57,392 nt of DNA from a virus, in the IMG/VR virus record IMGVR_UViG_3300048587_000172, positions 1-57,392 of that record. One strand, given 5' to 3'. This document shows positions 1 through 57,392 of this stretch, in pieces (within the stretch, counting starts at the first letter, position 1; each line of letters opens with the position of its first letter). The translations under genes were made by a program, and so were the position numbers. Under the pieces are notes generated by a model. It worked only from the letters and a program-made list of their open reading frames with translations. It ran no database searches and was not told the DNA's origin.

Positions 1-1
1 T

Positions 2-265
2 ATTGTTGATTTTTATTATCCTTTTGAAAACTATATGGAATATTATAACAGTTTTTTCGGTGATGAAGAAACTATTAATGAAGAAGATAAATATGATACT
101 TTGAATGATGCACCACGCCGACAGAAGATTTCATATCTTACTTGTCATTCAAGTAGTATTACACCGCGAATTTATGATGATAACTCTTTAGTTAGGAAAG
201 GTTGGAACAAACCACCACGATATCATCGTAGCATTAATCGTGAAACCATCAGACAACAATTTTAA
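2..265 (+). CDS. Hypothetical protein, 5' end cut by window
   Basis: The frame is open from base 2, and the first in-frame ATG (35) has no ribosome-binding site, so the gene most likely starts before the window. The visible part is about 87 residues: acidic in the middle, then Arg/Lys and Tyr rich near the end. It ends at TAA 263-265. I recognise no domain. It leads, with about 30 bases between, into the next small gene, which suggests one operon. Confidence 0.55.
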   Translation: MVDFYYPFENYMEYYNSFFGDEETINEEDKYDTLNDAPRRQKISYLTCHSSSITPRIYDDNSLVRKGWNKPPRYHRSINRETIRQQF

Positions 266-295
266 CCGCCGGATATCCGGCAAAGGAAGTGAATT

Positions 296-550
296 ATGAA
301 TATGACAGTAAATCAAGTGGAAGATGTAGCAGGACAACAGGTACAAACAAAAGAAGATCAAATGTTTGTATCTGATTTGTTGCGGAGTCTTAGCTATATC
401 CAAAATCCATCGGTGAAAACGATTTACGATATTGCTTATGATTGTGGATACGCTTCACGCCATAATCCATTTGTAAAGGCTATCATTACAATTAGTAAAG
501 AAGCTGATTTTGAATTGAGTGTTGATAAAGCAGTATCAACCATTATCTAA
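296..550 (+). CDS. Small hypothetical protein
   Basis: 84 residues; the start ATG follows a clear AAAGGAAG ribosome-binding site at the usual distance. The protein is soluble, with no membrane segment and no cysteine motif. No family recognised. The residues from about 45 on (YDIAYDCGYASRHNPFVKA) look helical and could be a small winged or HTH fold, but this is only an impression. It lies in a co-directional run of small early-type genes. Confidence 0.6.
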   Translation: MNMTVNQVEDVAGQQVQTKEDQMFVSDLLRSLSYIQNPSVKTIYDIAYDCGYASRHNPFVKAIITISKEADFELSVDKAVSTII

Positions 551-601
551 CGTATAGTTGCAGTAATAATCAGAGATAGTCTACTTTTGAAGGAAGAAAC
601 T

Positions 602-949
602 ATGGGAAAGATAAATACATTATCACGGTATGAATGTCGGGAAATTGAAAACTGGTTAGAAAAGAAATGGGAAGAATTTAAAGGAAAGGGATATACAAAG
701 GAATTTATTGCGGAAATGTATATTAAGGATGTAAATCCTAAGTATAAAGTAACAAAATACAATATTGATGGCGCTGCTAAAGGTATTGGTAAATCGTGGT
801 TGGAGATTAACAATCGCGTTACAAACCTTGCTGTAGATAATGATAAATTAAACATCGTTATTCGTTCTCTTGTTAATATCTACAAGATATACGGTGAAAA
901 TGTACCGGAAGATTTGCAGGATATCTTTATGAAAATTAAAGGTAACTAA
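602..949 (+). CDS. Small hypothetical protein
   Basis: 115 residues from ATG 602, which follows AAGGAAG closely. A TTG at 587 would add five residues but overlaps that ribosome-binding site, so the ATG is preferred. The protein is Lys/Glu rich and looks all-helical (a WLEKKWEEFKGKGYTKEF helix near the start). Its C-terminal half is predicted helical with no cysteine. No family recognised. Confidence 0.6.
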   Translation: MGKINTLSRYECREIENWLEKKWEEFKGKGYTKEFIAEMYIKDVNPKYKVTKYNIDGAAKGIGKSWLEINNRVTNLAVDNDKLNIVIRSLVNIYKIYGENVPEDLQDIFMKIKGN

Positions 950-960
950 CAATCAACTTC

Positions 961-992
961 ACCTATCTAGTCGATAACACTACTAGATAGGT
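961..992 (+). repeat. Perfect 11-bp inverted repeat (hairpin)
   Basis: ACCTATCTAGT (961-971) is exactly complementary to ACTAGATAGGT (982-992), with a 10-base loop. It sits between two small genes and has no following T-run, so it is not a textbook intrinsic terminator. The 3' arm plus the next 20 bases (to 1014) resemble the terminator hairpin at 52689-52730: both contain CTAGATAGGT followed shortly by AGATGTTGTTAC. Confidence 0.7.
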
Positions 993-1036
993 TTATGTAA
1001 CAGATGTTGTTACAGTATATAAATGAAAGGAATAAA

Positions 1037-1591
1037 ATGCCGAAAGTAACAAAAATGAAAAAATTTCTGAAACAAATAAAAAAGGAACAACTAAATCAAC
1101 CTGAAATTCGTATTAAATATATAGTAATGCAATTACAAACGACAATGGATGAAAAAGGTATTAGCTTTGGAATACTAATACCTTTTATTGTGGAAGGTAG
1201 TAACAGGTACGACGCAATTAGACAATTGTGCATCCATCCAAAATCACGTGGGTTTTTCGGTAAACAATATACTGAACTATTCGTTATTGATAGTGAGGAT
1301 ATTGAATGTTACGATTTACAGGAAAACATTTATAATTGGGCAGTAACATTAATAGACCCTTATGATACAGAACTGTCTATTTCTTTTGCTAAACATGTAG
1401 TTGAAAATTTTAAAAGAAAATATAAAGATAGAGAGATTACTCAATTGGATTATGTGGATAAAGATAAATTTCATGCTTATTATCTAAAAGAAGAAAAAGA
1501 AAAATCTAACGAAACTGAATTGATAACTCCTGAAAAGAAAGAAAACCCAAATACTATCAAACCCGATCCTAGTAAAAAATTCTATAATTAA
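1037..1591 (+). CDS. Hypothetical protein, about 184 aa
   Basis: Starts at ATG 1037 behind GAAAGGAAT; an upstream in-frame ATG (1004) lies inside the repeat-like leader and has no ribosome-binding site. The first 15 residues are very basic (Lys-rich), the middle is mixed alpha/beta with hydrophobic strands, and the last 30 residues are a Lys/Glu/Pro-rich, probably disordered tail ending KPDPSKKFYN. No family recognised. Confidence 0.6.
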   Translation: MPKVTKMKKFLKQIKKEQLNQPEIRIKYIVMQLQTTMDEKGISFGILIPFIVEGSNRYDAIRQLCIHPKSRGFFGKQYTELFVIDSEDIECYDLQENIYNWAVTLIDPYDTELSISFAKHVVENFKRKYKDREITQLDYVDKDKFHAYYLKEEKEKSNETELITPEKKENPNTIKPDPSKKFYN

Positions 1592-1618
1592 CGATTAAAT
1601 ATTACAAAGGGACAACAA

Positions 1619-1873
1619 ATGACCGAATCACTAAGATTTAACGAACGTACAGAATCAACCCGTATGGCTGTAGCAAGGCGTCTACAACATGAGAGAATCA
1701 GCCGGGCTATGTCACTTGATGAATTTTCACTTTTCACTGGCATACATCGAATGATGTTGTGGCGTTGGGAAACTGAAAGAAGCATTCCGGATGCGTCGTC
1801 AATTTGTCGTCTTGCTGAACGGTTAAACTGTTCAACCGATTATCTTTTGGGACGTACCGAATCAAAAAATTAA
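1619..1873 (+). CDS. XRE/Cro-CI family HTH regulator
   Basis: 84 residues, essentially a single Cro/C1-type helix-turn-helix. The pattern RLQHERISRAMSLDEFSLFT, then HRMMLWRWETERSIPDA and a final SSICRLAERLNCSTDYLLGR, is the classic five-helix XRE arrangement (roughly residues 20-80). It has no effector or dimerisation extension. The ribosome-binding site AAAGGGA precedes ATG 1619. It lies directly upstream of the strong promoter at 1893-1920, so it may repress that promoter; this is inference from position only. Confidence 0.85.
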   Translation: MTESLRFNERTESTRMAVARRLQHERISRAMSLDEFSLFTGIHRMMLWRWETERSIPDASSICRLAERLNCSTDYLLGRTESKN

Positions 1874-1892
1874 AATTTTTGATTTAAAACGT

Positions 1893-1920
1893 TTGACATT
1901 GAAAATTCTCATGGTATATT
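1893..1920 (+). promoter_or_regulatory. Sigma70-like promoter
   Basis: A perfect -35 TTGACA (1893-1898) is followed after 16 bases by TATATT (1915-1920). The transcript would begin near 1927 and carry an 80-base leader before the gene at 2005. The adjacent XRE gene makes repression or timing control plausible. Confidence 0.75.
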
Positions 1921-2004
1921 TCTCTTAGTTAAATAACGGTGTGAACAGTGAGTCACACCAAAACTACAACAGACGCTATAGCGTCAAAGAAAGGTTAGTG
2001 GATC

Positions 2005-2580
2005 ATGGCAAATGCAGTTTCAAAGGTAGGCGGTTTGAAGGGTGCAACGGCAACGAATGCAGCAAAGGCACCAGCAGGTGCAACGAATGCACCTGCTGAA
2101 AAGCAGAAGAAGCCGCGCGGAATGCAACCAAAGGCACCTTACAATTTTAAGGATGCAAAGATTTATGATACCGATGGTAATTCATCGCCTATCCTGAATG
2201 AACAAGGTAAGTTGCTTGCACTTCCGCGCGAATTTAAGGATTCGGATGGTAAGCTGATTCAAGAAGGTTTCAATTTTAAGAAGCATAAGCCACTTTCAAA
2301 AGAAGAGTTTGCGGATGAGCCGCTGTTCCTTTTGTATAAAGCTGAAAATCTTGAATGGCGTTCGAATCGTGGTTTGAAGCAGGCAGCTAACCTGCGCAAG
2401 AATGCTGAATTGTGGAAGACTCAAGGCGATCCAGTTAAGCGTAAGAAGCTTTCGAAGATTCAGAAGATGCGCGAAGCAATGGCTAAGCTTGAGGCTGAAC
2501 TTGAAGCCGAAGGCGTAGATATGTCAGACTTTAGGTCGAAGGCAGACAGCGCAGAGGCGGAACTGACCGCTGCTGAATAA
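2005..2580 (+). CDS. Abundant-type Ala/Lys-rich hypothetical protein
   Basis: 191 residues. Residues 1-45 are a low-complexity Ala/Gly/Lys/Pro tail with a repeated ATNA(A/P) unit. Then comes a compact middle region (PYNFKDAKIYDTDGN onwards), and the C-terminal 50 residues are a charged helix or coiled coil (KIQKMREAMAKLEAELEAEG). Codon use is clearly more GC-rich and regular than in neighbours. It has its own strong promoter and terminator. Together these suggest a highly expressed, perhaps nucleic-acid-binding or early takeover protein. I recognise no family. Confidence 0.7.
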   Translation: MANAVSKVGGLKGATATNAAKAPAGATNAPAEKQKKPRGMQPKAPYNFKDAKIYDTDGNSSPILNEQGKLLALPREFKDSDGKLIQEGFNFKKHKPLSKEEFADEPLFLLYKAENLEWRSNRGLKQAANLRKNAELWKTQGDPVKRKKLSKIQKMREAMAKLEAELEAEGVDMSDFRSKADSAEAELTAAE

Positions 2581-2586
2581 GTATGA

Positions 2587-2622
2587 AATTTAGCTTGACT
2601 TCGCACATTTTCAGGCTAAATT
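2587..2622 (+). terminator. Hairpin after the 2005-2580 gene
   Basis: AATTTAGC (2587-2594) pairs with GCTAAATT (2615-2622). There is no T-run directly after it. It is probably part of a composite termination region with the next hairpin. Confidence 0.4.
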
Positions 2623-2627
2623 ACAAC

Positions 2628-2666
2628 AATCAAGTCAGTCTTAACGGGTTGGCTTGATTTTCCTTC
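2628..2666 (+). terminator. Intrinsic terminator
   Basis: AATCAAGTC (2628-2636) pairs with GGCTTGATT (2651-2659, one mismatch) and is followed by TTTTCCTTCCTTT. It closes the single-gene unit 1893-2580. Confidence 0.6.
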
Positions 2667-2675
2667 CTTTCGACG

Positions 2676-2710
2676 TACAGGCGGCCCGTTTGACTGTCGG
2701 GCCGCCTGTA
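2676..2710 (+). repeat. 13-bp perfect GC-rich hairpin
   Basis: TACAGGCGGCCCG (2676-2688) and CGGGCCGCCTGTA (2698-2710) are perfect inverted repeats around a 9-base loop. Neither strand has a T-run after it, so it is not a normal terminator. It is strikingly GC-rich for this genome. Confidence 0.75.
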
Positions 2711-2729
2711 GACTGGAAGAATAACAGTC

Positions 2730-2762
2730 ATTATTGATAGTTTATTGATGGTTTATTGATAG
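2730..2762 (+). repeat. Three tandem 11-bp direct repeats
   Basis: The unit (A/T)TTATTGAT(A/G)G occurs three times back to back at exact 11-bp spacing, about one helical turn, 28 bases before the next start codon. That geometry suits an operator or activator site. Confidence 0.75.
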
Positions 2763-2789
2763 TACAGTCTTTTGTGATAGGTCAATTTA

Positions 2790-3116
2790 ATGCAAAAACA
2801 CCCTTATAAACCCACTTTAACACCAGCGCAGCGAGAAGCTGAACTACTCCGAAATATTAAATTCTACGATCATGTTACCGAACATGGCGCGGAAGAATTA
2901 GCTGAATTAGAAAAAAAGCGCGACGAAATTCAAACACGAATTAACGCGGTTCATCAACGTATTAAAGATGCACCAGAAAAACGCGCACGTGCGGTTGAAC
3001 TTTTGCAGGCTGTTCGCAAATCAATTCACCTAAAAGAAGTTGCACCAAAACTAGATAGACTGCAAAAGTTGCAGGCGGAAATGGATAAACTCAAAAACGA
3101 AATTGGGGATGAGTAA
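2790..3116 (+). CDS. Coiled-coil hypothetical protein
   Basis: 108 residues, almost all alpha-helical with heptad-like spacing (AELEKKRDEIQTRINAVHQR and DRLQKLQAEMDKLKNEIG). It has no cysteines and no membrane segment. The ribosome-binding region is GATAGGT. Its stop overlaps the start of the following (broken) gene. Its leader resembles that of the SNF2 helicase at 48461-48490. Function unknown; the length and charge fit a small oligomeric adaptor. Confidence 0.6.
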   Translation: MQKHPYKPTLTPAQREAELLRNIKFYDHVTEHGAEELAELEKKRDEIQTRINAVHQRIKDAPEKRARAVELLQAVRKSIHLKEVAPKLDRLQKLQAEMDKLKNEIGDE

Positions 3117-3453
3117 TGTTGACAACAGAAAACGAATACTATTTGCTTAGTCAGTTAATTAATACTCCTAACAGAAGAGTAGCGAAACAAATTGAATTAC
3201 ATATATTAGTACAGGTTGGATAGCAAATCCTACCATACTAAGTAAATACATTGAATTGTTATTGTCTACCGAAGATGATAATGGTGAGTTTGAAAAACTA
3301 GCCGTTCAATATCAACAAGAATCTAATGTACAATATCGAATTGTTGATAATGAAGTGTTTATCATAAATGGAAAAGATTTTGAAAAGTTTGATGGTGAAG
3401 CGCTAGAAAAGATAGATCAAGCGCATTTAGCTTTAATTAAAGAATTGTTCTAA
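3116..3453 (+). pseudogene. Frameshifted paralogue of the 6654-6998 gene
   Basis: From ATG 3116 the frame encodes about 30 residues (MLTTENEYYLLSQLINT...) that match the start of the intact protein at 6654, then runs into TAG 3221-3223. One base back, the next frame continues the match: NPTILSKYIELL against QPTILARYIEFM, and FEKLAVQYQQE against FEELSRIYLQE. The second frame has TGA at 3193-3195, so the shift lies between about 3196 and 3221. No classic slippery heptamer is present. This is either a decayed duplicate or a one-base sequence error. Confidence 0.75.
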
Positions 3454-3486
3454 TTCGAATTGGGTTTAATAAGTAGGTAACAGTCA

Positions 3487-4413
3487 ATGTCAAACGGATA
3501 CACTTTCGAAAATTTCAACCATACAAATCTACTACGACCAAAAAATTATAATGGTCAAGATGTAGCTTACTATCAGGAAAAGAAAGATGGTATCAGAATC
3601 ACGATTTTTAAGTCTGACAGTGGTATTCGTGCTATTACCCGCAATGGTATTACCGACTACGCTAGTGAATTGTTGGCTATACCTAGACTCAAAAAAGAAA
3701 TCGAAAACTTACCTGATAAAACGATACTTGATTGCGAAGCGTATGTACCCGGTGTGCAAGCTGCTAATATTGTTACTCATTTATTGCAATCGTCGCGCGA
3801 CTTACGATTAGGTGTATTCGCGGCACCTTTTTATGATGGATTTTGCTATATAAATGCTGATATCAGAGATATGGATAATTTCTTCTCTGATACACTTTCT
3901 GAAAATCGAAGTAATAATTGTTTAGTTTCTCCCTTACATTGGGTAGAAGTTTATTCACTATCAGCGGAGTTTGCAGGCAACACTCCGCAAATCTGCGCAG
4001 AATTGTTACTTGAACGTGCGAAACGAAATAAAATTGAAGGTTATGTACTCAAAAATGGGCACTATCATCAATGGTATAAATTGAAACCCACAAAGACAGT
4101 TGATTGTTTTGTGGTTGGTTACAACAAATCAACCAGTGGGACGTTTCTAGGCGGGTTAAAGTCTCTGCAAGTGGCTGTACACGATGATGAGAATTATAAC
4201 GGTAGTCAAGATGGTATTTATTTTCGGAATATTGGATTAGTTCCAAGTGGGTTTGATGCCGACTATCGTATGGAAGTTGATTTAGATTCATTGATAGGTA
4301 AAGTTTGTGAAGTAGAGTTTGATTCGTGGACAGACTATAGAAAACTTAAATTCCCACGTTTCTTACGCTGGCGTGAAGATAAGACGCGCGAAGAATGTAC
4401 ACTTGTCGAATAG
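3487..4413 (+). CDS. ATP-dependent DNA ligase
   Basis: 308 residues. Nucleotidyltransferase motif I is KKDGIR, with the adenylated lysine at residue 32. Motif III is seen as LDCEAY, motif IV as EGYVLK, motif V as YKLKPTKTVDCFVVGY, and the OB-fold end has EVEFDSW followed by FPRFLRWREDKT (motif VI-like). The length is that of a minimal phage or bacterial ligase with no DNA-binding extension. It would seal nicks in replicating phage DNA in the cytoplasm. It stands alone between two broken small genes. Confidence 0.92.
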   Translation: MSNGYTFENFNHTNLLRPKNYNGQDVAYYQEKKDGIRITIFKSDSGIRAITRNGITDYASELLAIPRLKKEIENLPDKTILDCEAYVPGVQAANIVTHLLQSSRDLRLGVFAAPFYDGFCYINADIRDMDNFFSDTLSENRSNNCLVSPLHWVEVYSLSAEFAGNTPQICAELLLERAKRNKIEGYVLKNGHYHQWYKLKPTKTVDCFVVGYNKSTSGTFLGGLKSLQVAVHDDENYNGSQDGIYFRNIGLVPSGFDADYRMEVDLDSLIGKVCEVEFDSWTDYRKLKFPRFLRWREDKTREECTLVE

Positions 4414-4421
4414 GTGATACT

Positions 4422-4622
4422 ATGGCAAAACGGAAACAATCTATACCGTATTTAAAACCATGTTCAATACCGTCTAAATTAGTGGAAGAATCTCTTTTAA
4501 ATTAGTATCTCTGTGACCCGTGGTATAAATCAGATATGAAAACATTACAAACTGGTAGATTCGATCATAGAAAAGAGAATAGATCGAATACACCTAAACA
4601 TTTCGATCTACCAGAAGAATAA
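4422..4622 (+). pseudogene. Small gene interrupted by an in-frame TAG
   Basis: ATG 4422 follows AGGTGA and opens a 27-residue peptide (MAKRKQSIPYLKP...) ending at TAG 4503-4505. The same frame then stays open for 38 more codons to TAA 4620-4622 (...WYKSDMKTLQTGRFDHRKEN...). Read through, it is a 65-residue basic protein. TAG is used as a normal stop elsewhere in the window (for example at 4413 and 6397), so general amber recoding is unlikely. I recognise no family. Confidence 0.5.
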
Positions 4623-4660
4623 AATGTAGCTGACTTGATTAACCTTAAGAAGGAATAATT

Positions 4661-4903
4661 ATGAAGTTTTTACCAGAAGTAACGTCATTTTTTGTGTTTG
4701 TAATTATGGTTCTAGCCTTTACCATATCTCTAGACAAGTATCTATCAGTAAATAGTGTAGAAGATATGAAAATTAATGCAATTTTCGGGGTGGTTATAGG
4801 TATAGGAATTTTAGTTGTTCGTGTAAAAGTAGATTTGCGTAATCTCCAAAAAGAAGTTAAAGACTTGAGAGATAATACTACTGAAAATAAGAAAGTGGAT
4901 TAA
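4661..4903 (+). CDS. Small membrane protein with coiled-coil tail
   Basis: 80 residues, starting after AAGAAGGAATAATT. Two hydrophobic segments (about residues 7-25 and 40-55) are followed by a charged helix (DLRNLQKEVKDLRDNTTENK). The size and topology resemble small phage holin-like or membrane-stress proteins. Nothing lytic is adjacent, so a holin role is only one option. Confidence 0.6.
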   Translation: MKFLPEVTSFFVFVIMVLAFTISLDKYLSVNSVEDMKINAIFGVVIGIGILVVRVKVDLRNLQKEVKDLRDNTTENKKVD

Positions 4904-4906
4904 TAC

Positions 4907-4960
4907 AAATCTTATCATATGGTGCGCAAAGAGATTTTGCGACAGGCAAAGATAAGATTT
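4907..4960 (+). terminator. Nested hairpin before the tRNA
   Basis: AAATCTTATC (4907-4916) pairs with GATAAGATTT (4951-4960), with an inner CGCAAA/TTTGCG stem (4925-4930, 4936-4941). The 3' arm runs into a T-run. It could end the upstream operon or mark tRNA processing. Confidence 0.55.
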
Positions 4961-4964
4961 TTAC

Positions 4965-5047
4965 CGGGATATGGCGGAATGGCAGACGCTACGGACTTAA
5001 AATCCGTTGTTAGAAATAACGTAAGGGTTCGAATCCCTTTATCCCGA
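4965..5047 (+). tRNA. tRNA-Leu (anticodon TAA)
   Basis: The acceptor stem CGGGATA (4965-4971) pairs with TATCCCG (5040-5046), and the discriminator is A. The anticodon loop CTTAAAA gives anticodon TAA, which reads UUA. A long variable arm (class II) is present, and the T arm is AAGGG-TTCGAAT-CCCTT (5023-5039). CCA is not encoded. UUA is very common in these AT-rich genes, so the tRNA would supplement the host supply. Confidence 0.93.
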
Positions 5048-5190
5048 TTGTGCAAATGATAGTTTGAAGAGTCTCTATCAGGCGCACAATTAGTAACATC
5101 TACCACCGCAAATAGATGTTGCAACTTAGAGTGTTATTACCCTTAACACTCTTCATAGCCAGTAGGTGAAGCTGGTTTATTTTTGATAAC
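5048..5190 (+). other. Four consecutive hairpins downstream of the tRNA
   Basis: No gene is visible, but four stems follow one another: TTGTGC/GCACAA enclosing TGATAG/CTATCA (5048-5089); AACATCTA/TAGATGTT (5095-5120); AGAGTGTTA/TAACACTCT (5128-5152); and AGCCAG/CTGGTT (5157-5177) followed by TTATTTTT, the last being a good intrinsic terminator. The run may be a structured 3' trailer or a small RNA. Confidence 0.55.
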
Positions 5191-5213
5191 ATTTTGATAG
5201 AAAGGATAAGATT

Positions 5214-5609
5214 ATGTCAAAGAAAGTTACTAAGGTTATTATTCGGGATAGTAACGGACAAGTTCAAACAACAAAATTTCATTCATATAAAAAACAGAAA
5301 CTAGCTAAGGAGTCTGCAAACAAAATCAAACTTCTTGAAAGACAGTTAGATAAAGAGAAAGATAATCTACGTAATCTGACAAAACCTAGACTAACACCTT
5401 TTCAGATTGGACGATTAGCAGCACATGTAGCTACTACTGTGGAACTTTACCCTGATGATACAACTGATAAGTGGGGACAGCATTTGAAAGATTTGATTAA
5501 TGAAGATAGAAATCTTCCAAATTATTTTCAAACTGAAATAGCCTCTAAATATAACGGGATTGTCGGACCAACAGATTTGATTCAAGAATTTTTCGAATAT
5601 TTCGGTTAA
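5214..5609 (+). CDS. Hypothetical protein with basic coiled coil
   Basis: 131 residues with ribosome-binding site AAAGGAT. A basic strand-rich start (VTKVIIRDSNGQVQTTKF) leads into a Lys-rich helix (about residues 28-60) and a helical C-terminal half (DKWGQHLKDLINED). No cysteines. No family recognised. The leader contains ATTTTGATAG, similar to the leaders at 2776 and 48471. Confidence 0.6.
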   Translation: MSKKVTKVIIRDSNGQVQTTKFHSYKKQKLAKESANKIKLLERQLDKEKDNLRNLTKPRLTPFQIGRLAAHVATTVELYPDDTTDKWGQHLKDLINEDRNLPNYFQTEIASKYNGIVGPTDLIQEFFEYFG

Positions 5610-5665
5610 AGTTTCTTTTGGTACTGGCCGATATAAAGGGTAGGAACTTAACCGAAAGGAAACAA

Positions 5666-6010
5666 ATGTTGAAGTCTTTGCATGTGATTTACTGTGATAT
5701 GTGCCAGAATGAGATTATTCAAATTCTTGGCAATGAACCGCCATCGGTTGATGCAATTAAATTAACCGGTGTTGTAGTTGACGATAAAGGCGCACACTTC
5801 TGTAGGAAGTGTTACGGATACGAAAAAATTATCCGATTTGGTAAGACCTACGGAATGTCAGCTACAAATATTAAAGATAAACTGAATAAAATTGCTGTGG
5901 ATATCGACTATAGCAATATTGAAATGAGGGTGGCCGGTCATTTCATGGAAGAAAATGAAATAGAAGCAATCCGTAATCGTCAACGCGATAACAATTTCAA
6001 AATTAGGTAA
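5666..6010 (+). CDS. Zinc-ribbon protein with pol A motif-A look-alike
   Basis: 114 residues from ATG 5666, chosen because AAAGGAAACAA lies just upstream; a TTG at 5618 is much weaker. Two knuckles, C10-x2-C13 and C46-x2-C49, form a treble-clef or zinc ribbon. Residues 79-92 read DIDYSNIEMRVAGH, closely resembling the catalytic motif A of family A DNA polymerases (DYSQIELRVLAH). No polymerase fingers or exonuclease are present. The role is unknown; nucleic-acid binding is likely. Confidence 0.7.
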   Translation: MLKSLHVIYCDMCQNEIIQILGNEPPSVDAIKLTGVVVDDKGAHFCRKCYGYEKIIRFGKTYGMSATNIKDKLNKIAVDIDYSNIEMRVAGHFMEENEIEAIRNRQRDNNFKIR

Positions 6011-6016
6011 TCTAAT

Positions 6017-6397
6017 ATGTCTCAATTACTTAACAACTTTGCAGCAGAAATTCATCGTCGTAACATCGAACAATTGCGCGGCATGGCAATTAACGATCAA
6101 CCTAAAACCGTTGCCTCTGAATTGATTGAAGGGTTAGAGGAATATAGAGATTCATTGAATGGTTTGACAGTTGAAGAAAAGAGAGTTTTAGATAAATTGA
6201 GACTCTATTACGGTGATACTACGGTTAATATCGGTAAAAAAATATGGCATTTTAGTCATAAATTAAACGAGTATGATAGTGAGTACAGAATTACTATATT
6301 TTCTAAGAAAGAAGAAAGTAAATGTGAATCTGTAATAATGAAAACATTAAATGAAGCTTTACGTTGTGTATTTGAAGTAATTCCAAAGGATTTTTAG
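6017..6397 (+). CDS. Hypothetical protein
   Basis: 126 residues, starting six bases after the previous stop. The N-terminal half is helical (NNFAAEIHRRNIEQLRG, then EEYRDSLNGLTVEEKRVLDK). The C-terminal half is strand-rich with one cysteine pair (residues about 106 and 119) not in a zinc spacing. No family recognised. Part of a tight five-gene run, 5666-6998. Confidence 0.55.
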   Translation: MSQLLNNFAAEIHRRNIEQLRGMAINDQPKTVASELIEGLEEYRDSLNGLTVEEKRVLDKLRLYYGDTTVNIGKKIWHFSHKLNEYDSEYRITIFSKKEESKCESVIMKTLNEALRCVFEVIPKDF

Positions 6398-6399
6398 AT

Positions 6400-6657
6400 A
6401 TGGTTAGTGAATACGATGATGGTACAATTCTAATATCTAATAACTATACACAAATTTATTTATTACCAATAAATATTGAAGTAGTTACAATGGAAATAAA
6501 TAGACTTATTACTTTTTATTGTAAAAGTGGAAGTCTTATTATACTAGATTACTATCAGCAATATAATAATACTTCAGAATTGTCATATCAAGATAAGATT
6601 GAAAGAGAAAAATCTTGTAAAAATGATTTTAAACTTTTAACAACAATCATCAAATGA
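6400..6657 (+). CDS. Hypothetical protein
   Basis: 85 residues. It begins two bases after the previous stop and its TGA overlaps the next ATG (ATGA), so translation is probably coupled. It is hydrophobic and strand-rich (TILISNNYTQIYLLPINIEV), with a cysteine-containing central region and a charged helical tail. No signal peptide is convincing. Function unknown. Confidence 0.55.
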   Translation: MVSEYDDGTILISNNYTQIYLLPINIEVVTMEINRLITFYCKSGSLIILDYYQQYNNTSELSYQDKIEREKSCKNDFKLLTTIIK

Positions 6658-6998
6658 TTACATCACTGAACGAATTTGATTTGCTGACTAAGTTAATGGT
6701 AATGCAGGATCGTCATTTAGCTATGATGATTTGGCAACATATTTTCTACGATTGTAATATTGCGCAACCAACAATATTAGCAAGGTATATAGAATTTATG
6801 TATAAATCTGATACAAAAGATGACGTATCTACTTTTGAAGAATTATCACGAATTTATTTGCAAGAGGAAGGTATTCAATTTTATATTAGTTTGTATGGAT
6901 ACCCTCAAAGAATGAATAATCAACCTAAATCGCCAGATTATAAATTGATAATGAAAGATGAATTAGTAACAGCAGAAGCGCAAGAACCTAAAATTTAA
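6654..6998 (+). CDS. Hypothetical protein, intact member of a duplicated family
   Basis: 114 residues, coupled to the previous gene through ATGA. Its first 75 residues match, by eye, the two halves of the frameshifted gene at 3116-3453 (N(/Q)PTILxxYIE and FE(K/E)Lxxx(Y)xQE), so the phage once had two copies. It is mostly helical and soluble. The function is not recognised. Confidence 0.65.
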   Translation: MITSLNEFDLLTKLMVMQDRHLAMMIWQHIFYDCNIAQPTILARYIEFMYKSDTKDDVSTFEELSRIYLQEEGIQFYISLYGYPQRMNNQPKSPDYKLIMKDELVTAEAQEPKI

Positions 6999-7000
6999 TC

Positions 7001-7113
7001 TTGACGAACGGACTAGTAGTCAAGTATGTGAAAGTATGTTAGGTGTGACCGCCGAGCCTAACAGAAAATATGCACATGCAAAATCGGCGGCCCCATTTTA
7101 AAAGGGAAGATAA
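7001..7113 (+). promoter_or_regulatory. Structured leader with H-type pseudoknot
   Basis: TTGACG (7001) with a weak -10 near 7025 could start the transcript. Stem 1 is TGTTAGG (7037-7043) with CCTAACA (7057-7063). Its loop holds CCGCCGA (7049-7055), a perfect complement of TCGGCGG (7084-7090), giving a compact H-type pseudoknot with loops of 5, 1 and 20 bases. The ribosome-binding site AAAGGGAAG lies 10 bases beyond. A ligand-sensing or translational control element is plausible; it matches no riboswitch class I know. Confidence 0.5.
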
Positions 7114-7114
7114 T

Positions 7115-7783
7115 ATGAAACTAATAATTGGTATTACAGATACTATTGTTACACCATCAGAATCTATTGATTTTGACTATAACGATTATTTACATTATGG
7201 AAAGATAGATAACTACAAATATGAATTATCAGAATATGACATTGTATATACTGGATGGCCAATAGAGCAATTAGGGACGTATCAACTATCTCTATATCAG
7301 TTAATGAATCGTCGTCCAAGACAAGTCATTTTTAACCAAACTTATATAGATCAAGATAAGTTATCTGTAATGTTCTCAATTGACACTGCAAATCACTTTC
7401 TGAAAGAAATGAATATTGTACCGGGAAGGGTAGTTTTAGTTAATTCGCCTAAAATTGGTGAACGTACTAGAATGCCATGTATTTATAAACACTGTTCCCG
7501 GCCAGAATCGAATGTACGATTGTATTGGGATGTTAACAACGGATTGTTAGCTGGACATACCCTATCCTCACAACTTAGCCTATTAGACTCATTAAAATCA
7601 GTTCCAGAAGCTATACAGATTCATTCTATTAAAACTTTAGAAATGATAGAAGTAATTGAAATCTTAAGTTTTTGTAATATGTATGATGTACCAGTAATTA
7701 CTACTACTCAAAAAGACTACGACTTAATTACTCATAAGTTCAGATTCGAACCGATTAAACCTAAAAACAAAATTGGATTATGA
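7115..7783 (+). CDS. Hypothetical partner of the methyltransferase
   Basis: 222 residues from ATG 7115, which has AAGGGAAG upstream; the longer frame from 7070 would start inside the structured leader. Mixed alpha/beta with Rossmann-like hydrophobic strands (KLIIGITDTIV, RQVIFNQTY, RVVLVNSP, DVPVITTTQKD). No known catalytic motif. Its stop overlaps the methyltransferase start (ATGA), so the two are co-translated and probably work in the same pathway. It could be a specificity or accessory factor. I do not recognise the family. Confidence 0.65.
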   Translation: MKLIIGITDTIVTPSESIDFDYNDYLHYGKIDNYKYELSEYDIVYTGWPIEQLGTYQLSLYQLMNRRPRQVIFNQTYIDQDKLSVMFSIDTANHFLKEMNIVPGRVVLVNSPKIGERTRMPCIYKHCSRPESNVRLYWDVNNGLLAGHTLSSQLSLLDSLKSVPEAIQIHSIKTLEMIEVIEILSFCNMYDVPVITTTQKDYDLITHKFRFEPIKPKNKIGL

Positions 7784-8595
7784 AGTACAAACCAGAATAT
7801 AATCTTCACAAAAATAACGTTGCTTGCAAGTTGTTTGTAAGTGATGCAAACGAATTTCTAATTAATCTACGGGAACAGTATTTACATATTGCAATTGAAC
7901 GGCCTAAATTAATCTTTTTCGATCCACCGTTTAATATGAGTAGAAATTACGATAGCTGTTCTGACAATGTTTCACGTGTAGAATATCTATCATCATTAAA
8001 ATCATGGATTGAAAATTCTGCGCTATTATTATGTACTACTGGAAGTCTTTGGATTAACCTACCCGATCAATGGGCGGCGCATGCAGTAGTGTTTGCAGAA
8101 CAATTTGGGATGAAGTTAGAAAATTGGTGTATCTGGCATTATCGTTTTGGAGTTAATCAGCCAAAACGATTTATCAAATCAAAAAATCATGCCTTATGGT
8201 TTTCTTTTGGTAGTCCAGAAATTAATCCAGAAGCTGCAAAAGTTCCTTCCGATCGCGCGACGATTTATAACGATGGTAGAATTTTTGAATCTGAATCAGG
8301 CGGAATGCGCATGGATTTAGACGTTTGGGGATTCGACCAATATTGGGGAAGGGTGCAAGGTAATAATAAAGAACGTCGTCACTTACACGACAATCAGCTT
8401 CCTGAATTGTATTTAAAGCGTATTGTAGAGGTTTGTAGCAATCCCGGTGATTTAGTGGTCGATCCATTCTGTGGAAGCGGTACAACGGCTACAGTGGCCG
8501 TTGAATTGGGTAGGAACGTCTATACAAACGACATTTCATCGGCGTATATTGATTCGGCGTACAATCGTGTGATGAAGGGAATGGTTAGGAAATAA
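7780..8595 (+). CDS. DNA methyltransferase, beta class
   Basis: 271 residues. Motif IV DPPFN is at residues 48-52 and the AdoMet-binding motif I DPFCGSGTT near residue 228. This IV-before-I order is the beta class, which includes N6-adenine and N4-cytosine enzymes. The DPP(F/Y) form favours adenine but does not settle it. The region between (residues 130-200) would hold target recognition. No restriction enzyme is adjacent, so it is an orphan that probably shields phage DNA from host nucleases or marks it. Confidence 0.92.
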   Translation: MKYKPEYNLHKNNVACKLFVSDANEFLINLREQYLHIAIERPKLIFFDPPFNMSRNYDSCSDNVSRVEYLSSLKSWIENSALLLCTTGSLWINLPDQWAAHAVVFAEQFGMKLENWCIWHYRFGVNQPKRFIKSKNHALWFSFGSPEINPEAAKVPSDRATIYNDGRIFESESGGMRMDLDVWGFDQYWGRVQGNNKERRHLHDNQLPELYLKRIVEVCSNPGDLVVDPFCGSGTTATVAVELGRNVYTNDISSAYIDSAYNRVMKGMVRK

Positions 8596-8847
8596 ATCTA
8601 CATACTTGTAAACCTTTTATCAGTGTCGATCAATTTAATAGTGATTGTCAGATAACTGAAAATATTATACCTAAATTTCCAATTAAAGATTAGTGACGAG
8701 TTTGGTATATTGGCATTTGAGTTATAACTAATCACATAACAAATGTAAGGATTAGTTATAACTCAACTAATCATAATTATTTTCTAGAAAAATTATTTTC
8801 CTATGGAATGAAGGTAGATAAACGATTGGAAAATCATTAAAACTTTT
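8596..8847 (+). other. Non-coding gap with inverted repeat
   Basis: No open frame with a ribosome-binding site is visible in these 250 bases. They contain the 17-bp inverted repeat 8717-8766 and the palindrome TTTTCTAGAAAA (8780-8791) inside a very AT-rich run. Confidence 0.6.
8717..8766 (+). repeat. Perfect 17-bp inverted repeat
   Basis: TTGAGTTATAACTAATC (8717-8733) and its exact complement (8750-8766) are separated by 16 bases. Each arm itself contains the palindrome AGTTATAACT, so the site looks like a double operator or a recombination/protein site. There is no T-run, so it is not a plain terminator. Confidence 0.8.
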
Positions 8848-9762
8848 ATGGATTTGACCATGAATATCGAAGAATTACAAAACTATAATAATTTCATAGC
8901 TAGTCAACTGGAACAACATAAAGTTTATATAGGGAGAAAAGTAAGGTTCTATTTTCAAGATAGATTGGTTGAAGGTATAATTCAAGCTTGTCATTTTAAT
9001 TTTGATTCAGGATACACTTACAGTGTTACATCTGAAAGTATTCCATCTGGATCGACTTCAATCAATACCGCTTTTGTACAATTTATTGTAGAGGGGAGAG
9101 AAATTAGTAAGAAAAATGAAAAGTTAGAATTAAATATCGGAAAAGTAGTGACTTTTATAATAGAAGCTGGACCTAGATATCATACCAAATATTTTAGATT
9201 GTTTGGTACAATTAAAAGTATTGAACATTTGGAAACCTATGGTTCATTTTATAGGATTGAAGTATTGCATGATACAGGGGAAAAACATAACAAATTGATT
9301 CTTTGTAATCGTGTAAATTTTTGCCCTGATTTAATCAATCCTGTAGTTAGTTCTAAATATCTCGATTTTATAAAAAAGATGGGAAATTTTGAACCTAACA
9401 ATAAAAAATTGATAGAAATGTATGATCGTTTAGAAGCAACACAAAATAATAATACTATATCTTCAAAACATAACATTACAAATGAAGATGCAATAACTAA
9501 AGGTTTAATTAATAAGTACAAGCTTGAACATACCGATGGAAGCCCTGTAAATCTTAAAGCTCAATATTTCGTATTGAGAATTGATAACGAAGGTAGAGAT
9601 AAAGAATTTGCAGCGGCATCACGCGCTGGATTAATCAGATTTGCAGAAATGATAAATGCAACTAACAAACAATTAGCAAAAGATTTGTTTGATTTAGTTG
9701 CACATTATCATAATGAAAATTTAGAAGGTAGAGAACCTGTACACGATGAAATACCATGCTAA
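8848..9762 (+). CDS. Phage protein with conserved C-terminal domain of unknown function
   Basis: 304 residues. The start is uncertain: ATG 8848 or ATG 8860, neither with a clear ribosome-binding site. Two strand-rich modules (about residues 25-80 and 95-155; KVRFYFQDRLVEGII and KVVTFIIEAG) may be small barrels. The C-terminal 80 residues (KYKLEHTDGSPVNLKAQYFV, then ASRAGLIRFAEMI) resemble a short domain frequent in phage and bacterial hypotheticals. Function unknown. Confidence 0.6.
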   Translation: MDLTMNIEELQNYNNFIASQLEQHKVYIGRKVRFYFQDRLVEGIIQACHFNFDSGYTYSVTSESIPSGSTSINTAFVQFIVEGREISKKNEKLELNIGKVVTFIIEAGPRYHTKYFRLFGTIKSIEHLETYGSFYRIEVLHDTGEKHNKLILCNRVNFCPDLINPVVSSKYLDFIKKMGNFEPNNKKLIEMYDRLEATQNNNTISSKHNITNEDAITKGLINKYKLEHTDGSPVNLKAQYFVLRIDNEGRDKEFAAASRAGLIRFAEMINATNKQLAKDLFDLVAHYHNENLEGREPVHDEIPC

Positions 9763-9971
9763 TTATAAACTTTATTTTTTGTGTAAGTATAATGGTATTG
9801 TGGCTTATCTTTACAATCTTTTATGTTTGGATAACCTTATATTTAATTTTTCTTCATAAGAATACAGATATGAAACTATCTAATGAAAGTATCAATAGTA
9901 TATTAGCTTACGGTGTTGGGTTTATAATTGGATGGCTTATAGCAATTACAATTTGCTGTATTTGGTTTTAA
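9756..9971 (+). CDS. Small two-span membrane protein
   Basis: 71 residues overlapping the previous stop. Hydrophobic segments cover about residues 3-33 and 50-71, with a short polar loop (HKNTDMKLSNESINS) between. It is the first of several tiny membrane proteins in this region. Possible roles are superinfection exclusion or membrane modification; nothing specific is recognised. Confidence 0.55.
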   Translation: MLIINFIFCVSIMVLWLIFTIFYVWITLYLIFLHKNTDMKLSNESINSILAYGVGFIIGWLIAITICCIWF

Positions 9972-9972
9972 T

Positions 9973-10074
9973 ATGTTTGAAATACTAATACTCACTATCC
10001 CTTTCTTTGTAGGATTTATACTAGGTATGTCTTGCATGGTAGGGTATTTAATCTTTTTTGATAAGGATGTTTGA
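9973..10074 (+). CDS. 33-aa single-span membrane microprotein
   Basis: ATG 9973 starts one base after the previous stop (TAATATG) and encodes 33 residues (MFEILILTIPFFVGFILGMS...) ending at TGA 10072-10074, just before the next gene. Almost the whole peptide is one hydrophobic helix. The tight packing and hydrophobic composition support a real gene, though it is very short. Confidence 0.5.
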   Translation: MFEILILTIPFFVGFILGMSCMVGYLIFFDKDV

Positions 10075-10076
10075 TT

Positions 10077-10427
10077 ATGGCACACGTAATGCCGAACAAT
10101 GAACATAAAGAACAGGTTAATCATCCAAGCCATTACGGCGGTGCTGATAACCCTTATGAAGTTATCAAAGTAATTGAGGCATGGGAAAAGTATTTTAAAC
10201 TTAGCTTCAACTTGTTGACTGCAATTAAGTATATCCCACGCGCGGGCCGTAAAGACCCTGCAAAACGGATAGAGGATTTGAAGAAAGCAATATGGTACAT
10301 CAATAGGGAAATCACTAATTTAAGCTGTTTAGAGTATGAACAGCTTAAATTAAATGAAAAGAAAGAAGTAAATAAACAATTTAAAGAATTTGTTGAAGAT
10401 AGAATATCGAAAAATTCAGAAGAATGA
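10077..10427 (+). CDS. DUF3310 family protein
   Basis: 116 residues from ATG 10077 (AAGGAT upstream). The signature VNHPSHYGG, then YEVIKVIEAW, NLLTAIKYIPRAGRK and DLKKAIWYINREI is that of DUF3310, a compact helical domain common in phages and sometimes annotated as a nucleotide kinase. Its biochemical role is not settled. The stop overlaps thyX (ATGA), and the position next to thyX and nrdJ fits nucleotide metabolism. Confidence 0.85.
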   Translation: MAHVMPNNEHKEQVNHPSHYGGADNPYEVIKVIEAWEKYFKLSFNLLTAIKYIPRAGRKDPAKRIEDLKKAIWYINREITNLSCLEYEQLKLNEKKEVNKQFKEFVEDRISKNSEE

Positions 10428-11353
10428 AACTTTTTATAATACAACTTATTCATCTATACTTAAAGAATCATGATATGAATCTCCCAATTAAGAAAATCTC
10501 TGCGCAAATCATTGCCGACAGTATCAATCCAGTAGGCAATCGTATTACATCGTTTATTCTTTGCTATCCTCGATTTATTCATAGCGAATTGATGACACAC
10601 CGCGCTTTTAGTCGCAATGCTGCATCGTCGCGTGCAATACCGATTAAAAAGATGGTCAAAGAAGTGTGGTCTAATCCTGCAATGCCGATTCGGTGGGGAA
10701 AGAATGGAAAAGGAATGCAGGATCATGGATTGTTAACCGGCATCCGATTATGGTTAATTAAACGTATATGGTTGCTTGCTAGTAAAGTAGCCTGCATCTT
10801 TGCTTTGTTGATGTATTGGATCGGTGTACACAAACAAATCGCAAATCGAGTTTTGGAGCCTTTCGCATGGATGGTTACATTAGTGACCGCAACTGAATAT
10901 AAAAATTTCTTTGCTTTACGTTGTCATATAAAAGCGCAGCCAGAATTTCAACACTTAGCCTATTTAATGTTGAAAGAATACTTAAGGGAAGAAAAACTAA
11001 AAGCAATAAATTGGAATGATTGGCATTTACCTTTTGCAGAATTTATGCCGATTGAATGTACGCTAGATCAAAAGCTGCAAATATCATCCGCTAGGTGTGC
11101 GCGGTTATCGTATATGTCGTTCGACGGTAAATTAGATATTGGTAAAGACTACGATATCTATAAAAAGCTAGTAGGTGAAGTGCCCGGCCACTGGTCGCCG
11201 ATTGAACATCCAGCGCAAGCAGTTGACGCGAATTTTGGACCATATAAAGGATGGATAAGTTTTCGTGCAATGCAAGCGAATGAGAATATCACTAATATAA
11301 ATCTGTTTGAACTTGTTACCGAATATGAAAAGACTACAGGAATAGTGAAATGA
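10424..11353 (+). CDS. thyX: Flavin-dependent thymidylate synthase
   Basis: 309 residues. The ThyX signature is present as HRAFSRNAASSR (residues 59-70), followed by HKQIANRVLEPF and ATEYKNFFALR, with GHWSPIEHPAQA near the C-terminus. The enzyme makes dTMP from dUMP using FAD, NADPH and methylenetetrahydrofolate. A hydrophobic stretch (about residues 107-134, IRLWLIKRIWLLASKVACIF) is an insertion unusual for the family core. ATG 10424 overlaps the previous gene; ATG 10475 (MNLPIKK) is an alternative closer to family starts. Confidence 0.93.
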   Translation: MKLFIIQLIHLYLKNHDMNLPIKKISAQIIADSINPVGNRITSFILCYPRFIHSELMTHRAFSRNAASSRAIPIKKMVKEVWSNPAMPIRWGKNGKGMQDHGLLTGIRLWLIKRIWLLASKVACIFALLMYWIGVHKQIANRVLEPFAWMVTLVTATEYKNFFALRCHIKAQPEFQHLAYLMLKEYLREEKLKAINWNDWHLPFAEFMPIECTLDQKLQISSARCARLSYMSFDGKLDIGKDYDIYKKLVGEVPGHWSPIEHPAQAVDANFGPYKGWISFRAMQANENITNINLFELVTEYEKTTGIVK

Positions 11354-11673
11354 GATATACAAACAAACCAAAATTAAATACTCCGATGCAGGAATTAGCT
11401 ACTGCTACGGGATTGATTATAGCTGATAAAGTCAATAATCAGCTAAAGGAAGAAGTTGAACGATTGAAAGATAAACTAGAATGTGAAAGAATCTATAGTC
11501 GTCAAATATCAAACGATTATTATAACTACAGAAAGAAATTTTCAGAAGAAAAATCAGAAACAGAAAATACAACTAAACCGAAAGATAGATCGGAAATTTT
11601 AATGTATACTATAATATTTCAGGCTATCTTAATCGTTGTACTTATATATTTGTGTATAATTGGAGTATTGTAA
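11350..11673 (+). CDS. Tail-anchored coiled-coil membrane protein
   Basis: 107 residues, coupled to thyX by ATGA. A charged helix (about residues 25-75, NQLKEEVERLKDKLE) precedes one C-terminal transmembrane segment (about 84-106, MYTIIFQAILIVVLIYLCII), so the protein is probably anchored in the inner membrane with the coil in the cytoplasm. Function unknown. Confidence 0.6.
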   Translation: MRYTNKPKLNTPMQELATATGLIIADKVNNQLKEEVERLKDKLECERIYSRQISNDYYNYRKKFSEEKSETENTTKPKDRSEILMYTIIFQAILIVVLIYLCIIGVL

Positions 11674-11945
11674 TGGGTTTGAACGGAACAGAAACACTTA
11701 ATGAATGTACTGTCGAAGAAATCCTAGACTACCTTTGCAATGAAAAACGTACATTGGCTATGGTATATTTTGTGGTCATAGCTGATGATAACGGTGGAAA
11801 TGAAAATATGACCGGCGGTCATGGTAATAGGATAACTCGATTAGGTATGACTAGAATTTTGAATCTTCTGTATGAAAAGAAAAATATGGATATAATCAAA
11901 CCTAGTGAAGGTGATAATCTACCGGACTTGGACGATGATACTTAA
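11673..11945 (+). CDS. Hypothetical protein
   Basis: 90 residues from ATG 11673, overlapping the previous TAA and preceded by TTGGAG; the upstream GTG start is not needed. It starts with a helical region (TVEEILDYLCNEKRTLAMV) and has a strand-plus-helix middle. The C-terminus is acidic (EGDNLPDLDDDT). No family recognised. Confidence 0.55.
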   Translation: MGLNGTETLNECTVEEILDYLCNEKRTLAMVYFVVIADDNGGNENMTGGHGNRITRLGMTRILNLLYEKKNMDIIKPSEGDNLPDLDDDT

Positions 11946-12030
11946 AACTATTTTGATAATCGGTATGATACTTTGGTACATATTTTGGATTTACAAATTC
12001 TCAACAATCAACAAAAATAAGGCTAAGTAA
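11935..12030 (+). CDS. 31-aa membrane microprotein
   Basis: ATG 11935 lies inside the end of the previous gene and the TAA (12028-12030) overlaps the next ATG. The peptide (MILKTILIIGMILWYIFWIY...) is one hydrophobic helix with a basic end (INKNKAK). The double overlap argues for a translated, coupled microgene. Confidence 0.5.
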   Translation: MILKTILIIGMILWYIFWIYKFSTINKNKAK

Positions 12031-12278
12031 TGGAACCCTGTTCTTTTGATGAATCCAATGGAGTGTTAGGTAAACCAGATAATATGACCGATGAGGAATG
12101 TTCGCCTTTATCAGTGTATCGTGATGGTACTTACGTAGTATCCTGTTGGAAGCTACGTAAAGATGAACTAGAACAGATTAACAAAACCGGTCGCGTGTGG
12201 TTGCTTATCAATGGTGTTACAATGCCACCAGCGAGATTACAAATATTCTCACCATTTATCCCTGAAATTGATAGTTAG
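12030..12278 (+). CDS. Hypothetical phage protein
   Basis: 82 residues. The C-terminal two-thirds (SVYRDGTYVVSCWKLRKDEL, then RVWLLINGVTMPP) reads like a short conserved domain seen in many phage early regions. It has three cysteines with no zinc spacing. Soluble. Function unknown. Confidence 0.6.
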   Translation: MEPCSFDESNGVLGKPDNMTDEECSPLSVYRDGTYVVSCWKLRKDELEQINKTGRVWLLINGVTMPPARLQIFSPFIPEIDS

Positions 12279-12286
12279 GATATGTT

Positions 12287-12879
12287 ATGAGCCTCAAAGA
12301 ATATCAACAGACAATAGATGATATACGATCTTCAATTTCAATCAAAGAAGAATATAGAGAGAGGAGTTAGTAAAGGTTCTAGAAGATAAAAGGAAATTAG
12401 GTTACTATCCAAATCGTCGAAAGCCGGATACACTGCAAATAGATATTGATAACGTTGAATCGTTAAAGTATTTCCATGAATCTTTACATAGAATGCACTC
12501 AGTGTATTGGTTGAAACAGTATAAGATTGTAGAAATTTCTTATACTGAAAGCTTACATTTCAACCGGCACATTTATATAATGCTAATGGAAAATGTAGGA
12601 GACTTGGAAGCTATCGCCTTGCAGTGTGCTCTAGGTAGCGACATTCGGCGCGAAATGATGACGATGGATAATATCAGAGATGGGCAAAATCCACCGCAAT
12701 TTATGTTTGAAAAGTTATCAGAGAAAGAAAAAGTAGTATATCCGTTGCCAGATAGAAATTACAAAGCTGGTAAATTCATAGTACGAATCGAGGATTTTCA
12801 TTATGATGGTGGAACAAAGAAAACCAAACCGGTGGAAGATATCAATCTTGATGTTGATGATGCTGCTATTGATAAGTAA
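12287..12879 (+). pseudogene. Gene split by a 2-nt slip in an AG run
   Basis: ATG 12287 encodes 27 residues (MSLKEYQQTIDDIRSSISIK...) and stops at TAG 12368-12370. One frame back is an open frame from 12358 to TAA 12877-12879 whose first ATG is only at 12493 and lacks a ribosome-binding site. The frames meet in the GA-repeat around 12356-12363; loss of one AG restores a single protein of about 196 residues. It is a mutated or phase-variable gene, or a sequence error. Family not recognised; the C-terminal half is acidic. Confidence 0.6.
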
Positions 12880-13015
12880 TTTCGGCTGTACAGTTAAAAC
12901 TGAATACTGGCGTTATACTGAATCAGGATGGCAAAGTGAGATAGTAGAAGAAACAAGCGCATCTTATTCTGGACGTAAATACTATCATGGCCATCAAACT
13001 CATTTCTGTCGTTAA
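12803..13015 (+). CDS. Small lipoprotein-like exported protein
   Basis: 70 residues in a different frame, overlapping the end of the split gene. A basic start (EQRKPNRWK) and hydrophobic core (ISILMLMMLLLI) end at SNFGC, an imperfect lipobox, followed by 40 polar aromatic-rich residues. GAGG lies upstream of ATG 12803. Embedded small lipoproteins are typical of outer-membrane spanins (Rz1), but no convincing Rz partner is adjacent. Confidence 0.55.
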   Translation: MMVEQRKPNRWKISILMLMMLLLISNFGCTVKTEYWRYTESGWQSEIVEETSASYSGRKYYHGHQTHFCR

Positions 13016-13027
13016 AGGTATTTCGTC

Positions 13028-13381
13028 ATGGATGAAGAATTTCCTACAATTACTAGTAGTAATTTTCGTAAATATATTATTGCTAGTGATTTTATTGAAA
13101 CGTTGGAAAGTCAGGAAGGGTGGATAGCTCTAGATAATGGGGAATGGATTTATCTAGTTTATGTTTGGAGCGATTCTCACAATAGAATTGAGGATATACT
13201 AGATGATAAAAAAGGCGGGATACACTATAATTGGCGCGGTACGTTACGTAATCTAAGACGGATGATAAACGGTAAGTTCGATCCTGATAAGTGTGATTGT
13301 AAAATAGAACCGAAAAATCAAGGGTATAAACAATTGGTCGGTTTGTATAGAGAACTTTTACTTTGGAGTAGAAACAAATGA
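13028..13381 (+). CDS. Hypothetical protein
   Basis: 117 residues with AAAGGT upstream, ending in an ATGA overlap with nrdJ. Acidic and aromatic-rich in the first half (EGWIALDNGEWIYLVYVW), Arg/Lys-rich helices later. One C-x-C pair near residue 90. No family recognised; the coupling to nrdJ suggests co-expression only. Confidence 0.6.
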   Translation: MDEEFPTITSSNFRKYIIASDFIETLESQEGWIALDNGEWIYLVYVWSDSHNRIEDILDDKKGGIHYNWRGTLRNLRRMINGKFDPDKCDCKIEPKNQGYKQLVGLYRELLLWSRNK

Positions 13382-16128
13382 GTGGAATTGTAGTAATCAA
13401 GCGTGATGGATCAATTCAGGATTTTAATAAGAAGAAGATTGCCGATGCAATTCAGAAAGCATTTGAAGCTGTCGGGCAAAAAATTGAGTATGCTCAATTG
13501 GATGTGTTTGCAATTACTGTAGGCGCATCACTTGAACAATCTTATGAGGATAAAGTCAATCCTGAAAACACTACGCAAATTCCTATTGAAGCAATTCAGG
13601 ATGAAGTTGAACAAGTATTAATGGAATCAGAATTTCCGGATGTAGCAAAAGCATATATTTTGTATCGGAATGAACGTCATAAGGAACGTAGTAAAGAATC
13701 TTTACGTCCTGATTCAAGTATGATTAGCGAATATATTCACTTGGCGAAGTACGCGCGGTGGATACCAGAAGAGAATCGTCGTGAAACTTTCGAGGAATCG
13801 GTAGACCGAACTATCAATATGTTTTCGGAGAAACTTACCGAACGTATTACCGATCCATTTACGTTAGAGAAAAACTTAAATATCTTGAAAGAAGCAAAAC
13901 AATTCATCCTGCAAAAGAGAATCCTTCCTTCGATGCGGTGTTTACAGTTTGCAGGTAATCGTATCAAACAACACAATGCAGCTTTGTACAATTGCAGCTT
14001 CTCACTTGCAGACCGTCCGCGTTTTTTTGCAGAAGCTTTATACCTTTTGCTTTGTGGTTGCGGTGTAGGATATTCGGTGCAATCACACCATATCGAAAAG
14101 CTACCGGTTATTAAAGGGTTTGATACGACGCGCGTAACACACCATATCATCGAAGATACTATCATTGGCTGGGCGAATGCTGTCGATAGATTAATTGATG
14201 CCGCTATCAACGGATATTATCCGGAGTTTTCGTTTCATATGTTGCGTCCGGAAGGAAGTTGGTTGCATGTAAGCGGTGGAAAGTCTCCCGGACATTTACC
14301 ATTGAAACGTTTATTGCAAAAATTAGAAACGATACTAAATCATGCAACTGGTCGGCAGTTAAAATCTATTGAAGTGCATGATATGACTTGCCACATTGCA
14401 GAAGCAGTTTTAGCTGGTGGTATTCGTCGTAGCAGTTTGATTGCGCTGTTCTCAATCGACGATGACGATATGACGAATTGCAAAATACCTGAAAACTTCC
14501 GTTATGCTTTCGGTAATGATCCGGGATTGAATCCACAACGTGCGATGGCGAATAACAGCGGAGTCTTGCAACGTAGTAAATGCAGTAAAAATGATTTCGT
14601 TAAGTTGTTTGAATCTGCGCGTCATTATGGCGATCCGGGATTCATCTTTTCAAATGGTGAAGATTACGGATGCAATCCATGTGGTGAAATTGGATTGAAT
14701 CCTAAGATACATCGTTTTGAAAACGAAGATGAGACAATGTACTACGGCGCGTTAGATACAGAGTTTATTACTAGGAATGGATGGAAGCGGGTTAAAGACT
14801 GGTCTAATCATATTACGGAAATGACTGGCTGGTCATTCTGTAATTTATGCGAAGTGAATATTGCGAAGTGCGACGATATCACTAAATTCTTTCGTGCTTG
14901 TGAACTTGCAAGTTTTATCGGCACAATTCAGGCAAGTTTTACCAGCTTTGAATATTTAGGTGAAGTAACGGAAGCTATTTGCAAACGTGAAGCGCTTATT
15001 GGTGTTGGATTAACCGGTATTATGGATAATCCAGAAATTGGAATGAATGCGCAGAACTTAGAAATTGGCGCTCGTTTCGTTGTGGAGTTTAATAAAGCAA
15101 CAGCGAAAGATTTAGGAATCAATCCTGCAGCGCGTTGTACGACGGTAAAACCTTCCGGAACAGCTTCATTATTATTAGGGTGTGTTGGTAGTGGTCGGCA
15201 TCGACACCATGCGCGTAGATATATTCGACGTATTACTGCTAACAAACTTGAAGCAATCGCGCAAGAATTTCGTCGTGTGAATCCGCATATGGTGCAAGAA
15301 AAACCAAATGGCGATTTATCGTTGATGTTCCCGGTATTAGCGCCAATGGGTGCATACGTTGAAAAAGAAGCTACAGCCTTGCAGTCGTTAAATGAAACAA
15401 TCTTTTTATACGAGAATTGGATTCTTCCCGGAACTGCTATCCCTGAATCGTCGCCGGGATTAACTCATAATGTTTCATCTACTGTGAGTGTAAGCGAAAA
15501 TGAATGGGATGGTTTGATTAGCGCGATTTGGGATTCAAAAAATAATCTTGCGTCTTTATCTGTTATGCCGAGAATGGGCGACAAAGGAATCCCATTCATC
15601 CCACGCGAAGAAATTATTGATGGCGATCCTGTTGATGAAGCTATTTGGGAGAAGTTAATTACAAACTACAAACCAGTAGATTATAAACGTGTAAAAGAGT
15701 TTGAAGATTTAACAAATCGAAAAGGCGAAGTTGCTTGTTCTGGTGGAGTTTGTGAAATTGTTGATGCAAATAAAATTAACACTGCTGATGGCACGATTCT
15801 AATTTTTGATGGTGCGGAAGATGGAATCGGTCGCGGTGTGAAATTCCCGTATGACCGTTTCAAAACATTGGAACTTCATAACCGATTTATTTATTATCAT
15901 GGCCAGACAATGCAGGTTTTAAGTGCGGACAGTAATCTACGTTGTATGGTTGTAAAACCGTTACGTGGTAGCAAAAAATCTGACGCGCAACAAAATTTTC
16001 GGTCAATATATTCGATATTAAATAATATTTCCGATCTTTTTGATGATTTGACGGAAAAGAATGTTGATGTACCAATTCGTGAACCATACCCAATTGATTC
16101 AAACCCTAAACTGGACCGATTGACGTAA
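13378..16128 (+). CDS. nrdJ: Adenosylcobalamin-dependent ribonucleotide reductase (class II)
   Basis: 916 residues. An ATP-cone covers about 1-100 (VIKRDGSIQDFNKKKI). The reductase barrel follows: NCSF with C206, then NPCGEIG near 434-440, CNLCEVN, and TVKPSGTASLLLG. The redox tail is CSGGVC (C787, C792), the same spacing as the Lactobacillus-type triphosphate reductase. The enzyme makes dNTPs using coenzyme B12. Two oddities: about 40 extra residues (442-482) containing an intein-block-A-like string (ALDTEFITRNGWKRVKDW), and 124 residues after the tail cysteines, which normally lie at the very end. Confidence 0.92.
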   Translation: MSGIVVIKRDGSIQDFNKKKIADAIQKAFEAVGQKIEYAQLDVFAITVGASLEQSYEDKVNPENTTQIPIEAIQDEVEQVLMESEFPDVAKAYILYRNERHKERSKESLRPDSSMISEYIHLAKYARWIPEENRRETFEESVDRTINMFSEKLTERITDPFTLEKNLNILKEAKQFILQKRILPSMRCLQFAGNRIKQHNAALYNCSFSLADRPRFFAEALYLLLCGCGVGYSVQSHHIEKLPVIKGFDTTRVTHHIIEDTIIGWANAVDRLIDAAINGYYPEFSFHMLRPEGSWLHVSGGKSPGHLPLKRLLQKLETILNHATGRQLKSIEVHDMTCHIAEAVLAGGIRRSSLIALFSIDDDDMTNCKIPENFRYAFGNDPGLNPQRAMANNSGVLQRSKCSKNDFVKLFESARHYGDPGFIFSNGEDYGCNPCGEIGLNPKIHRFENEDETMYYGALDTEFITRNGWKRVKDWSNHITEMTGWSFCNLCEVNIAKCDDITKFFRACELASFIGTIQASFTSFEYLGEVTEAICKREALIGVGLTGIMDNPEIGMNAQNLEIGARFVVEFNKATAKDLGINPAARCTTVKPSGTASLLLGCVGSGRHRHHARRYIRRITANKLEAIAQEFRRVNPHMVQEKPNGDLSLMFPVLAPMGAYVEKEATALQSLNETIFLYENWILPGTAIPESSPGLTHNVSSTVSVSENEWDGLISAIWDSKNNLASLSVMPRMGDKGIPFIPREEIIDGDPVDEAIWEKLITNYKPVDYKRVKEFEDLTNRKGEVACSGGVCEIVDANKINTADGTILIFDGAEDGIGRGVKFPYDRFKTLELHNRFIYYHGQTMQVLSADSNLRCMVVKPLRGSKKSDAQQNFRSIYSILNNISDLFDDLTEKNVDVPIREPYPIDSNPKLDRLT

Positions 16129-16140
16129 TAGGCGGTTAGA

Positions 16141-16214
16141 GGCACCACCACGACGTTTTAGGGCTTAGACGTACCATTACATACCCTAAGCCGGAAAAAC
16201 GTCGTGGTGGTGCC
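16141..16214 (+). repeat. Very long hairpin after nrdJ
   Basis: GGCACCACCACGACGTTTT (16141-16159) pairs perfectly with 16196-16214, and GGCTTAG (16162-16168) with CTAAGCC (16186-16192): 26 base pairs with one small internal loop and a 17-base apical loop. No T-run follows on either strand. Confidence 0.85.
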
Positions 16215-16247
16215 AAACTTTGGACGGTTGAGCGGAAGGAGAGGTTG

Positions 16248-16775
16248 ATGAGACAGGCAATGACGGTAGGGGAAGCGGTGAACCTATTGGAAGGGGATAA
16301 AGGTAAGGATTTAGCGTTTTTTAATGCGCAGTATCGTAAATTAGTTAAAGCATTACATCCCGATGTAAATAAAAATCAAAGTGTTGATGATTACAACAAA
16401 TTCATTCAATTGCCGATTGCAATTGAAATCATTCGTCAAGAATTTAACCTGTATGGTGAGATAAAAAATCAAACAAAATTTTCAGTTGATACACCTTTTC
16501 AACCTTCGAAATCTGATGTTGATTTAATCAAAGAAACACTACGTAAATCTGGATTCAAACCTAATCTTAAACCTAAAATACCGACTAAACCGCCAGAACA
16601 TTTCAATTGTAAAAAGAATAGAAATAGTAATATCTTCCGTGATATTGCTTCATCTTTTGGAATCTCAACAGAACAATTCAATAAATCGCAAGAATCATTG
16701 GATAGATTCAATGAAGTTCTAAAAAGTAAAGCAGACGAGAAGGCAGACGAACATTTTAAAGGATTCAAAAAATGA
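16248..16775 (+). CDS. J-domain (DnaJ-like) protein
   Basis: 175 residues from ATG 16248 with AAGGAGAGG just upstream. The N-terminal 65 residues form a J domain: YRKLVKALHPDVNKN contains the HPD motif (residues 37-39) that stimulates DnaK ATPase. The remainder is a Lys/Pro/Asn-rich linker and a helical C-terminus, with no zinc or client domains. It could recruit host DnaK for replication-complex or capsid assembly. It overlaps the next gene by ATGA. Confidence 0.8.
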   Translation: MRQAMTVGEAVNLLEGDKGKDLAFFNAQYRKLVKALHPDVNKNQSVDDYNKFIQLPIAIEIIRQEFNLYGEIKNQTKFSVDTPFQPSKSDVDLIKETLRKSGFKPNLKPKIPTKPPEHFNCKKNRNSNIFRDIASSFGISTEQFNKSQESLDRFNEVLKSKADEKADEHFKGFKK

Positions 16776-17164
16776 AACCAGAAACTAAATTTCAGAAGCA
16801 AATCAAAGAATCGTTAGAAGATATAGGAGCGTTAATTTTCAATGTACATGGTGGTGGTGTCTTTCAATCTCCCGGATGGCCAGACTTGCAGGTTTATCAT
16901 AAACAGTTGAATTGTCATATCGAATTGAAAATGAAAGGCGGTAAACTGTCGCCACTGCAAACGAAACGTATTGGTGATTTGGTTTACAGAAATGTTAACG
17001 TATTTCTAATTGAAAAAAATACTGAATTGAATCAGTTATGTATTATCTGTTTCAACACAAATTCTGAAAGATATTTTCGTTGTGCCGGTTCATCGAAGGA
17101 TCATGATTATAATAAACAATTGATGCAAGCATTAATTGAAATGGTGAAAGGTGTCGGCCACTAA
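16772..17164 (+). CDS. VRR-NUC-like PD-(D/E)XK nuclease
   Basis: 130 residues. GWPDLQVY (P37-D38) followed by ELKMKGGKLSPLQ (E51, K53) is the PD...ExK active site. The short length and GGGVFQSPGWPDL context are typical of stand-alone phage VRR-NUC domains, which include structure-specific or Holliday-junction nucleases. It would act in recombination or in resolving replication intermediates before packaging. Coupled to the J-domain gene. Confidence 0.8.
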   Translation: MKPETKFQKQIKESLEDIGALIFNVHGGGVFQSPGWPDLQVYHKQLNCHIELKMKGGKLSPLQTKRIGDLVYRNVNVFLIEKNTELNQLCIICFNTNSERYFRCAGSSKDHDYNKQLMQALIEMVKGVGH

Positions 17165-17372
17165 CTGCAAGAATACTTGTTAGTAGTTGTTAACTTTGGT
17201 GTTCATTTCTTCTTTGGATTTTGGAACAAACCTATATGTGAGGCGGTGTTTAGGCTGTTGACCGCTATAGGTTTGGAAGTCTGCAAATTTCTGTAAAACG
17301 CTTGTAAATATAGGAGTTGTATATATTTACGTATATACTTACGTACACTACTACTACTACTACTACTCTACG

Positions 17373-17436
17373 TACCCTGTTTTAGAAAGAGAAGAAGATA
17401 TAACGAAAGTAGCGGTTGACCGACAGGTATTTTTAA
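17373..17436 (+). repeat. 64-bp duplicated element, copy A
   Basis: Matches 48247-48310 at 57 of 64 positions without gaps; the first 30 bases are identical, including CCCTGTTTTAGAAAGAGAAG. TACC-CTG at the left end can pair with CAGGTA at the right end in both copies, and the variable middle (CGG-TTGA-CCG here) can form a small hairpin. Confidence 0.9.
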
Positions 17437-17443
17437 GTATAAT
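17416..17443 (+). promoter_or_regulatory. Promoter for the zinc-ribbon/XRE gene
   Basis: TTGACC (17416-17421), 16 bases, then TATAAT (17438-17443). The -35 lies in the variable part of copy A and is absent from copy B. Confidence 0.6.
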
Positions 17444-17459
17444 CAGAGATAGGTGATTT

Positions 17460-18002
17460 ATGGAAAATGTTTTTAAAGATGCAAGAGATATTCTTGATGA
17501 TGTTGAAAAATTTGAAAGACTTAAACCTAAATATAAACCAGAAGAATATGAACTAAAAGAAATCAGGAAACAATTTTACGTTACTAAAAGAATGAAACGT
17601 TTATGTGTGTTAACAAAAAGTACATATAAATGTATGCAGTGTTATAAAACAATTGATGAACTAGGTAAATGGGTAATCAAAAAATACAAAGGTAGTGATA
17701 TAGCGGTTTGTCGCACTTGCAGTAAAAGATTGAATGATTACAAATTGAAAGGCGGTAATGGAAAGATGAAACGAATTGAAGGTGTTTTTAAAACTGTAGT
17801 AATTGAGCGCGTACATATCGACGGTTTAACATTAGCTACAGCGCGAATGGAAGCCGGATTCACCAGAGAACAATTTGCAGAACGTTTACAGTGGTCGCGC
17901 GCATATCAACAAAAATTAGAAAATGGATTAGTCAAAACAATTACACCACAAAAAAGAGATTTAATCATTCAAGTATTGAAAGAATGTGGAATCGAAATCT
18001 GA
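17460..18002 (+). CDS. Zinc-ribbon plus XRE helix-turn-helix regulator
   Basis: 180 residues. The N-terminal 45 residues are a charged helix. C58-x2-C61 and C84-x2-C87 form a zinc ribbon. Residues about 120-178 form an XRE-type HTH (LATARMEAGFTREQFAERLQ). It is closed by a strong terminator and driven by its own promoter, directly upstream of the promoter-cassette array. It is a good candidate for the switch controlling that array. The zinc-HTH combination is uncommon. Confidence 0.8.
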   Translation: MENVFKDARDILDDVEKFERLKPKYKPEEYELKEIRKQFYVTKRMKRLCVLTKSTYKCMQCYKTIDELGKWVIKKYKGSDIAVCRTCSKRLNDYKLKGGNGKMKRIEGVFKTVVIERVHIDGLTLATARMEAGFTREQFAERLQWSRAYQQKLENGLVKTITPQKRDLIIQVLKECGIEI

Positions 18003-18023
18003 TTTATAGCTGATAAAGTGGAT

Positions 18024-18058
18024 AAGAAACCGCCGTAAATTACGGCGGTTTCTTTTTT
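18024..18058 (+). terminator. Strong intrinsic terminator
   Basis: AAGAAACCGCCG pairs with CGGCGGTTTCTT around TAAATTA, followed by TTTT. A textbook rho-independent terminator for the regulator gene. Confidence 0.93.
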
Positions 18059-18078
18059 CGAAAAATTTTCATTTCATC

Positions 18079-18107
18079 TTGACATTCTTTGTAGACGATG
18101 TAGTATA
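18079..18107 (+). promoter_or_regulatory. Cassette promoter 1
   Basis: TTGACA (18079) and TAGTATA (18101-18107) with 16-17 bp spacing. The sequence TTGACATTCTTT, then GATGTAGTATAT is shared with promoter 2 (18739) and largely with promoter 3 (19416). Confidence 0.8.
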
Positions 18108-18144
18108 TGGAAAGTAAGGAATAAAACTTTCAGGAGATAGTCAA

Positions 18145-18471
18145 ATGGCGAAGATTTATGAAATGTTGAGCGGAAAGAAAATCACAAAGGCAACGTTTAA
18201 GTCTTTTGTGAATAAGAATCGTAACAATCTTTTGATTCGTGTCGATTCAAAATTTGATGGTCAACGCGATGGCTGTGAATCTACAGGAGAAAAAGAGTAT
18301 ACACCAATTGTTAAAAGTGTTCGCAACTATCCGGAAAACGATTTGGGAATCGGCGGATTGTGGCTGGTGAATGGTGGCGGAGATTATTTTAAGCTTTTGC
18401 GTGAAGGGAATTATACAATTATCGAAGTGTACAATTGTTGTGGGACCGCACGAATTGCAGTGGCCGAATAA
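18145..18471 (+). CDS. Small hypothetical protein, cassette 1
   Basis: 108 residues with AGGAGA before ATG 18145. The start is Lys-rich; the body has FDGQRDGCES, a Gly-rich turn (GLWLVNGGGDYFKL) and a final CC pair. It looks like a small mixed alpha/beta protein of a kind common in phage accessory regions. Its promoter and first codons (ATGGCGAAGATT) match those of cassette 2 while the rest does not. Function unknown. Confidence 0.65.
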   Translation: MAKIYEMLSGKKITKATFKSFVNKNRNNLLIRVDSKFDGQRDGCESTGEKEYTPIVKSVRNYPENDLGIGGLWLVNGGGDYFKLLREGNYTIIEVYNCCGTARIAVAE

Positions 18472-18474
18472 TTC

Positions 18475-18508
18475 AATCTTCCATTTATGAAAACAAATGG
18501 AAGATTTT
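18475..18508 (+). terminator. Intrinsic terminator
   Basis: AATCTTCCATTT (18475-18486) and AAATGGAAGATT (18495-18506) form a perfect 12-bp stem followed by TT and the next ribosome-binding site. Confidence 0.65.
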
Positions 18509-18523
18509 AAAGGAGATACCAAA

Positions 18524-18724
18524 ATGAAAAATGTAAAAGTTGCACCGACAGTGGAAGATATGATAATGGCCGATTTGATCGACAATCTTTCAAGTCTTGA
18601 AAAAACAGAAAAACTTGAAGTGAATCATGAACAGGCAAAACTGATTTTGAAGATGTTGGCCGATGAAGAGTATCGGAAGAAGGTTAATTCTCTTCATGTT
18701 CGAATGTTTTTACTAAATCCATAA
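18524..18724 (+). CDS. Small hypothetical protein
   Basis: 66 residues from ATG 18524, which has AAAGGAGA upstream; the ATG at 18497 lies in the terminator stem. Helical and acidic (SSLEKTEKLEVNHEQAKLILKM is split between two helices). No promoter of its own is visible, so it depends on read-through past the 18475 hairpin. Function unknown. Confidence 0.55.
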   Translation: MKNVKVAPTVEDMIMADLIDNLSSLEKTEKLEVNHEQAKLILKMLADEEYRKKVNSLHVRMFLLNP

Positions 18725-18738
18725 GTTTTGAGTAATAC

Positions 18739-18767
18739 TTGACATTCTTTATATCCGATGTAGTATA
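18739..18767 (+). promoter_or_regulatory. Cassette promoter 2
   Basis: TTGACA (18739) and TAGTATA (18761-18767). It matches promoter 1 at nearly every base except the middle of the spacer. Confidence 0.8.
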
Positions 18768-18809
18768 TAGATGTTGATCGGATGAAGAAATTTCATAGGA
18801 GACAGTCAA

Positions 18810-19049
18810 ATGATGGCGAAGATTCAATACAAATCGGAAAAGTTTTCACTAGGTGTGACTTTCAATCAATTTTATGAAGAAATTAAGACTGCTGGAAAAA
18901 TTCATTCAAAACTGTTTCAAGATATGTCACATCATTTTATGGCCGATTACGGTTTTAACTGGAAGTTTTCAAAAGAAAAAATTCCTGATGAGATCGTGAT
19001 TGAATATCGAAAAAAATTCTCAAAAATTCCCATATTTTCAGTGTGTTGA
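18810..19049 (+). CDS. Small hypothetical protein, cassette 2
   Basis: 79 residues; AGGAGACAGTCAAATG precedes and includes the start, as in cassette 1. The two ATGs are adjacent and the second gives MAKIQYK. Mixed strands and a helix (FNQFYEEIKTAGKIHSKLFQ), aromatic-rich. No family recognised. Confidence 0.55.
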   Translation: MMAKIQYKSEKFSLGVTFNQFYEEIKTAGKIHSKLFQDMSHHFMADYGFNWKFSKEKIPDEIVIEYRKKFSKIPIFSVC

Positions 19050-19088
19050 ATTATTACGTCGTCATTTACCTAAGCAGAAAGTTTTAAT

Positions 19089-19346
19089 ATGTTGGACAAT
19101 ATTTTTGAATGTAATAGGAAGGAAGCCATTAAAAATGGTGTAGAATTTGATGGTAACACACTTGAAGAGGATCATTTTAAGGTTATTTGGCGTGATTTGG
19201 ACGACGTAAAGCAGTACAAAACAGTATTTCGTATAGTTGATGTTATCGAAGCAGTAAATAATGTACGCCATCGACCACGTTCGATTGTTGATAAAGACGG
19301 AAACTACTACTTCATTTCAAATCTCTACAAAATCGTGAAATATTAA
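19089..19346 (+). CDS. Small hypothetical protein
   Basis: 85 residues. Acidic N-terminal half, then a strand-rich region (KTVFRIVDVIEAVNN) and a final DKDGNYYFISNLY. The upstream signal is weak (AGAAAGTT). The terminator at 19374 closes this two-gene unit. Function unknown. Confidence 0.5.
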   Translation: MLDNIFECNRKEAIKNGVEFDGNTLEEDHFKVIWRDLDDVKQYKTVFRIVDVIEAVNNVRHRPRSIVDKDGNYYFISNLYKIVKY

Positions 19347-19373
19347 CTTTGCAGTCTTTCATCGGCCGTCGTC

Positions 19374-19407
19374 AATTCTCCGAAAATATCTTCGGAGAAT
19401 TTCTCTT
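19374..19407 (+). terminator. Intrinsic terminator
   Basis: AATTCTCCGAA (19374-19384) pairs with TTCGGAGAATT (19391-19401), then TCTCTTTC. A good stem with a short pyrimidine tail. Confidence 0.75.
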
Positions 19408-19415
19408 TCAATCAT

Positions 19416-19443
19416 TTGACATTTTTGTAGATGATGTAGTATA
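19416..19443 (+). promoter_or_regulatory. Cassette promoter 3
   Basis: TTGACA (19416) and TAGTATA (19437-19443), spacer one base shorter than in promoters 1 and 2. It shares GTAGA-GATGTAGTATA with them. Confidence 0.75.
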
Positions 19444-19478
19444 CACGCATGGCAATTACGCCGATGAAAGGTTTGAAA

Positions 19479-19733
19479 ATGAACTTAATAGATTTTGTAC
19501 AACAAGCAGAATTAAATAAGGTATATACTGTTAAACTTGGCGCTGTTTTAACACAAGTTATTCGTAATCCAAAAATTATATTTGTGCCTGAATTTGGCGA
19601 AAATATGGTGGCAATTGCTGTACAAAATGCCGTCGATGGGCCGTGGTTTATTCAATACCATCATACAGACACTGTTATATCTGATATACAATTAGGTCGT
19701 GTAAATAATAATTTATTAGAGGGGTGGGAATAA
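19479..19733 (+). CDS. Small hypothetical protein, cassette 3
   Basis: 84 residues from ATG 19479 (GAAAGG upstream). The in-frame ATG 19449 lies at the expected transcription start and is unlikely. Strand-rich core (YTVKLGAVLTQVIRNPKIIF). It resembles the cassette 4 protein (VxRNPxKI region), so the two are probably diverged duplicates. Confidence 0.6.
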   Translation: MNLIDFVQQAELNKVYTVKLGAVLTQVIRNPKIIFVPEFGENMVAIAVQNAVDGPWFIQYHHTDTVISDIQLGRVNNNLLEGWE

Positions 19734-19746
19734 TTTTCGATTTTAT

Positions 19747-19777
19747 TTGACAAATGATTTATAGACGCTAGAGTATA
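19747..19777 (+). promoter_or_regulatory. Cassette promoter 4
   Basis: TTGACA (19747) with GAGTATA (19771-19777). TATAGACG and GTATACAT match the other cassette promoters, although the spacing differs. Confidence 0.6.
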
Positions 19778-19813
19778 CATATGGCAAATACGCCGACACG
19801 AAAGGAAGCGATC

Positions 19814-20023
19814 ATGACAAATGTAAAGACAATGGCAGACTTTGCAGTAAAAGCTGAAAAAGATGTTGACTATAAGGTATGTTTTGAATTTGGTGTGTTG
19901 ATTTTAAGAAACCCTGTTAAAATAGAAAAAGGAAATTCGATTATTTGTGAACAGGTTTTTCCCGGAAATAAATGTGTTAATGTGAGTTTCTTTTCGGATA
20001 CGACAATTAATGGTGTTAGATAG
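19814..20023 (+). CDS. Small hypothetical protein, cassette 4
   Basis: 69 residues from ATG 19814 with AAAGGAAG upstream. The earlier ATG 19781 sits at the transcription start. Its leader (ATGGCAAATACGCCGA) nearly equals that of cassette 3. The core KVCFEFGVLILRNPVKI parallels the cassette 3 protein. Function unknown. Confidence 0.55.
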   Translation: MTNVKTMADFAVKAEKDVDYKVCFEFGVLILRNPVKIEKGNSIICEQVFPGNKCVNVSFFSDTTINGVR

Positions 20024-20068
20024 AAGGTGTCAACAATTAAAATTAAGACTTTAAAAGAGGGAAATCAA

Positions 20069-20311
20069 ATGAAACTTATTGGATCAGTTTGCCATAATGA
20101 TGATAATTTCAATAATCCCAAACATCGTCGTGTTCGTTTATGGTGGGATAAAAAAGAGAAGAATATACGAATGACTAATGGAACAGTTATTGAAGGTTTT
20201 CAATATATTGAAACTTTTGAACAAGCTGTTAAAATTACGGCAAGCTTATATGGTAGTTTTATTTGGGATTTGAAGATGGTGGCAGAAGCGGAAATAATGG
20301 CTAAGGTTTAA
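20069..20311 (+). CDS. Small hypothetical protein
   Basis: 80 residues from ATG 20069 (AGAGGGAAA upstream); the GTG 45 bases earlier is not needed. It has a basic region (HRRVRLWWDKKEKNIR) and a helical end. No family recognised. Probably transcribed from cassette promoter 4. Confidence 0.55.
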   Translation: MKLIGSVCHNDDNFNNPKHRRVRLWWDKKEKNIRMTNGTVIEGFQYIETFEQAVKITASLYGSFIWDLKMVAEAEIMAKV

Positions 20312-20325
20312 TCAGTAGTACAATT

Positions 20326-20349
20326 CCGATATCATTACGATGGTATCGG
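20326..20349 (+). repeat. 10-bp hairpin with tetraloop
   Basis: CCGATATCAT (20326-20335) pairs with ATGGTATCGG (20340-20349, one G-T pair) around TACG. It separates two small genes. No T-run; it may stabilise an mRNA end. Confidence 0.55.
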
Positions 20350-20375
20350 TATAGTCTCACTAATAAGGAAGTGAA

Positions 20376-20573
20376 ATGTTTAAAATTGGAGATAAAGTTG
20401 TAGAAAAATATGGTACTCGCAAAGGAGAAATTACTAAAATTACACGTGCTGAAAGCCGTTCGTTTGTTGGTTTCGGAATTAGTAATGTATATACGTTAAT
20501 TGTTGAAGGGGAAAATTTTCCTTTTGTTCTTACAACAGGTGTATTAAAATCTCTTTGGAGGAAAATGAAATGA
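20376..20573 (+). CDS. Small KOW-like barrel protein
   Basis: 65 residues with AAGGAAG upstream. FKIGDKVVEKYGTRKGEITK is the opening of a KOW/SH3-like barrel, and the rest alternates short strands. It ends in an ATGA overlap with the next gene. It could bind nucleic acid or ribosome; this is only an analogy. Confidence 0.5.
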   Translation: MFKIGDKVVEKYGTRKGEITKITRAESRSFVGFGISNVYTLIVEGENFPFVLTTGVLKSLWRKMK

Positions 20574-20791
20574 AGAATAAAGTAAAGCTATTTGAAACGT
20601 GGGTATTCAATAATGTAAGATTCTTCGCTACCAGATCGAAAGAATTGTATAATCATTACGTAATCATTGATGAAGATGGTAATTACTACGGTCACTCATT
20701 CGACATTGAATACTTTAAGAGTTTGCAGAAATATTCGAAGTTAGAAGTTAAGGCGATAGTTGATAAGATAGAAATTAAACTTCAACAATAA
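20570..20791 (+). CDS. Small hypothetical protein
   Basis: 73 residues from ATG 20570, coupled to the previous gene; GGAGG is just upstream. Aromatic and strand-rich first half (FETWVFNNVRFFATRSKELY), charged helix at the end. DEDGNYYGHSF is reminiscent of the 19089 gene (DKDGNYYFIS). Function unknown. Confidence 0.5.
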   Translation: MKNKVKLFETWVFNNVRFFATRSKELYNHYVIIDEDGNYYGHSFDIEYFKSLQKYSKLEVKAIVDKIEIKLQQ

Positions 20792-20822
20792 CTCATTACG
20801 TCGTCTATAAACGATTTTTCTC

Positions 20823-20857
20823 ACCGCGCTGGGTAACACCACCAGCGCGGTATTTTC
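20823..20857 (+). terminator. Intrinsic terminator closing the small-gene array
   Basis: ACCGCGCTGG (20823-20832) and CCAGCGCGGT (20842-20851) form a 10-bp GC-rich stem followed by ATTTTCG. It isolates the array from the virion module. Confidence 0.8.
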
Positions 20858-20859
20858 GT

Positions 20860-20889
20860 TTGACAAATCAACGCCATTGCGTCTATAAG
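20860..20889 (+). promoter_or_regulatory. Promoter upstream of terS
   Basis: TTGACA (20860-20865), 18 bases, TATAAG (20884-20889). The transcript would lead into the packaging and structural genes. Confidence 0.65.
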
Positions 20890-20934
20890 ACTGTTTTACA
20901 TCGTCAACAGGTGATTTAAATGTGACAGGCAGAT

Positions 20935-21792
20935 ATGGCCACTGTAAATGATGAAACATACGGCCCTAACCCTTACAAGTGGGTTTTAGACCCCAACGTT
21001 AAACGTAGCGGCGCTAAAAAAGGAATGGTCAATGCACCAGACGGCTATTTACGCCGATGCCGTGAAAAGTCTATAACTGACAAAACAATACAATGCAGAT
21101 ACCTTGCTAAAAAAGGGTTCTACTATTGTAGATATCACTTAGCTAAGTCAAGCAAAACAATAGCTAATCCACACCGCACTAAATATAGGCTAATAGATAT
21201 GCCGCGCAACAAATATACTAAACATATGTCAGAATCTTTGAAGAATATGATTGAAGATATTCGCAAAGATATTGACCCCTTAGTAATGCTTGACATATCA
21301 CAAGAGATTGAATTGCTTGAAGTTAATCATATTGAAGCCATTAAAATTTGGGATAAGGCGCGTACATCGGTTAGAAAAGATGGTACGTTAATTGCATCCG
21401 TTGAACAAATAGCAATGGCTAAGGATTTAATGGATCAAGCTAATGAGGCTGTACGTAAGGCTCGTTTACAGCAAGCTGAGATCAATGCGAAAATGTCGGA
21501 GAAGTTACCATTAGCTTTAATCCCGCATATCATTGAAAACGTTACTAACATTCTTAGAGAAGAAGTAGCACAATTCTTTTCAGATAAAGAAGAAGTCGAT
21601 CCTTTTGTGGCCAAAGTTTGCAGTCGTATAGAATCTATGCGATTACCTAAATCCGAATTGGCTAAGAATGTATCTACTGCTGAAATGGATGCCGAAAAGA
21701 TTAGACAATTCATGTTGTCAAGTCAGTTAAAGGAAATTGAAGAATCTAACATTCCAAGTATTGATATCTCTAGTGCTGGTAGAGAATCATAA
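20935..21792 (+). CDS. Probable terminase small subunit
   Basis: 285 residues. C42, C54, C65 and H68 (RRCREKS, IQCRYLA, YYCRYHL) form a small zinc knuckle like that at the N-terminus of many phage small-terminase-like proteins. A long helical region follows (about 95-270, with a coiled region EQIAMAKDLMDQANEAVRKA). It directly precedes and overlaps the large subunit. It would recognise the packaging site. The family call rests on position and the knuckle. Confidence 0.7.
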   Translation: MATVNDETYGPNPYKWVLDPNVKRSGAKKGMVNAPDGYLRRCREKSITDKTIQCRYLAKKGFYYCRYHLAKSSKTIANPHRTKYRLIDMPRNKYTKHMSESLKNMIEDIRKDIDPLVMLDISQEIELLEVNHIEAIKIWDKARTSVRKDGTLIASVEQIAMAKDLMDQANEAVRKARLQQAEINAKMSEKLPLALIPHIIENVTNILREEVAQFFSDKEEVDPFVAKVCSRIESMRLPKSELAKNVSTAEMDAEKIRQFMLSSQLKEIEESNIPSIDISSAGRES

Positions 21793-23219
21793 TGGATAGT
21801 AGTTTAAACGATCAATTTAACGATCTAGAAGCCGGTATCTTTGTACCAAAGAAGAAGCCGGATAAAATCATTCTTCCTAGTGGTGTTGTATTACCGCAAC
21901 ACTATTCGGAAATGAAAACACTTCATCCGAAACAGTATAAATTCTATACTAGCAAAGCTAGGTTTCGAACGGTTCATGGTGCACGACGTACAGCCAAGAC
22001 AAAACTTAGTTTACGCCATGTTATTAACTGCGCATTGACGCAAACCTATTACGACGATGCACGCTATCTCTGCGGCGCTCCGACACATGCGCAAACTTAT
22101 ACGATTCAATTCAAACCGTTAGTGTCGATGATACCCTCATGTTTCATTCGTGATATCAACAAAACGCGAATGACAATTGATTTAATTAATGGTAGTCAAA
22201 TCTTTTGTCATGGAATGGATGCAGCGGAACGAATCGAAGGCGGTCCCGTATTAGGTGTATTCCTGGATGAATATGGAAATATGAAACCTAGTGTACTATC
22301 AGAGCACATATTTCCAATGTTTGCAGACCGCGGCGCATGGGCTATTTTTAGTGGTGTGCCGGAAGGTAGAAATCATTATTATGATTTGTGTATGCGATCC
22401 TTAGCATCTAATACAAAAGACGCTAAAGGTATTCCTTTGTGGGAAGATTTTCACTGGACGACAGCGGAAATATTACCTATTTATTTAGGAAAGGAACAAG
22501 CTGAAATTGAAATAGCGAATGCGTTATCAATGATGGATTTGCAGACTTTTCGTCAAGAATATGAAGCTACGTGGGAGATATTTGGCGGTTCTGCTTATTA
22601 TCAATTTGATTATGATACACATTGTACAAAAGCTGATTTGAACTATGATATAGACGATCGTTTAGTATTTTGCTTTGACTTTAACGTTGCGCCGGGAGTA
22701 GCGGTAATAATTCAAGATGATAGGCGAATGACGCGAATATTAGATGAAGTATATATACCAAAAGATTCTACTACACCGGCAATATGTAAGAAGTTAATTC
22801 AAAAATATGGTGGCCATCGTGGTACTGTTCATGGTTATGGTGATTCAACAGGCGGTAATGGTGGTACTGCAAAAATAGCTGGTAGTGACTGGGATTTAAT
22901 AGACCAACATATGAAAGCTGCTTTCGGTGCGCGTTGGGTAAACAGAGTTAAGAAATCAAATCCACCAGAACGTACTAGAGTTAATGCGGTTAACAGTAGG
23001 TTAAAATCTGCTGATGGTACTGTACATGTAAAAATCTATACTCCAAAATGTCTCAACACTATTAAAGACTTTCAAGCTGTAAGAATATTAGAAGGTAGCG
23101 CAGGAGAAATAGATAAAAAGTTTGATAAAAAAGCTACTCACCTAACCGATGCTATTGGTTATTTCTTAGCGCAAGAACATTCTATTGTTCATAATGAAAT
23201 TGTAGTGCACCAATATTGA
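21792..23219 (+). CDS. Terminase large subunit
   Basis: 475 residues. The ATPase P-loop is HGARRTAKT (residues 62-70), unusual in having Ala where Gly is normal before Lys. Walker B is GVFLDE (about 155-160). The RNase H-like nuclease has CFDFN (about 293), YGDSTGG and a final HLTDAIGYF (Asp near 452). It pumps DNA into the procapsid and cuts genome ends. The first gene overlaps by one base. Confidence 0.9.
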   Translation: MDSSLNDQFNDLEAGIFVPKKKPDKIILPSGVVLPQHYSEMKTLHPKQYKFYTSKARFRTVHGARRTAKTKLSLRHVINCALTQTYYDDARYLCGAPTHAQTYTIQFKPLVSMIPSCFIRDINKTRMTIDLINGSQIFCHGMDAAERIEGGPVLGVFLDEYGNMKPSVLSEHIFPMFADRGAWAIFSGVPEGRNHYYDLCMRSLASNTKDAKGIPLWEDFHWTTAEILPIYLGKEQAEIEIANALSMMDLQTFRQEYEATWEIFGGSAYYQFDYDTHCTKADLNYDIDDRLVFCFDFNVAPGVAVIIQDDRRMTRILDEVYIPKDSTTPAICKKLIQKYGGHRGTVHGYGDSTGGNGGTAKIAGSDWDLIDQHMKAAFGARWVNRVKKSNPPERTRVNAVNSRLKSADGTVHVKIYTPKCLNTIKDFQAVRILEGSAGEIDKKFDKKATHLTDAIGYFLAQEHSIVHNEIVVHQY

Positions 23220-23247
23220 TTTGACTATACATATCTATTCTTCTATT

Positions 23248-23547
23248 ATGCTTCCAATGTCGGAAGTCATAAATGTACACGAAATTACTATCCACCATGT
23301 TAATGGTGGTACTGTAACTGTATTTGTCGATTCAAAAGTGCTAGCTTCTGAATTGCACATTTATAAAGAGATAGGTACACCACATAGCACACCTATTATT
23401 GTTATAAAAGGATTCGCTAAAGATACCCAAATTGAATTAGGTATGAATTTTGTTAAGTGGTTTGACCGATTAGTAATTATTCGTACTAATGATATTTCAT
23501 CAATGGTAATTGATAATAAACCACAATTGATAATTGAAATGGAGTAA
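23248..23547 (+). CDS. Hypothetical protein
   Basis: 99 residues if begun at ATG 23248; ATG 23257 is also possible, and neither has a clear ribosome-binding site. Strand-rich (VHEITIHHVNGGTVTVFVD, then STPIIVIKGFAK and RLVIIRTNDIS). No family recognised. The bare upstream region suggests translation coupled to the terminase. Confidence 0.5.
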   Translation: MLPMSEVINVHEITIHHVNGGTVTVFVDSKVLASELHIYKEIGTPHSTPIIVIKGFAKDTQIELGMNFVKWFDRLVIIRTNDISSMVIDNKPQLIIEME

Positions 23548-23548
23548 C

Positions 23549-23776
23549 ATGAAATACTTAATAATGATGTTATTAGTAATGGCTTCTGGTTGTGTTAGGT
23601 ATGTTGAAAAAGGTGATTTTAAATACGTGAATTTCGGATTCAATACATCTATTGATAATGCAGAAGTAAGTATTGATCCAAACGGCCATATCGCCAATAT
23701 CAAAATTGGTAAAGTCAATTCAGAGGCTAAAGCTTTGCAGGATATGGCCGAAGCAGTTAAAGCTTTAGCTAAATAA
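23549..23776 (+). CDS. Small lipoprotein
   Basis: 75 residues from ATG 23549 with GGAG upstream. MKYLIMMLLVMASGC is a short lipoprotein signal with lipobox ASGC (lipidated Cys about residue 15). The mature part is strand-rich, then helical (EAKALQDMAEAVKALAK). It would be anchored in the inner or outer membrane. Candidate outer spanin partner of the 24590 protein, or a superinfection-exclusion lipoprotein. Confidence 0.7.
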   Translation: MKYLIMMLLVMASGCVRYVEKGDFKYVNFGFNTSIDNAEVSIDPNGHIANIKIGKVNSEAKALQDMAEAVKALAK

Positions 23777-23801
23777 TCCCTTTCATTCCACCGGTGATAA
23801 A

Positions 23802-24572
23802 ATGAAACCTATTGACACCGCAATTCTTTTTATCACTGGTTTTACTCAACCTGATTATCGTACGGAAGGTAATGGGTTATGGGATTGGCGAGACGAATTT
23901 TGCGAATACTTCTATGACCGTAGGCAAACGTGGGTAGGCATCCGTACATGGAATGCCAAAATGGAAGAAGAAGCGAAAGAGATAATTCGTACCGGCGCTA
24001 AACGAATTGTGGTGATTGCTTATTCGTGGGGATGTGGTCGGGCGCTTATTGATTTTGCGAAATATCTGCAAAATGGGTGGAATAAAAAAATTGATTTGGT
24101 TTGTTTAATTGATCCTGTTATCTATGGTGGTATCTTAATTGGTAAGGCTGTTAATGCGTTATTATCTAGTAACGCAAAATTCAAATTACCAGAAAATGTT
24201 ATCAACTTTGCAGCATGGCGAACACTTAATAAACCTAGCATTACATCACCGTGGGGTAGATCAGTAAAATATGATGAAGCAACACAAAACTGCATTAACT
24301 CTTTTGTAATCGGTGCTGCAAAATCATTTGAACGTAATGAATTACCGGAAGGTATATATATCTATGACCCTAATATTACACATGTTAATATTGATAATGA
24401 TATAAGGGTTAAGAAAGAAGTGTTTAAAATTGTATGTACTTTCCTAGAACAGAAAGCTTCACCTGCTTTAGCTAATGCAGCAGCTAGAATTGTACCTAAT
24501 ACTTCTACTCCTACACCTGTAATAACTGATAATCCAAAAGTTGATGATATACCACCACTAGCCACTAAATAA
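23802..24572 (+). CDS. Alpha/beta hydrolase-like protein
   Basis: 256 residues. AILFITGFT and RIVVIAYSWGCGRAL give the first strand and the nucleophile elbow (S75 in a Y-S-W-G context). LIDPV (D104) and ITHVNID (His near 195) complete a plausible Ser-Asp-His triad. The C-terminal 35 residues are a Pro/Thr-rich tail. No signal peptide. It may be an esterase used in lysis or in surface modification. It lies between a lipoprotein and a spanin-like gene. Confidence 0.65.
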   Translation: MKPIDTAILFITGFTQPDYRTEGNGLWDWRDEFCEYFYDRRQTWVGIRTWNAKMEEEAKEIIRTGAKRIVVIAYSWGCGRALIDFAKYLQNGWNKKIDLVCLIDPVIYGGILIGKAVNALLSSNAKFKLPENVINFAAWRTLNKPSITSPWGRSVKYDEATQNCINSFVIGAAKSFERNELPEGIYIYDPNITHVNIDNDIRVKKEVFKIVCTFLEQKASPALANAAARIVPNTSTPTPVITDNPKVDDIPPLATK

Positions 24573-24589
24573 TCGTAGGAGATATCGTT

Positions 24590-25237
24590 ATGAATTTGCT
24601 TGCGATTACTTTAGACTTGAATCAGAATGCAATCATTACTACTGGTACAGTAATTTCTATGGCTGTTGGAGTATATGCACTATATAAGTCAAAACTTAAT
24701 AAGTATACCAGAGCGATTGAAGCTAGGGAAATTGAGTCTAGAACAAATATTAGTAATGGCTGGAAAGAACTATACGAGATAACTGTAAAGAAGTTGGAGA
24801 ATATTACTACTACATGCCATGAAGAAATTAATTTGCTACGTCAAAAGCAGATAGCATTAGAACAAGAGAATAAATCTTTGTTTAGTAGTAATCAAGATTT
24901 ACAAGCTTTGAATAACAAATGGCAATTAGTTAAAGATAGAGTAGATAAGTTAGAAGATGAGAATAGAAAGTTAGATGAAGACAACAGAGAATGGAAAGAA
25001 CTATATAAAAAAGTCTCAAAAGATTATCGTCGGCAGAAACATAGAATAAACAATCTCCGCCAAATGTTGTTTACATTAAAAGAAGAATTAGGTATGAAAG
25101 GTATAAACCTAGATTCTTTAAATGATATGATTAAACAACAGACCGACGAAGATGAAAAAGAAATCAAAGAAGATGCAGAGTATCAAATTAAACAGAGACT
25201 ACAGAAAGGTAGCTATCCATATGAATCAGACGTTTAA
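24590..25237 (+). CDS. Spanin-like membrane coiled-coil protein
   Basis: 215 residues with AGGAG upstream. One N-terminal transmembrane segment (about 13-32) is followed by a very long coiled coil (about 60-170, KWQLVKDRVDKLEDENRKLD) and a charged tail. This is the build of an inner-membrane spanin (Rz-like), though longer than usual. The lipoprotein at 23549 would be the natural partner. A structural or membrane tether role is an alternative. Confidence 0.6.
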   Translation: MNLLAITLDLNQNAIITTGTVISMAVGVYALYKSKLNKYTRAIEAREIESRTNISNGWKELYEITVKKLENITTTCHEEINLLRQKQIALEQENKSLFSSNQDLQALNNKWQLVKDRVDKLEDENRKLDEDNREWKELYKKVSKDYRRQKHRINNLRQMLFTLKEELGMKGINLDSLNDMIKQQTDEDEKEIKEDAEYQIKQRLQKGSYPYESDV

Positions 25238-26612
25238 ACTTTTATCGTTTATCTTACTGTGTGGAATTTCTGCGCTGGTTACAGCTAGTTTTGCAGGTGA
25301 TTATATCATTACTTTAAAGGAAGGTGATAGAGTAATTATCACTGCTGAAAAAAGTAATGATGAAAACAATAATGAGGGTGAGGGTAATACTACTCAACCT
25401 GTACCACCAGACGATTTTTCACTAACCGAAATTGAATCTTCTCAATTTGTAGTGAAGTTAAACCGACCAGCTACTACTTTAGTGAAAGTAGTTATTTCTA
25501 CTAAAGCTGGTGAAGTAGGTTCACCTTTTATTGAAATTGGTCAAGATTCGTTTACTTTGCAAGGTACGCCTAATTGGGAGTATTTTGTAACTGTATTTGA
25601 TATTCAACGTGTTATTCATCTTTCGCCAGTAATTAATCCTATCCCCCCTACTTGGACACTAAATTTACCAGAGTGGACTAAATTACCGGCTGTTAATGCA
25701 ACATATGTAGTTACGGATAATGTAAACACTGCACAAAAAGAAATTAATGCTGGTCGTGGTGTTGTATTACAAAATGCTATTGTCAACAATCAAATGTTGA
25801 CACTTAACAAAGCTAAAAACGTTTGGATTCAAAACTGTACATTTACTACTCCTACCGGTGGTTGGGGTACAGGACATTCAATTCGATTAATCGGTCGTAA
25901 CGAAAATATCAATATCATCAATAATACTTTTCTTGGCCCTAATGGTGATGCAGCTATTGCCGCTGGTAATTGGAAAAGCGCTGATGATTTTAAAGAAGTT
26001 AGAATCACACATAATGATTTTCTTAATAGTAGTGAAGGTATCCACTTCTTTTCAAGAATTGGTGGAGATTCTCAAATATTTGTATATCGCAACTATTTCC
26101 GTGGTATCCGTAGAATTGGTATAGAATTACAGGAAGGCGGTAAAGATTGTTATGTACTGCAAAATTACTACCATAAACCGTGGGTTAAGTCTAATGGTAT
26201 GGTAGTTGGCCCTACTGTATTTGGGTTATCTATTGCAACTGTTGAGACTGATAATGTAGTTGTTAAACAGAATATTGTAATTGGTGATTCACCAAACAAT
26301 ATCAACGTCGATGCCGACCGTTTAGGAATGGCAATTGAAGTTGCAGGTAGAACCTTAGTAGCTACTGAAAATGAAATTTATGGTAACTTCATTTGTGGAT
26401 TGTCTGTTTTAAGTGGCCATAGTGATTCTGTTAAAACAAAAGCAAACTTGACTAAAAATACAATTAAAGGTATCTTGCCAAAAATGGGTGGTTGGGGAGC
26501 GCCTATCTTTAACGACGGCGGTAGCGTTATCACTCAAAGCGATAATACTATCGAATCATCAGTAGATTTTACTAAATCTCCTGTACGCGATCCTTTAATC
26601 GGCAGACAATAA
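25221..26612 (+). CDS. Exported right-handed beta-helix protein
   Basis: 463 residues from ATG 25221; the longer frame from 25152 would bury the signal. MNQTFKLLSFILLCGISALV ends in a good signal-peptidase site (SFA/GD). Residues about 150-430 are Asn/Gly-rich rungs (NVWIQNCTFTTP, NINIINNTFLGP, VRITHNDFLNSS) typical of pectate-lyase-like beta-helices. A signal peptide on such a phage protein suggests secretion to the periplasm or outside rather than assembly in the virion. A polysaccharide-acting role is plausible. Confidence 0.7.
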   Translation: MNQTFKLLSFILLCGISALVTASFAGDYIITLKEGDRVIITAEKSNDENNNEGEGNTTQPVPPDDFSLTEIESSQFVVKLNRPATTLVKVVISTKAGEVGSPFIEIGQDSFTLQGTPNWEYFVTVFDIQRVIHLSPVINPIPPTWTLNLPEWTKLPAVNATYVVTDNVNTAQKEINAGRGVVLQNAIVNNQMLTLNKAKNVWIQNCTFTTPTGGWGTGHSIRLIGRNENINIINNTFLGPNGDAAIAAGNWKSADDFKEVRITHNDFLNSSEGIHFFSRIGGDSQIFVYRNYFRGIRRIGIELQEGGKDCYVLQNYYHKPWVKSNGMVVGPTVFGLSIATVETDNVVVKQNIVIGDSPNNINVDADRLGMAIEVAGRTLVATENEIYGNFICGLSVLSGHSDSVKTKANLTKNTIKGILPKMGGWGAPIFNDGGSVITQSDNTIESSVDFTKSPVRDPLIGRQ

Positions 26613-28720
26613 TGAAGCATAGTCAGCAGATTGTAAGCCGTATTCAAGAATTATTAGATGTTGAGACTCCGCCGGTTAATGGCGGAGTTTTAACATGGAA
26701 TAGTTCAGAATCGAAATACAAGCATAGTCTGCTATCTGACTATCTTCTGAAATCTGATAATCTGGCTGGATTATCAAATAAAGCAACATCACGTTCAAAT
26801 TTAGATGTTTTAAGTTCGTCGCAAGTAAATACTTTAGTTAATAATCTTAGTAGTTCATTAGGTTCAATGGCTTATGAATCTACTGGTAATTACTATACTG
26901 GTTCAAGTGTTGATGGATTATTAAATAGTTTATCTACTTATGCAACGAATAGGTCAAATCATACCGGTACTCAAAGTACAGATACTTTAATTAATGGAAT
27001 AACAAGTAAAGTATTTACAACATTAGAAAGAGATAAACTTGCAGGCATTACTCCCGGTGCTACTGCTAATGAAGATGATGATTTTTTATTGGATCGTTCA
27101 AATCATACTGGTACTCAATCTGCTGACACTCTAATTGATGGAACAACTAATAAAGTATTTTTAGCAACAGAAAGAACAAAACTTAATGGTATTGAAGTTG
27201 GTGCTAGCGCTAATTCTTCCGATTCTTATCTTTTGGATCGAATAAATCATACTGGTACACAAACTTTATCAACAATCTCTAATGCCGGATCAATAGCTTC
27301 TCAAAATTCAAATAATGTAAATATTACAGGTGGTAGTTTAGTTTCTTTAGATCAAATTTCTATAGGGACAAATTTAACATCAGAGAAGCTACACATTGTT
27401 GATGCTATGAGAGTAGGAAATTCTGCAAACACCACTTATTCACGAGTGCATGAAGGTGGTATTCAGCTTTTCCAAAACTCACTATTGAGAGCTGGTTTGG
27501 AATATCGTTCAGGTACAAACACCGCTGAATTTATCGGTTACTCGATTGGATTTGGATTTTATACATCAGGTGTTAAATATGTCGGTAATACTCCAAACAA
27601 TCAATTAAGTCATCATTCAGCGGAACTTTCGGTTTACAATATTGAGAATAGTAGAAGCAGTTTTGCAGTAAAAACAGCTAATTCTAGTGGAGCAAATTTA
27701 CTTGAATTAAAAGCAGATGGGACATTAAATAATTCGGCCTCAATTTTAACAAGTGACGGAACTGTTTCGCTTCCATCTTTTGCTTTTATATCAGATACAA
27801 ATACAGGTCTTTATCGAGTGTCGGCAGACTATCTTGCACTAGTAACAGGTGGTACTGCACGTATACATGTTGATAATTCTGGCAATATTGGTATTGGTAC
27901 AACACCAACTGGAAGTAGATTGATTGTTTCCGGCATCAGCCATTTCCTATCAAATATCTATGCCCCTACATTAACCGCACAGGCAGATAATACTGCTCTT
28001 GGTTTGCAACATCGAAGTTTTACAGCAGCAAACACCGCAATCAATGCTTTAAATGGTACAATTTCGCATACATCCGGAACATTTAATGGATTGAGTTTAA
28101 CACCAACGTATAATTCTGCTGCAAATTCAAATGATATCTTCGTTAATAGAACCGAAAGCGGAACGTTAACAGGTAATCATTATTTCTTACGCTTGCAACA
28201 ATCCGGCGTAGATCGTTTTACGGTACTAAATAACGGCAACGCAACTTGTAGAGATATAACCGCTTCGAACGCGGTTATAGGCAGTTTCTTTTTTAGTGGA
28301 AATATCTCTAATACTGGACATAATGGTACGATAAGATTAAACTATGATAGACATCAAACAACTAATACAACTTTAATGACCATCGGCGACGCTGGTAATT
28401 CAACATCAGGATTCTCTTCTCAAACAAGTGGAACTAATGTTGTTTTAAGAATCAATCGTAGATACAAGCAATTAAGCGGTAACGCAACAAATATTGATTT
28501 CGTTATCAACCGAATCGAAGATGCTATCGGTTCTGGCGATCAATTTTTTATGAAAGGTCAGATTAGTGGTGTTGATAAATTTACAGTAAATACTAATGGC
28601 GTTATAATGGTGGGTAATCTTTCATCTGCACCCGGTGGTACATTAGGACAAATTTACTATAATACATCAGATAATCATTTCTATGGTTATAATGGATCAT
28701 GGAAACAACTTGACAATTAA
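26612..28720 (+). CDS. Tail fibre / receptor-binding protein
   Basis: 702 residues, overlapping the previous stop by one base. Residues 114-225 hold a 48-residue repeat, (R)(S/I)NHTGTQ at each start (nucleotides 26951, 27095, 27239), of the type found in phage fibres. Ser/Thr/Asn/Gly-rich strands follow. The C-terminus (GTLGQIYYNTSDNHFYGYNG) is a common fibre tip end. It would bind the host surface. No intramolecular chaperone peptidase is visible. Confidence 0.8.
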   Translation: MKHSQQIVSRIQELLDVETPPVNGGVLTWNSSESKYKHSLLSDYLLKSDNLAGLSNKATSRSNLDVLSSSQVNTLVNNLSSSLGSMAYESTGNYYTGSSVDGLLNSLSTYATNRSNHTGTQSTDTLINGITSKVFTTLERDKLAGITPGATANEDDDFLLDRSNHTGTQSADTLIDGTTNKVFLATERTKLNGIEVGASANSSDSYLLDRINHTGTQTLSTISNAGSIASQNSNNVNITGGSLVSLDQISIGTNLTSEKLHIVDAMRVGNSANTTYSRVHEGGIQLFQNSLLRAGLEYRSGTNTAEFIGYSIGFGFYTSGVKYVGNTPNNQLSHHSAELSVYNIENSRSSFAVKTANSSGANLLELKADGTLNNSASILTSDGTVSLPSFAFISDTNTGLYRVSADYLALVTGGTARIHVDNSGNIGIGTTPTGSRLIVSGISHFLSNIYAPTLTAQADNTALGLQHRSFTAANTAINALNGTISHTSGTFNGLSLTPTYNSAANSNDIFVNRTESGTLTGNHYFLRLQQSGVDRFTVLNNGNATCRDITASNAVIGSFFFSGNISNTGHNGTIRLNYDRHQTTNTTLMTIGDAGNSTSGFSSQTSGTNVVLRINRRYKQLSGNATNIDFVINRIEDAIGSGDQFFMKGQISGVDKFTVNTNGVIMVGNLSSAPGGTLGQIYYNTSDNHFYGYNGSWKQLDN

Positions 28721-28729
28721 GGAGTTAAA

Positions 28730-29050
28730 ATGTCAGAAAATACTCAAAATATAATTATAACTGATAACCCTATTATTATTACTCAAAAAGAATATAAAGA
28801 AATCAAAGTTAAAAATTTCAGTGTAGTTAAAGAAAATCCTAATGATAGTACACCTATAGCGGTTAATATCAATTTAGGGTTAGTAGCAAGGGATGAAAAT
28901 GGTAATTGTGAATGGTTGCAAGGTCATAACGTAAATTGGTCAATTGATAATTTAGTAGAAGAATTTAATAATGATCCTATTATAAGTGGATACTTAAAAG
29001 AAATGACTTCATTAATTATCAACTTAGCTAAACAAAAAGGTATTATTTAA
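28730..29050 (+). CDS. Hypothetical protein after the fibre gene
   Basis: 106 residues with AAGGAG upstream. Strand-rich start (IIITDNPIIITQKEYKEIKV), a central segment with GNCEWLQGHNVNWS, helical end. Its place after the fibre fits an assembly factor or minor virion protein, but no family is recognised. Confidence 0.55.
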   Translation: MSENTQNIIITDNPIIITQKEYKEIKVKNFSVVKENPNDSTPIAVNINLGLVARDENGNCEWLQGHNVNWSIDNLVEEFNNDPIISGYLKEMTSLIINLAKQKGII

Positions 29051-29065
29051 TTAAGGAAATGTATA

Positions 29066-29302
29066 ATGTCTAAGAAAGAATCAACAAAACGTACCGATAT
29101 TGAAAAAGAAATTGGAAATACATCACACTTTATTATTCAAATTGCTAGAAAACAAAATGAATTAAAAAACAATATACAACTTTTAGAAGAAGAAAAAATC
29201 AACAGTGAAAAACACTTACTAAAATTAGAGCAAAAATATCAACAGCTTTTACAAGAAGAAAAAGCTGAAAAAGAAAAGTTAGATACAATTAATAAGGAAT
29301 AA
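29066..29302 (+). CDS. Small coiled-coil protein
   Basis: 78 residues with AAGGAAA upstream. Nearly all coiled coil (KNNIQLLEEEKINSEKHLLK), highly charged, no cysteine. Such small proteins in virion modules can be fibre chaperones or inner-head proteins. Function unknown. Confidence 0.55.
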   Translation: MSKKESTKRTDIEKEIGNTSHFIIQIARKQNELKNNIQLLEEEKINSEKHLLKLEQKYQQLLQEEKAEKEKLDTINKE

Positions 29303-29304
29303 CA

Positions 29305-30003
29305 ATGGCTAGACCATTTTCAGCCGGATTAATTTCACCTACAAATGGAACTCTTACTATAAAAGCTTATAATAATGCTTTTGAAATAGTAGGTGAATCC
29401 GAAGGTATAATCGTTGATGAAGATGGTCTACTTTATGCAGCGATTGTTAATGAAATAAATCCAGAAGATAGTGGTTATTATAATTGGTTCATTGACGATG
29501 TACCAGTTGCAGGATTGAACGGGCAATTTGATTCTACTTTAGTCGATGTTGATTTATCAGCTATAACTACTATAATCAATTCCATACCAGCAGCAGTATG
29601 GAATTTTAGACCTAGAACGTTAACCGACGGCATTATCTACACAATGCCCACTATGCAGTACGGTCGTAGGACGGTTATTGCAGGTGATACATATTCGTCT
29701 ACTTTACGTAAATTTCCTGTTACTGTAGATAAAGGTGGAGAATTTCCTTTAGATTTATCACTGTATGTATGGACATATACATTTAAGAAGAAAGAAGAAA
29801 ATCTAGATGAAGAATCTCCTGATGTTATAAATGGTACTGCAACCATTATTATAGCGACAGGTGAAGGGAGAGGAATTTACTTAAATGTTGATGGTGATGA
29901 TACAATTGATGCTGATGGCATTTATGATTATGAAGTAATCGGCACAAAAATTGATGATGAAACTGAGTGGACTGTTGAACGTGGTGAAGTTACTTTTGAG
30001 TAA
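29305..30003 (+). CDS. Probable virion beta-structure protein
   Basis: 232 residues with AAGGAAT upstream. Two strand-rich domains: residues 1-75 with Ig-like alternation (GLISPTNGTLTIKAYNNAFE) and 110-232 (TFKKKEENLD, then GDDTIDADGIYDYEVIG). The C-terminal half resembles small baseplate or fibre-support domains. It sits between fibre accessory genes and the portal. No firm family. Confidence 0.55.
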   Translation: MARPFSAGLISPTNGTLTIKAYNNAFEIVGESEGIIVDEDGLLYAAIVNEINPEDSGYYNWFIDDVPVAGLNGQFDSTLVDVDLSAITTIINSIPAAVWNFRPRTLTDGIIYTMPTMQYGRRTVIAGDTYSSTLRKFPVTVDKGGEFPLDLSLYVWTYTFKKKEENLDEESPDVINGTATIIIATGEGRGIYLNVDGDDTIDADGIYDYEVIGTKIDDETEWTVERGEVTFE

Positions 30004-30008
30004 TACAA

Positions 30009-31496
30009 ATGAGTAAAGAAAAAGATCATAATAAAGTAAATGATACTACTTCAACATATGATGATATGGCCTTTGAATGGGAATTGCCTATAGCATTAAT
30101 GGGCGGAACCATTGCTATGCGCAATAAAGGCCGAGAATACTTACCACAAGAACCTAAAGAATTAGATGTGTCATATAGTAATCGAGTGGCAAGATCATTT
30201 TTATATAATGGATATGCCGATACTGTTGATAAATTAAGTTCAAAACCTTTCACTCAACCTATCACACTTACTAATAGTCAAAAATTAGATAAACGTTTAC
30301 AGTTAATCGAAAAGAATTGCGATAAACTTGGAACAAATATTACAGGATTTTTTAAATCCTCTTTATATAACGCTATTGATAGAGGGTTAACTTACGTTAT
30401 CTGTGATTTTCCTTCTATTTCTGAAACTGCTACCCTTGCTGATGAAAATTCTATCGGCGCTCGCCCTTACTTCATTTATCTTGATCCTGTTCAATTAATT
30501 GGATGGCGTACTACAACTAATCCAGATGGATCAGTAAAAGTTACGCAAGTAAGATATTTTGAAAATACCATTGTTGATAGTGGTAGATATGGAGAAAAAC
30601 TGGTTAAAATTGTTAAAGTTTGGAATATAGATAGTTGGGAAATTTGGGAGCCTTCCGAAAAGAATGAGTCTGTATATGTTCAGACAAAGAAAGGTAAACA
30701 TAGCTATCCAGACGGTATACCTATTAAAGCTTTCTATACTAATAAAACTGGATTCATGACTGGACGGCCTGCTTTAATAGAGTTAGCTTGGACTAATTTG
30801 TGCCACTGGCAGAGTAGTAGCGATCAGCGTAGTATACTTCGATTTGCGCGTTGCGGTACTATATTTGTAAAAGGTATGTCCAATGAGGAATTTACAAGTC
30901 AGAATTTTTCTATTGGACCTAGCCAAGTTTTATTAGCGTCTAATGAACAAGCTGGAATGGATATTGTCGAATATAGCGGCAGCGCCATTAAAGCCGGTGC
31001 GGAAGATTTAGAAGCATTAGAAAAGAAAATGGAAATGCTAGGGATGCAACCGTTAGTTGAACGGTCGCAAAATTCTACCGCTACTGGTAAAGCAATTGAT
31101 GAAGGTAGATCAGTAACACGTATTCAGACTTGGATTATTGATTTGCAGATTTTCATACATGAATTATATGGGATGGCTGCAAAATGGTTGAATGTCGAAT
31201 TACCAGATGATTTCAAAGTTGAAGTATTTGCAGATTTTATCGCTGAACTTAATAACGCAACAGAAATATCTGCAATTGAAACCGCTAGACAAGCTGGTGA
31301 TTTAACCCAAAAAACTTACCTATTAGAACTAAAGAGACGAGGGGTTTTATCTTCTAATATTGATATTGATGAAGAATTAGCAGCTATTAAATTGGAAGGT
31401 CCGTCTTTAGGATCATTAGGATTAGACGATAATGACGATCCTATTAATAAACATACTAATGACCCTACTAATGACCCTACTAAAATTGAAGAGTAA
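30009..31496 (+). CDS. Portal protein (DUF4055-like)
   Basis: 495 residues. The N-terminal region FLYNGYADTVDKLSSKPFTQ and later RPYFIYLDPVQLIGWRT, GRPALIELAWTNLCHWQSSS and KMEMLGMQP match the portal-type family DUF4055. The C-terminal 35 residues are Asp/Asn/Pro-rich and contain a short direct repeat (NDPTNDPT). It forms the ring at one capsid vertex through which DNA passes. Followed with a one-base overlap by the head morphogenesis gene, the standard order. Confidence 0.85.
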   Translation: MSKEKDHNKVNDTTSTYDDMAFEWELPIALMGGTIAMRNKGREYLPQEPKELDVSYSNRVARSFLYNGYADTVDKLSSKPFTQPITLTNSQKLDKRLQLIEKNCDKLGTNITGFFKSSLYNAIDRGLTYVICDFPSISETATLADENSIGARPYFIYLDPVQLIGWRTTTNPDGSVKVTQVRYFENTIVDSGRYGEKLVKIVKVWNIDSWEIWEPSEKNESVYVQTKKGKHSYPDGIPIKAFYTNKTGFMTGRPALIELAWTNLCHWQSSSDQRSILRFARCGTIFVKGMSNEEFTSQNFSIGPSQVLLASNEQAGMDIVEYSGSAIKAGAEDLEALEKKMEMLGMQPLVERSQNSTATGKAIDEGRSVTRIQTWIIDLQIFIHELYGMAAKWLNVELPDDFKVEVFADFIAELNNATEISAIETARQAGDLTQKTYLLELKRRGVLSSNIDIDEELAAIKLEGPSLGSLGLDDNDDPINKHTNDPTNDPTKIEE

Positions 31497-32614
31497 TGGC
31501 AGAAGAATTTATTGATAATCAAAAAGAAGAAAAAAATTCTACTACCTTATTTGCATGGTTAGCAATAAGGTATATGATTCTATTGGAATTATATAAAAAT
31601 AAATTAGTTCAAGAATCAGTAAAGAATTTTAATGTTCTGGTGTTAAATTCCTATGTTAAAAAATGGGAAGAAATATTACAAAAAATTGAACGAAGTGGAA
31701 GTAAAACACGTCTTGAGGCTAACAAAAGTATTTCAGGTTCAATATCTGAAACGAAGAAAACACTTAAAAATGGTATTAAAAAAGTTTCGAAAAAAATCAC
31801 AAAAGAATTAGAAGATTTAATTAATATAGAAACCGATTGGCAGGTATCTACACTTAGTAGAATTATTCCTATTGAAATTGGAAAAGGTATTGCACCTTCA
31901 CCACAATTTCTCAATACGATAATAACTTCAAAACCTATGCAAGGTAAGTTATTATCAAAATGGTTTAGTGGTTTAACTGCTGAAATTCAATCGAAAGTTC
32001 AAGCTACTTTAAATATTGGTTTAGCAAAAGGGGAGACGATTCCTGAATTAACACGTAGGTTAATAGGAACACGAAAAAATCAGTATAAGGATAGCGTATT
32101 AAATATTCCTAGACGAAATGTTGAAGCTATTGTAAGAACTGCTGCATCACATGTAACAAATCAAGCTAGAGTAGAAACTTATAAAGCTAACAAAGAATTG
32201 TTCAAAGGTTGGCAATTCGTCGCTACTTTAGACGATAGAACAACATTGATTTGTATTTCGGAAGATGGTAATGTATATAATATCGGTGAAGGTCCGATAC
32301 CACCACTGCATTGGAATTGCCGATCAACTACCATTCCTGTTATGAAATCTCTACAGGAAATGGGATTTACTAAAGATGAAGATTATAAACTTCCGGTAGG
32401 TACTCGTGCTTCCTTTAATGGTCAAGTAGCTGCAAATATCAAATATAAAGATTGGTTAAAATCGCAATCGAATCAATTTCAAGATAGAGTATTAGGAAAA
32501 GAAAGAGCAGAGTTATTCCGATCAGGAAAAATAGCTGCTGATAAATTTGTAAATGATAAGGGAAAAACGTTGACCCTTTCACAATTACGTGTCTTATTGA
32601 GAAAGCAGGATTAG
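31496..32614 (+). CDS. Head morphogenesis protein (SPP1 gp7 / Mu gpF type)
   Basis: 372 residues. The diagnostic segment is RTAASHVTNQARVETYKA, then FVATLDDRTTLICISEDGNV and PPLHWNCRSTTIPV (about 215-285). The N-terminal half is helical and Lys-rich. It is a minor head protein acting with the portal during procapsid assembly. Position between portal and scaffold is canonical. Confidence 0.88.
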   Translation: MAEEFIDNQKEEKNSTTLFAWLAIRYMILLELYKNKLVQESVKNFNVLVLNSYVKKWEEILQKIERSGSKTRLEANKSISGSISETKKTLKNGIKKVSKKITKELEDLINIETDWQVSTLSRIIPIEIGKGIAPSPQFLNTIITSKPMQGKLLSKWFSGLTAEIQSKVQATLNIGLAKGETIPELTRRLIGTRKNQYKDSVLNIPRRNVEAIVRTAASHVTNQARVETYKANKELFKGWQFVATLDDRTTLICISEDGNVYNIGEGPIPPLHWNCRSTTIPVMKSLQEMGFTKDEDYKLPVGTRASFNGQVAANIKYKDWLKSQSNQFQDRVLGKERAELFRSGKIAADKFVNDKGKTLTLSQLRVLLRKQD

Positions 32615-32618
32615 GTTT

Positions 32619-33395
32619 ATGTCGTTACCAGCAATTGTAGATAGTTTGGATGGATTGTCCGAAGATATTGCAAAAGAATATAAGGATAACGGTAAGGGTA
32701 AATTTATCCTTGACGTTACTCCTGTCGGTACTGTCGCATTAGAAGATGTTGGCGGATTGAAATCTTCTTTGATGAAAGAACGTAAAGAAAGAGAAATCGC
32801 TGTTAACGCACTTAAAAAGTTTGAAGGTATTGAAGACCCCGAAGCAGCTAAAGAAGCTTTAACAAAATTAGATGAGGTTAAAAACTGGAAGCCAGACGAA
32901 AAAGTCGAACAAATGATGAAGGCTAGAACTGCTGATTTAGTAACCAAACATAAAAAAGAATTAGATGCAAAAGATACCGAATTTAATTCGGTAGAAAAGC
33001 AATTGCAGAAGCATTTAATTGATGATGCAATCACTAAAGCTGTTATTGCTGAAAAAGGTAAAGTAAATATTCTTAGTCCGCATCTTCGCGCACATGTTAA
33101 GATGAAAAACGTAAATGGTATACGTGTACCATCCGTGGTGGATGAAGCTGGAAATGAACGAGTAAATAATTCCGGTAATTTAATGACTATTCAGGAATTA
33201 GTTTCTGAATATAAAGCAAATGAAGAATTTGCAGTTGCTTTCGAAGCAACAGGGACTACTGGCTCTGGCGGTGGTGGTCCAAATCAAAGAAAAACCACTG
33301 CTACTAATTCTACGTCGAAAGTATCTAAGGATGATGCAAACGCTATTGAAAATAATCTAGAGGGGATTGCATCAGGTAAAGTAAACGTAGTCTAA
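32619..33395 (+). CDS. Scaffolding protein
   Basis: 258 residues. A long helical coiled coil (about 45-140; KKFEGIEDPEAAKEALTKLD) is followed by a segment ILSPHLRAHVKMKN and a disordered Gly/Ser/Thr tail (TGSGGGGPNQRK). This matches phage scaffolds that template the capsid and are then removed. A terminator and the coat gene follow directly. Confidence 0.82.
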   Translation: MSLPAIVDSLDGLSEDIAKEYKDNGKGKFILDVTPVGTVALEDVGGLKSSLMKERKEREIAVNALKKFEGIEDPEAAKEALTKLDEVKNWKPDEKVEQMMKARTADLVTKHKKELDAKDTEFNSVEKQLQKHLIDDAITKAVIAEKGKVNILSPHLRAHVKMKNVNGIRVPSVVDEAGNERVNNSGNLMTIQELVSEYKANEEFAVAFEATGTTGSGGGGPNQRKTTATNSTSKVSKDDANAIENNLEGIASGKVNVV

Positions 33396-33404
33396 TTAAA
33401 ACTC

Positions 33405-33440
33405 AACATACCTGCAATTGACTTTGCAGGTATGTTTTCA
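33405..33440 (+). terminator. Hairpin terminator before the coat gene
   Basis: AACATACCTGCA (33405-33416) pairs perfectly with TGCAGGTATGTT (33425-33436), then TTC. It may allow partial read-through. The 110 bases to the coat start are GC-richer, with no gene and no clear promoter. Confidence 0.75.
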
Positions 33441-33546
33441 TATAGTTCAGTCTTACAACATATCTTTTCGGTGGGATACCGGACGCGCTGGGATGGCGTG
33501 GGAATATGTGGAAATTCCTAACACTTTTCTCATTGGAGCAGCGCAA

Positions 33547-34797
33547 ATGGCAAATGACTTATCCGCAATCATGCCGAAGATTATCGCACGTGGCTTAATG
33601 CTTCTTCGCCCTAAGTTTGTTGTACCACGTACAATCAATTCGGATTACAGCAAAGAAGCTACGAAAAAAGGTACAGTAATTAATATCCCTATTGCGGCTA
33701 ATGTTGGTGTGCGGGATGTTACTCCCGGCCCTGTAAAGCCGAATAACGTAGATTTAACTTTATCACAAGCTGAAATTCGTTTGGATCAGTGGAAACAGAA
33801 TGATCCAATTCACTTGACTGATAAAGAACTCGCCGAAATTGATAGCAAAGAACATTTCTTGCCGATGCAAATGCAGTCGGCATTAAATGGATTAGCTGCT
33901 GCTGTTAATACTCAAATCGTGAGTAATTATAAAGGTCCAACAAACGGTATCTTTAATGTGTGGGGTACTCCGGGTACTACACCATTTGCTGATACTAATA
34001 CTTCTAATCCTAATTACGGTGTGAAACCTGCTACGAATGCAATGCGCATTCTTAACAGTGAAAATTCGCCTGATGAAAACCGTAGCGCAATTCTTAATTA
34101 TACAGCGGAAGCCGCTGCAATGGAATTGGCAACTTTCCATGAAGCTGATAAAACTGGTACACGTGAAAATCGTTTGCAAGGTGATATCGGTCGTGTTATG
34201 GGAATTGATTGGTATGGTACTGCTGGTGTATTAACCCATACCGCTGGTACTGTAATTAATAACTCCAGTGCACGCGAATTAGCAGTTAATAACAGCGGTG
34301 GTTATGCTGCTGGTACTTCTGCTTTAAACGTAGATAAGGGTGCTGCATCTACTGCTACTGGCACTCTTGTTTTAGGTGATATCATTAAGTTTGCAGGTCA
34401 TTCGCAAACTTATACTGTTATCGCAAATCCAGCAAGCGGTAATTATTCCAACGGTGCATATACGCTTGGATCAAATGCTGTTTCAGGTTTGATGATTTAT
34501 CCACCGCTTCGCGCGCCAGTAATTGATGATGAAGTCATTACAATCATGGCTTCACACGTGGTTAATATGGCGTATCATCGTGATGCGTTTGGTTTTGCAA
34601 TGCGTTCGTTGCAAAGCGAAAATGCGTTACTGAATAGTATCGGTGGTTCTATTATTCAATCCTATCAAGACCCTATGACGGGTATTGTACTGCGCTTGGA
34701 AGTTTCAAGGCAGCACAAACAAGTTACGTGGGAATTTGATATTTTATGGGGAAGTTCATTAGTTCGGCCAGAATTGGCTGTTCGATTAATTGGCTAA
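33547..34797 (+). CDS. Major capsid protein (P22-type coat)
   Basis: 416 residues from ATG 33547, chosen for GGAG upstream; the longer frame begins inside the terminator loop. MANDLSAIMPKIIARGLMLL, then a spine KGTVINIPIAANV and LRLDQWKQNDPIHLTDKEL-like region recall the P22 gp5 coat family. The middle (about 225-310) is an Ala/Gly/Thr-rich insertion domain. Flanking terminators and codon-optimised sequence fit very high expression. Confidence 0.82.
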   Translation: MANDLSAIMPKIIARGLMLLRPKFVVPRTINSDYSKEATKKGTVINIPIAANVGVRDVTPGPVKPNNVDLTLSQAEIRLDQWKQNDPIHLTDKELAEIDSKEHFLPMQMQSALNGLAAAVNTQIVSNYKGPTNGIFNVWGTPGTTPFADTNTSNPNYGVKPATNAMRILNSENSPDENRSAILNYTAEAAAMELATFHEADKTGTRENRLQGDIGRVMGIDWYGTAGVLTHTAGTVINNSSARELAVNNSGGYAAGTSALNVDKGAASTATGTLVLGDIIKFAGHSQTYTVIANPASGNYSNGAYTLGSNAVSGLMIYPPLRAPVIDDEVITIMASHVVNMAYHRDAFGFAMRSLQSENALLNSIGGSIIQSYQDPMTGIVLRLEVSRQHKQVTWEFDILWGSSLVRPELAVRLIG

Positions 34798-34810
34798 ACC
34801 CTAAGACTTT

Positions 34811-34850
34811 AATCTTCATATTCTTAATCGAGTATGAAGATTTTTCTTTC
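34811..34850 (+). terminator. Intrinsic terminator after the coat gene
   Basis: AATCTTCATA (34811-34820) pairs with TATGAAGATT (34833-34842), then TTTCTTTCC. Confidence 0.85.
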
Positions 34851-34870
34851 CTTTTACTTAGGAGTTAGCA

Positions 34871-35374
34871 ATGTCAGAAGTTACTTTAGAAGAAACCGTA
34901 ACGATGCGTGGTCCCGGTGGTTTAGTAGTTGTAGCGAAGAAAGATGTTAAGCGCTACAAAAATCCGCCTTTCGAATATGAAGTAGTAGAAGATGTTACTA
35001 CCGGTCAACCAAAACCTTCCGAAGATTCACCAAATCCTAATAATTTCACTGCAACAGGAACTATTGATAAGAGTAAGTTAGATCGTTCCATGAATGCAGA
35101 TATGATTAATGCAAATGCACATGCAAACGATCAATCTGTTCGTTTGCATGGACAAAGCGCTGCAGAATTGCAAACTGGAACGTCTACGCAACCTGTTGTA
35201 GATACTACAACAGACGGTAAGCCATTGGATCAGGAAGTTGAAAAAGCTAAAAATAATCAGGAAGATTATTATAGCATGACTGTTGCACAATTAAAGGAAT
35301 TGGCAGCACAACGTAATATTGATATTGTTTCTGGTGCAAAGAAACAAGATATCATTGATGCTCTTACTGCTTAA
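34871..35374 (+). CDS. Head protein with Rho-N/SAP-like C-terminal motif
   Basis: 167 residues with TTAGGAG upstream. The N-terminal 50 residues are strand-like, the middle is a Pro/Asn/Thr-rich linker, and the last 38 residues (YYSMTVAQLKELAAQRNIDI, then GAKKQDIIDALTA) form a small helix-extended-helix of the Rho N-terminal/SAP type. Such proteins between coat and connectors may decorate the head or bind DNA at the neck. Confidence 0.7.
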   Translation: MSEVTLEETVTMRGPGGLVVVAKKDVKRYKNPPFEYEVVEDVTTGQPKPSEDSPNPNNFTATGTIDKSKLDRSMNADMINANAHANDQSVRLHGQSAAELQTGTSTQPVVDTTTDGKPLDQEVEKAKNNQEDYYSMTVAQLKELAAQRNIDIVSGAKKQDIIDALTA

Positions 35375-35379
35375 TCATA

Positions 35380-35901
35380 ATGGCATTAATTGTCGAAGAT
35401 GGATCAGGTATATCATCGGCTGAAAGCTATGCAACGGTAGCTTTCGCCGATGATTACCATTCCAAATATGGCAATTCATTATGGTCAACTCTATCTTTAA
35501 ATCAGAAAGAATTGGACTTAAGAAAAGGTACACGTTTTATAGATTTAGTTTGGGGGTCTAGGTTTAGCGGTATTGTAATGTCAAATGAACAGGGTTTGGC
35601 ATGGCCAAGAATACAAGCTTTTGATTATAACGGTTATCAATTTGATTCAAATATCGTTCCAATTGATTTACAACGTGCAACAGCAGAAGCGGCTTTAATT
35701 GCACAAACACAAGATTTAATGCCTAATTTAGATTTTACTGGTATAATCAAAAGTGAACGCGATAAAGTAGGACCGTTAGAAAGTGAAATTGTTTATATTG
35801 GTGGAAAAAGTCAGTATGCTAAATTCACTACTGTAGAGTATTATTTAAATCGTTTATTAGGTGTTAGTACAAATAATGGATATTCATTAGAGAGAAGCTA
35901 A
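35380..35901 (+). CDS. Head-tail connector (DnaT-like family)
   Basis: 173 residues. MALIVEDGSGISSAESYATV, then DDYHSKYGN and KELDLRKGTRFIDL is the recurrent start of the phage connector family often labelled DnaT-like. Helical, and located right after the coat genes, as for HK97 gp6-type adaptors. It would form a ring under the portal. The DNA-replication label should not be taken literally. Confidence 0.78.
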   Translation: MALIVEDGSGISSAESYATVAFADDYHSKYGNSLWSTLSLNQKELDLRKGTRFIDLVWGSRFSGIVMSNEQGLAWPRIQAFDYNGYQFDSNIVPIDLQRATAEAALIAQTQDLMPNLDFTGIIKSERDKVGPLESEIVYIGGKSQYAKFTTVEYYLNRLLGVSTNNGYSLERS

Positions 35902-36314
35902 TGCCTACTAAAATGGATTTAAGAATACGAGAAATGGTTTCTCGTTTAATGTCTAAATTCGGAGTGAATGGTGAAATTATACCGCCAACACTTGATAGAT
36001 ATGTTCCTGATGAAGGCAGGAATAGAGAAATTAAAAGGGTAGAATCATTTGCTTGCAGAATGTCGCCAATAATCGACAAAGAAGCAAAACAAATGACTTC
36101 CCCATTTGATGGAATTTTGCAGGGTTTGCGGTTAGATGGTATTGATAATATACCTAGATCAAAATTTATGTGTTATGTAAAAGCGGATAATATACCAGAG
36201 ATTACTTTAGATATGCGATTGAAATATCAAAATAAAATCTATACTATCACAAAAGTAGGTACTATTTCCTCTGGTGAATGGATTCCTGTTTATCAATTAT
36301 TCTTAAACGACTAA
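35901..36314 (+). CDS. Head closure / neck protein
   Basis: 137 residues, one-base overlap with the connector. Strand-rich C-terminal half (MRLKYQNKIYTITKVGTISS) and position suggest the stopper that closes the filled head. No strong motif; the call is from gene order. Confidence 0.6.
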   Translation: MPTKMDLRIREMVSRLMSKFGVNGEIIPPTLDRYVPDEGRNREIKRVESFACRMSPIIDKEAKQMTSPFDGILQGLRLDGIDNIPRSKFMCYVKADNIPEITLDMRLKYQNKIYTITKVGTISSGEWIPVYQLFLND

Positions 36315-36790
36315 TGGATGAGGATGTTACTAATATCAATGAGTTTACTGCAAACTTGAAAATAGAAGCAGCAGATATAAATCAACGTACTGTAAACTAT
36401 GTAAAATATATAGCTTTTGAAACGTTGAGAAGATTGGTATTAAAAACACCTGTTGATACAGGTAGGGCTAGAAGTAGTTGGCAAATTGGAATAAGTGATG
36501 TAACTACTGATATTTGGTTAGACGATCCTTTAATAGAAGGAATGAAGAAACTGCAAGAGATTAAGGAATTTGATATAATTTACATTTACAATAATGTTTT
36601 TTATACTTATTACTTAGAACATGGTCATAGTAAACAAGCGCCGAATGGTATGGTGGCAATCACAGTAGAAGAAATAAACCAAATGCCAGTACCAGAAAAC
36701 ATTATGCCGGTAGTATTTTCTTTTACTATGTACGAAGTGCCTAAAGATCAGCGTGAAACGTATGGAAAAGGAATGCAATCTAATCCGTAA
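36314..36790 (+). CDS. HK97 gp10-like neck protein
   Basis: 158 residues from ATG 36314; the longer frame overlaps the previous gene by 36 bases for no gain. LRRLVLKTPVDTGRARSSWQ followed by YYLEHGHSKQAPNGMV is the signature of the HK97 gp10/minor tail-neck family. It links head closure to the tail. Confidence 0.82.
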   Translation: MDEDVTNINEFTANLKIEAADINQRTVNYVKYIAFETLRRLVLKTPVDTGRARSSWQIGISDVTTDIWLDDPLIEGMKKLQEIKEFDIIYIYNNVFYTYYLEHGHSKQAPNGMVAITVEEINQMPVPENIMPVVFSFTMYEVPKDQRETYGKGMQSNP

Positions 36791-37151
36791 AAGATTTGAG
36801 ACTTTAGTTGCTGTTCCTAATAAATTACCATCGTTTTATGATAATCAAAAATTTGATAAACCAAACAATACTTATTACGCAAAAATAAGTATTCTAACAG
36901 GTGCATCAGCACAAGTTGAATTAGGAGACGGCAACAAATTTCGCAATCCGGGTGTGATGGTAGTTCAATTATTTGGACCTACCGGAAAAGGTGATGCAAG
37001 ACATTTACAGTTGATAGATAAGATCAAAGAAAATTTTCGTGGTGTGTCGATTGCAAATATAGTTTTTACTTCACCTTCACAATTCCGTGTGGGAACGTTT
37101 GAAGGTGAATATCAAATGAATGTGAATTGCCCGTTTTACTTTGATGAATAA
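36762..37151 (+). CDS. Tail terminator-like protein
   Basis: 129 residues from ATG 36762, overlapping the previous gene by 29 bases. Alpha/beta order with a strand RNPGVMVVQLFGPTGKGD, then a helix and a final strand, as in lambda gpU-type terminators. The place just before the tail tube gene supports this. Confidence 0.65.
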   Translation: MEKECNLIRKRFETLVAVPNKLPSFYDNQKFDKPNNTYYAKISILTGASAQVELGDGNKFRNPGVMVVQLFGPTGKGDARHLQLIDKIKENFRGVSIANIVFTSPSQFRVGTFEGEYQMNVNCPFYFDE

Positions 37152-37162
37152 GGAATAATACT

Positions 37163-38329
37163 ATGTCATGTGGAACAGCAGGATCAGCGGCAAATCGCGT
37201 TCGTTTAGCGTATGCCGAAGAAAGTGTATTTGACGTTTCACCTGCATCGCCGACGATGCAGAATCTTCGCTATACAAGCGAAAGTTTGAAACAGACTACA
37301 CAAACCCAAACTTCAAATGAAATTCGTGATGATAGGCAGATTGCCGGTATCATTCGAAATGGAATTAATACAGACGGTTCAATTAATATTGAAATGTCTT
37401 ATGGTTCGTTTGATGGATTATTAAAGGGTGTAATGTATTCTGCCGGTTGGAGTAGCCCTGTTTCTGTAACCGCTGCTACTACAGTTAGCTTTGTAGCAAG
37501 TGATAATTCTATCAACGATTCGGGTAACGGATTTGGTAGTTTTGTGGCAAATCAATGGGTTCGCGTAACTGGTTCTACAAATAACAATGGATTCTATAAG
37601 ATTCTTACTAAGGCTAATGGTAAACTAACTGTATCAGGTAAGATTATTGTAGATGAAAGCGCTGGCGCTTCTATCTCTGTAATTATGGGTGGTCAATTAG
37701 TAAACGGGTTGAATTGCACTTCATACGTAATTGAAAAGACTTTTCAAGATTTAGTTGATACTTATGCTGTTTATAATGGTCAAATAGCTAATCAACTTAA
37801 TTTAAACGTAGCTGTTAATTCAATTATGACTGGAAGTTTTGGTTTTGTAGGTACAAGGGAATCATCTACAACTGCTGCATTAGGTGGATCATATACATCA
37901 GCTTCTACTACTGATGTAATTAGTTCAACTGATGGTATTGCTGGGTTTATTGAAAACGGCGCTTTGTTTCCAGTAAGGGAATTTTCTTTTAGTGCAAGCA
38001 ATAACGCGCGTCAGCAAATGAATCTAGGAAGTTTACAGGCTATTGGCGTAGGGGATGGTACGATTTCTATCACAGGCAGTTTACGTGCCTTTTTTAGAAC
38101 CGCTGCATTGTATAATAAGTATCTTTCTTTCTCTGATACTTCATTAGCTATTGCAATGTGGGATTCTTCACGTAATGGCTACGTGGTTGAATTTCCATCA
38201 GTAAAACTTACTGATGGAAGTAGGTTAAGTAGTGGTATCAATACAGATATTATTGCAGACTTATCTTTCACTGCAAAACGACACGCAACGGAAGGTGTTA
38301 CCATTCGAATTGCTAGGTTTCCTGCTTAA
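37163..38329 (+). CDS. Major tail tube protein
   Basis: 388 residues with AAGGAATAATACT upstream. The segment SLKQTTQTQTSNEIRDDRQI with a following GSINIEMSYGSFDGLL is typical of tail tube proteins of this class. A middle region (about 115-165) looks like an inserted Ig-like or repeat domain (TTVSFVASDNSINDSGNGFG). Polymerises to the tail tube around the tape measure. Confidence 0.85.
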   Translation: MSCGTAGSAANRVRLAYAEESVFDVSPASPTMQNLRYTSESLKQTTQTQTSNEIRDDRQIAGIIRNGINTDGSINIEMSYGSFDGLLKGVMYSAGWSSPVSVTAATTVSFVASDNSINDSGNGFGSFVANQWVRVTGSTNNNGFYKILTKANGKLTVSGKIIVDESAGASISVIMGGQLVNGLNCTSYVIEKTFQDLVDTYAVYNGQIANQLNLNVAVNSIMTGSFGFVGTRESSTTAALGGSYTSASTTDVISSTDGIAGFIENGALFPVREFSFSASNNARQQMNLGSLQAIGVGDGTISITGSLRAFFRTAALYNKYLSFSDTSLAIAMWDSSRNGYVVEFPSVKLTDGSRLSSGINTDIIADLSFTAKRHATEGVTIRIARFPA

Positions 38330-38379
38330 TTAATAATTTGTAGTTATTGTTAGTTTCTATTTATTATATTGGAGATAGA

Positions 38380-38784
38380 ATGAAGTTATCTAAGTTCAAA
38401 GAACAAACTTCTGAAATTGAAGGTGTTTGGGTTGATGTTGGCGAAGGTGTACAATTAAAACTTGCACGCGCTGATAACTCTAGTTACCAAAAAGAAGTAT
38501 CTAAAATTCTTTTAGCTTCTTCTAGTGAATTACGTATCCTTCAAGATAGTAATCCTCGAAGGATGGAAATTATTCGTGAAGCAAGAATTAAAGCAATTTC
38601 ACGAACGATTCTTTTAGATTGGCGTAATCTGCAAGATGAAAACGGGAAGGAATTAAAATACTCGCCTGAGTTAGCTGAAAAGATTCTTGTTGAGTATAAA
38701 GAATTACTTGAATTAGTAGATGCTTTTTCTACTAATCGAGAAATGTATAAGGCTAAGCTTGACGAGGATTCCCGAAAAAACTAA
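38380..38784 (+). CDS. Tail assembly chaperone, short form (G-like)
   Basis: 134 residues from ATG 38380 (GGAG upstream). Helical (SSELRILQDSNPRRMEIIRE). Its 3' end carries A AAA AAC immediately before the stop codon (38775-38784), and an open -1 frame continues to 39125. This matches the lambda G/GT arrangement that coats the tape measure during tail assembly. Confidence 0.85.
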   Translation: MKLSKFKEQTSEIEGVWVDVGEGVQLKLARADNSSYQKEVSKILLASSSELRILQDSNPRRMEIIREARIKAISRTILLDWRNLQDENGKELKYSPELAEKILVEYKELLELVDAFSTNREMYKAKLDEDSRKN

Positions 38785-39125
38785 GTGAGGTTTTACTTTG
38801 GTCATTAAAGTATGGACCTAATGTAGAATTTCTAAAAAGTGTAGATAGTGTGGACGGTGGTGGCATTCCTGATGTATTGCTAAACCGTCCACTTCTATAT
38901 CTTGATTTAGAAATTTACTGGGATGCTTTTATTGAACTTAGTAGAACCCGATCAATAGGTTTTGTAGCTAATCCAATTAATATAACCGATATCAGTAACT
39001 ACTTAGATTTTTTAGAAATTTATGTAATGTCTGAAAGACGAGAGTATGTTAAGTGGATTTGGTATCTTGATTCTATTTATATGAAATATCTTCAAGATAC
39101 AGAAAACAGTAAAAGGAAAAACTAA
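38380..39125 (+). CDS. Tail assembly chaperone, frameshifted long form (GT-like)
   Basis: Predicted product of a -1 ribosomal frameshift at the slippery A AAA AAC (38775-38781), joining the G-like protein to 114 residues in the other frame (KLSEVLLWSLKYGPNVEFLK onwards, then YWDAFIELSRTRSIGF). The -1 frame is open only from 38763 and has no ribosome-binding site; a GTG at 38850 is an unlikely start. Total about 248 residues. Confidence 0.85.
38775..38781 (+). promoter_or_regulatory. Slippery heptamer for -1 frameshifting
   Basis: AAAAAAC in the X XXY YYZ phase of the upstream gene, one codon before its TAA. Confidence 0.88.
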
Positions 39126-39126
39126 A

Positions 39127-41835
39127 ATGGCTGTTCTTTCTGTAGCTATCGACGCAATGAAAGCCAAGATTGGCGCAGCTATTTTTCAACAAGCAACTAC
39201 TACGGTTCAGCAGAGTGCAAATCAAGCTTCAAAAGCTGTAAACAATACTTCTAATGAAATACGTAAATTAGAAACCACTACTAAAAATCTTTCCACAACT
39301 GTAAAAACCTTAATTACTTCTTTAGGACTTTCAATTACTGTTGCAGGTATCCTAAAGATTCTAAGAGATTTTGAAACAGGTGTTGTAAACGTAGATAAAA
39401 TCGCTAAGTTTACATCTACTGATTTAGAGTATTTTGAAAAGAGAATTATTTCTCTTTCTACTGCAATTCCTTCTACTACAAATGAGTTATTAAAAATCTC
39501 ACAGGAAGCTGCGAGATTAGGTATTGAAGGTGTAAATAATATTGAATTATTTACTGAAACAATTGCTAAGCTAGATAAATCCTCTACAAGTCTAAAAGGT
39601 GCTGATGCTGCAACAAGTTTAGCTAGAATTTTGAATGTTACAAATGAGGATATAAGTGGAGTTAGAACGCTTGCCGGTGTTATTTTACGATTAGGTGATA
39701 CTACAACAGTCAATGAAGCAAAAATTGCTTCAATGGCTAAAGAAGTTGCACGCGCTGGTGCAATCTTTAAAGTATCTTCAACGGATATTGCAGGTATTAG
39801 CGCTGCTTTTGCTGATGCTGGTACAGAGGCTTCTGTAGCCGCTACCACTTTCGGTAAAGTGATGCGTACAATTGAATCAGCAGTTATCAAAGGCGGTAAG
39901 GAATTAGACTTACTTGCTAAGGTAGCTGGTATTTCATCTAAAGAATTAAAAGAACTTTGGAATAGTAATACCGCTGATGCTTTCGGACAATTGTTAAAAG
40001 GGTTATCAGATATTAAAAATTCCGGCGGTAGTGTATCTCAAATCTTAGAAGCTATTGGTATTAAAGATGAACGTATTTTAAGAACAATTCAACCACTTAT
40101 TTATAACTACAAATTATATGCAGAAGCTATTAAAACTGCGCGTGATGAACAAGCAAGAGGTACTTATTTAAATGAACTTCACGAAAAACAGTTACAAACC
40201 TTAGATAGTCAAATAACTATCCTGAGAACTTCTCTTGAAGCTGTTGTTCTTAATTTAAGAGATAGTACGGGAGATATAGCTAATTTTGTAAAGTATATTT
40301 CAGAACTTGTTCGATATGCTGGCGGAGTTAGCGAATTTGCAGACAATTCTAAAGAAGCTTCCATAGATGTAAAAATATTAGGTGAAGCGTTAAAATATGC
40401 TTCATTAATGGCAGCTTTATTAATAGCTAGTAAGATTGCTGGTTATATTGCGTCTATTGGAATCAATGCAAAAGGTGCATCACTTGCATTAACTTCTCAT
40501 GCAAAAGCTGTAGGGGTAGTAGCAGCGGCATACGCTGGTTGGGAATTGGGTAAATGGGCGCATGATAATTTCGGTGCTGTTAGAGAGAATGCTTTAGATA
40601 CTATTTTTGCTTTAGATATTGCTAAAGATGGTATATTAGATTTTTTTGATAGTAGTAAAGGTGGTGAATTAACAAAAGGTAGACAAGGTGGAAATAACGC
40701 TTTTGAAAATAGCCGTGAATACGCAATGGGTAGAAAGTGGCAGGAATGGGATAAAGAAAGAAGTAAAATCAACGATGTTGCAGATTCATTAAATAAAGGT
40801 GCGGATGCTGCTACTGAAATGAAAAACAGAATGGATGAATTACGAAATTCTGGTTTCAGTAATAATGAGGCAATGGATATTGCATTAGGTAATACTGATG
40901 CAACTGGTGTATTTTTACAACGTATAAAATCAAAGTTAGAAGACGTTAAGAAAGATACGGCAGCAGCTTATTTAAATCCGTTGCAAAAAGAACAGCTTGA
41001 AATGGCAAAGGAATTAGAAGAGTTATCCGGCGGTGAGTTGTCTAATACGAAAGAATATCTTGAATTACAAAGAGAAATCAATACGGAATTAGCCAAACAA
41101 CAAGCAATAGCTTTAGACGTTCAATTAAGAAATTCAAACGCAAACCTGATTCTTGATAATGATTTAAAACGTAGGTATTTTGGTAATGAATTAGCAATAC
41201 AACAGGAAATTTCTAATCAACGTCGTCAATATGGTGAATTAGGTATTGAACCTGATGCACAATCTATTGCAGCGTATGAAACTTTATTAAGGGAACAGCA
41301 AAAGGTTATTGAACGTTCGAATCAAATTAATAATATAGCGGAAGGGATTGGAGATTCCTTTGCAGACTCTTTTGATGATGCTATATTAGGTGCTAAATCA
41401 TTTGGAGAGGCTGTAGCTTCTTTAGCTTCTGATATTCAACGTTTATTATTACGTCAATTAGTTTCTCAACCTATTGCAAATGTATTAACAAGTGCTGTAG
41501 GTGGAATGTTTGGCGGAATTATTCCCTCTGCAAATGGTAACATCTTTCAAAATGGGGATGTAGTACCTTTTGCAAATGGTGGTATAGTAAACTCGCCATT
41601 TATGTTCAATCTTAACAACGGGAAACGTGGTTTAATGGGTGAAAATGGTCCGGAAGGAATTTTACCCTTAGAGCGCGGTAGTGACGGGAAATTAGGAGTA
41701 CGTTCTAATGGTTCTGGTGGTGGTAATACTATAGTTCATAATCATACTTGGAACATTAACACACCTAATGCCGATTCTTTCCGTAGAAGCAGTGTACAAA
41801 TCAGAAATGAAGCGCAACGCGCAGTGAGTGGTTAA
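39127..41835 (+). CDS. Tail tape measure protein
   Basis: 902 residues. Helical N-terminus with a long Ala/Thr/Gln region, then an early hydrophobic segment (about 62-80) and the TP901-type core (STAIPSTTNELLKISQEAAR). A second hydrophobic region is near 425-470. The end has the typical Gly-rich signature FANGGIVNSPFMF and GLMGENGPEGILPLERG. Its length sets tail length: about 900 residues predicts roughly 135 nm at 1.5 angstrom per residue. Confidence 0.93.
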   Translation: MAVLSVAIDAMKAKIGAAIFQQATTTVQQSANQASKAVNNTSNEIRKLETTTKNLSTTVKTLITSLGLSITVAGILKILRDFETGVVNVDKIAKFTSTDLEYFEKRIISLSTAIPSTTNELLKISQEAARLGIEGVNNIELFTETIAKLDKSSTSLKGADAATSLARILNVTNEDISGVRTLAGVILRLGDTTTVNEAKIASMAKEVARAGAIFKVSSTDIAGISAAFADAGTEASVAATTFGKVMRTIESAVIKGGKELDLLAKVAGISSKELKELWNSNTADAFGQLLKGLSDIKNSGGSVSQILEAIGIKDERILRTIQPLIYNYKLYAEAIKTARDEQARGTYLNELHEKQLQTLDSQITILRTSLEAVVLNLRDSTGDIANFVKYISELVRYAGGVSEFADNSKEASIDVKILGEALKYASLMAALLIASKIAGYIASIGINAKGASLALTSHAKAVGVVAAAYAGWELGKWAHDNFGAVRENALDTIFALDIAKDGILDFFDSSKGGELTKGRQGGNNAFENSREYAMGRKWQEWDKERSKINDVADSLNKGADAATEMKNRMDELRNSGFSNNEAMDIALGNTDATGVFLQRIKSKLEDVKKDTAAAYLNPLQKEQLEMAKELEELSGGELSNTKEYLELQREINTELAKQQAIALDVQLRNSNANLILDNDLKRRYFGNELAIQQEISNQRRQYGELGIEPDAQSIAAYETLLREQQKVIERSNQINNIAEGIGDSFADSFDDAILGAKSFGEAVASLASDIQRLLLRQLVSQPIANVLTSAVGGMFGGIIPSANGNIFQNGDVVPFANGGIVNSPFMFNLNNGKRGLMGENGPEGILPLERGSDGKLGVRSNGSGGGNTIVHNHTWNINTPNADSFRRSSVQIRNEAQRAVSG

Positions 41836-41836
41836 A

Positions 41837-42541
41837 ATGCCAGCAGAATTTCATGAAGTCAGAATAAAAGATAATTATAGTTTTGGTTCAAAAACTGGAC
41901 CGGGATTTTCTACGCGCGTTTTTCAACGTGATAGTGGATTCAATTCAAGACTTGCACGTTGGGAATATTCTCAACGTAAGTTTTCTATTAGCTATTCAAT
42001 TAGAAGTTTAGATGATATAGCGTATCTTCAACGTTTCTACCTTTGCAGAGGTGGTCCGTTATTTGGTTTTAGATTGAAGCATTTAGATGATTACACAACA
42101 GCACAAAATGGAAGAAATGCTCCTACGGCGTTAGATCAGCAAATCAGACCAATTGGAATGAGCGGTCAATATTATCAAATTGAAAAAGCTTATTTAGACG
42201 ATCAGGGATTTATTCGTTACCGTCCAATTACTAAACCAGTAGGTGGAACAGTATTAGTTGCTTTTGATGGTATTGTTCAAGTAAGTGGTTTTACAGTTGA
42301 TACTACGCAAGGTTTAATTAATTTCTCTTCTCCGGTTGATCCAGAAATAATAGTAACTTGTGGATGTGTATTTGATGTACCGGTTAGATTTGCAGAAAAT
42401 TTTACTATGTCAGCTTCAATTGATTCATTTGAAAGTGGTAGCGTAAATGTAGAGTTAGTTGAATTGATAGCTGAAAATTTGAATAAAAACTATGTTACAC
42501 CATTCCCTAATACCAATGATGAAACAGGTGGTATAGTATAA
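41837..42541 (+). CDS. Distal tail protein, DUF2460 (copy 1)
   Basis: 234 residues from ATG 41837. EFHEVRIKDNYSFGSKTGPG, RWEYSQRKFSISY, and FYLCRGGPLFGFRLKHLDDY are the DUF2460 pattern, as in gene-transfer-agent tail modules. It forms part of the tail tip between tube and hub. The next gene is a tandem relative. Confidence 0.88.
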   Translation: MPAEFHEVRIKDNYSFGSKTGPGFSTRVFQRDSGFNSRLARWEYSQRKFSISYSIRSLDDIAYLQRFYLCRGGPLFGFRLKHLDDYTTAQNGRNAPTALDQQIRPIGMSGQYYQIEKAYLDDQGFIRYRPITKPVGGTVLVAFDGIVQVSGFTVDTTQGLINFSSPVDPEIIVTCGCVFDVPVRFAENFTMSASIDSFESGSVNVELVELIAENLNKNYVTPFPNTNDETGGIV

Positions 42542-43935
42542 TGCAATTTCATGAAGTTTTATTTCCTCAACGATTAAGTTATGGTACTAGAGGCGGTCCG
42601 CGCTTTGATACTAACGTGATTATGACACGTAGAGGGAATGAAATTCGTGAAGCTAGAACTAGAAACCCGATTCGAGAATATGACGTAAGATGTACAACTT
42701 TTAATCGTGATGAATTAATTGAATTGTACAACTTTTTTATGGCTAGGAAAGGTTCTGTTTTTGGATTTAGGTTTCGTGATTACTTAGATTATTCTACAAA
42801 AATTAATGGTAGAGATATTCCCGGTAAAGATCATCCGTTATATATATATCCAGATGGAACTTTACAATTACAGAAATTGTATGAAGATGGTGGGTATTAT
42901 CATCGACGTTTAATATTTAAACCTATTGAAGGGTCTGTAGTAATTTACAGTGGTGATACTGTTTTAGTTGAAGGTGTTGATTACACTGTTAATTATGAAA
43001 ATGGAGTTGTTACACCTATTAATTCTTTATCTGGTGTAATGACTGGATGTTTATTTGATGTACCTGTTAATTTCGCGCCTGATACAGATAAGTTTTTCCA
43101 AATTGTTTTAGAAGATTATGATATCGGAAATGTTCAATCACTAAAATTGATTGAAATTAAACAGTTGATTCAAACATTACCTTCAATTGATGGTCCGGGT
43201 ACTGAAAATTATCCGGGACCGGGACCGGGTATAGCAGGTGGCGGTGGAAGCGATCCAGACCCCCTTCCCGGCTGTGTAACGTGTGGGGGTGGCTCTGACC
43301 CTTCCCCTGACTACGGAAGCACTCCACCGCCACAGGAACCGCCACCAGTGCCTATCCTGCCCGGTTGGTATGGGGTGTTTAACTGTGAGACAGGCGAGCA
43401 GGTGGCCAGCCGGATTTTTTCAAGTGATATTTCTGGATCATTACCGTGGTATTTTCGCGATGGGGAATCTGGCGATTGTTTTTATGTCACTGAAACAAGT
43501 GATGTATCACAAACCGAACCAGATGAAGGTGATAAAATTGTTTATGCAGTAAGTGTTGAAGATTGCGACGATGAAGGTTGTGATTGTTTACGTTGTCAAG
43601 CATGTTCAAATGAATTATGTCGTGAAACAGTCACATTGAAATATACTAATAACGATTCAAATAAAAACTTCGAGATACCTTTAGAATTAACCCCTAGTAA
43701 ATTGCAATGGGTAGGGAGTGATATTTCAGGCGGTCAAACACGAAATGTTACTTTATCGTGTACACATACCGGATTCGGTGTAATTATTGTTGGCTCAATC
43801 GTAGGTGGTGATTATTGGTCAATGGCAACCGGTGCATTTTGTCCAATCGGAACTTTTGATACGCACATTGGTTCACCCGGTTCGGGATCATTAGGAATTG
43901 CATCAAGTAATGGTGGTAATTTGCGTCTCGTTTAA
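42541..43935 (+). CDS. DUF2460 protein (copy 2) with extra C-terminal domain
   Basis: 464 residues. Residues 1-215 repeat the DUF2460 fold (QFHEVLFPQRLSYGTRGGPR, FFMARKGSVFGFRFRDYLDY). Residues about 217-280 are a Gly/Pro/Ser/Asp linker whose DNA (about 43190-43410) is sharply more GC-rich than the genome. Residues 280-464 are a Cys-rich (EDCDDEGCDCLRCQACSNEL) and strand-rich domain of unknown fold. It is probably a displayed adhesin or stabiliser grafted on the tail tip. Confidence 0.8.
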   Translation: MQFHEVLFPQRLSYGTRGGPRFDTNVIMTRRGNEIREARTRNPIREYDVRCTTFNRDELIELYNFFMARKGSVFGFRFRDYLDYSTKINGRDIPGKDHPLYIYPDGTLQLQKLYEDGGYYHRRLIFKPIEGSVVIYSGDTVLVEGVDYTVNYENGVVTPINSLSGVMTGCLFDVPVNFAPDTDKFFQIVLEDYDIGNVQSLKLIEIKQLIQTLPSIDGPGTENYPGPGPGIAGGGGSDPDPLPGCVTCGGGSDPSPDYGSTPPPQEPPPVPILPGWYGVFNCETGEQVASRIFSSDISGSLPWYFRDGESGDCFYVTETSDVSQTEPDEGDKIVYAVSVEDCDDEGCDCLRCQACSNELCRETVTLKYTNNDSNKNFEIPLELTPSKLQWVGSDISGGQTRNVTLSCTHTGFGVIIVGSIVGGDYWSMATGAFCPIGTFDTHIGSPGSGSLGIASSNGGNLRLV

Positions 43936-44285
43936 TGCCATACGTACGTACACAACGTGATGATGAATTAGCCGCATTGCGATTAGCAATTCGTCGCGGT
44001 GAAATTAGTAGACCTAAACCGAAATTATCAAGTTTCGCGAAAGCTGCATTATTCGGAAAATATACTTCTCTTGAAATTGTGAACGAACGTATAGAGATTT
44101 GTAGAGAATGTGATAATTTCAAACCTTTTGACGAAACGAAAATAGAGGGTGCGTGTATTCGATGCGGATGTAAAGTTTCGAAAGAAGAAAAGTCTATTCG
44201 AAACTTAGCAGCATACGAAGAAAATTTGCCTGAATGGGGATGTAAACACAAACAACGTTCTTTAGGTAAAGGATGGAAAAGATAA
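43935..44285 (+). CDS. Zinc-binding protein in the tail-tip operon
   Basis: 116 residues. C56-x2-C59, C74-x2-C77-x-C79 and C103 (ICRECDN, CIRCGCK, EWGCKHK) suggest a zinc site. The N-terminal half is basic (RLAIRRGEISRPKPKL). It lies between DUF2460 and DUF2163 with one-base overlaps on both sides, so it belongs to tail-tip assembly, but no tail protein of this type is familiar to me. Confidence 0.65.
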   Translation: MPYVRTQRDDELAALRLAIRRGEISRPKPKLSSFAKAALFGKYTSLEIVNERIEICRECDNFKPFDETKIEGACIRCGCKVSKEEKSIRNLAAYEENLPEWGCKHKQRSLGKGWKR

Positions 44286-45160
44286 TGGCAATTCCACTTA
44301 CTACAATTCAACAAGAATATTTAGATGAAAGTAATGCTTTAACTTTCTGTAAGTTAATTAAAATTATCTGTAAAGATGGTACTGTTATTAGAATGACCGA
44401 TCATGATTCTGAATTAACCTTTAATGAAGAATTATATTTACCATTAGGTTCTGCAAATGCTTCCGCTGTACAAAGACCGTTAGGGTTAAGAGAGAGAAAT
44501 ATTGAATTTGTTGGAGTGTTAGAATCAGACGCGATTACACATGAAGATTTAAGAGCGGGTAAATATAGAGACGCAATCGTAAATATTTTCATTGTTAATT
44601 GGAAAACAATGACAATGGGTGCATTCAGAAATGATGTATTCTGGATTAATGATACTACATTTTCTGGTGATGAGTGGCAAGCTAAATTAGGTAGCCTTAG
44701 TTCATTTCTATCAAAACCAGTAGGTAGAATATACACTAGAACATGTAGGCATGTTTTAGGCGATTCAGGATGTAAAGTAGATTTAGAACCTTATACATTT
44801 ACTGGTGAAGTTATTGCTAGTGACCCTAAGCGTTCAACGTTTACCAGTGATTTAGATACTCAAGAGGATCATTATTTTTCACATGGCTATGTAATTTGGT
44901 TGACTGGCAATAATGCAGGCTATAAAACAGAGATATTTTCATATTTACAAGATGATGGCCACTTCATTTTGAAATTAGATACTAATAAAGATATCTTACC
45001 CGGCGACACTTTCAGCGCTATTGCAGGGTGTGATAGAGCAATTTTAACATGTAATGAGAAATTCGGTAATCAAACAAACTATGGTGGTTTTCCTTTTATA
45101 CCGGGAACTGATAAAATGTTAGAATCTCCGACACCCGGCGCACCGGTGATTGAATCATAG
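44285..45160 (+). CDS. Tail-tip protein, DUF2163 / BR0599 family
   Basis: 291 residues from ATG 44285. FCKLIKIICKDGTVIRMTDH, then TRTCRHVLGDSGCKV near 155-170 and CDRAILTCNEKFGNQTNYGG, FPFIPGTDK at the end are the DUF2163 plus BR0599 signatures found next to DUF2460 in GTA-like tails. The paired cysteines probably bind a metal or form a cluster. A tail-tip hub component. Confidence 0.9.
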   Translation: MAIPLTTIQQEYLDESNALTFCKLIKIICKDGTVIRMTDHDSELTFNEELYLPLGSANASAVQRPLGLRERNIEFVGVLESDAITHEDLRAGKYRDAIVNIFIVNWKTMTMGAFRNDVFWINDTTFSGDEWQAKLGSLSSFLSKPVGRIYTRTCRHVLGDSGCKVDLEPYTFTGEVIASDPKRSTFTSDLDTQEDHYFSHGYVIWLTGNNAGYKTEIFSYLQDDGHFILKLDTNKDILPGDTFSAIAGCDRAILTCNEKFGNQTNYGGFPFIPGTDKMLESPTPGAPVIES

Positions 45161-45167
45161 GTGAAAT

Positions 45168-45617
45168 ATGACAAAATCTGAAATTGTAGAAGAAGCGAAA
45201 ACTTGGATAGACACACCTTTTCATCATCAAGGTAGGCTTAAAAATTACATCAACGAGAAAGGTGAATTAAAAAAAGGTGGAGTAGACTGCGCAGGTATTA
45301 TTGTTGGAGTCTTAAACCACTTCAACATTAAACATAAAGACTATACAGGTTATACACGTGAAGAATCTTCACATATGATGTTGGACTCTTTGCAGTCGTC
45401 ATGTGAGAAAATAGAAGAATTAGAACCCGGTGCAATCGTTTTATTCTGGCAACGTAGATTTGAAAATACTAATCATATCGGCATTATGAGTGGATTTAAC
45501 ACTCTTATTCATGCCGATCAAAGACCGGGAATTAATAGAGTAACACTAATTCGAATCAACAATAAAATTCGTTCACAAATTCATTCAATTTACAGACTAC
45601 CGGGAGCGGTGGATTAA
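45168..45617 (+). CDS. NlpC/P60 family tail peptidase
   Basis: 149 residues with TAGGTGA upstream. GGVDCAGIIVGVLN places the catalytic cysteine at residue 41, and TNHIGIMSG the histidine near 104. Standard place in the DUF2460-DUF2163-NlpC-hub cassette. It would cut peptidoglycan cross-bridges or process tail proteins during entry. Confidence 0.88.
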   Translation: MTKSEIVEEAKTWIDTPFHHQGRLKNYINEKGELKKGGVDCAGIIVGVLNHFNIKHKDYTGYTREESSHMMLDSLQSSCEKIEELEPGAIVLFWQRRFENTNHIGIMSGFNTLIHADQRPGINRVTLIRINNKIRSQIHSIYRLPGAVD

Positions 45618-48059
45618 ATGGCTACTCTTGCATTATTTGCAGCAGGTTCATTAGTTGGTTCAACTTTTGGAACATTCTCGTTTTTAGGTGCGACAATTAC
45701 AGGCGCTGCAATCGGCGGCGCTTTAGGTGGTGCCGTTGGCGGTATTGTTGATAGTATGTTTGTATATCCTGCTATATTCAAACAAAAGCAAGCAGATATT
45801 CAAGGTCCGAGATTAGATGATATTAGATTACAAACCGCTTCGGAAGGCTCACCTACTAATATTTGCTTTGGTCCGCAAAATCGAGTTGCAGGTACTTTAA
45901 TTTGGCGTAGTCAAATTTTTGAAGGTACAGACGAACAGAAAGTTTCTAGTGGTAGTGGGAAGAAAGGTCAATCATCTACTGTTACAACATCAGTTTTTTC
46001 TATTCATTGTGCTATCGCAATTTGCGAAGGTGATATTAACAACGTAATGAAGATATGGGCTGATAGTAAAGTTATTTATGATATAACCGGTGATACACCA
46101 ATTAAAGATTCAGAAGCGTTTGAATCTATGACTATTTATATGGGTACTGATACTCAAGAACCTGACCCTTTAATCCAATCATTTGAAACAGAAGAATCTA
46201 CACCAGCTTTTCGTGGTACTGCCTACGTAGTATTTGAATATCTGCAAATGGGTGTATTTGGAAATAGAATCCCACAATTTACTTTTCTAGTTCGTGGACA
46301 TAGTTCTTTAACAGTTGGTAGTTGTATTACTCGTCTTTTATATCGCGCGGGTATTTCTGGTGACAGGATTATTACATCTGCTTTAACTGCAAAAGAGGTT
46401 AAAGGGTACGCGCTTAGTGGACCACAAGAAACAAATCGTGCAATAGAATCTCTTCTTTTAACCTACGATATTCTTGCAAAAGAACGTAACGGTAAACTTC
46501 ATTTTTTTGAACGTGATGATAGTAGCTACGTAGAAGTATTAGAAGATGATTTAGCAGCGCATGAACCTAGCCAAGAAACACCTAAAGATATAACAGTAAC
46601 AGAAGTTGCAGATAGGCAACTTCCTAGCAGAGTTGTTTTTTCTTTTATTGATGAAGAAGCTGATTATGGTAGGGGTAGTATTAATGAACCTATCATCAAT
46701 TCTAATTTACCAATTATTGAATCGTATGATGTTCCGTTGGTAATGAATGCAGAAGATGCTAGGGCAATTGCACATAGGATGTTGTGGTCAAAGTATGCTG
46801 AACGTGGACAAATAGAAATTACATTACCACCAAAGTATATCAATATAGAAGAAGGGGATTTACTTTTAATTCAAAGTAAAGATGAAGTTTATTCTTCACG
46901 TATTAATGAACTGCAAATTGGTGATAATTACTTGATTCAAGTTCGCGCTACTTTGGAACAAATACAAACTTTAAGAAAACCTAACCTTCCATATCAACCA
47001 CCAAAACGTCCACCTAATACTGAACCTTATGAAGCGCCTGATTTACATGTTGAATTATTTACAATAGCTGCATTATCGGCTGAACACTATCAGAAGTTTG
47101 GAATTTATTACGCTATTGCTACAAAAAATAGTGATGGTGAAATAGATGGTAATGTAGCTTATCGTGGTGGAAAATTATATTCTTCTCCCGGCGGTTCTGA
47201 CTATGTTGAAATCGGAACTTTGCCGTCACGCGCACATATGGGAAAAGTTATTGATCCTATAGGATTAGAGTCTGTTGATATTTATGATGAATGGGATGAT
47301 ATTTCAGAATTAGTTGTGTACATGTATAGCGGCAAATTAGAAAGCCATCCTAAAGCTAGTGTTTATGCGTCTAATACTTTGAACAGAATGTTAGTTAATT
47401 TTGAAATGATCGCATTTGCGAATGCAGAATTAATTGACGAGAAAACTTATAAGCTTACAGGATTGTTGCGAGGGTTAAGAGGTACTGATTTCACTTTAGC
47501 AAATCACTCCGCTGATGAAAGAGTTATTCTTTTAACTAATTCTACTATAGGTTTTATTGAACTTACAAATAGTGAATATAATTATCCACCATATATCCGT
47601 GCGGTGCCGTATGGATCATTTGTAGGGGATGAAACAGATATATCACTATCTGGTTATGAAATTTGGCAGACTGCCGCGCCTTTACCAGTTGTGGATATTC
47701 AGCGCGATCCAAGTGAGGAACCTTTAACAAATGATTTATTTATTAAGTGGACTCGTCAAAGCCGCGCAATAATGCGAAGATTTGAAACTAAAAACGGCCC
47801 TAGACTTGATCCATTTGAAAAATATCGTGTACGATTTTATTCAGGTTCGTCGACGGAAGGTCCGTTTAGACAGGAAGTCATTGTAACTGTTAATATAAAC
47901 GATAATGATGATTACCCTCATTATTTATGGACTGCTGATGAACAGAGTGGGCACGGTCATACACCGGGTGATACTTGCACTGTAACAATAACTCCAATAT
48001 CTCCGTATGACATTCCAACTAGGCCGATTGCAATTCCAGCCGTTGAAGTATTCAATTAA
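45618..48059 (+). CDS. Tail tip hub protein (GTA-type, Phage_tail_3-like)
   Basis: 813 residues. A hydrophobic Gly-rich N-terminus (about 1-50, TITGAAIGGALGGAVGGIV) resembles a membrane-inserting glycine zipper. GPQNRVAGTLIW and RITSALTAKEVKG-like segments, an ENLER-type middle and a C-terminal strand-rich part match the GTA host-specificity hub family. It closes the tail-tip operon and probably contacts the membrane on DNA ejection. Confidence 0.85.
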   Translation: MATLALFAAGSLVGSTFGTFSFLGATITGAAIGGALGGAVGGIVDSMFVYPAIFKQKQADIQGPRLDDIRLQTASEGSPTNICFGPQNRVAGTLIWRSQIFEGTDEQKVSSGSGKKGQSSTVTTSVFSIHCAIAICEGDINNVMKIWADSKVIYDITGDTPIKDSEAFESMTIYMGTDTQEPDPLIQSFETEESTPAFRGTAYVVFEYLQMGVFGNRIPQFTFLVRGHSSLTVGSCITRLLYRAGISGDRIITSALTAKEVKGYALSGPQETNRAIESLLLTYDILAKERNGKLHFFERDDSSYVEVLEDDLAAHEPSQETPKDITVTEVADRQLPSRVVFSFIDEEADYGRGSINEPIINSNLPIIESYDVPLVMNAEDARAIAHRMLWSKYAERGQIEITLPPKYINIEEGDLLLIQSKDEVYSSRINELQIGDNYLIQVRATLEQIQTLRKPNLPYQPPKRPPNTEPYEAPDLHVELFTIAALSAEHYQKFGIYYAIATKNSDGEIDGNVAYRGGKLYSSPGGSDYVEIGTLPSRAHMGKVIDPIGLESVDIYDEWDDISELVVYMYSGKLESHPKASVYASNTLNRMLVNFEMIAFANAELIDEKTYKLTGLLRGLRGTDFTLANHSADERVILLTNSTIGFIELTNSEYNYPPYIRAVPYGSFVGDETDISLSGYEIWQTAAPLPVVDIQRDPSEEPLTNDLFIKWTRQSRAIMRRFETKNGPRLDPFEKYRVRFYSGSSTEGPFRQEVIVTVNINDNDDYPHYLWTADEQSGHGHTPGDTCTVTITPISPYDIPTRPIAIPAVEVFN

Positions 48060-48246
48060 AAATACCTAGTAGTAATCAGGTACTTTTGTTGATGTTTTGT
48101 CTTTGGATTCTGAAAACACCTTATAGACTGGGTAAGTTTCACGGTAGATTTCCAGTGATTGTAAGTGCTGTAAATTTACCGTGAATTTCCTTAAGTTCTT
48201 ATGGAATATATACTTATATATACAATACAAATACAATACTCCTATA

Positions 48247-48310
48247 TACCCTGTTTTAGAAAGAGAAGAAGATATAGCGAAAGTTCCGGCAGACCATCAG
48301 GTATTTTTAA
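48247..48310 (+). repeat. 64-bp duplicated element, copy B
   Basis: Copy of 17373-17436 with 7 substitutions and no gap. Differences cluster in the middle, where GG-CAGA-CC replaces CGG-TTGA-CCG. The left 30 bases are identical. Confidence 0.9.
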
Positions 48311-48409
48311 CATGCGAAACCTTAAACGTTAAAAACAATCAAAAGACGATACAGAGATAGAGTAGCCGACACCTATCGGTTACTTACAGATAAAACCGGA
48401 AAATTTTCT

Positions 48410-48438
48410 TGACAACGGGTTAATAAACAAGTAAAGTG
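48410..48438 (+). promoter_or_regulatory. Promoter for the replication operon
   Basis: TTGACA (48410-48415), 17 bases, TAAAGT (48433-48438), 50 bases before the SNF2 helicase start. Confidence 0.6.
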
Positions 48439-48487
48439 AACTATTCAATGATAGTTGTGATACAGTCAAATTTTGATAGGTAATTTT

Positions 48488-50677
48488 ATGTCGATTTCAA
48501 TCACTGAATTAATAAAAGATTCAACACACACAAATCATATGGTTTTAGAACCATTATGCACCGCAACAAAAACACTTTTTGAATTTCCAGAATTAGCAGA
48601 TAACATTGTCTGTAATATTGAACTGGATGAATCAGGTGAAGATTTTATAGTCGAACCTTTTGAATTATTTGCAGTTGATGAAAATGATGATGGCAAATTA
48701 TGCCGTTGCGGATATCCAAAAGATACGTGGATGCACAATCCATTAAGCGCAAACAATCATTCATTTTACGAAGCGCACAAAATTCAACTTGGCGATAAGT
48801 GGTATTATCCTAAGAATAATTTATTACCTTATAACGCGAAGAATTGGGTAAGAAAAGTACCCGAAAGAGAAGTTTTAAAAAACAATAATAATGGCTGGAA
48901 ATTAGCAGGTACAGATTTTTCGGCATTAATTATTCAACACGCTTGGAAACCGTTTCAACTTCATTTCAGTGACGACGCAAAATTATTGTACGATTTTCTT
49001 TTGTTACGGTTATACAAACAAACCAAATTTGCAGCGAACGTAGCGCGATTTAAGGTTGAAGGTGTATTACCTTCACTTCCTGATGAATTTATAGACCATC
49101 CAGAATTACCATTAGCGCCGTATCAAAAAGCAGCAGTTGGATTGTTATTAAAAGTTGATGGTTCTGGTTTGTGGATGGAACCGGGAACAGGTAAGACTGC
49201 AACATCAATTGCGCGGATGATGACAGAAGCGCGAATGAAACAAAAAGGATTATTAGGTAATTCTAAAGTAATGTATCGCGCATTAATCGTCTGTCCAAAT
49301 CAGGTTCGATATAACTGGCAATCTGAATTTAATCGTTTTGCGACACTACCCGGTAAATGTGCAGTTGTCCGCGGAGATTCATTACGTCGTCAAAAAACAA
49401 TCTACGACTCAATTCGGCAAGAAACAGATTGTAGTTGGAGCGCTACAATCATTGGAATGGATACACTAGGTAGAGAAGAAGTTTTGCAGTCTATTCCGTG
49501 GGATATTGTAGTTGTAGATGAAGCGCATAATTTTAAGCAACCGTCTACAAAACGTTGGAAAGCGCTTAGGGAGTATGTGGAACTACCGAATGTTAAATCA
49601 CGTATTGAATTAACTGGTACACCAATTCCAAATAGTTTACTTGATTTGTGGACGCAACTTGAATTTATGGGGAAAGGGTTATCTGGATTTAAAAAATACG
49701 ATAATTTTCGAAACTTCTATGGGGTATTTGAAGAATCTTATGATACTGCCGGTCGGGAACATCTAGTTTCATATCAAAATGTTCCTTTACTGCAAGAGAG
49801 ATTAACCCGGCTTTGTTACATGGTAACAAAGCAAGAGGCTAATCTACAATTGCCTGATAAATTAGAAGATGTTATTGAAATTGAAATGTCGTCAAAACAG
49901 TCGAAAGCATATCAAACTTTGTTAAAGACTGTTATGTTAGAGATTGAACAAGATTTATCTTTGATTCAATCTGGTAAAAAAACAATGACCGCTGAACATG
50001 TATTAACTAAGTTAATGCGGTTGGCGCAGATAACCAGCGGATTTTATACTCTTGATCCTATTTACAATCAAGATACTATGGATTTGATTTCTGCTAAAGA
50101 AGTAATTCAAATAGATGAAGTTAATCCAAAGGTGAAAGTGATAATTGATAGTATCAAAGAAGATTTGTATAATGATAAACTAGGTAAAAAAGTTATATGG
50201 GCATGTTTTGTTGAAGATATACGAATACTTAGCCAAGAGTTGAAAAAAGCAGGAATTAATCATGTAGGCTATCATCGTATGTGTGATATTGATTTTAGAG
50301 TACCTACAGCAAGGGATGCAGAACAAAAATTAAATTGTGATGAAAATTGTGATGTATTTATCGGTAATGCGCAAAGTAGTGGTGAAGGAGTTAATTTTCT
50401 AGGTTATGATAGAGAAAACCCTGATTCACATAATCGTTATGTAGATCATATGTTTTTTATGTCGTCCAATTGGCGAGCGGTTTTACGGCAACAAGCAAAA
50501 GATCGCGCGCATAGACGAGGTTCTCGTTGCCCGTCATTGCGAATTACAGATATTATCGTACCCGGTACAGTTGATGAAGAAATTCGTAACAAGCTGCTTA
50601 AAAAGCAAGCGGATGCAGCTACTATTCAAGATGTAAGACAGATTTTAAATGCGTTAGTAGGATTTCAAAATGGATAA
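48488..50677 (+). CDS. SNF2-type DEAH helicase
   Basis: 729 residues from ATG 48488. Walker A EPGTGKT (about residue 231), DEAH (VVVDEAHNF, about 343), ELTGTPIPNS (motif III region), and a final motif VI-like QQAKDRAHRRGSR. Residues 1-200 are an unrecognised N-terminal domain with a short C-x-C (CRCGYP). SNF2-family translocases in phages act in replication, recombination or removal of bound host proteins. First gene after the region B promoter. Confidence 0.88.
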   Translation: MSISITELIKDSTHTNHMVLEPLCTATKTLFEFPELADNIVCNIELDESGEDFIVEPFELFAVDENDDGKLCRCGYPKDTWMHNPLSANNHSFYEAHKIQLGDKWYYPKNNLLPYNAKNWVRKVPEREVLKNNNNGWKLAGTDFSALIIQHAWKPFQLHFSDDAKLLYDFLLLRLYKQTKFAANVARFKVEGVLPSLPDEFIDHPELPLAPYQKAAVGLLLKVDGSGLWMEPGTGKTATSIARMMTEARMKQKGLLGNSKVMYRALIVCPNQVRYNWQSEFNRFATLPGKCAVVRGDSLRRQKTIYDSIRQETDCSWSATIIGMDTLGREEVLQSIPWDIVVVDEAHNFKQPSTKRWKALREYVELPNVKSRIELTGTPIPNSLLDLWTQLEFMGKGLSGFKKYDNFRNFYGVFEESYDTAGREHLVSYQNVPLLQERLTRLCYMVTKQEANLQLPDKLEDVIEIEMSSKQSKAYQTLLKTVMLEIEQDLSLIQSGKKTMTAEHVLTKLMRLAQITSGFYTLDPIYNQDTMDLISAKEVIQIDEVNPKVKVIIDSIKEDLYNDKLGKKVIWACFVEDIRILSQELKKAGINHVGYHRMCDIDFRVPTARDAEQKLNCDENCDVFIGNAQSSGEGVNFLGYDRENPDSHNRYVDHMFFMSSNWRAVLRQQAKDRAHRRGSRCPSLRITDIIVPGTVDEEIRNKLLKKQADAATIQDVRQILNALVGFQNG

Positions 50678-51053
50678 AAGTTTAGAATCAAGAGTATTTA
50701 TTCCTGAACCATTACCTTTAAAGTCAAATGGACGAGAAATCAATTTTAACTTAATCGAAAATGAAGTTAAAAATTTTGGAGAGTTAAAAATTTTATGTCC
50801 TGTTATGCTAAGTCCGTTTGATCCTAATACATCAATGTCATTGATTGCGGAGAAATTAGAGCATTATAATTATGATGCTGATACTGATTATGTTTTGATG
50901 TATGGTAGAGTATTAGTTTTAGCTTATATGTTGACTGTAGTATTTCATTCAACATCCTCAAATATCAAAATGATTCTTCATAGTAGGAGAAATGAAGAAA
51001 CATCTTATACAGTTAAAGAAATCGACGGTTCGTTTACTGAAATTCTTAAATAA
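50670..51053 (+). CDS. Hypothetical protein
   Basis: 127 residues, overlapping the helicase end by 8 bases. Mixed helix and strand (DYVLMYGRVLVLAYMLTVVF is hydrophobic but too mixed for a membrane span). No family recognised; its replication-operon position is the only clue. Confidence 0.6.
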   Translation: MDKSLESRVFIPEPLPLKSNGREINFNLIENEVKNFGELKILCPVMLSPFDPNTSMSLIAEKLEHYNYDADTDYVLMYGRVLVLAYMLTVVFHSTSSNIKMILHSRRNEETSYTVKEIDGSFTEILK

Positions 51054-51076
51054 AGTTAGAGAAAGTAAGGTAGAAT

Positions 51077-51649
51077 ATGGCTGATATTAAACCCGTTGCG
51101 TCGCGTCCCTGTACTTCTGAAATTGGTAGAGAAGTACAAGCTTTATTTACTAAGTTTGAACAGTCTCGTTTGAACTTCATAGAAATCAGAAGTAAAGTAT
51201 CTTCTTTTATTAAGAAGAATGAAACCGACTTATCTGATTTAGTAGATATCGGTTTTCTTTATCGTGAATTAAGCGTTCGCGCTGATGAAATGAGAAAAGA
51301 TTGTAATGCAATGTTAGAATTATTGGCAAAGATACTTTGTCATAATGTTGCAAAGCGTAGTATAGAATTGGGTAATGTTTTAGTAGAACCAAAAGGTGTA
51401 TTAGCAACTGCAAATTGTGAGATTCAAGAAGTTGCACAATGCCCCTTAAACGGTACACCAGAATATACTATGGTGTTGACACATTTAGGGGTGAAAGATC
51501 AATTGCTGTTAGATACTGGAATGTTGAAAATTGATTGGAATAAATTCCAAGAATATATTCAACTTTGTAATGAATCTGGTAAACCACTTCCACCGGGTAT
51601 TACTAAGAAATGGGAAGTAGCTAAGGTAACGTACAGACGAAAACATTAA
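51077..51649 (+). CDS. Conserved hypothetical protein of the replication operon
   Basis: 190 residues with AAGGTAGA upstream. The N-terminal two-thirds are long helices (GREVQALFTKFEQSRLNFIE, ELSVRADEMRKDCNAML); the end is a short globular part (PPGITKKWEVAKVTYRRKH). Position between helicase and primase genes suggests a replication or recombination accessory role. No family recognised. Confidence 0.6.
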   Translation: MADIKPVASRPCTSEIGREVQALFTKFEQSRLNFIEIRSKVSSFIKKNETDLSDLVDIGFLYRELSVRADEMRKDCNAMLELLAKILCHNVAKRSIELGNVLVEPKGVLATANCEIQEVAQCPLNGTPEYTMVLTHLGVKDQLLLDTGMLKIDWNKFQEYIQLCNESGKPLPPGITKKWEVAKVTYRRKH

Positions 51650-51725
51650 CTGAGTTTAAGTACGAATTGAAATAGCGCGTCGTTTCGTACTATTAAAAAT
51701 GTGCGCTAAAAAAGAGGATAGTGTT

Positions 51726-52634
51726 ATGGCAAAGATGAAAGCAGATCGTACAGAAGAATCAACGGATATTACACGTGTAAATCCATCATTTCTTGCAGAG
51801 TATGCAGAACAGGATGATTCATTAGCTTTGATGGGTGGGTATCGAATTATCCCACGTATTAAGGTAATTCAAGGTCAAACTTCACAAGATTTGAAGAAGC
51901 AGTTTGGTGAAGGATCAGCAATTTTGCGTCCGGGTGATTCATTGGTTGCAAAACAGGATCAATCATTCCTGTTCAATCCTTATGTATTTATTCCGGAGTT
52001 TTGCAAGTGGGCAGACCGAAAAGACCCTGAACAACGTGTTATCATTGACCGTTCTTATGATCCTACTTCAGCGCTGGCGAAACGCGCCACAAGTAAAAAT
52101 CCTGATGATAGGATTGAATTGTATCCGGGAGATGAGAAGTTAAACGAAAAGGATAAGAAGTATTTCAAGTGGGTTGAGCATTTGAATTTTATCGGTGCAA
52201 TTTATGGTGAACATGAATTGGCCGGACAAATCATTGCGATTTCGTTTTCACGCGGTGAATACATGCAGGGAAAGGCTTTCATCAATGCCTGTATGCGCCG
52301 GACGATTGTAACTGAATTGTCGAATGGGCAGCGTAAAAAGGTTCAAGCGCCTCTTTGGTCGCAAATCTGGCAGATTACACCAGCGCAGGGACAATCCCGA
52401 ATTAAATCCAAAGGTTCATGGTTTGGTTTGGATTATAAAGCGCCAGAAGGTGATATCAATCCTTTTGTTACTTCCGAAGAAGCAAAAGTATTGCGTGAAA
52501 CTTACAATGAACTTAAACGCGATCAGCAAGAGAACCGGTTGCGTGTGGATCATGACAGCGCTGGTGAAGATCAGGGTAGTAGTGAATCCGACGCCGATGT
52601 AGAGGCGGTGGAACAAGCTAACGGAAAATACTAA
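51726..52634 (+). CDS. Replication-operon protein with acidic tail (possible ssDNA-binding)
   Basis: 302 residues from ATG 51726 (AGAGGAT upstream); ATG 51699 lacks a site. A strand-rich core (MGGYRIIPRIKVIQGQTSQD, then RPGDSLVAKQDQSFLFNPYV) ends in an acidic, disordered tail (HDSAGEDQGSSESDADVEAV) like the protein-interaction tails of single-stranded-DNA-binding proteins. GC-richer, regular codons imply abundance. The function is inferred from shape only. Confidence 0.55.
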   Translation: MAKMKADRTEESTDITRVNPSFLAEYAEQDDSLALMGGYRIIPRIKVIQGQTSQDLKKQFGEGSAILRPGDSLVAKQDQSFLFNPYVFIPEFCKWADRKDPEQRVIIDRSYDPTSALAKRATSKNPDDRIELYPGDEKLNEKDKKYFKWVEHLNFIGAIYGEHELAGQIIAISFSRGEYMQGKAFINACMRRTIVTELSNGQRKKVQAPLWSQIWQITPAQGQSRIKSKGSWFGLDYKAPEGDINPFVTSEEAKVLRETYNELKRDQQENRLRVDHDSAGEDQGSSESDADVEAVEQANGKY

Positions 52635-52649
52635 TACATTTTCCGTTAG
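52618..52649 (+). terminator. Hairpin overlapping the stop codon
   Basis: CTAACGGAAAAT (52618-52629) pairs perfectly with ATTTTCCGTTAG (52638-52649); the gene's TAA lies in the loop. Confidence 0.6.
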
Positions 52650-52688
52650 GGTTAGTTAGATAGATAGACAGAAGTTAGTTGTAAGTAG

Positions 52689-52736
52689 AAGCTAGATAGG
52701 TAATAATAGATGTTGTTACCTATCTAGCTTTGTTTT
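52689..52736 (+). terminator. Intrinsic terminator
   Basis: AAGCTAGATAGGTAA (52689-52703) pairs perfectly with 52716-52730, then TGTTTTT. It ends the 48488-52634 operon, or sets a lower level for the downstream primase gene. Related in sequence to 961-1014. Confidence 0.85.
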
Positions 52737-52748
52737 TAGGAATGTGCA

Positions 52749-55616
52749 ATGGCGAAGAATAACCGTAGTCGCATTGAAAATGTAGATGCGATAAAGGAAT
52801 TGGATCGGTTAAATGTAAAGTATGAAAATGCAGGAGAAAATGAAGTTAGATTACTATGTCCGGTACATGGTGATAAATCGCCTAGCTGCTGTTTAAACAC
52901 AGAAAAAAATGTTTGGCGTTGCCCTGTTTGTAAAGAACATGGTGATATTGCTACATTGATTGCGTATCTAGAGAAAAAAGATAAAAATAGTGTATTAGCT
53001 GATTTAGCAACACGATATGATATTGCTGGTGCAAATCTAATAAGTCTGGAACTAATTGAAAAATACCATAACAATATATGGGATTCAGGTAATCTATTAA
53101 ACGAATTATATAAACGTGGTATTAGCGATCAAATGATCCGCCATGCACGGTTAGGGGTATCTGGTGATAGGATAACCATTCCTATCTATGATCGTCATAA
53201 CAACTGTTTAAACGTTCGTAAGTATCTTCCCGGTGCGGCAGGTAGATTGAAGATGCGTAACGCTTCTTCCCACGGTAAGGCAGCTTTATACAGACCAGCA
53301 GATACAGGATATGAACAGGTTTGGATATGTGGTGGTGAATTAAAAGCGTTGGTAGTAGGGGAAATGTTAAAATCGGAAGGAATTGGCGCTGTAGCAGGTA
53401 GTGCGGGTGAAGGGGCATGGAATGATGAGTGGACGGAACTATTAGCTGATAAATATCTGTACGTATGTCTCGATATTGACAATGCAGGCAAAGCAGCGGC
53501 AATGAGTTTGGCCGGTAGGTTCTGGTCTAAAGCCAAAAAGGTATATATTATCAATATACCTTTAGATGAGAAGAAATACCCTAAAGGTGATATTAACAAC
53601 TTCATTGCAGAAGGCGCAGGAAAGAAAGAACTTTTGCAGTTGATGAAAGCAGCAGAACCTTATTCACCGCCACAACTAGATAGTGATATTGATGATAGCG
53701 AACAAATACCTAAGATGGTTCGATTAGTAGATGCGCCAGTTAGTGAAAATATAGGAATGAGGATAGGAGTTAAAGCGGTTATTTCAGTGATGGATGAAAA
53801 CCCTTATCTCATTCCTGAAAAAGTAGGATGCTCTTGTGATAGAGCGCAACCAAATTGTTTTCAATGTCCAGTGTACACTAAAAAACCGGATGATAAAGGT
53901 ATAGTACAGATTACAATTCGTTCTACATCTTCTGGTATCCTGCAAATTGCAGAAGCGCCGGAAAGTATACAACAAAAAGCAATTCAAAAAGCATTGCGTA
54001 TACCGCCCTGCAAAGCGGTTACTTTTGCGATTTACAGCCACTATAATCTTTATGATTGTAGGTTGATACCGCAATTAGCTATCAGTGGGGATAACTCCGA
54101 TCATGTGGTTATGCCTGCTATGATTATTGGTAGAGGATTAAAAACTAACACCCCTTATTGTTTTAGCGGTAGGGTATATGCGTCCCCTACAGATCAAAAA
54201 GCTACGCTACTGTTAGATAAGATGGAACATACGGAAGATTCTCTATCTACTTTCAAACCAGAAGATGATGCGATCAAAGATTTAGAGATATTCCAAGCTA
54301 AGGATGATTCTTACGAAGCGATTGAAGAAAAATTAAACCATATCTACGACGATCTAGAAAGTAATGTTACTCAAATTTTTTGTCGAAGGGATATCCATAA
54401 AGCTATTGATTTTACATACCATTCCTCTTTGAATTTTATATTTGATGGTCATATTCAAAAAGGTTGGGTAAATACTTTAGTCATTGGCGATTCTTCGCAA
54501 GGTAAGACAGAACTATCAACTCGTCTTTTACGTCATTATGTAGTAGGAGAATTAATACCTTGTAAAGTAGTGTCTAAGGTAGGTTTAATCGGTGGTGTAG
54601 ATAGTGGACCAAACCAACGAAAATATATTTCGTGGGGTGCTATTCCTATTCATGATAAAAGGCTTCTATTCTTAGAAGAGTTTAAGGGAGTATCAACTGA
54701 TATCATATCTAAGATGACCGACATGCGGTCTAGCGGAGTAGCTGAAATTACTATGATTGAAAAGAGAAAGGCGCATGCGCGCACTCGATTAGTATTTTTA
54801 ACAAATGCTAGATCGGAACGTGCAATATCTTCTTTTTCATTTGGTATTGAGGCTATTAAGGAATTAATGGGAGCCTTAGAAGATATTAGACGAATTGACT
54901 TGGCAGTTATCTTATCAGCACAACAAGTAGATTCAAAAATTATTAATACAATAGCTAAGGATCGTAAGGAAGTAGAACATATCTACGAATCTGATTTATG
55001 TAGATTGCTTGTATTATGGGCTTGGACTAGAAATGAAAATCAAATTGTTTTTGAACCGGATGCAATAGATGAGTGTCTGATTCAAGCTAATAGATTGTGT
55101 GGAAAGTTCCATGAAAGCTTACCTTTGATTGATAGAGGGACAACGAAATTCAAAATAGCACGTTTAGCGGTAGGATTAGCGGCTAGATTATTCTCTACGA
55201 CTAAAGACTTACAATCTATACGAGTTTGTAAGTCTCATATAACGTATATTGCAGATTATATTGACCGTATATACTCCGATCAGACTTTTGGTTATGCAGA
55301 CTACTCAAAAGCTCAAGAGTATCGCAATAAAATTCTAGACCCTAAAATCGTAGAGAAGAATCTACTAGATTTGCAGTTTGCAAAAGATATGGTAGAACAT
55401 CTACTACATGCAGACGAAATTCAACCTAACGATCTATGTGATTGGGGAGATTTAGATAGAGATAGTGGACAAAAACTACTGTCTTTATTGGTTCGGAAAC
55501 ATGCGATTTATCGTAATCGAAAGTCATATTCGAAAAGTAGTGAATTTATTGGAATGTTAAAACGTTTACAAAAAGATGCGCTGAATCAAGATGAATCAGA
55601 TGATTCTAAATACTAA
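52749..55616 (+). CDS. Primase fused to an MCM-like AAA+ helicase
   Basis: 955 residues. C37-x2-H40...C58-x2-C61 is a CHC2 zinc finger. TOPRIM follows (GGELKAL about 195, LDIDNAG about 240). Residues about 310-500 hold a cysteine cluster (CSCDRAQPNCFQCPVY) and an OB-like region (YCFSGRVYASPTDQ). The AAA+ part has Walker A GDSSQGKTE (about 579), KVGLIGGVD, Walker B LLFLEEF (about 640), ARTRLVFLTNA and IRRIDLAVIL, the MCM order with its arginine finger. One polypeptide would prime and unwind. No DnaB-type helicase is present. Confidence 0.85.
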   Translation: MAKNNRSRIENVDAIKELDRLNVKYENAGENEVRLLCPVHGDKSPSCCLNTEKNVWRCPVCKEHGDIATLIAYLEKKDKNSVLADLATRYDIAGANLISLELIEKYHNNIWDSGNLLNELYKRGISDQMIRHARLGVSGDRITIPIYDRHNNCLNVRKYLPGAAGRLKMRNASSHGKAALYRPADTGYEQVWICGGELKALVVGEMLKSEGIGAVAGSAGEGAWNDEWTELLADKYLYVCLDIDNAGKAAAMSLAGRFWSKAKKVYIINIPLDEKKYPKGDINNFIAEGAGKKELLQLMKAAEPYSPPQLDSDIDDSEQIPKMVRLVDAPVSENIGMRIGVKAVISVMDENPYLIPEKVGCSCDRAQPNCFQCPVYTKKPDDKGIVQITIRSTSSGILQIAEAPESIQQKAIQKALRIPPCKAVTFAIYSHYNLYDCRLIPQLAISGDNSDHVVMPAMIIGRGLKTNTPYCFSGRVYASPTDQKATLLLDKMEHTEDSLSTFKPEDDAIKDLEIFQAKDDSYEAIEEKLNHIYDDLESNVTQIFCRRDIHKAIDFTYHSSLNFIFDGHIQKGWVNTLVIGDSSQGKTELSTRLLRHYVVGELIPCKVVSKVGLIGGVDSGPNQRKYISWGAIPIHDKRLLFLEEFKGVSTDIISKMTDMRSSGVAEITMIEKRKAHARTRLVFLTNARSERAISSFSFGIEAIKELMGALEDIRRIDLAVILSAQQVDSKIINTIAKDRKEVEHIYESDLCRLLVLWAWTRNENQIVFEPDAIDECLIQANRLCGKFHESLPLIDRGTTKFKIARLAVGLAARLFSTTKDLQSIRVCKSHITYIADYIDRIYSDQTFGYADYSKAQEYRNKILDPKIVEKNLLDLQFAKDMVEHLLHADEIQPNDLCDWGDLDRDSGQKLLSLLVRKHAIYRNRKSYSKSSEFIGMLKRLQKDALNQDESDDSKY

Positions 55617-55625
55617 AGGTGAAAT

Positions 55626-56123
55626 ATGGAATTAATTAGTCGACAAGATATGGTTAATAGATTTATGGAAAAGTATGGTATTAAAGGAAAGACTGATTTA
55701 AAAATTGTAGATAATTATGATAAGTCAAGACTTGTGAATATTCGAATAGACTTATTATTTTTAGCTACATACTTTAAAAGTAAAGCGGCAAATTTTACTA
55801 ATCCTCATACTACTATACAATGGAGACTTCATCTACTATTTAATGAATTAGAAGAATTATTAGATGCGATTTTAAATAAACCAGAACATGAAGTCTCACA
55901 CGAATTAGCAGATTTAGCTTATGTAATCGAAGGTTTTGCAGTTAATATGGATATCCCTTTTGATAGAATTTTTCTAGAAATACATAATTCTAATATGACG
56001 AAAGACTTGACACTTAGTGATATCAATTGTGCAACACGTGGAAAAACAGGATCATTTTGTAAGCCAGATATCGAACCGATAATTAAACTTCATCGTCAAT
56101 TAAATAATCAAGAAAAGGAATAA
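55626..56123 (+). CDS. MazG-like NTP pyrophosphohydrolase
   Basis: 165 residues with AAAGGTGAAA upstream. LLFNELEELLDAI and HELADLAYVIEGFAVNMDIP supply the EExxD/ExxD metal-binding pattern of the MazG/HisE all-alpha pyrophosphohydrolases, and FLEIHNSNMTK the usual end. It could clear non-canonical nucleotides or lower alarmone levels. Neighbours in nucleotide metabolism support this. Confidence 0.85.
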   Translation: MELISRQDMVNRFMEKYGIKGKTDLKIVDNYDKSRLVNIRIDLLFLATYFKSKAANFTNPHTTIQWRLHLLFNELEELLDAILNKPEHEVSHELADLAYVIEGFAVNMDIPFDRIFLEIHNSNMTKDLTLSDINCATRGKTGSFCKPDIEPIIKLHRQLNNQEKE

Positions 56124-56128
56124 CTGTT

Positions 56129-56974
56129 ATGAACTACTTTGATAGCTTCGATGAGTTATGGTTATATGCTGCAAATCAGTTGATTGAAGATGGAGAAATT
56201 TACGCTGGTGAATATGGTAATGTCAAAGAATTTTTAGGGTTTGGTGCTAGAGTAAATCTAGCCACTAAATCATTTCTTTATAACCCTGTAAGAATGATTG
56301 ATCCATCCTTAGCGGCTGGTAGCGTTCTATGCAATCTTGATTCTAGCTTATTTAATGTATTTGGATTATATGATGATAAATTTATATTCATGATTCATGG
56401 ATTAGAACAGAAATACTTAAAGGAAGTCTCTGAAAATATTCGAACATCCAATAGAATTGATGTAGAATTGAGACAAAATGCTAGTTCAATCCACATTCTT
56501 TTAATGCGTAAAAATGATATCTTGAATATGATATTGACAATAAATAAGACAGATATTTGGTATCATCTTCCATATATAGTTTTTATACTTGGATCGGTTC
56601 AAAGATTAATCGCATCATTTGCGGGTGTCGAAGTAGGATGGATGCAAATAGCAGTATCAAATTTGGTTATTTCTGAAAGTATGATAGAAAGATTAAAAGA
56701 AGCTGCAAATCCACCGTCTTTTAATGTGGCAGAATTAGAATCAAGTGATATGGGGAACGTATTCTATATTATTCCGAAAGCTTTAGGGTTTGAAAGTTAT
56801 GCAAGAGAAACAGGAAACATGCCTTTTAATTACATAACAAATCTACGGTATAATTTACTTGGACATTTAGCGATTATGGCTGGTATGAAATGGTCTGAAA
56901 GAAAAGATTTAGTAGCTGATAAAGTTGAAGATAAGTATATGTCTCAATATTTAAGACTTTTCTATCAGGTGTAA
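56129..56974 (+). CDS. Thymidylate-synthase-like protein lacking catalytic residues
   Basis: 281 residues with AAAAGGAAT upstream. The order KEFLGFGARVNLATKSFLYN, SLAAGSVLCNL, then LTINKTDIWYHLPYIVFILG and VEVGWMQIAVSNLVIS parallels ThyA (RSCDVFLGLPFN..., LEVGDFVWTGGDTHLY). But the catalytic Cys is replaced by Ser (S119/S120), the Arg-Ser of RSxD is NK (NKTD 139-142), and the Asn of LPFN is Ile. It is probably a pseudoenzyme or has another substrate. ThyX at 10424 would supply the real activity. Confidence 0.7.
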   Translation: MNYFDSFDELWLYAANQLIEDGEIYAGEYGNVKEFLGFGARVNLATKSFLYNPVRMIDPSLAAGSVLCNLDSSLFNVFGLYDDKFIFMIHGLEQKYLKEVSENIRTSNRIDVELRQNASSIHILLMRKNDILNMILTINKTDIWYHLPYIVFILGSVQRLIASFAGVEVGWMQIAVSNLVISESMIERLKEAANPPSFNVAELESSDMGNVFYIIPKALGFESYARETGNMPFNYITNLRYNLLGHLAIMAGMKWSERKDLVADKVEDKYMSQYLRLFYQV

Positions 56975-56975
56975 T

Positions 56976-57392
56976 ATGTATACATACAATGATGTTCATA
57001 GTCTATTTCAAAAATTGTTATTAAATATTGAAAATACTGAAAAGCTTACAGAATCTAATTTAAAAGGTACTAGTGCAATATGTAAACGTCGTGTGACTAT
57101 ATCAAGTTACATTGATCCTATTTGGGTTGATAACTATTTTAAAAACAAAAAGAAATCAATTGATTTATCAAAGAGATTATTTTTTAATGGTCCTAATATA
57201 GGTCATACATGTACAAACGAACCGGGTAAGTGTGGTTGCGCTCATTCAGAACCTAGATTAATTCAACATCTTTATAAGCAAAGATTACCATTACCAAAAA
57301 ATCTTATTCTCATTTCCACTTATGGATCATGTCCAAATTGCGCAAACATTCTTGCAGATTCGGAATTGTTCTGTGGAGCGGTATATAAAACA
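56976..57392 (+). CDS. Cytidine-deaminase-fold protein, 3' end cut by window
   Basis: 139 residues visible, open to the last base. GCAHSEPRLI (H90-x-E92) and SCPNC (C119-x2-C122) make the zinc site of the deaminase fold, in the spacing of dCMP/cytidine deaminases, with S91 in place of the usual Ala. The N-terminal 80 residues are unlike dCMP deaminase. Either it makes dUMP for thymidylate synthesis or it acts on nucleic acid. Its start overlaps the previous stop region. Confidence 0.75.
   Translation, partial: MYTYNDVHSLFQKLLLNIENTEKLTESNLKGTSAICKRRVTISSYIDPIWVDNYFKNKKKSIDLSKRLFFNGPNIGHTCTNEPGKCGCAHSEPRLIQHLYKQRLPLPKNLILISTYGSCPNCANILADSELFCGAVYKT

Follow-up and report, generated by a model that had tools for sequence, protein, structure and literature searches.

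In textbook accounts, a DnaG-type primase works with a helicase that moves 5'-3' on the lagging strand, and an MCM helicase with a primase of the archaeo-eukaryotic (AEP) type. Here we ask whether a tailed phage has departed from this pairing within a single gene, and which family of motors its helicase belongs to. The window, i.e. the whole stretch of DNA that was analysed, is the complete IMG/VR virus record IMGVR_UViG_3300048587_000172 (57,392 bases), which carries terminase, portal, head, tape-measure and tail genes elsewhere. A preliminary description, made from the letters alone, had proposed that one of its open reading frames joins a CHC2 zinc finger and a TOPRIM fold to a cysteine cluster, an OB-like region and an AAA+ domain. 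This open reading frame lies exactly at the position given there, and all of these parts proved to be real, as judged from Pfam, AlphaFold2 and conservation.

A DnaG-type primase joined to an MCM-like chain

The first third of the protein, up to about residue 320, is a DnaG-type primase (CHC2 + TOPRIM), and residues from about 320 to 950 form a complete MCM-like chain, with the following layout:

52749..55616, + strand: primase–MCM fusion gene; ATG start, 955 codons (amino acids), intact, without internal stop
52788..53024, + strand: CHC2 zinc ribbon, residues 14-92, with C37, H40, C58 and C61 (Pfam PF01807, conservation)
53313..53603, + strand: TOPRIM catalytic fold, about residues 189-285, with E197, D242, D244 and D281 (PDB profile matches to DnaG, conservation)
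53721..54248, + strand: MCM-like N-tier, about residues 325-500, with a putative zinc site (C363/C370/C373/C421) and OB-type strands (AlphaFold2, conservation, profile)
54264..55283, + strand: MCM-type AAA+ motor and lid, residues 506-845 (Pfam, PDB profile, AlphaFold2, hhalign, Foldseek)
54486..54509, + strand: Walker A GDSSQGKT, residues 580-587 (K586 invariant, 56/56)
54588..54635, + strand: helix-2 insert hairpin, residues 614-629 (AlphaFold2 strands 615-619/625-629)
54660..54683, + strand: Walker B (LLFLEE; E644 in 55/56)
54738..54776, + strand: pre-sensor-1 hairpin, residues 664-676 (AlphaFold2 strands 664-668/672-676)
54804..54806, + strand: sensor 1 N686 (conserved 56/56)
54891..54893, + strand: arginine finger R715 of IRRID (56/56; aligned with the MCM SRFD/SRMD motif)
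55293..55538, + strand: C-terminal winged-helix domain, about residues 849-930 (AlphaFold2 helices and hairpin; profile alignment to the MCM C-terminus)

The CHC2 ribbon is matched by PF01807 above its cut-off (E=1.1e-9), and its C/H/C/C residues are kept in 45-49 of the 50 aligned relatives that have the residue. For the TOPRIM fold, the Pfam match of the lone sequence is weak (0.0043). For E197, D242, D244 and D281, however, conservation is nearly complete (51-53 of the 52-53 relatives in which the residue is present). When relatives were included in a PDB profile search, Aquifex DnaG (2au3) was found at 5e-28; this structure, 5guj and 1dd9 match the fusion family over profile positions 133-300. 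The search also picked up further DnaG cores, that of E. coli among them, and T7 gp4 in its primase half. The fusion protein does not reach the full-length DnaG equivalog TIGR01391 (48 bits, cut-off 283.6), so the module is DnaG-type and distinct from cellular DnaG. Pfam found no AEP domain (DNA_primase_S) in the fusion protein.

The MCM domain PF00493 is also detected in the fusion protein (E=5e-6, 26.2 bits against a cut-off of 23.3) and in 9 of 9 aligned phage proteins, that of the window among them. A control search, however, matched the same model in 14 of 14 control genomes, E. coli and B. subtilis included. As PF00493 is non-specific for MCM, we built the case on the N-tier and on profile and fold comparisons instead.

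In the N-tier, the cysteines C363, C370, C373 and C421 are kept in 54, 54, 54 and 50 of 56 alignment rows. The MCM motif order read in the preliminary description (Walker A, KVGLIGGV, LLFLEEF, ARTRLVFLTNA, IRRIDL) was borne out, and all 56 rows share its key residues K586, R660, R680, N686 and R715 without exception; Walker B has EE in the window protein and DE in most relatives. Pairing by hhalign sets GDSSQGKT on the MCM Walker A, KVGLIGGV on SKTGLTASAV, LLFLEEFKGV on CIIDELDKV, ARTRLVFLTNA on the MCM sensor-1 segment ending in AANP, and RRID on the SRMD arginine-finger motif. AlphaFold2 modelled the whole fusion protein with a pLDDT of 90.5 (56 sequences) and residues 310-955 with a pLDDT of 92.3 and a pTM of 0.88 (42 sequences), predicting OB-type strands (338-494), then an AAA+ core with helix-2-insert and pre-sensor-1 hairpins, then a winged helix. 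With either model as Foldseek query against the PDB, the best 50 matches listed are all MCM chains (E 1e-23 to 1e-19, best 9.7e-24; TM up to 0.66; alignments of 560-660 columns), and identity to cellular MCM in these structural alignments is 12-16%. As modelled, the C-terminal part is thus an MCM-like chain composed of zinc/OB N-tier, AAA+ motor and winged helix.

The classical partner of a TOPRIM primase, whether fused or coupled to it, is an SF4 motor, and a weak AAA_25 match (E=0.14) was seen; the helicase part might hence be a DnaB/T7 gp4-like (SF4) or D5/SF3 motor with a superficial MCM resemblance. In hhalign, however, an alignment of MCMs from archaeal viruses matched the C-terminal part at 99.7%, across 470 columns that include N-tier, lid and winged helix, against 0.4% with DnaB, 0.2% with T7 gp4 and 1.6% with the P4 alpha SF3 helicase, each of these three entered as a single sequence; single MCMs reached 97-98.5%. 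The MCM profile alignment, which supports the N-tier from residue 424 onward, extends through residue 926. T7 gp4 was matched in the PDB profile search in its primase half alone, neither DnaB_C nor D5_N is present in the window, and an hmmsearch with the family profile left DnaB, T7 gp4 and P4 alpha unreported. We consider an SF4 or SF3 motor extremely improbable: with hhalign and Foldseek alike, the ranking is the opposite of one that sets DnaB/RecA or D5/SF3 far above MCM, and the preference for MCM in the preliminary description was well placed.

A motor of the ComM/YifB or Mg-chelatase-like type, from the same helix-2-insert clade of AAA+ proteins and with a role in branch migration or recombination, is a closer competitor. 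It would agree with the PF00493 matches in bacterial control genomes and with the 91% that E. coli YifB, as a single sequence, reached in hhalign over the AAA+ core. This similarity is limited to 139 motor columns, as opposed to the 470 columns shared with MCM, and in the same family-profile hmmsearch YifB scored 12.8 bits and archaeal-virus MCMs 31-63 bits, which makes this assignment very unlikely.

A phage family with two kinds of primase

The fusion extends beyond the one phage of the preliminary description, as our searches revealed a widespread family. The relative in phage MW202657 is 44% identical over 98% of the protein and has the same gene order, which places the fusion far beyond chance. 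In tblastn, the whole protein found 57 phage records, 45 of them with 80% or more of the query matched at a single place, and the helicase part found 50 records in Microbacterium, Arthrobacter, Bacillus, Weizmannia and Paenibacillus phages plus two environmental ones. An alignment was needed as query in IMG/VR, where it yielded at least 80 further loci; when the window protein alone was used there to look for close relatives, no match was obtained. GTDB genomes and PLSDB contributed two loci each, so that this is essentially a phage family. Among 91 classified loci (a hand-counted tally that takes in the window and some near-duplicates), 71 have TOPRIM in the same open reading frame, 10 have an AEP primase, and 10 are truncated, split or without a primase in the frame. 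The TOPRIM–MCM architecture is found in some 50 deposited phages and some 70 loci.

Public annotation names the Krampusvirus and Wollypog proteins 'DNA primase/helicase' and those of Bacillus BSP7/BSTP and Weizmannia Youna2 'DNA primase'; in the listed tblastn hits, all of these have the same architecture, with about 28% identity over 86-94% of the length. PHROG 18685 labels the fusion family 'unknown function', and among the records examined an MCM homologue is named in one only, vB_BboS-125, which is of the AEP type.

Some loci depart from the one-gene form. A break at one shared position, between OB tier and AAA+ motor (about window residues 520-527), divides the gene in L068 (7739-11260) and L090 (9917-13570), with primase and N-tier in one gene, AAA+ and winged helix in another, and two small open reading frames in between. 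This looks like gene fission; an intron is unsupported, as there is no Rfam match and small open reading frames separate the parts. Three further loci (L045, L058, L061) have MCM-core frames in which no primase could be recognised.

The AEP-bearing relatives have the same MCM core as the window protein, and their primase module was confirmed by Pfam (DNA_primase_S down to 5e-18, e.g. L081). In the tree of the MCM core, AEP rows are placed among TOPRIM rows, requiring two changes. Forcing them into one clade was mildly rejected (AU p=0.014, for a group chosen after the tree had been seen). How many exchanges took place, and in which direction, is uncertain, since the AEP row that stands apart, L059, sits on a long branch and no root has been set for the tree. 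At least one primase exchange is needed wherever the root lies. L059 and L076, long-branch loci with AEP-type primases outside the main AEP group, hint at more than one. An MCM core that has exchanged two non-homologous primases would mean that in nature the type of primase is not tied to the type of helicase, and the AEP and TOPRIM forms on one core offer natural primase-swap pairs for studying primase-helicase coupling. We think it probable that the family is a widespread lineage with a hybrid replisome, in which a DnaG-type primase sits on a 3'-5' MCM ring whose core has been exchanged between TOPRIM and AEP partners.

Neighbouring genes and a proposed role in replication

The fusion gene lies in a syntenic block with these neighbours:

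48473..50677, + strand: SNF2-type helicase, syntenic neighbour (PF00176 4e-33; 40% to MW202657)
51699..52634, + strand: Pam3 gp34-like protein, directly upstream, synteny kept (PF23977 8e-6; 38% to MW202657)
55626..56123, + strand: NTP pyrophosphohydrolase-like protein, directly downstream (PF01503 2e-10; MW202657 synteny)

The order shared with MW202657, a complete circular phage, runs SNF2, gp32-like, gp34-like, primase/MCM, NTP-PPase, hydroxymethylase-like, dCMP deaminase-like, and in MW202657 a family-A polymerase follows this block. The window ends within the dCMP-deaminase-like gene, ahead of the expected polymerase position. A search with the polymerases of near relatives found no DNA polymerase in the window, because the record ends before that region. 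A PolA match at 5888-5989 (E=7e-4) was rejected, as it lies inside a 130-aa open reading frame without a relative in phage records; that frame (5618-6010) has stretches resembling the family-A motifs B (FGKTYGMSATNIKDKL) and A (DIDYSNIEMRVAGHF), but in inverted order, with B ahead of A.

Other features of the window were recorded alongside. Origin iterons beside the fusion gene were considered and dismissed, since only short or two-copy repeats and one hairpin were seen; the latter (52689-52730), close ahead of the gene, is a nearly perfect 18-nt inverted repeat around a 6-nt loop and possibly a terminator or regulatory hairpin. The product of 56129-56974, adjoining the NTP-PPase and dCMP deaminase-like genes, is weakly related to a MW202657 protein annotated as pyrimidine hydroxymethylase, and this neighbourhood might serve base hypermodification. 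Elsewhere, the window contains a 916-aa ribonucleotide reductase (13378-16128; ATP-cone 1e-21, weak barrel-domain match 0.05), a single tRNA-Leu (TAA) gene (4965-5047) and a formylglycine-generating/sulfatase-modifying-factor-like protein (8848-9762; phrog_9572, 1.6e-8).

In related records, PolA exceeded its cut-off in 17 of 42, DnaB_C was found in 0 of 42 and D5_N in 0 of 28. Since many of these records are fragments, the absence of DnaB and D5 weighs most in the complete genomes checked (MW202657, Youna2, Krampus, BSP7, vB_BboS-125 and Wollypog).

The gene very probably encodes the phage's own replicative primase-helicase, an MCM-type 3'-5' ring with TOPRIM priming. The C-terminal 630 residues would most likely assemble into an MCM-type hexameric ring, whose zinc/OB tier and AAA+ motor may encircle DNA, with the winged helix as adaptor, and which would use ATP hydrolysis to translocate 3'-5' along the leading-strand template. 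Short RNA primers for the lagging strand, left outside the ring, would be made by the N-terminal CHC2-TOPRIM module, in six copies per ring, and extended by the phage family-A DNA polymerase encoded downstream in complete relatives. The fusion would thereby stand in for the host DnaB-DnaG pair. For hexamer, polarity, primer synthesis and the strand primed, we infer the behaviour of the fusion protein by analogy, the 3'-5' movement on the leading-strand template and the TOPRIM priming of the excluded strand from BcMCM and Cch2. Such a protein breaks the textbook pairing, and its primase would have to work on the strand excluded from the ring, like Pol alpha-primase, which acts on the excluded strand beside the eukaryotic MCM-based helicase.

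Alternatively, the protein could have a true MCM fold and yet be an accessory or restart enzyme, engaged in leading-strand re-priming or recombination-dependent replication, rather than the main helicase. Such a role was suggested for BcMCM (PMC4538821), and SNF2-type and RecA/exonuclease-like genes are common neighbours. The fusion, however, has its own primase, often lies near a family-A polymerase gene, and is carried by phages without a DnaB or D5 helicase (42 and 28 records), so that we regard this role as unlikely. The preferred reading as replicative primase-helicase is directly testable, because cultured phages of Microbacterium foliorum and Bacillus subtilis carry the fusion.

Comparison with known primase-helicase systems

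MCM helicases in phages, also together with AEP primases, are established (PMC5862659). The literature covered, apart from one key 2016 survey of viral replication proteins that may list the fusion, gave no description of the TOPRIM–MCM pairing, of its breadth or of the primase exchange.

The closest functional precedent is BcMCM, the AEP/MCM primase-helicase of a Bacillus cereus prophage (McGeoch & Bell 2005; Samuels 2009; reviewed in PMC4538821), a 3'-5' helicase with ssDNA-stimulated ATPase for which primase and polymerase activities were detected later (PMC4538821). Like the fusion, it is one phage-encoded polypeptide with an N-terminal primase and a C-terminal MCM motor, but its archaeo-eukaryotic primase is unrelated to CHC2-TOPRIM; direct homology between the two is inferred by way of AEP-bearing phage proteins such as that of vB_BboS-125. 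Cch and Cch2 of SCCmec, a bacterial mobile element, are MCM-like helicases with biochemically demonstrated 3'-5' polarity; they are stand-alone proteins, and the partner of Cch2 is CCPol, an A-family polymerase-like primase, instead of a TOPRIM primase (PMC7581432).

T7 gp4 and DnaG-DnaB resemble the fusion in that a CHC2 + TOPRIM primase is fused or coupled to a hexameric helicase, the hexamer being predicted in our case. Their motor, of the RecA-like SF4 kind, runs 5'-3' along the lagging-strand template, whereas the fusion has an MCM-type AAA+ motor expected to move 3'-5' on the leading strand. Sso MCM, Mcm2-7 and the MCMs of haloarchaeal tailed viruses share the Zn/OB N-tier, helix-2 insert, pre-sensor-1 hairpin and winged helix; these archaeal, eukaryotic and viral proteins, about 12-16% identical, come without a fused TOPRIM primase. 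The TOPRIM–MCM fusion, a single polypeptide whose primase is of the bacterial type and whose motor is of the archaeo-eukaryotic type, may reasonably be proposed to form a distinct replisome architecture.
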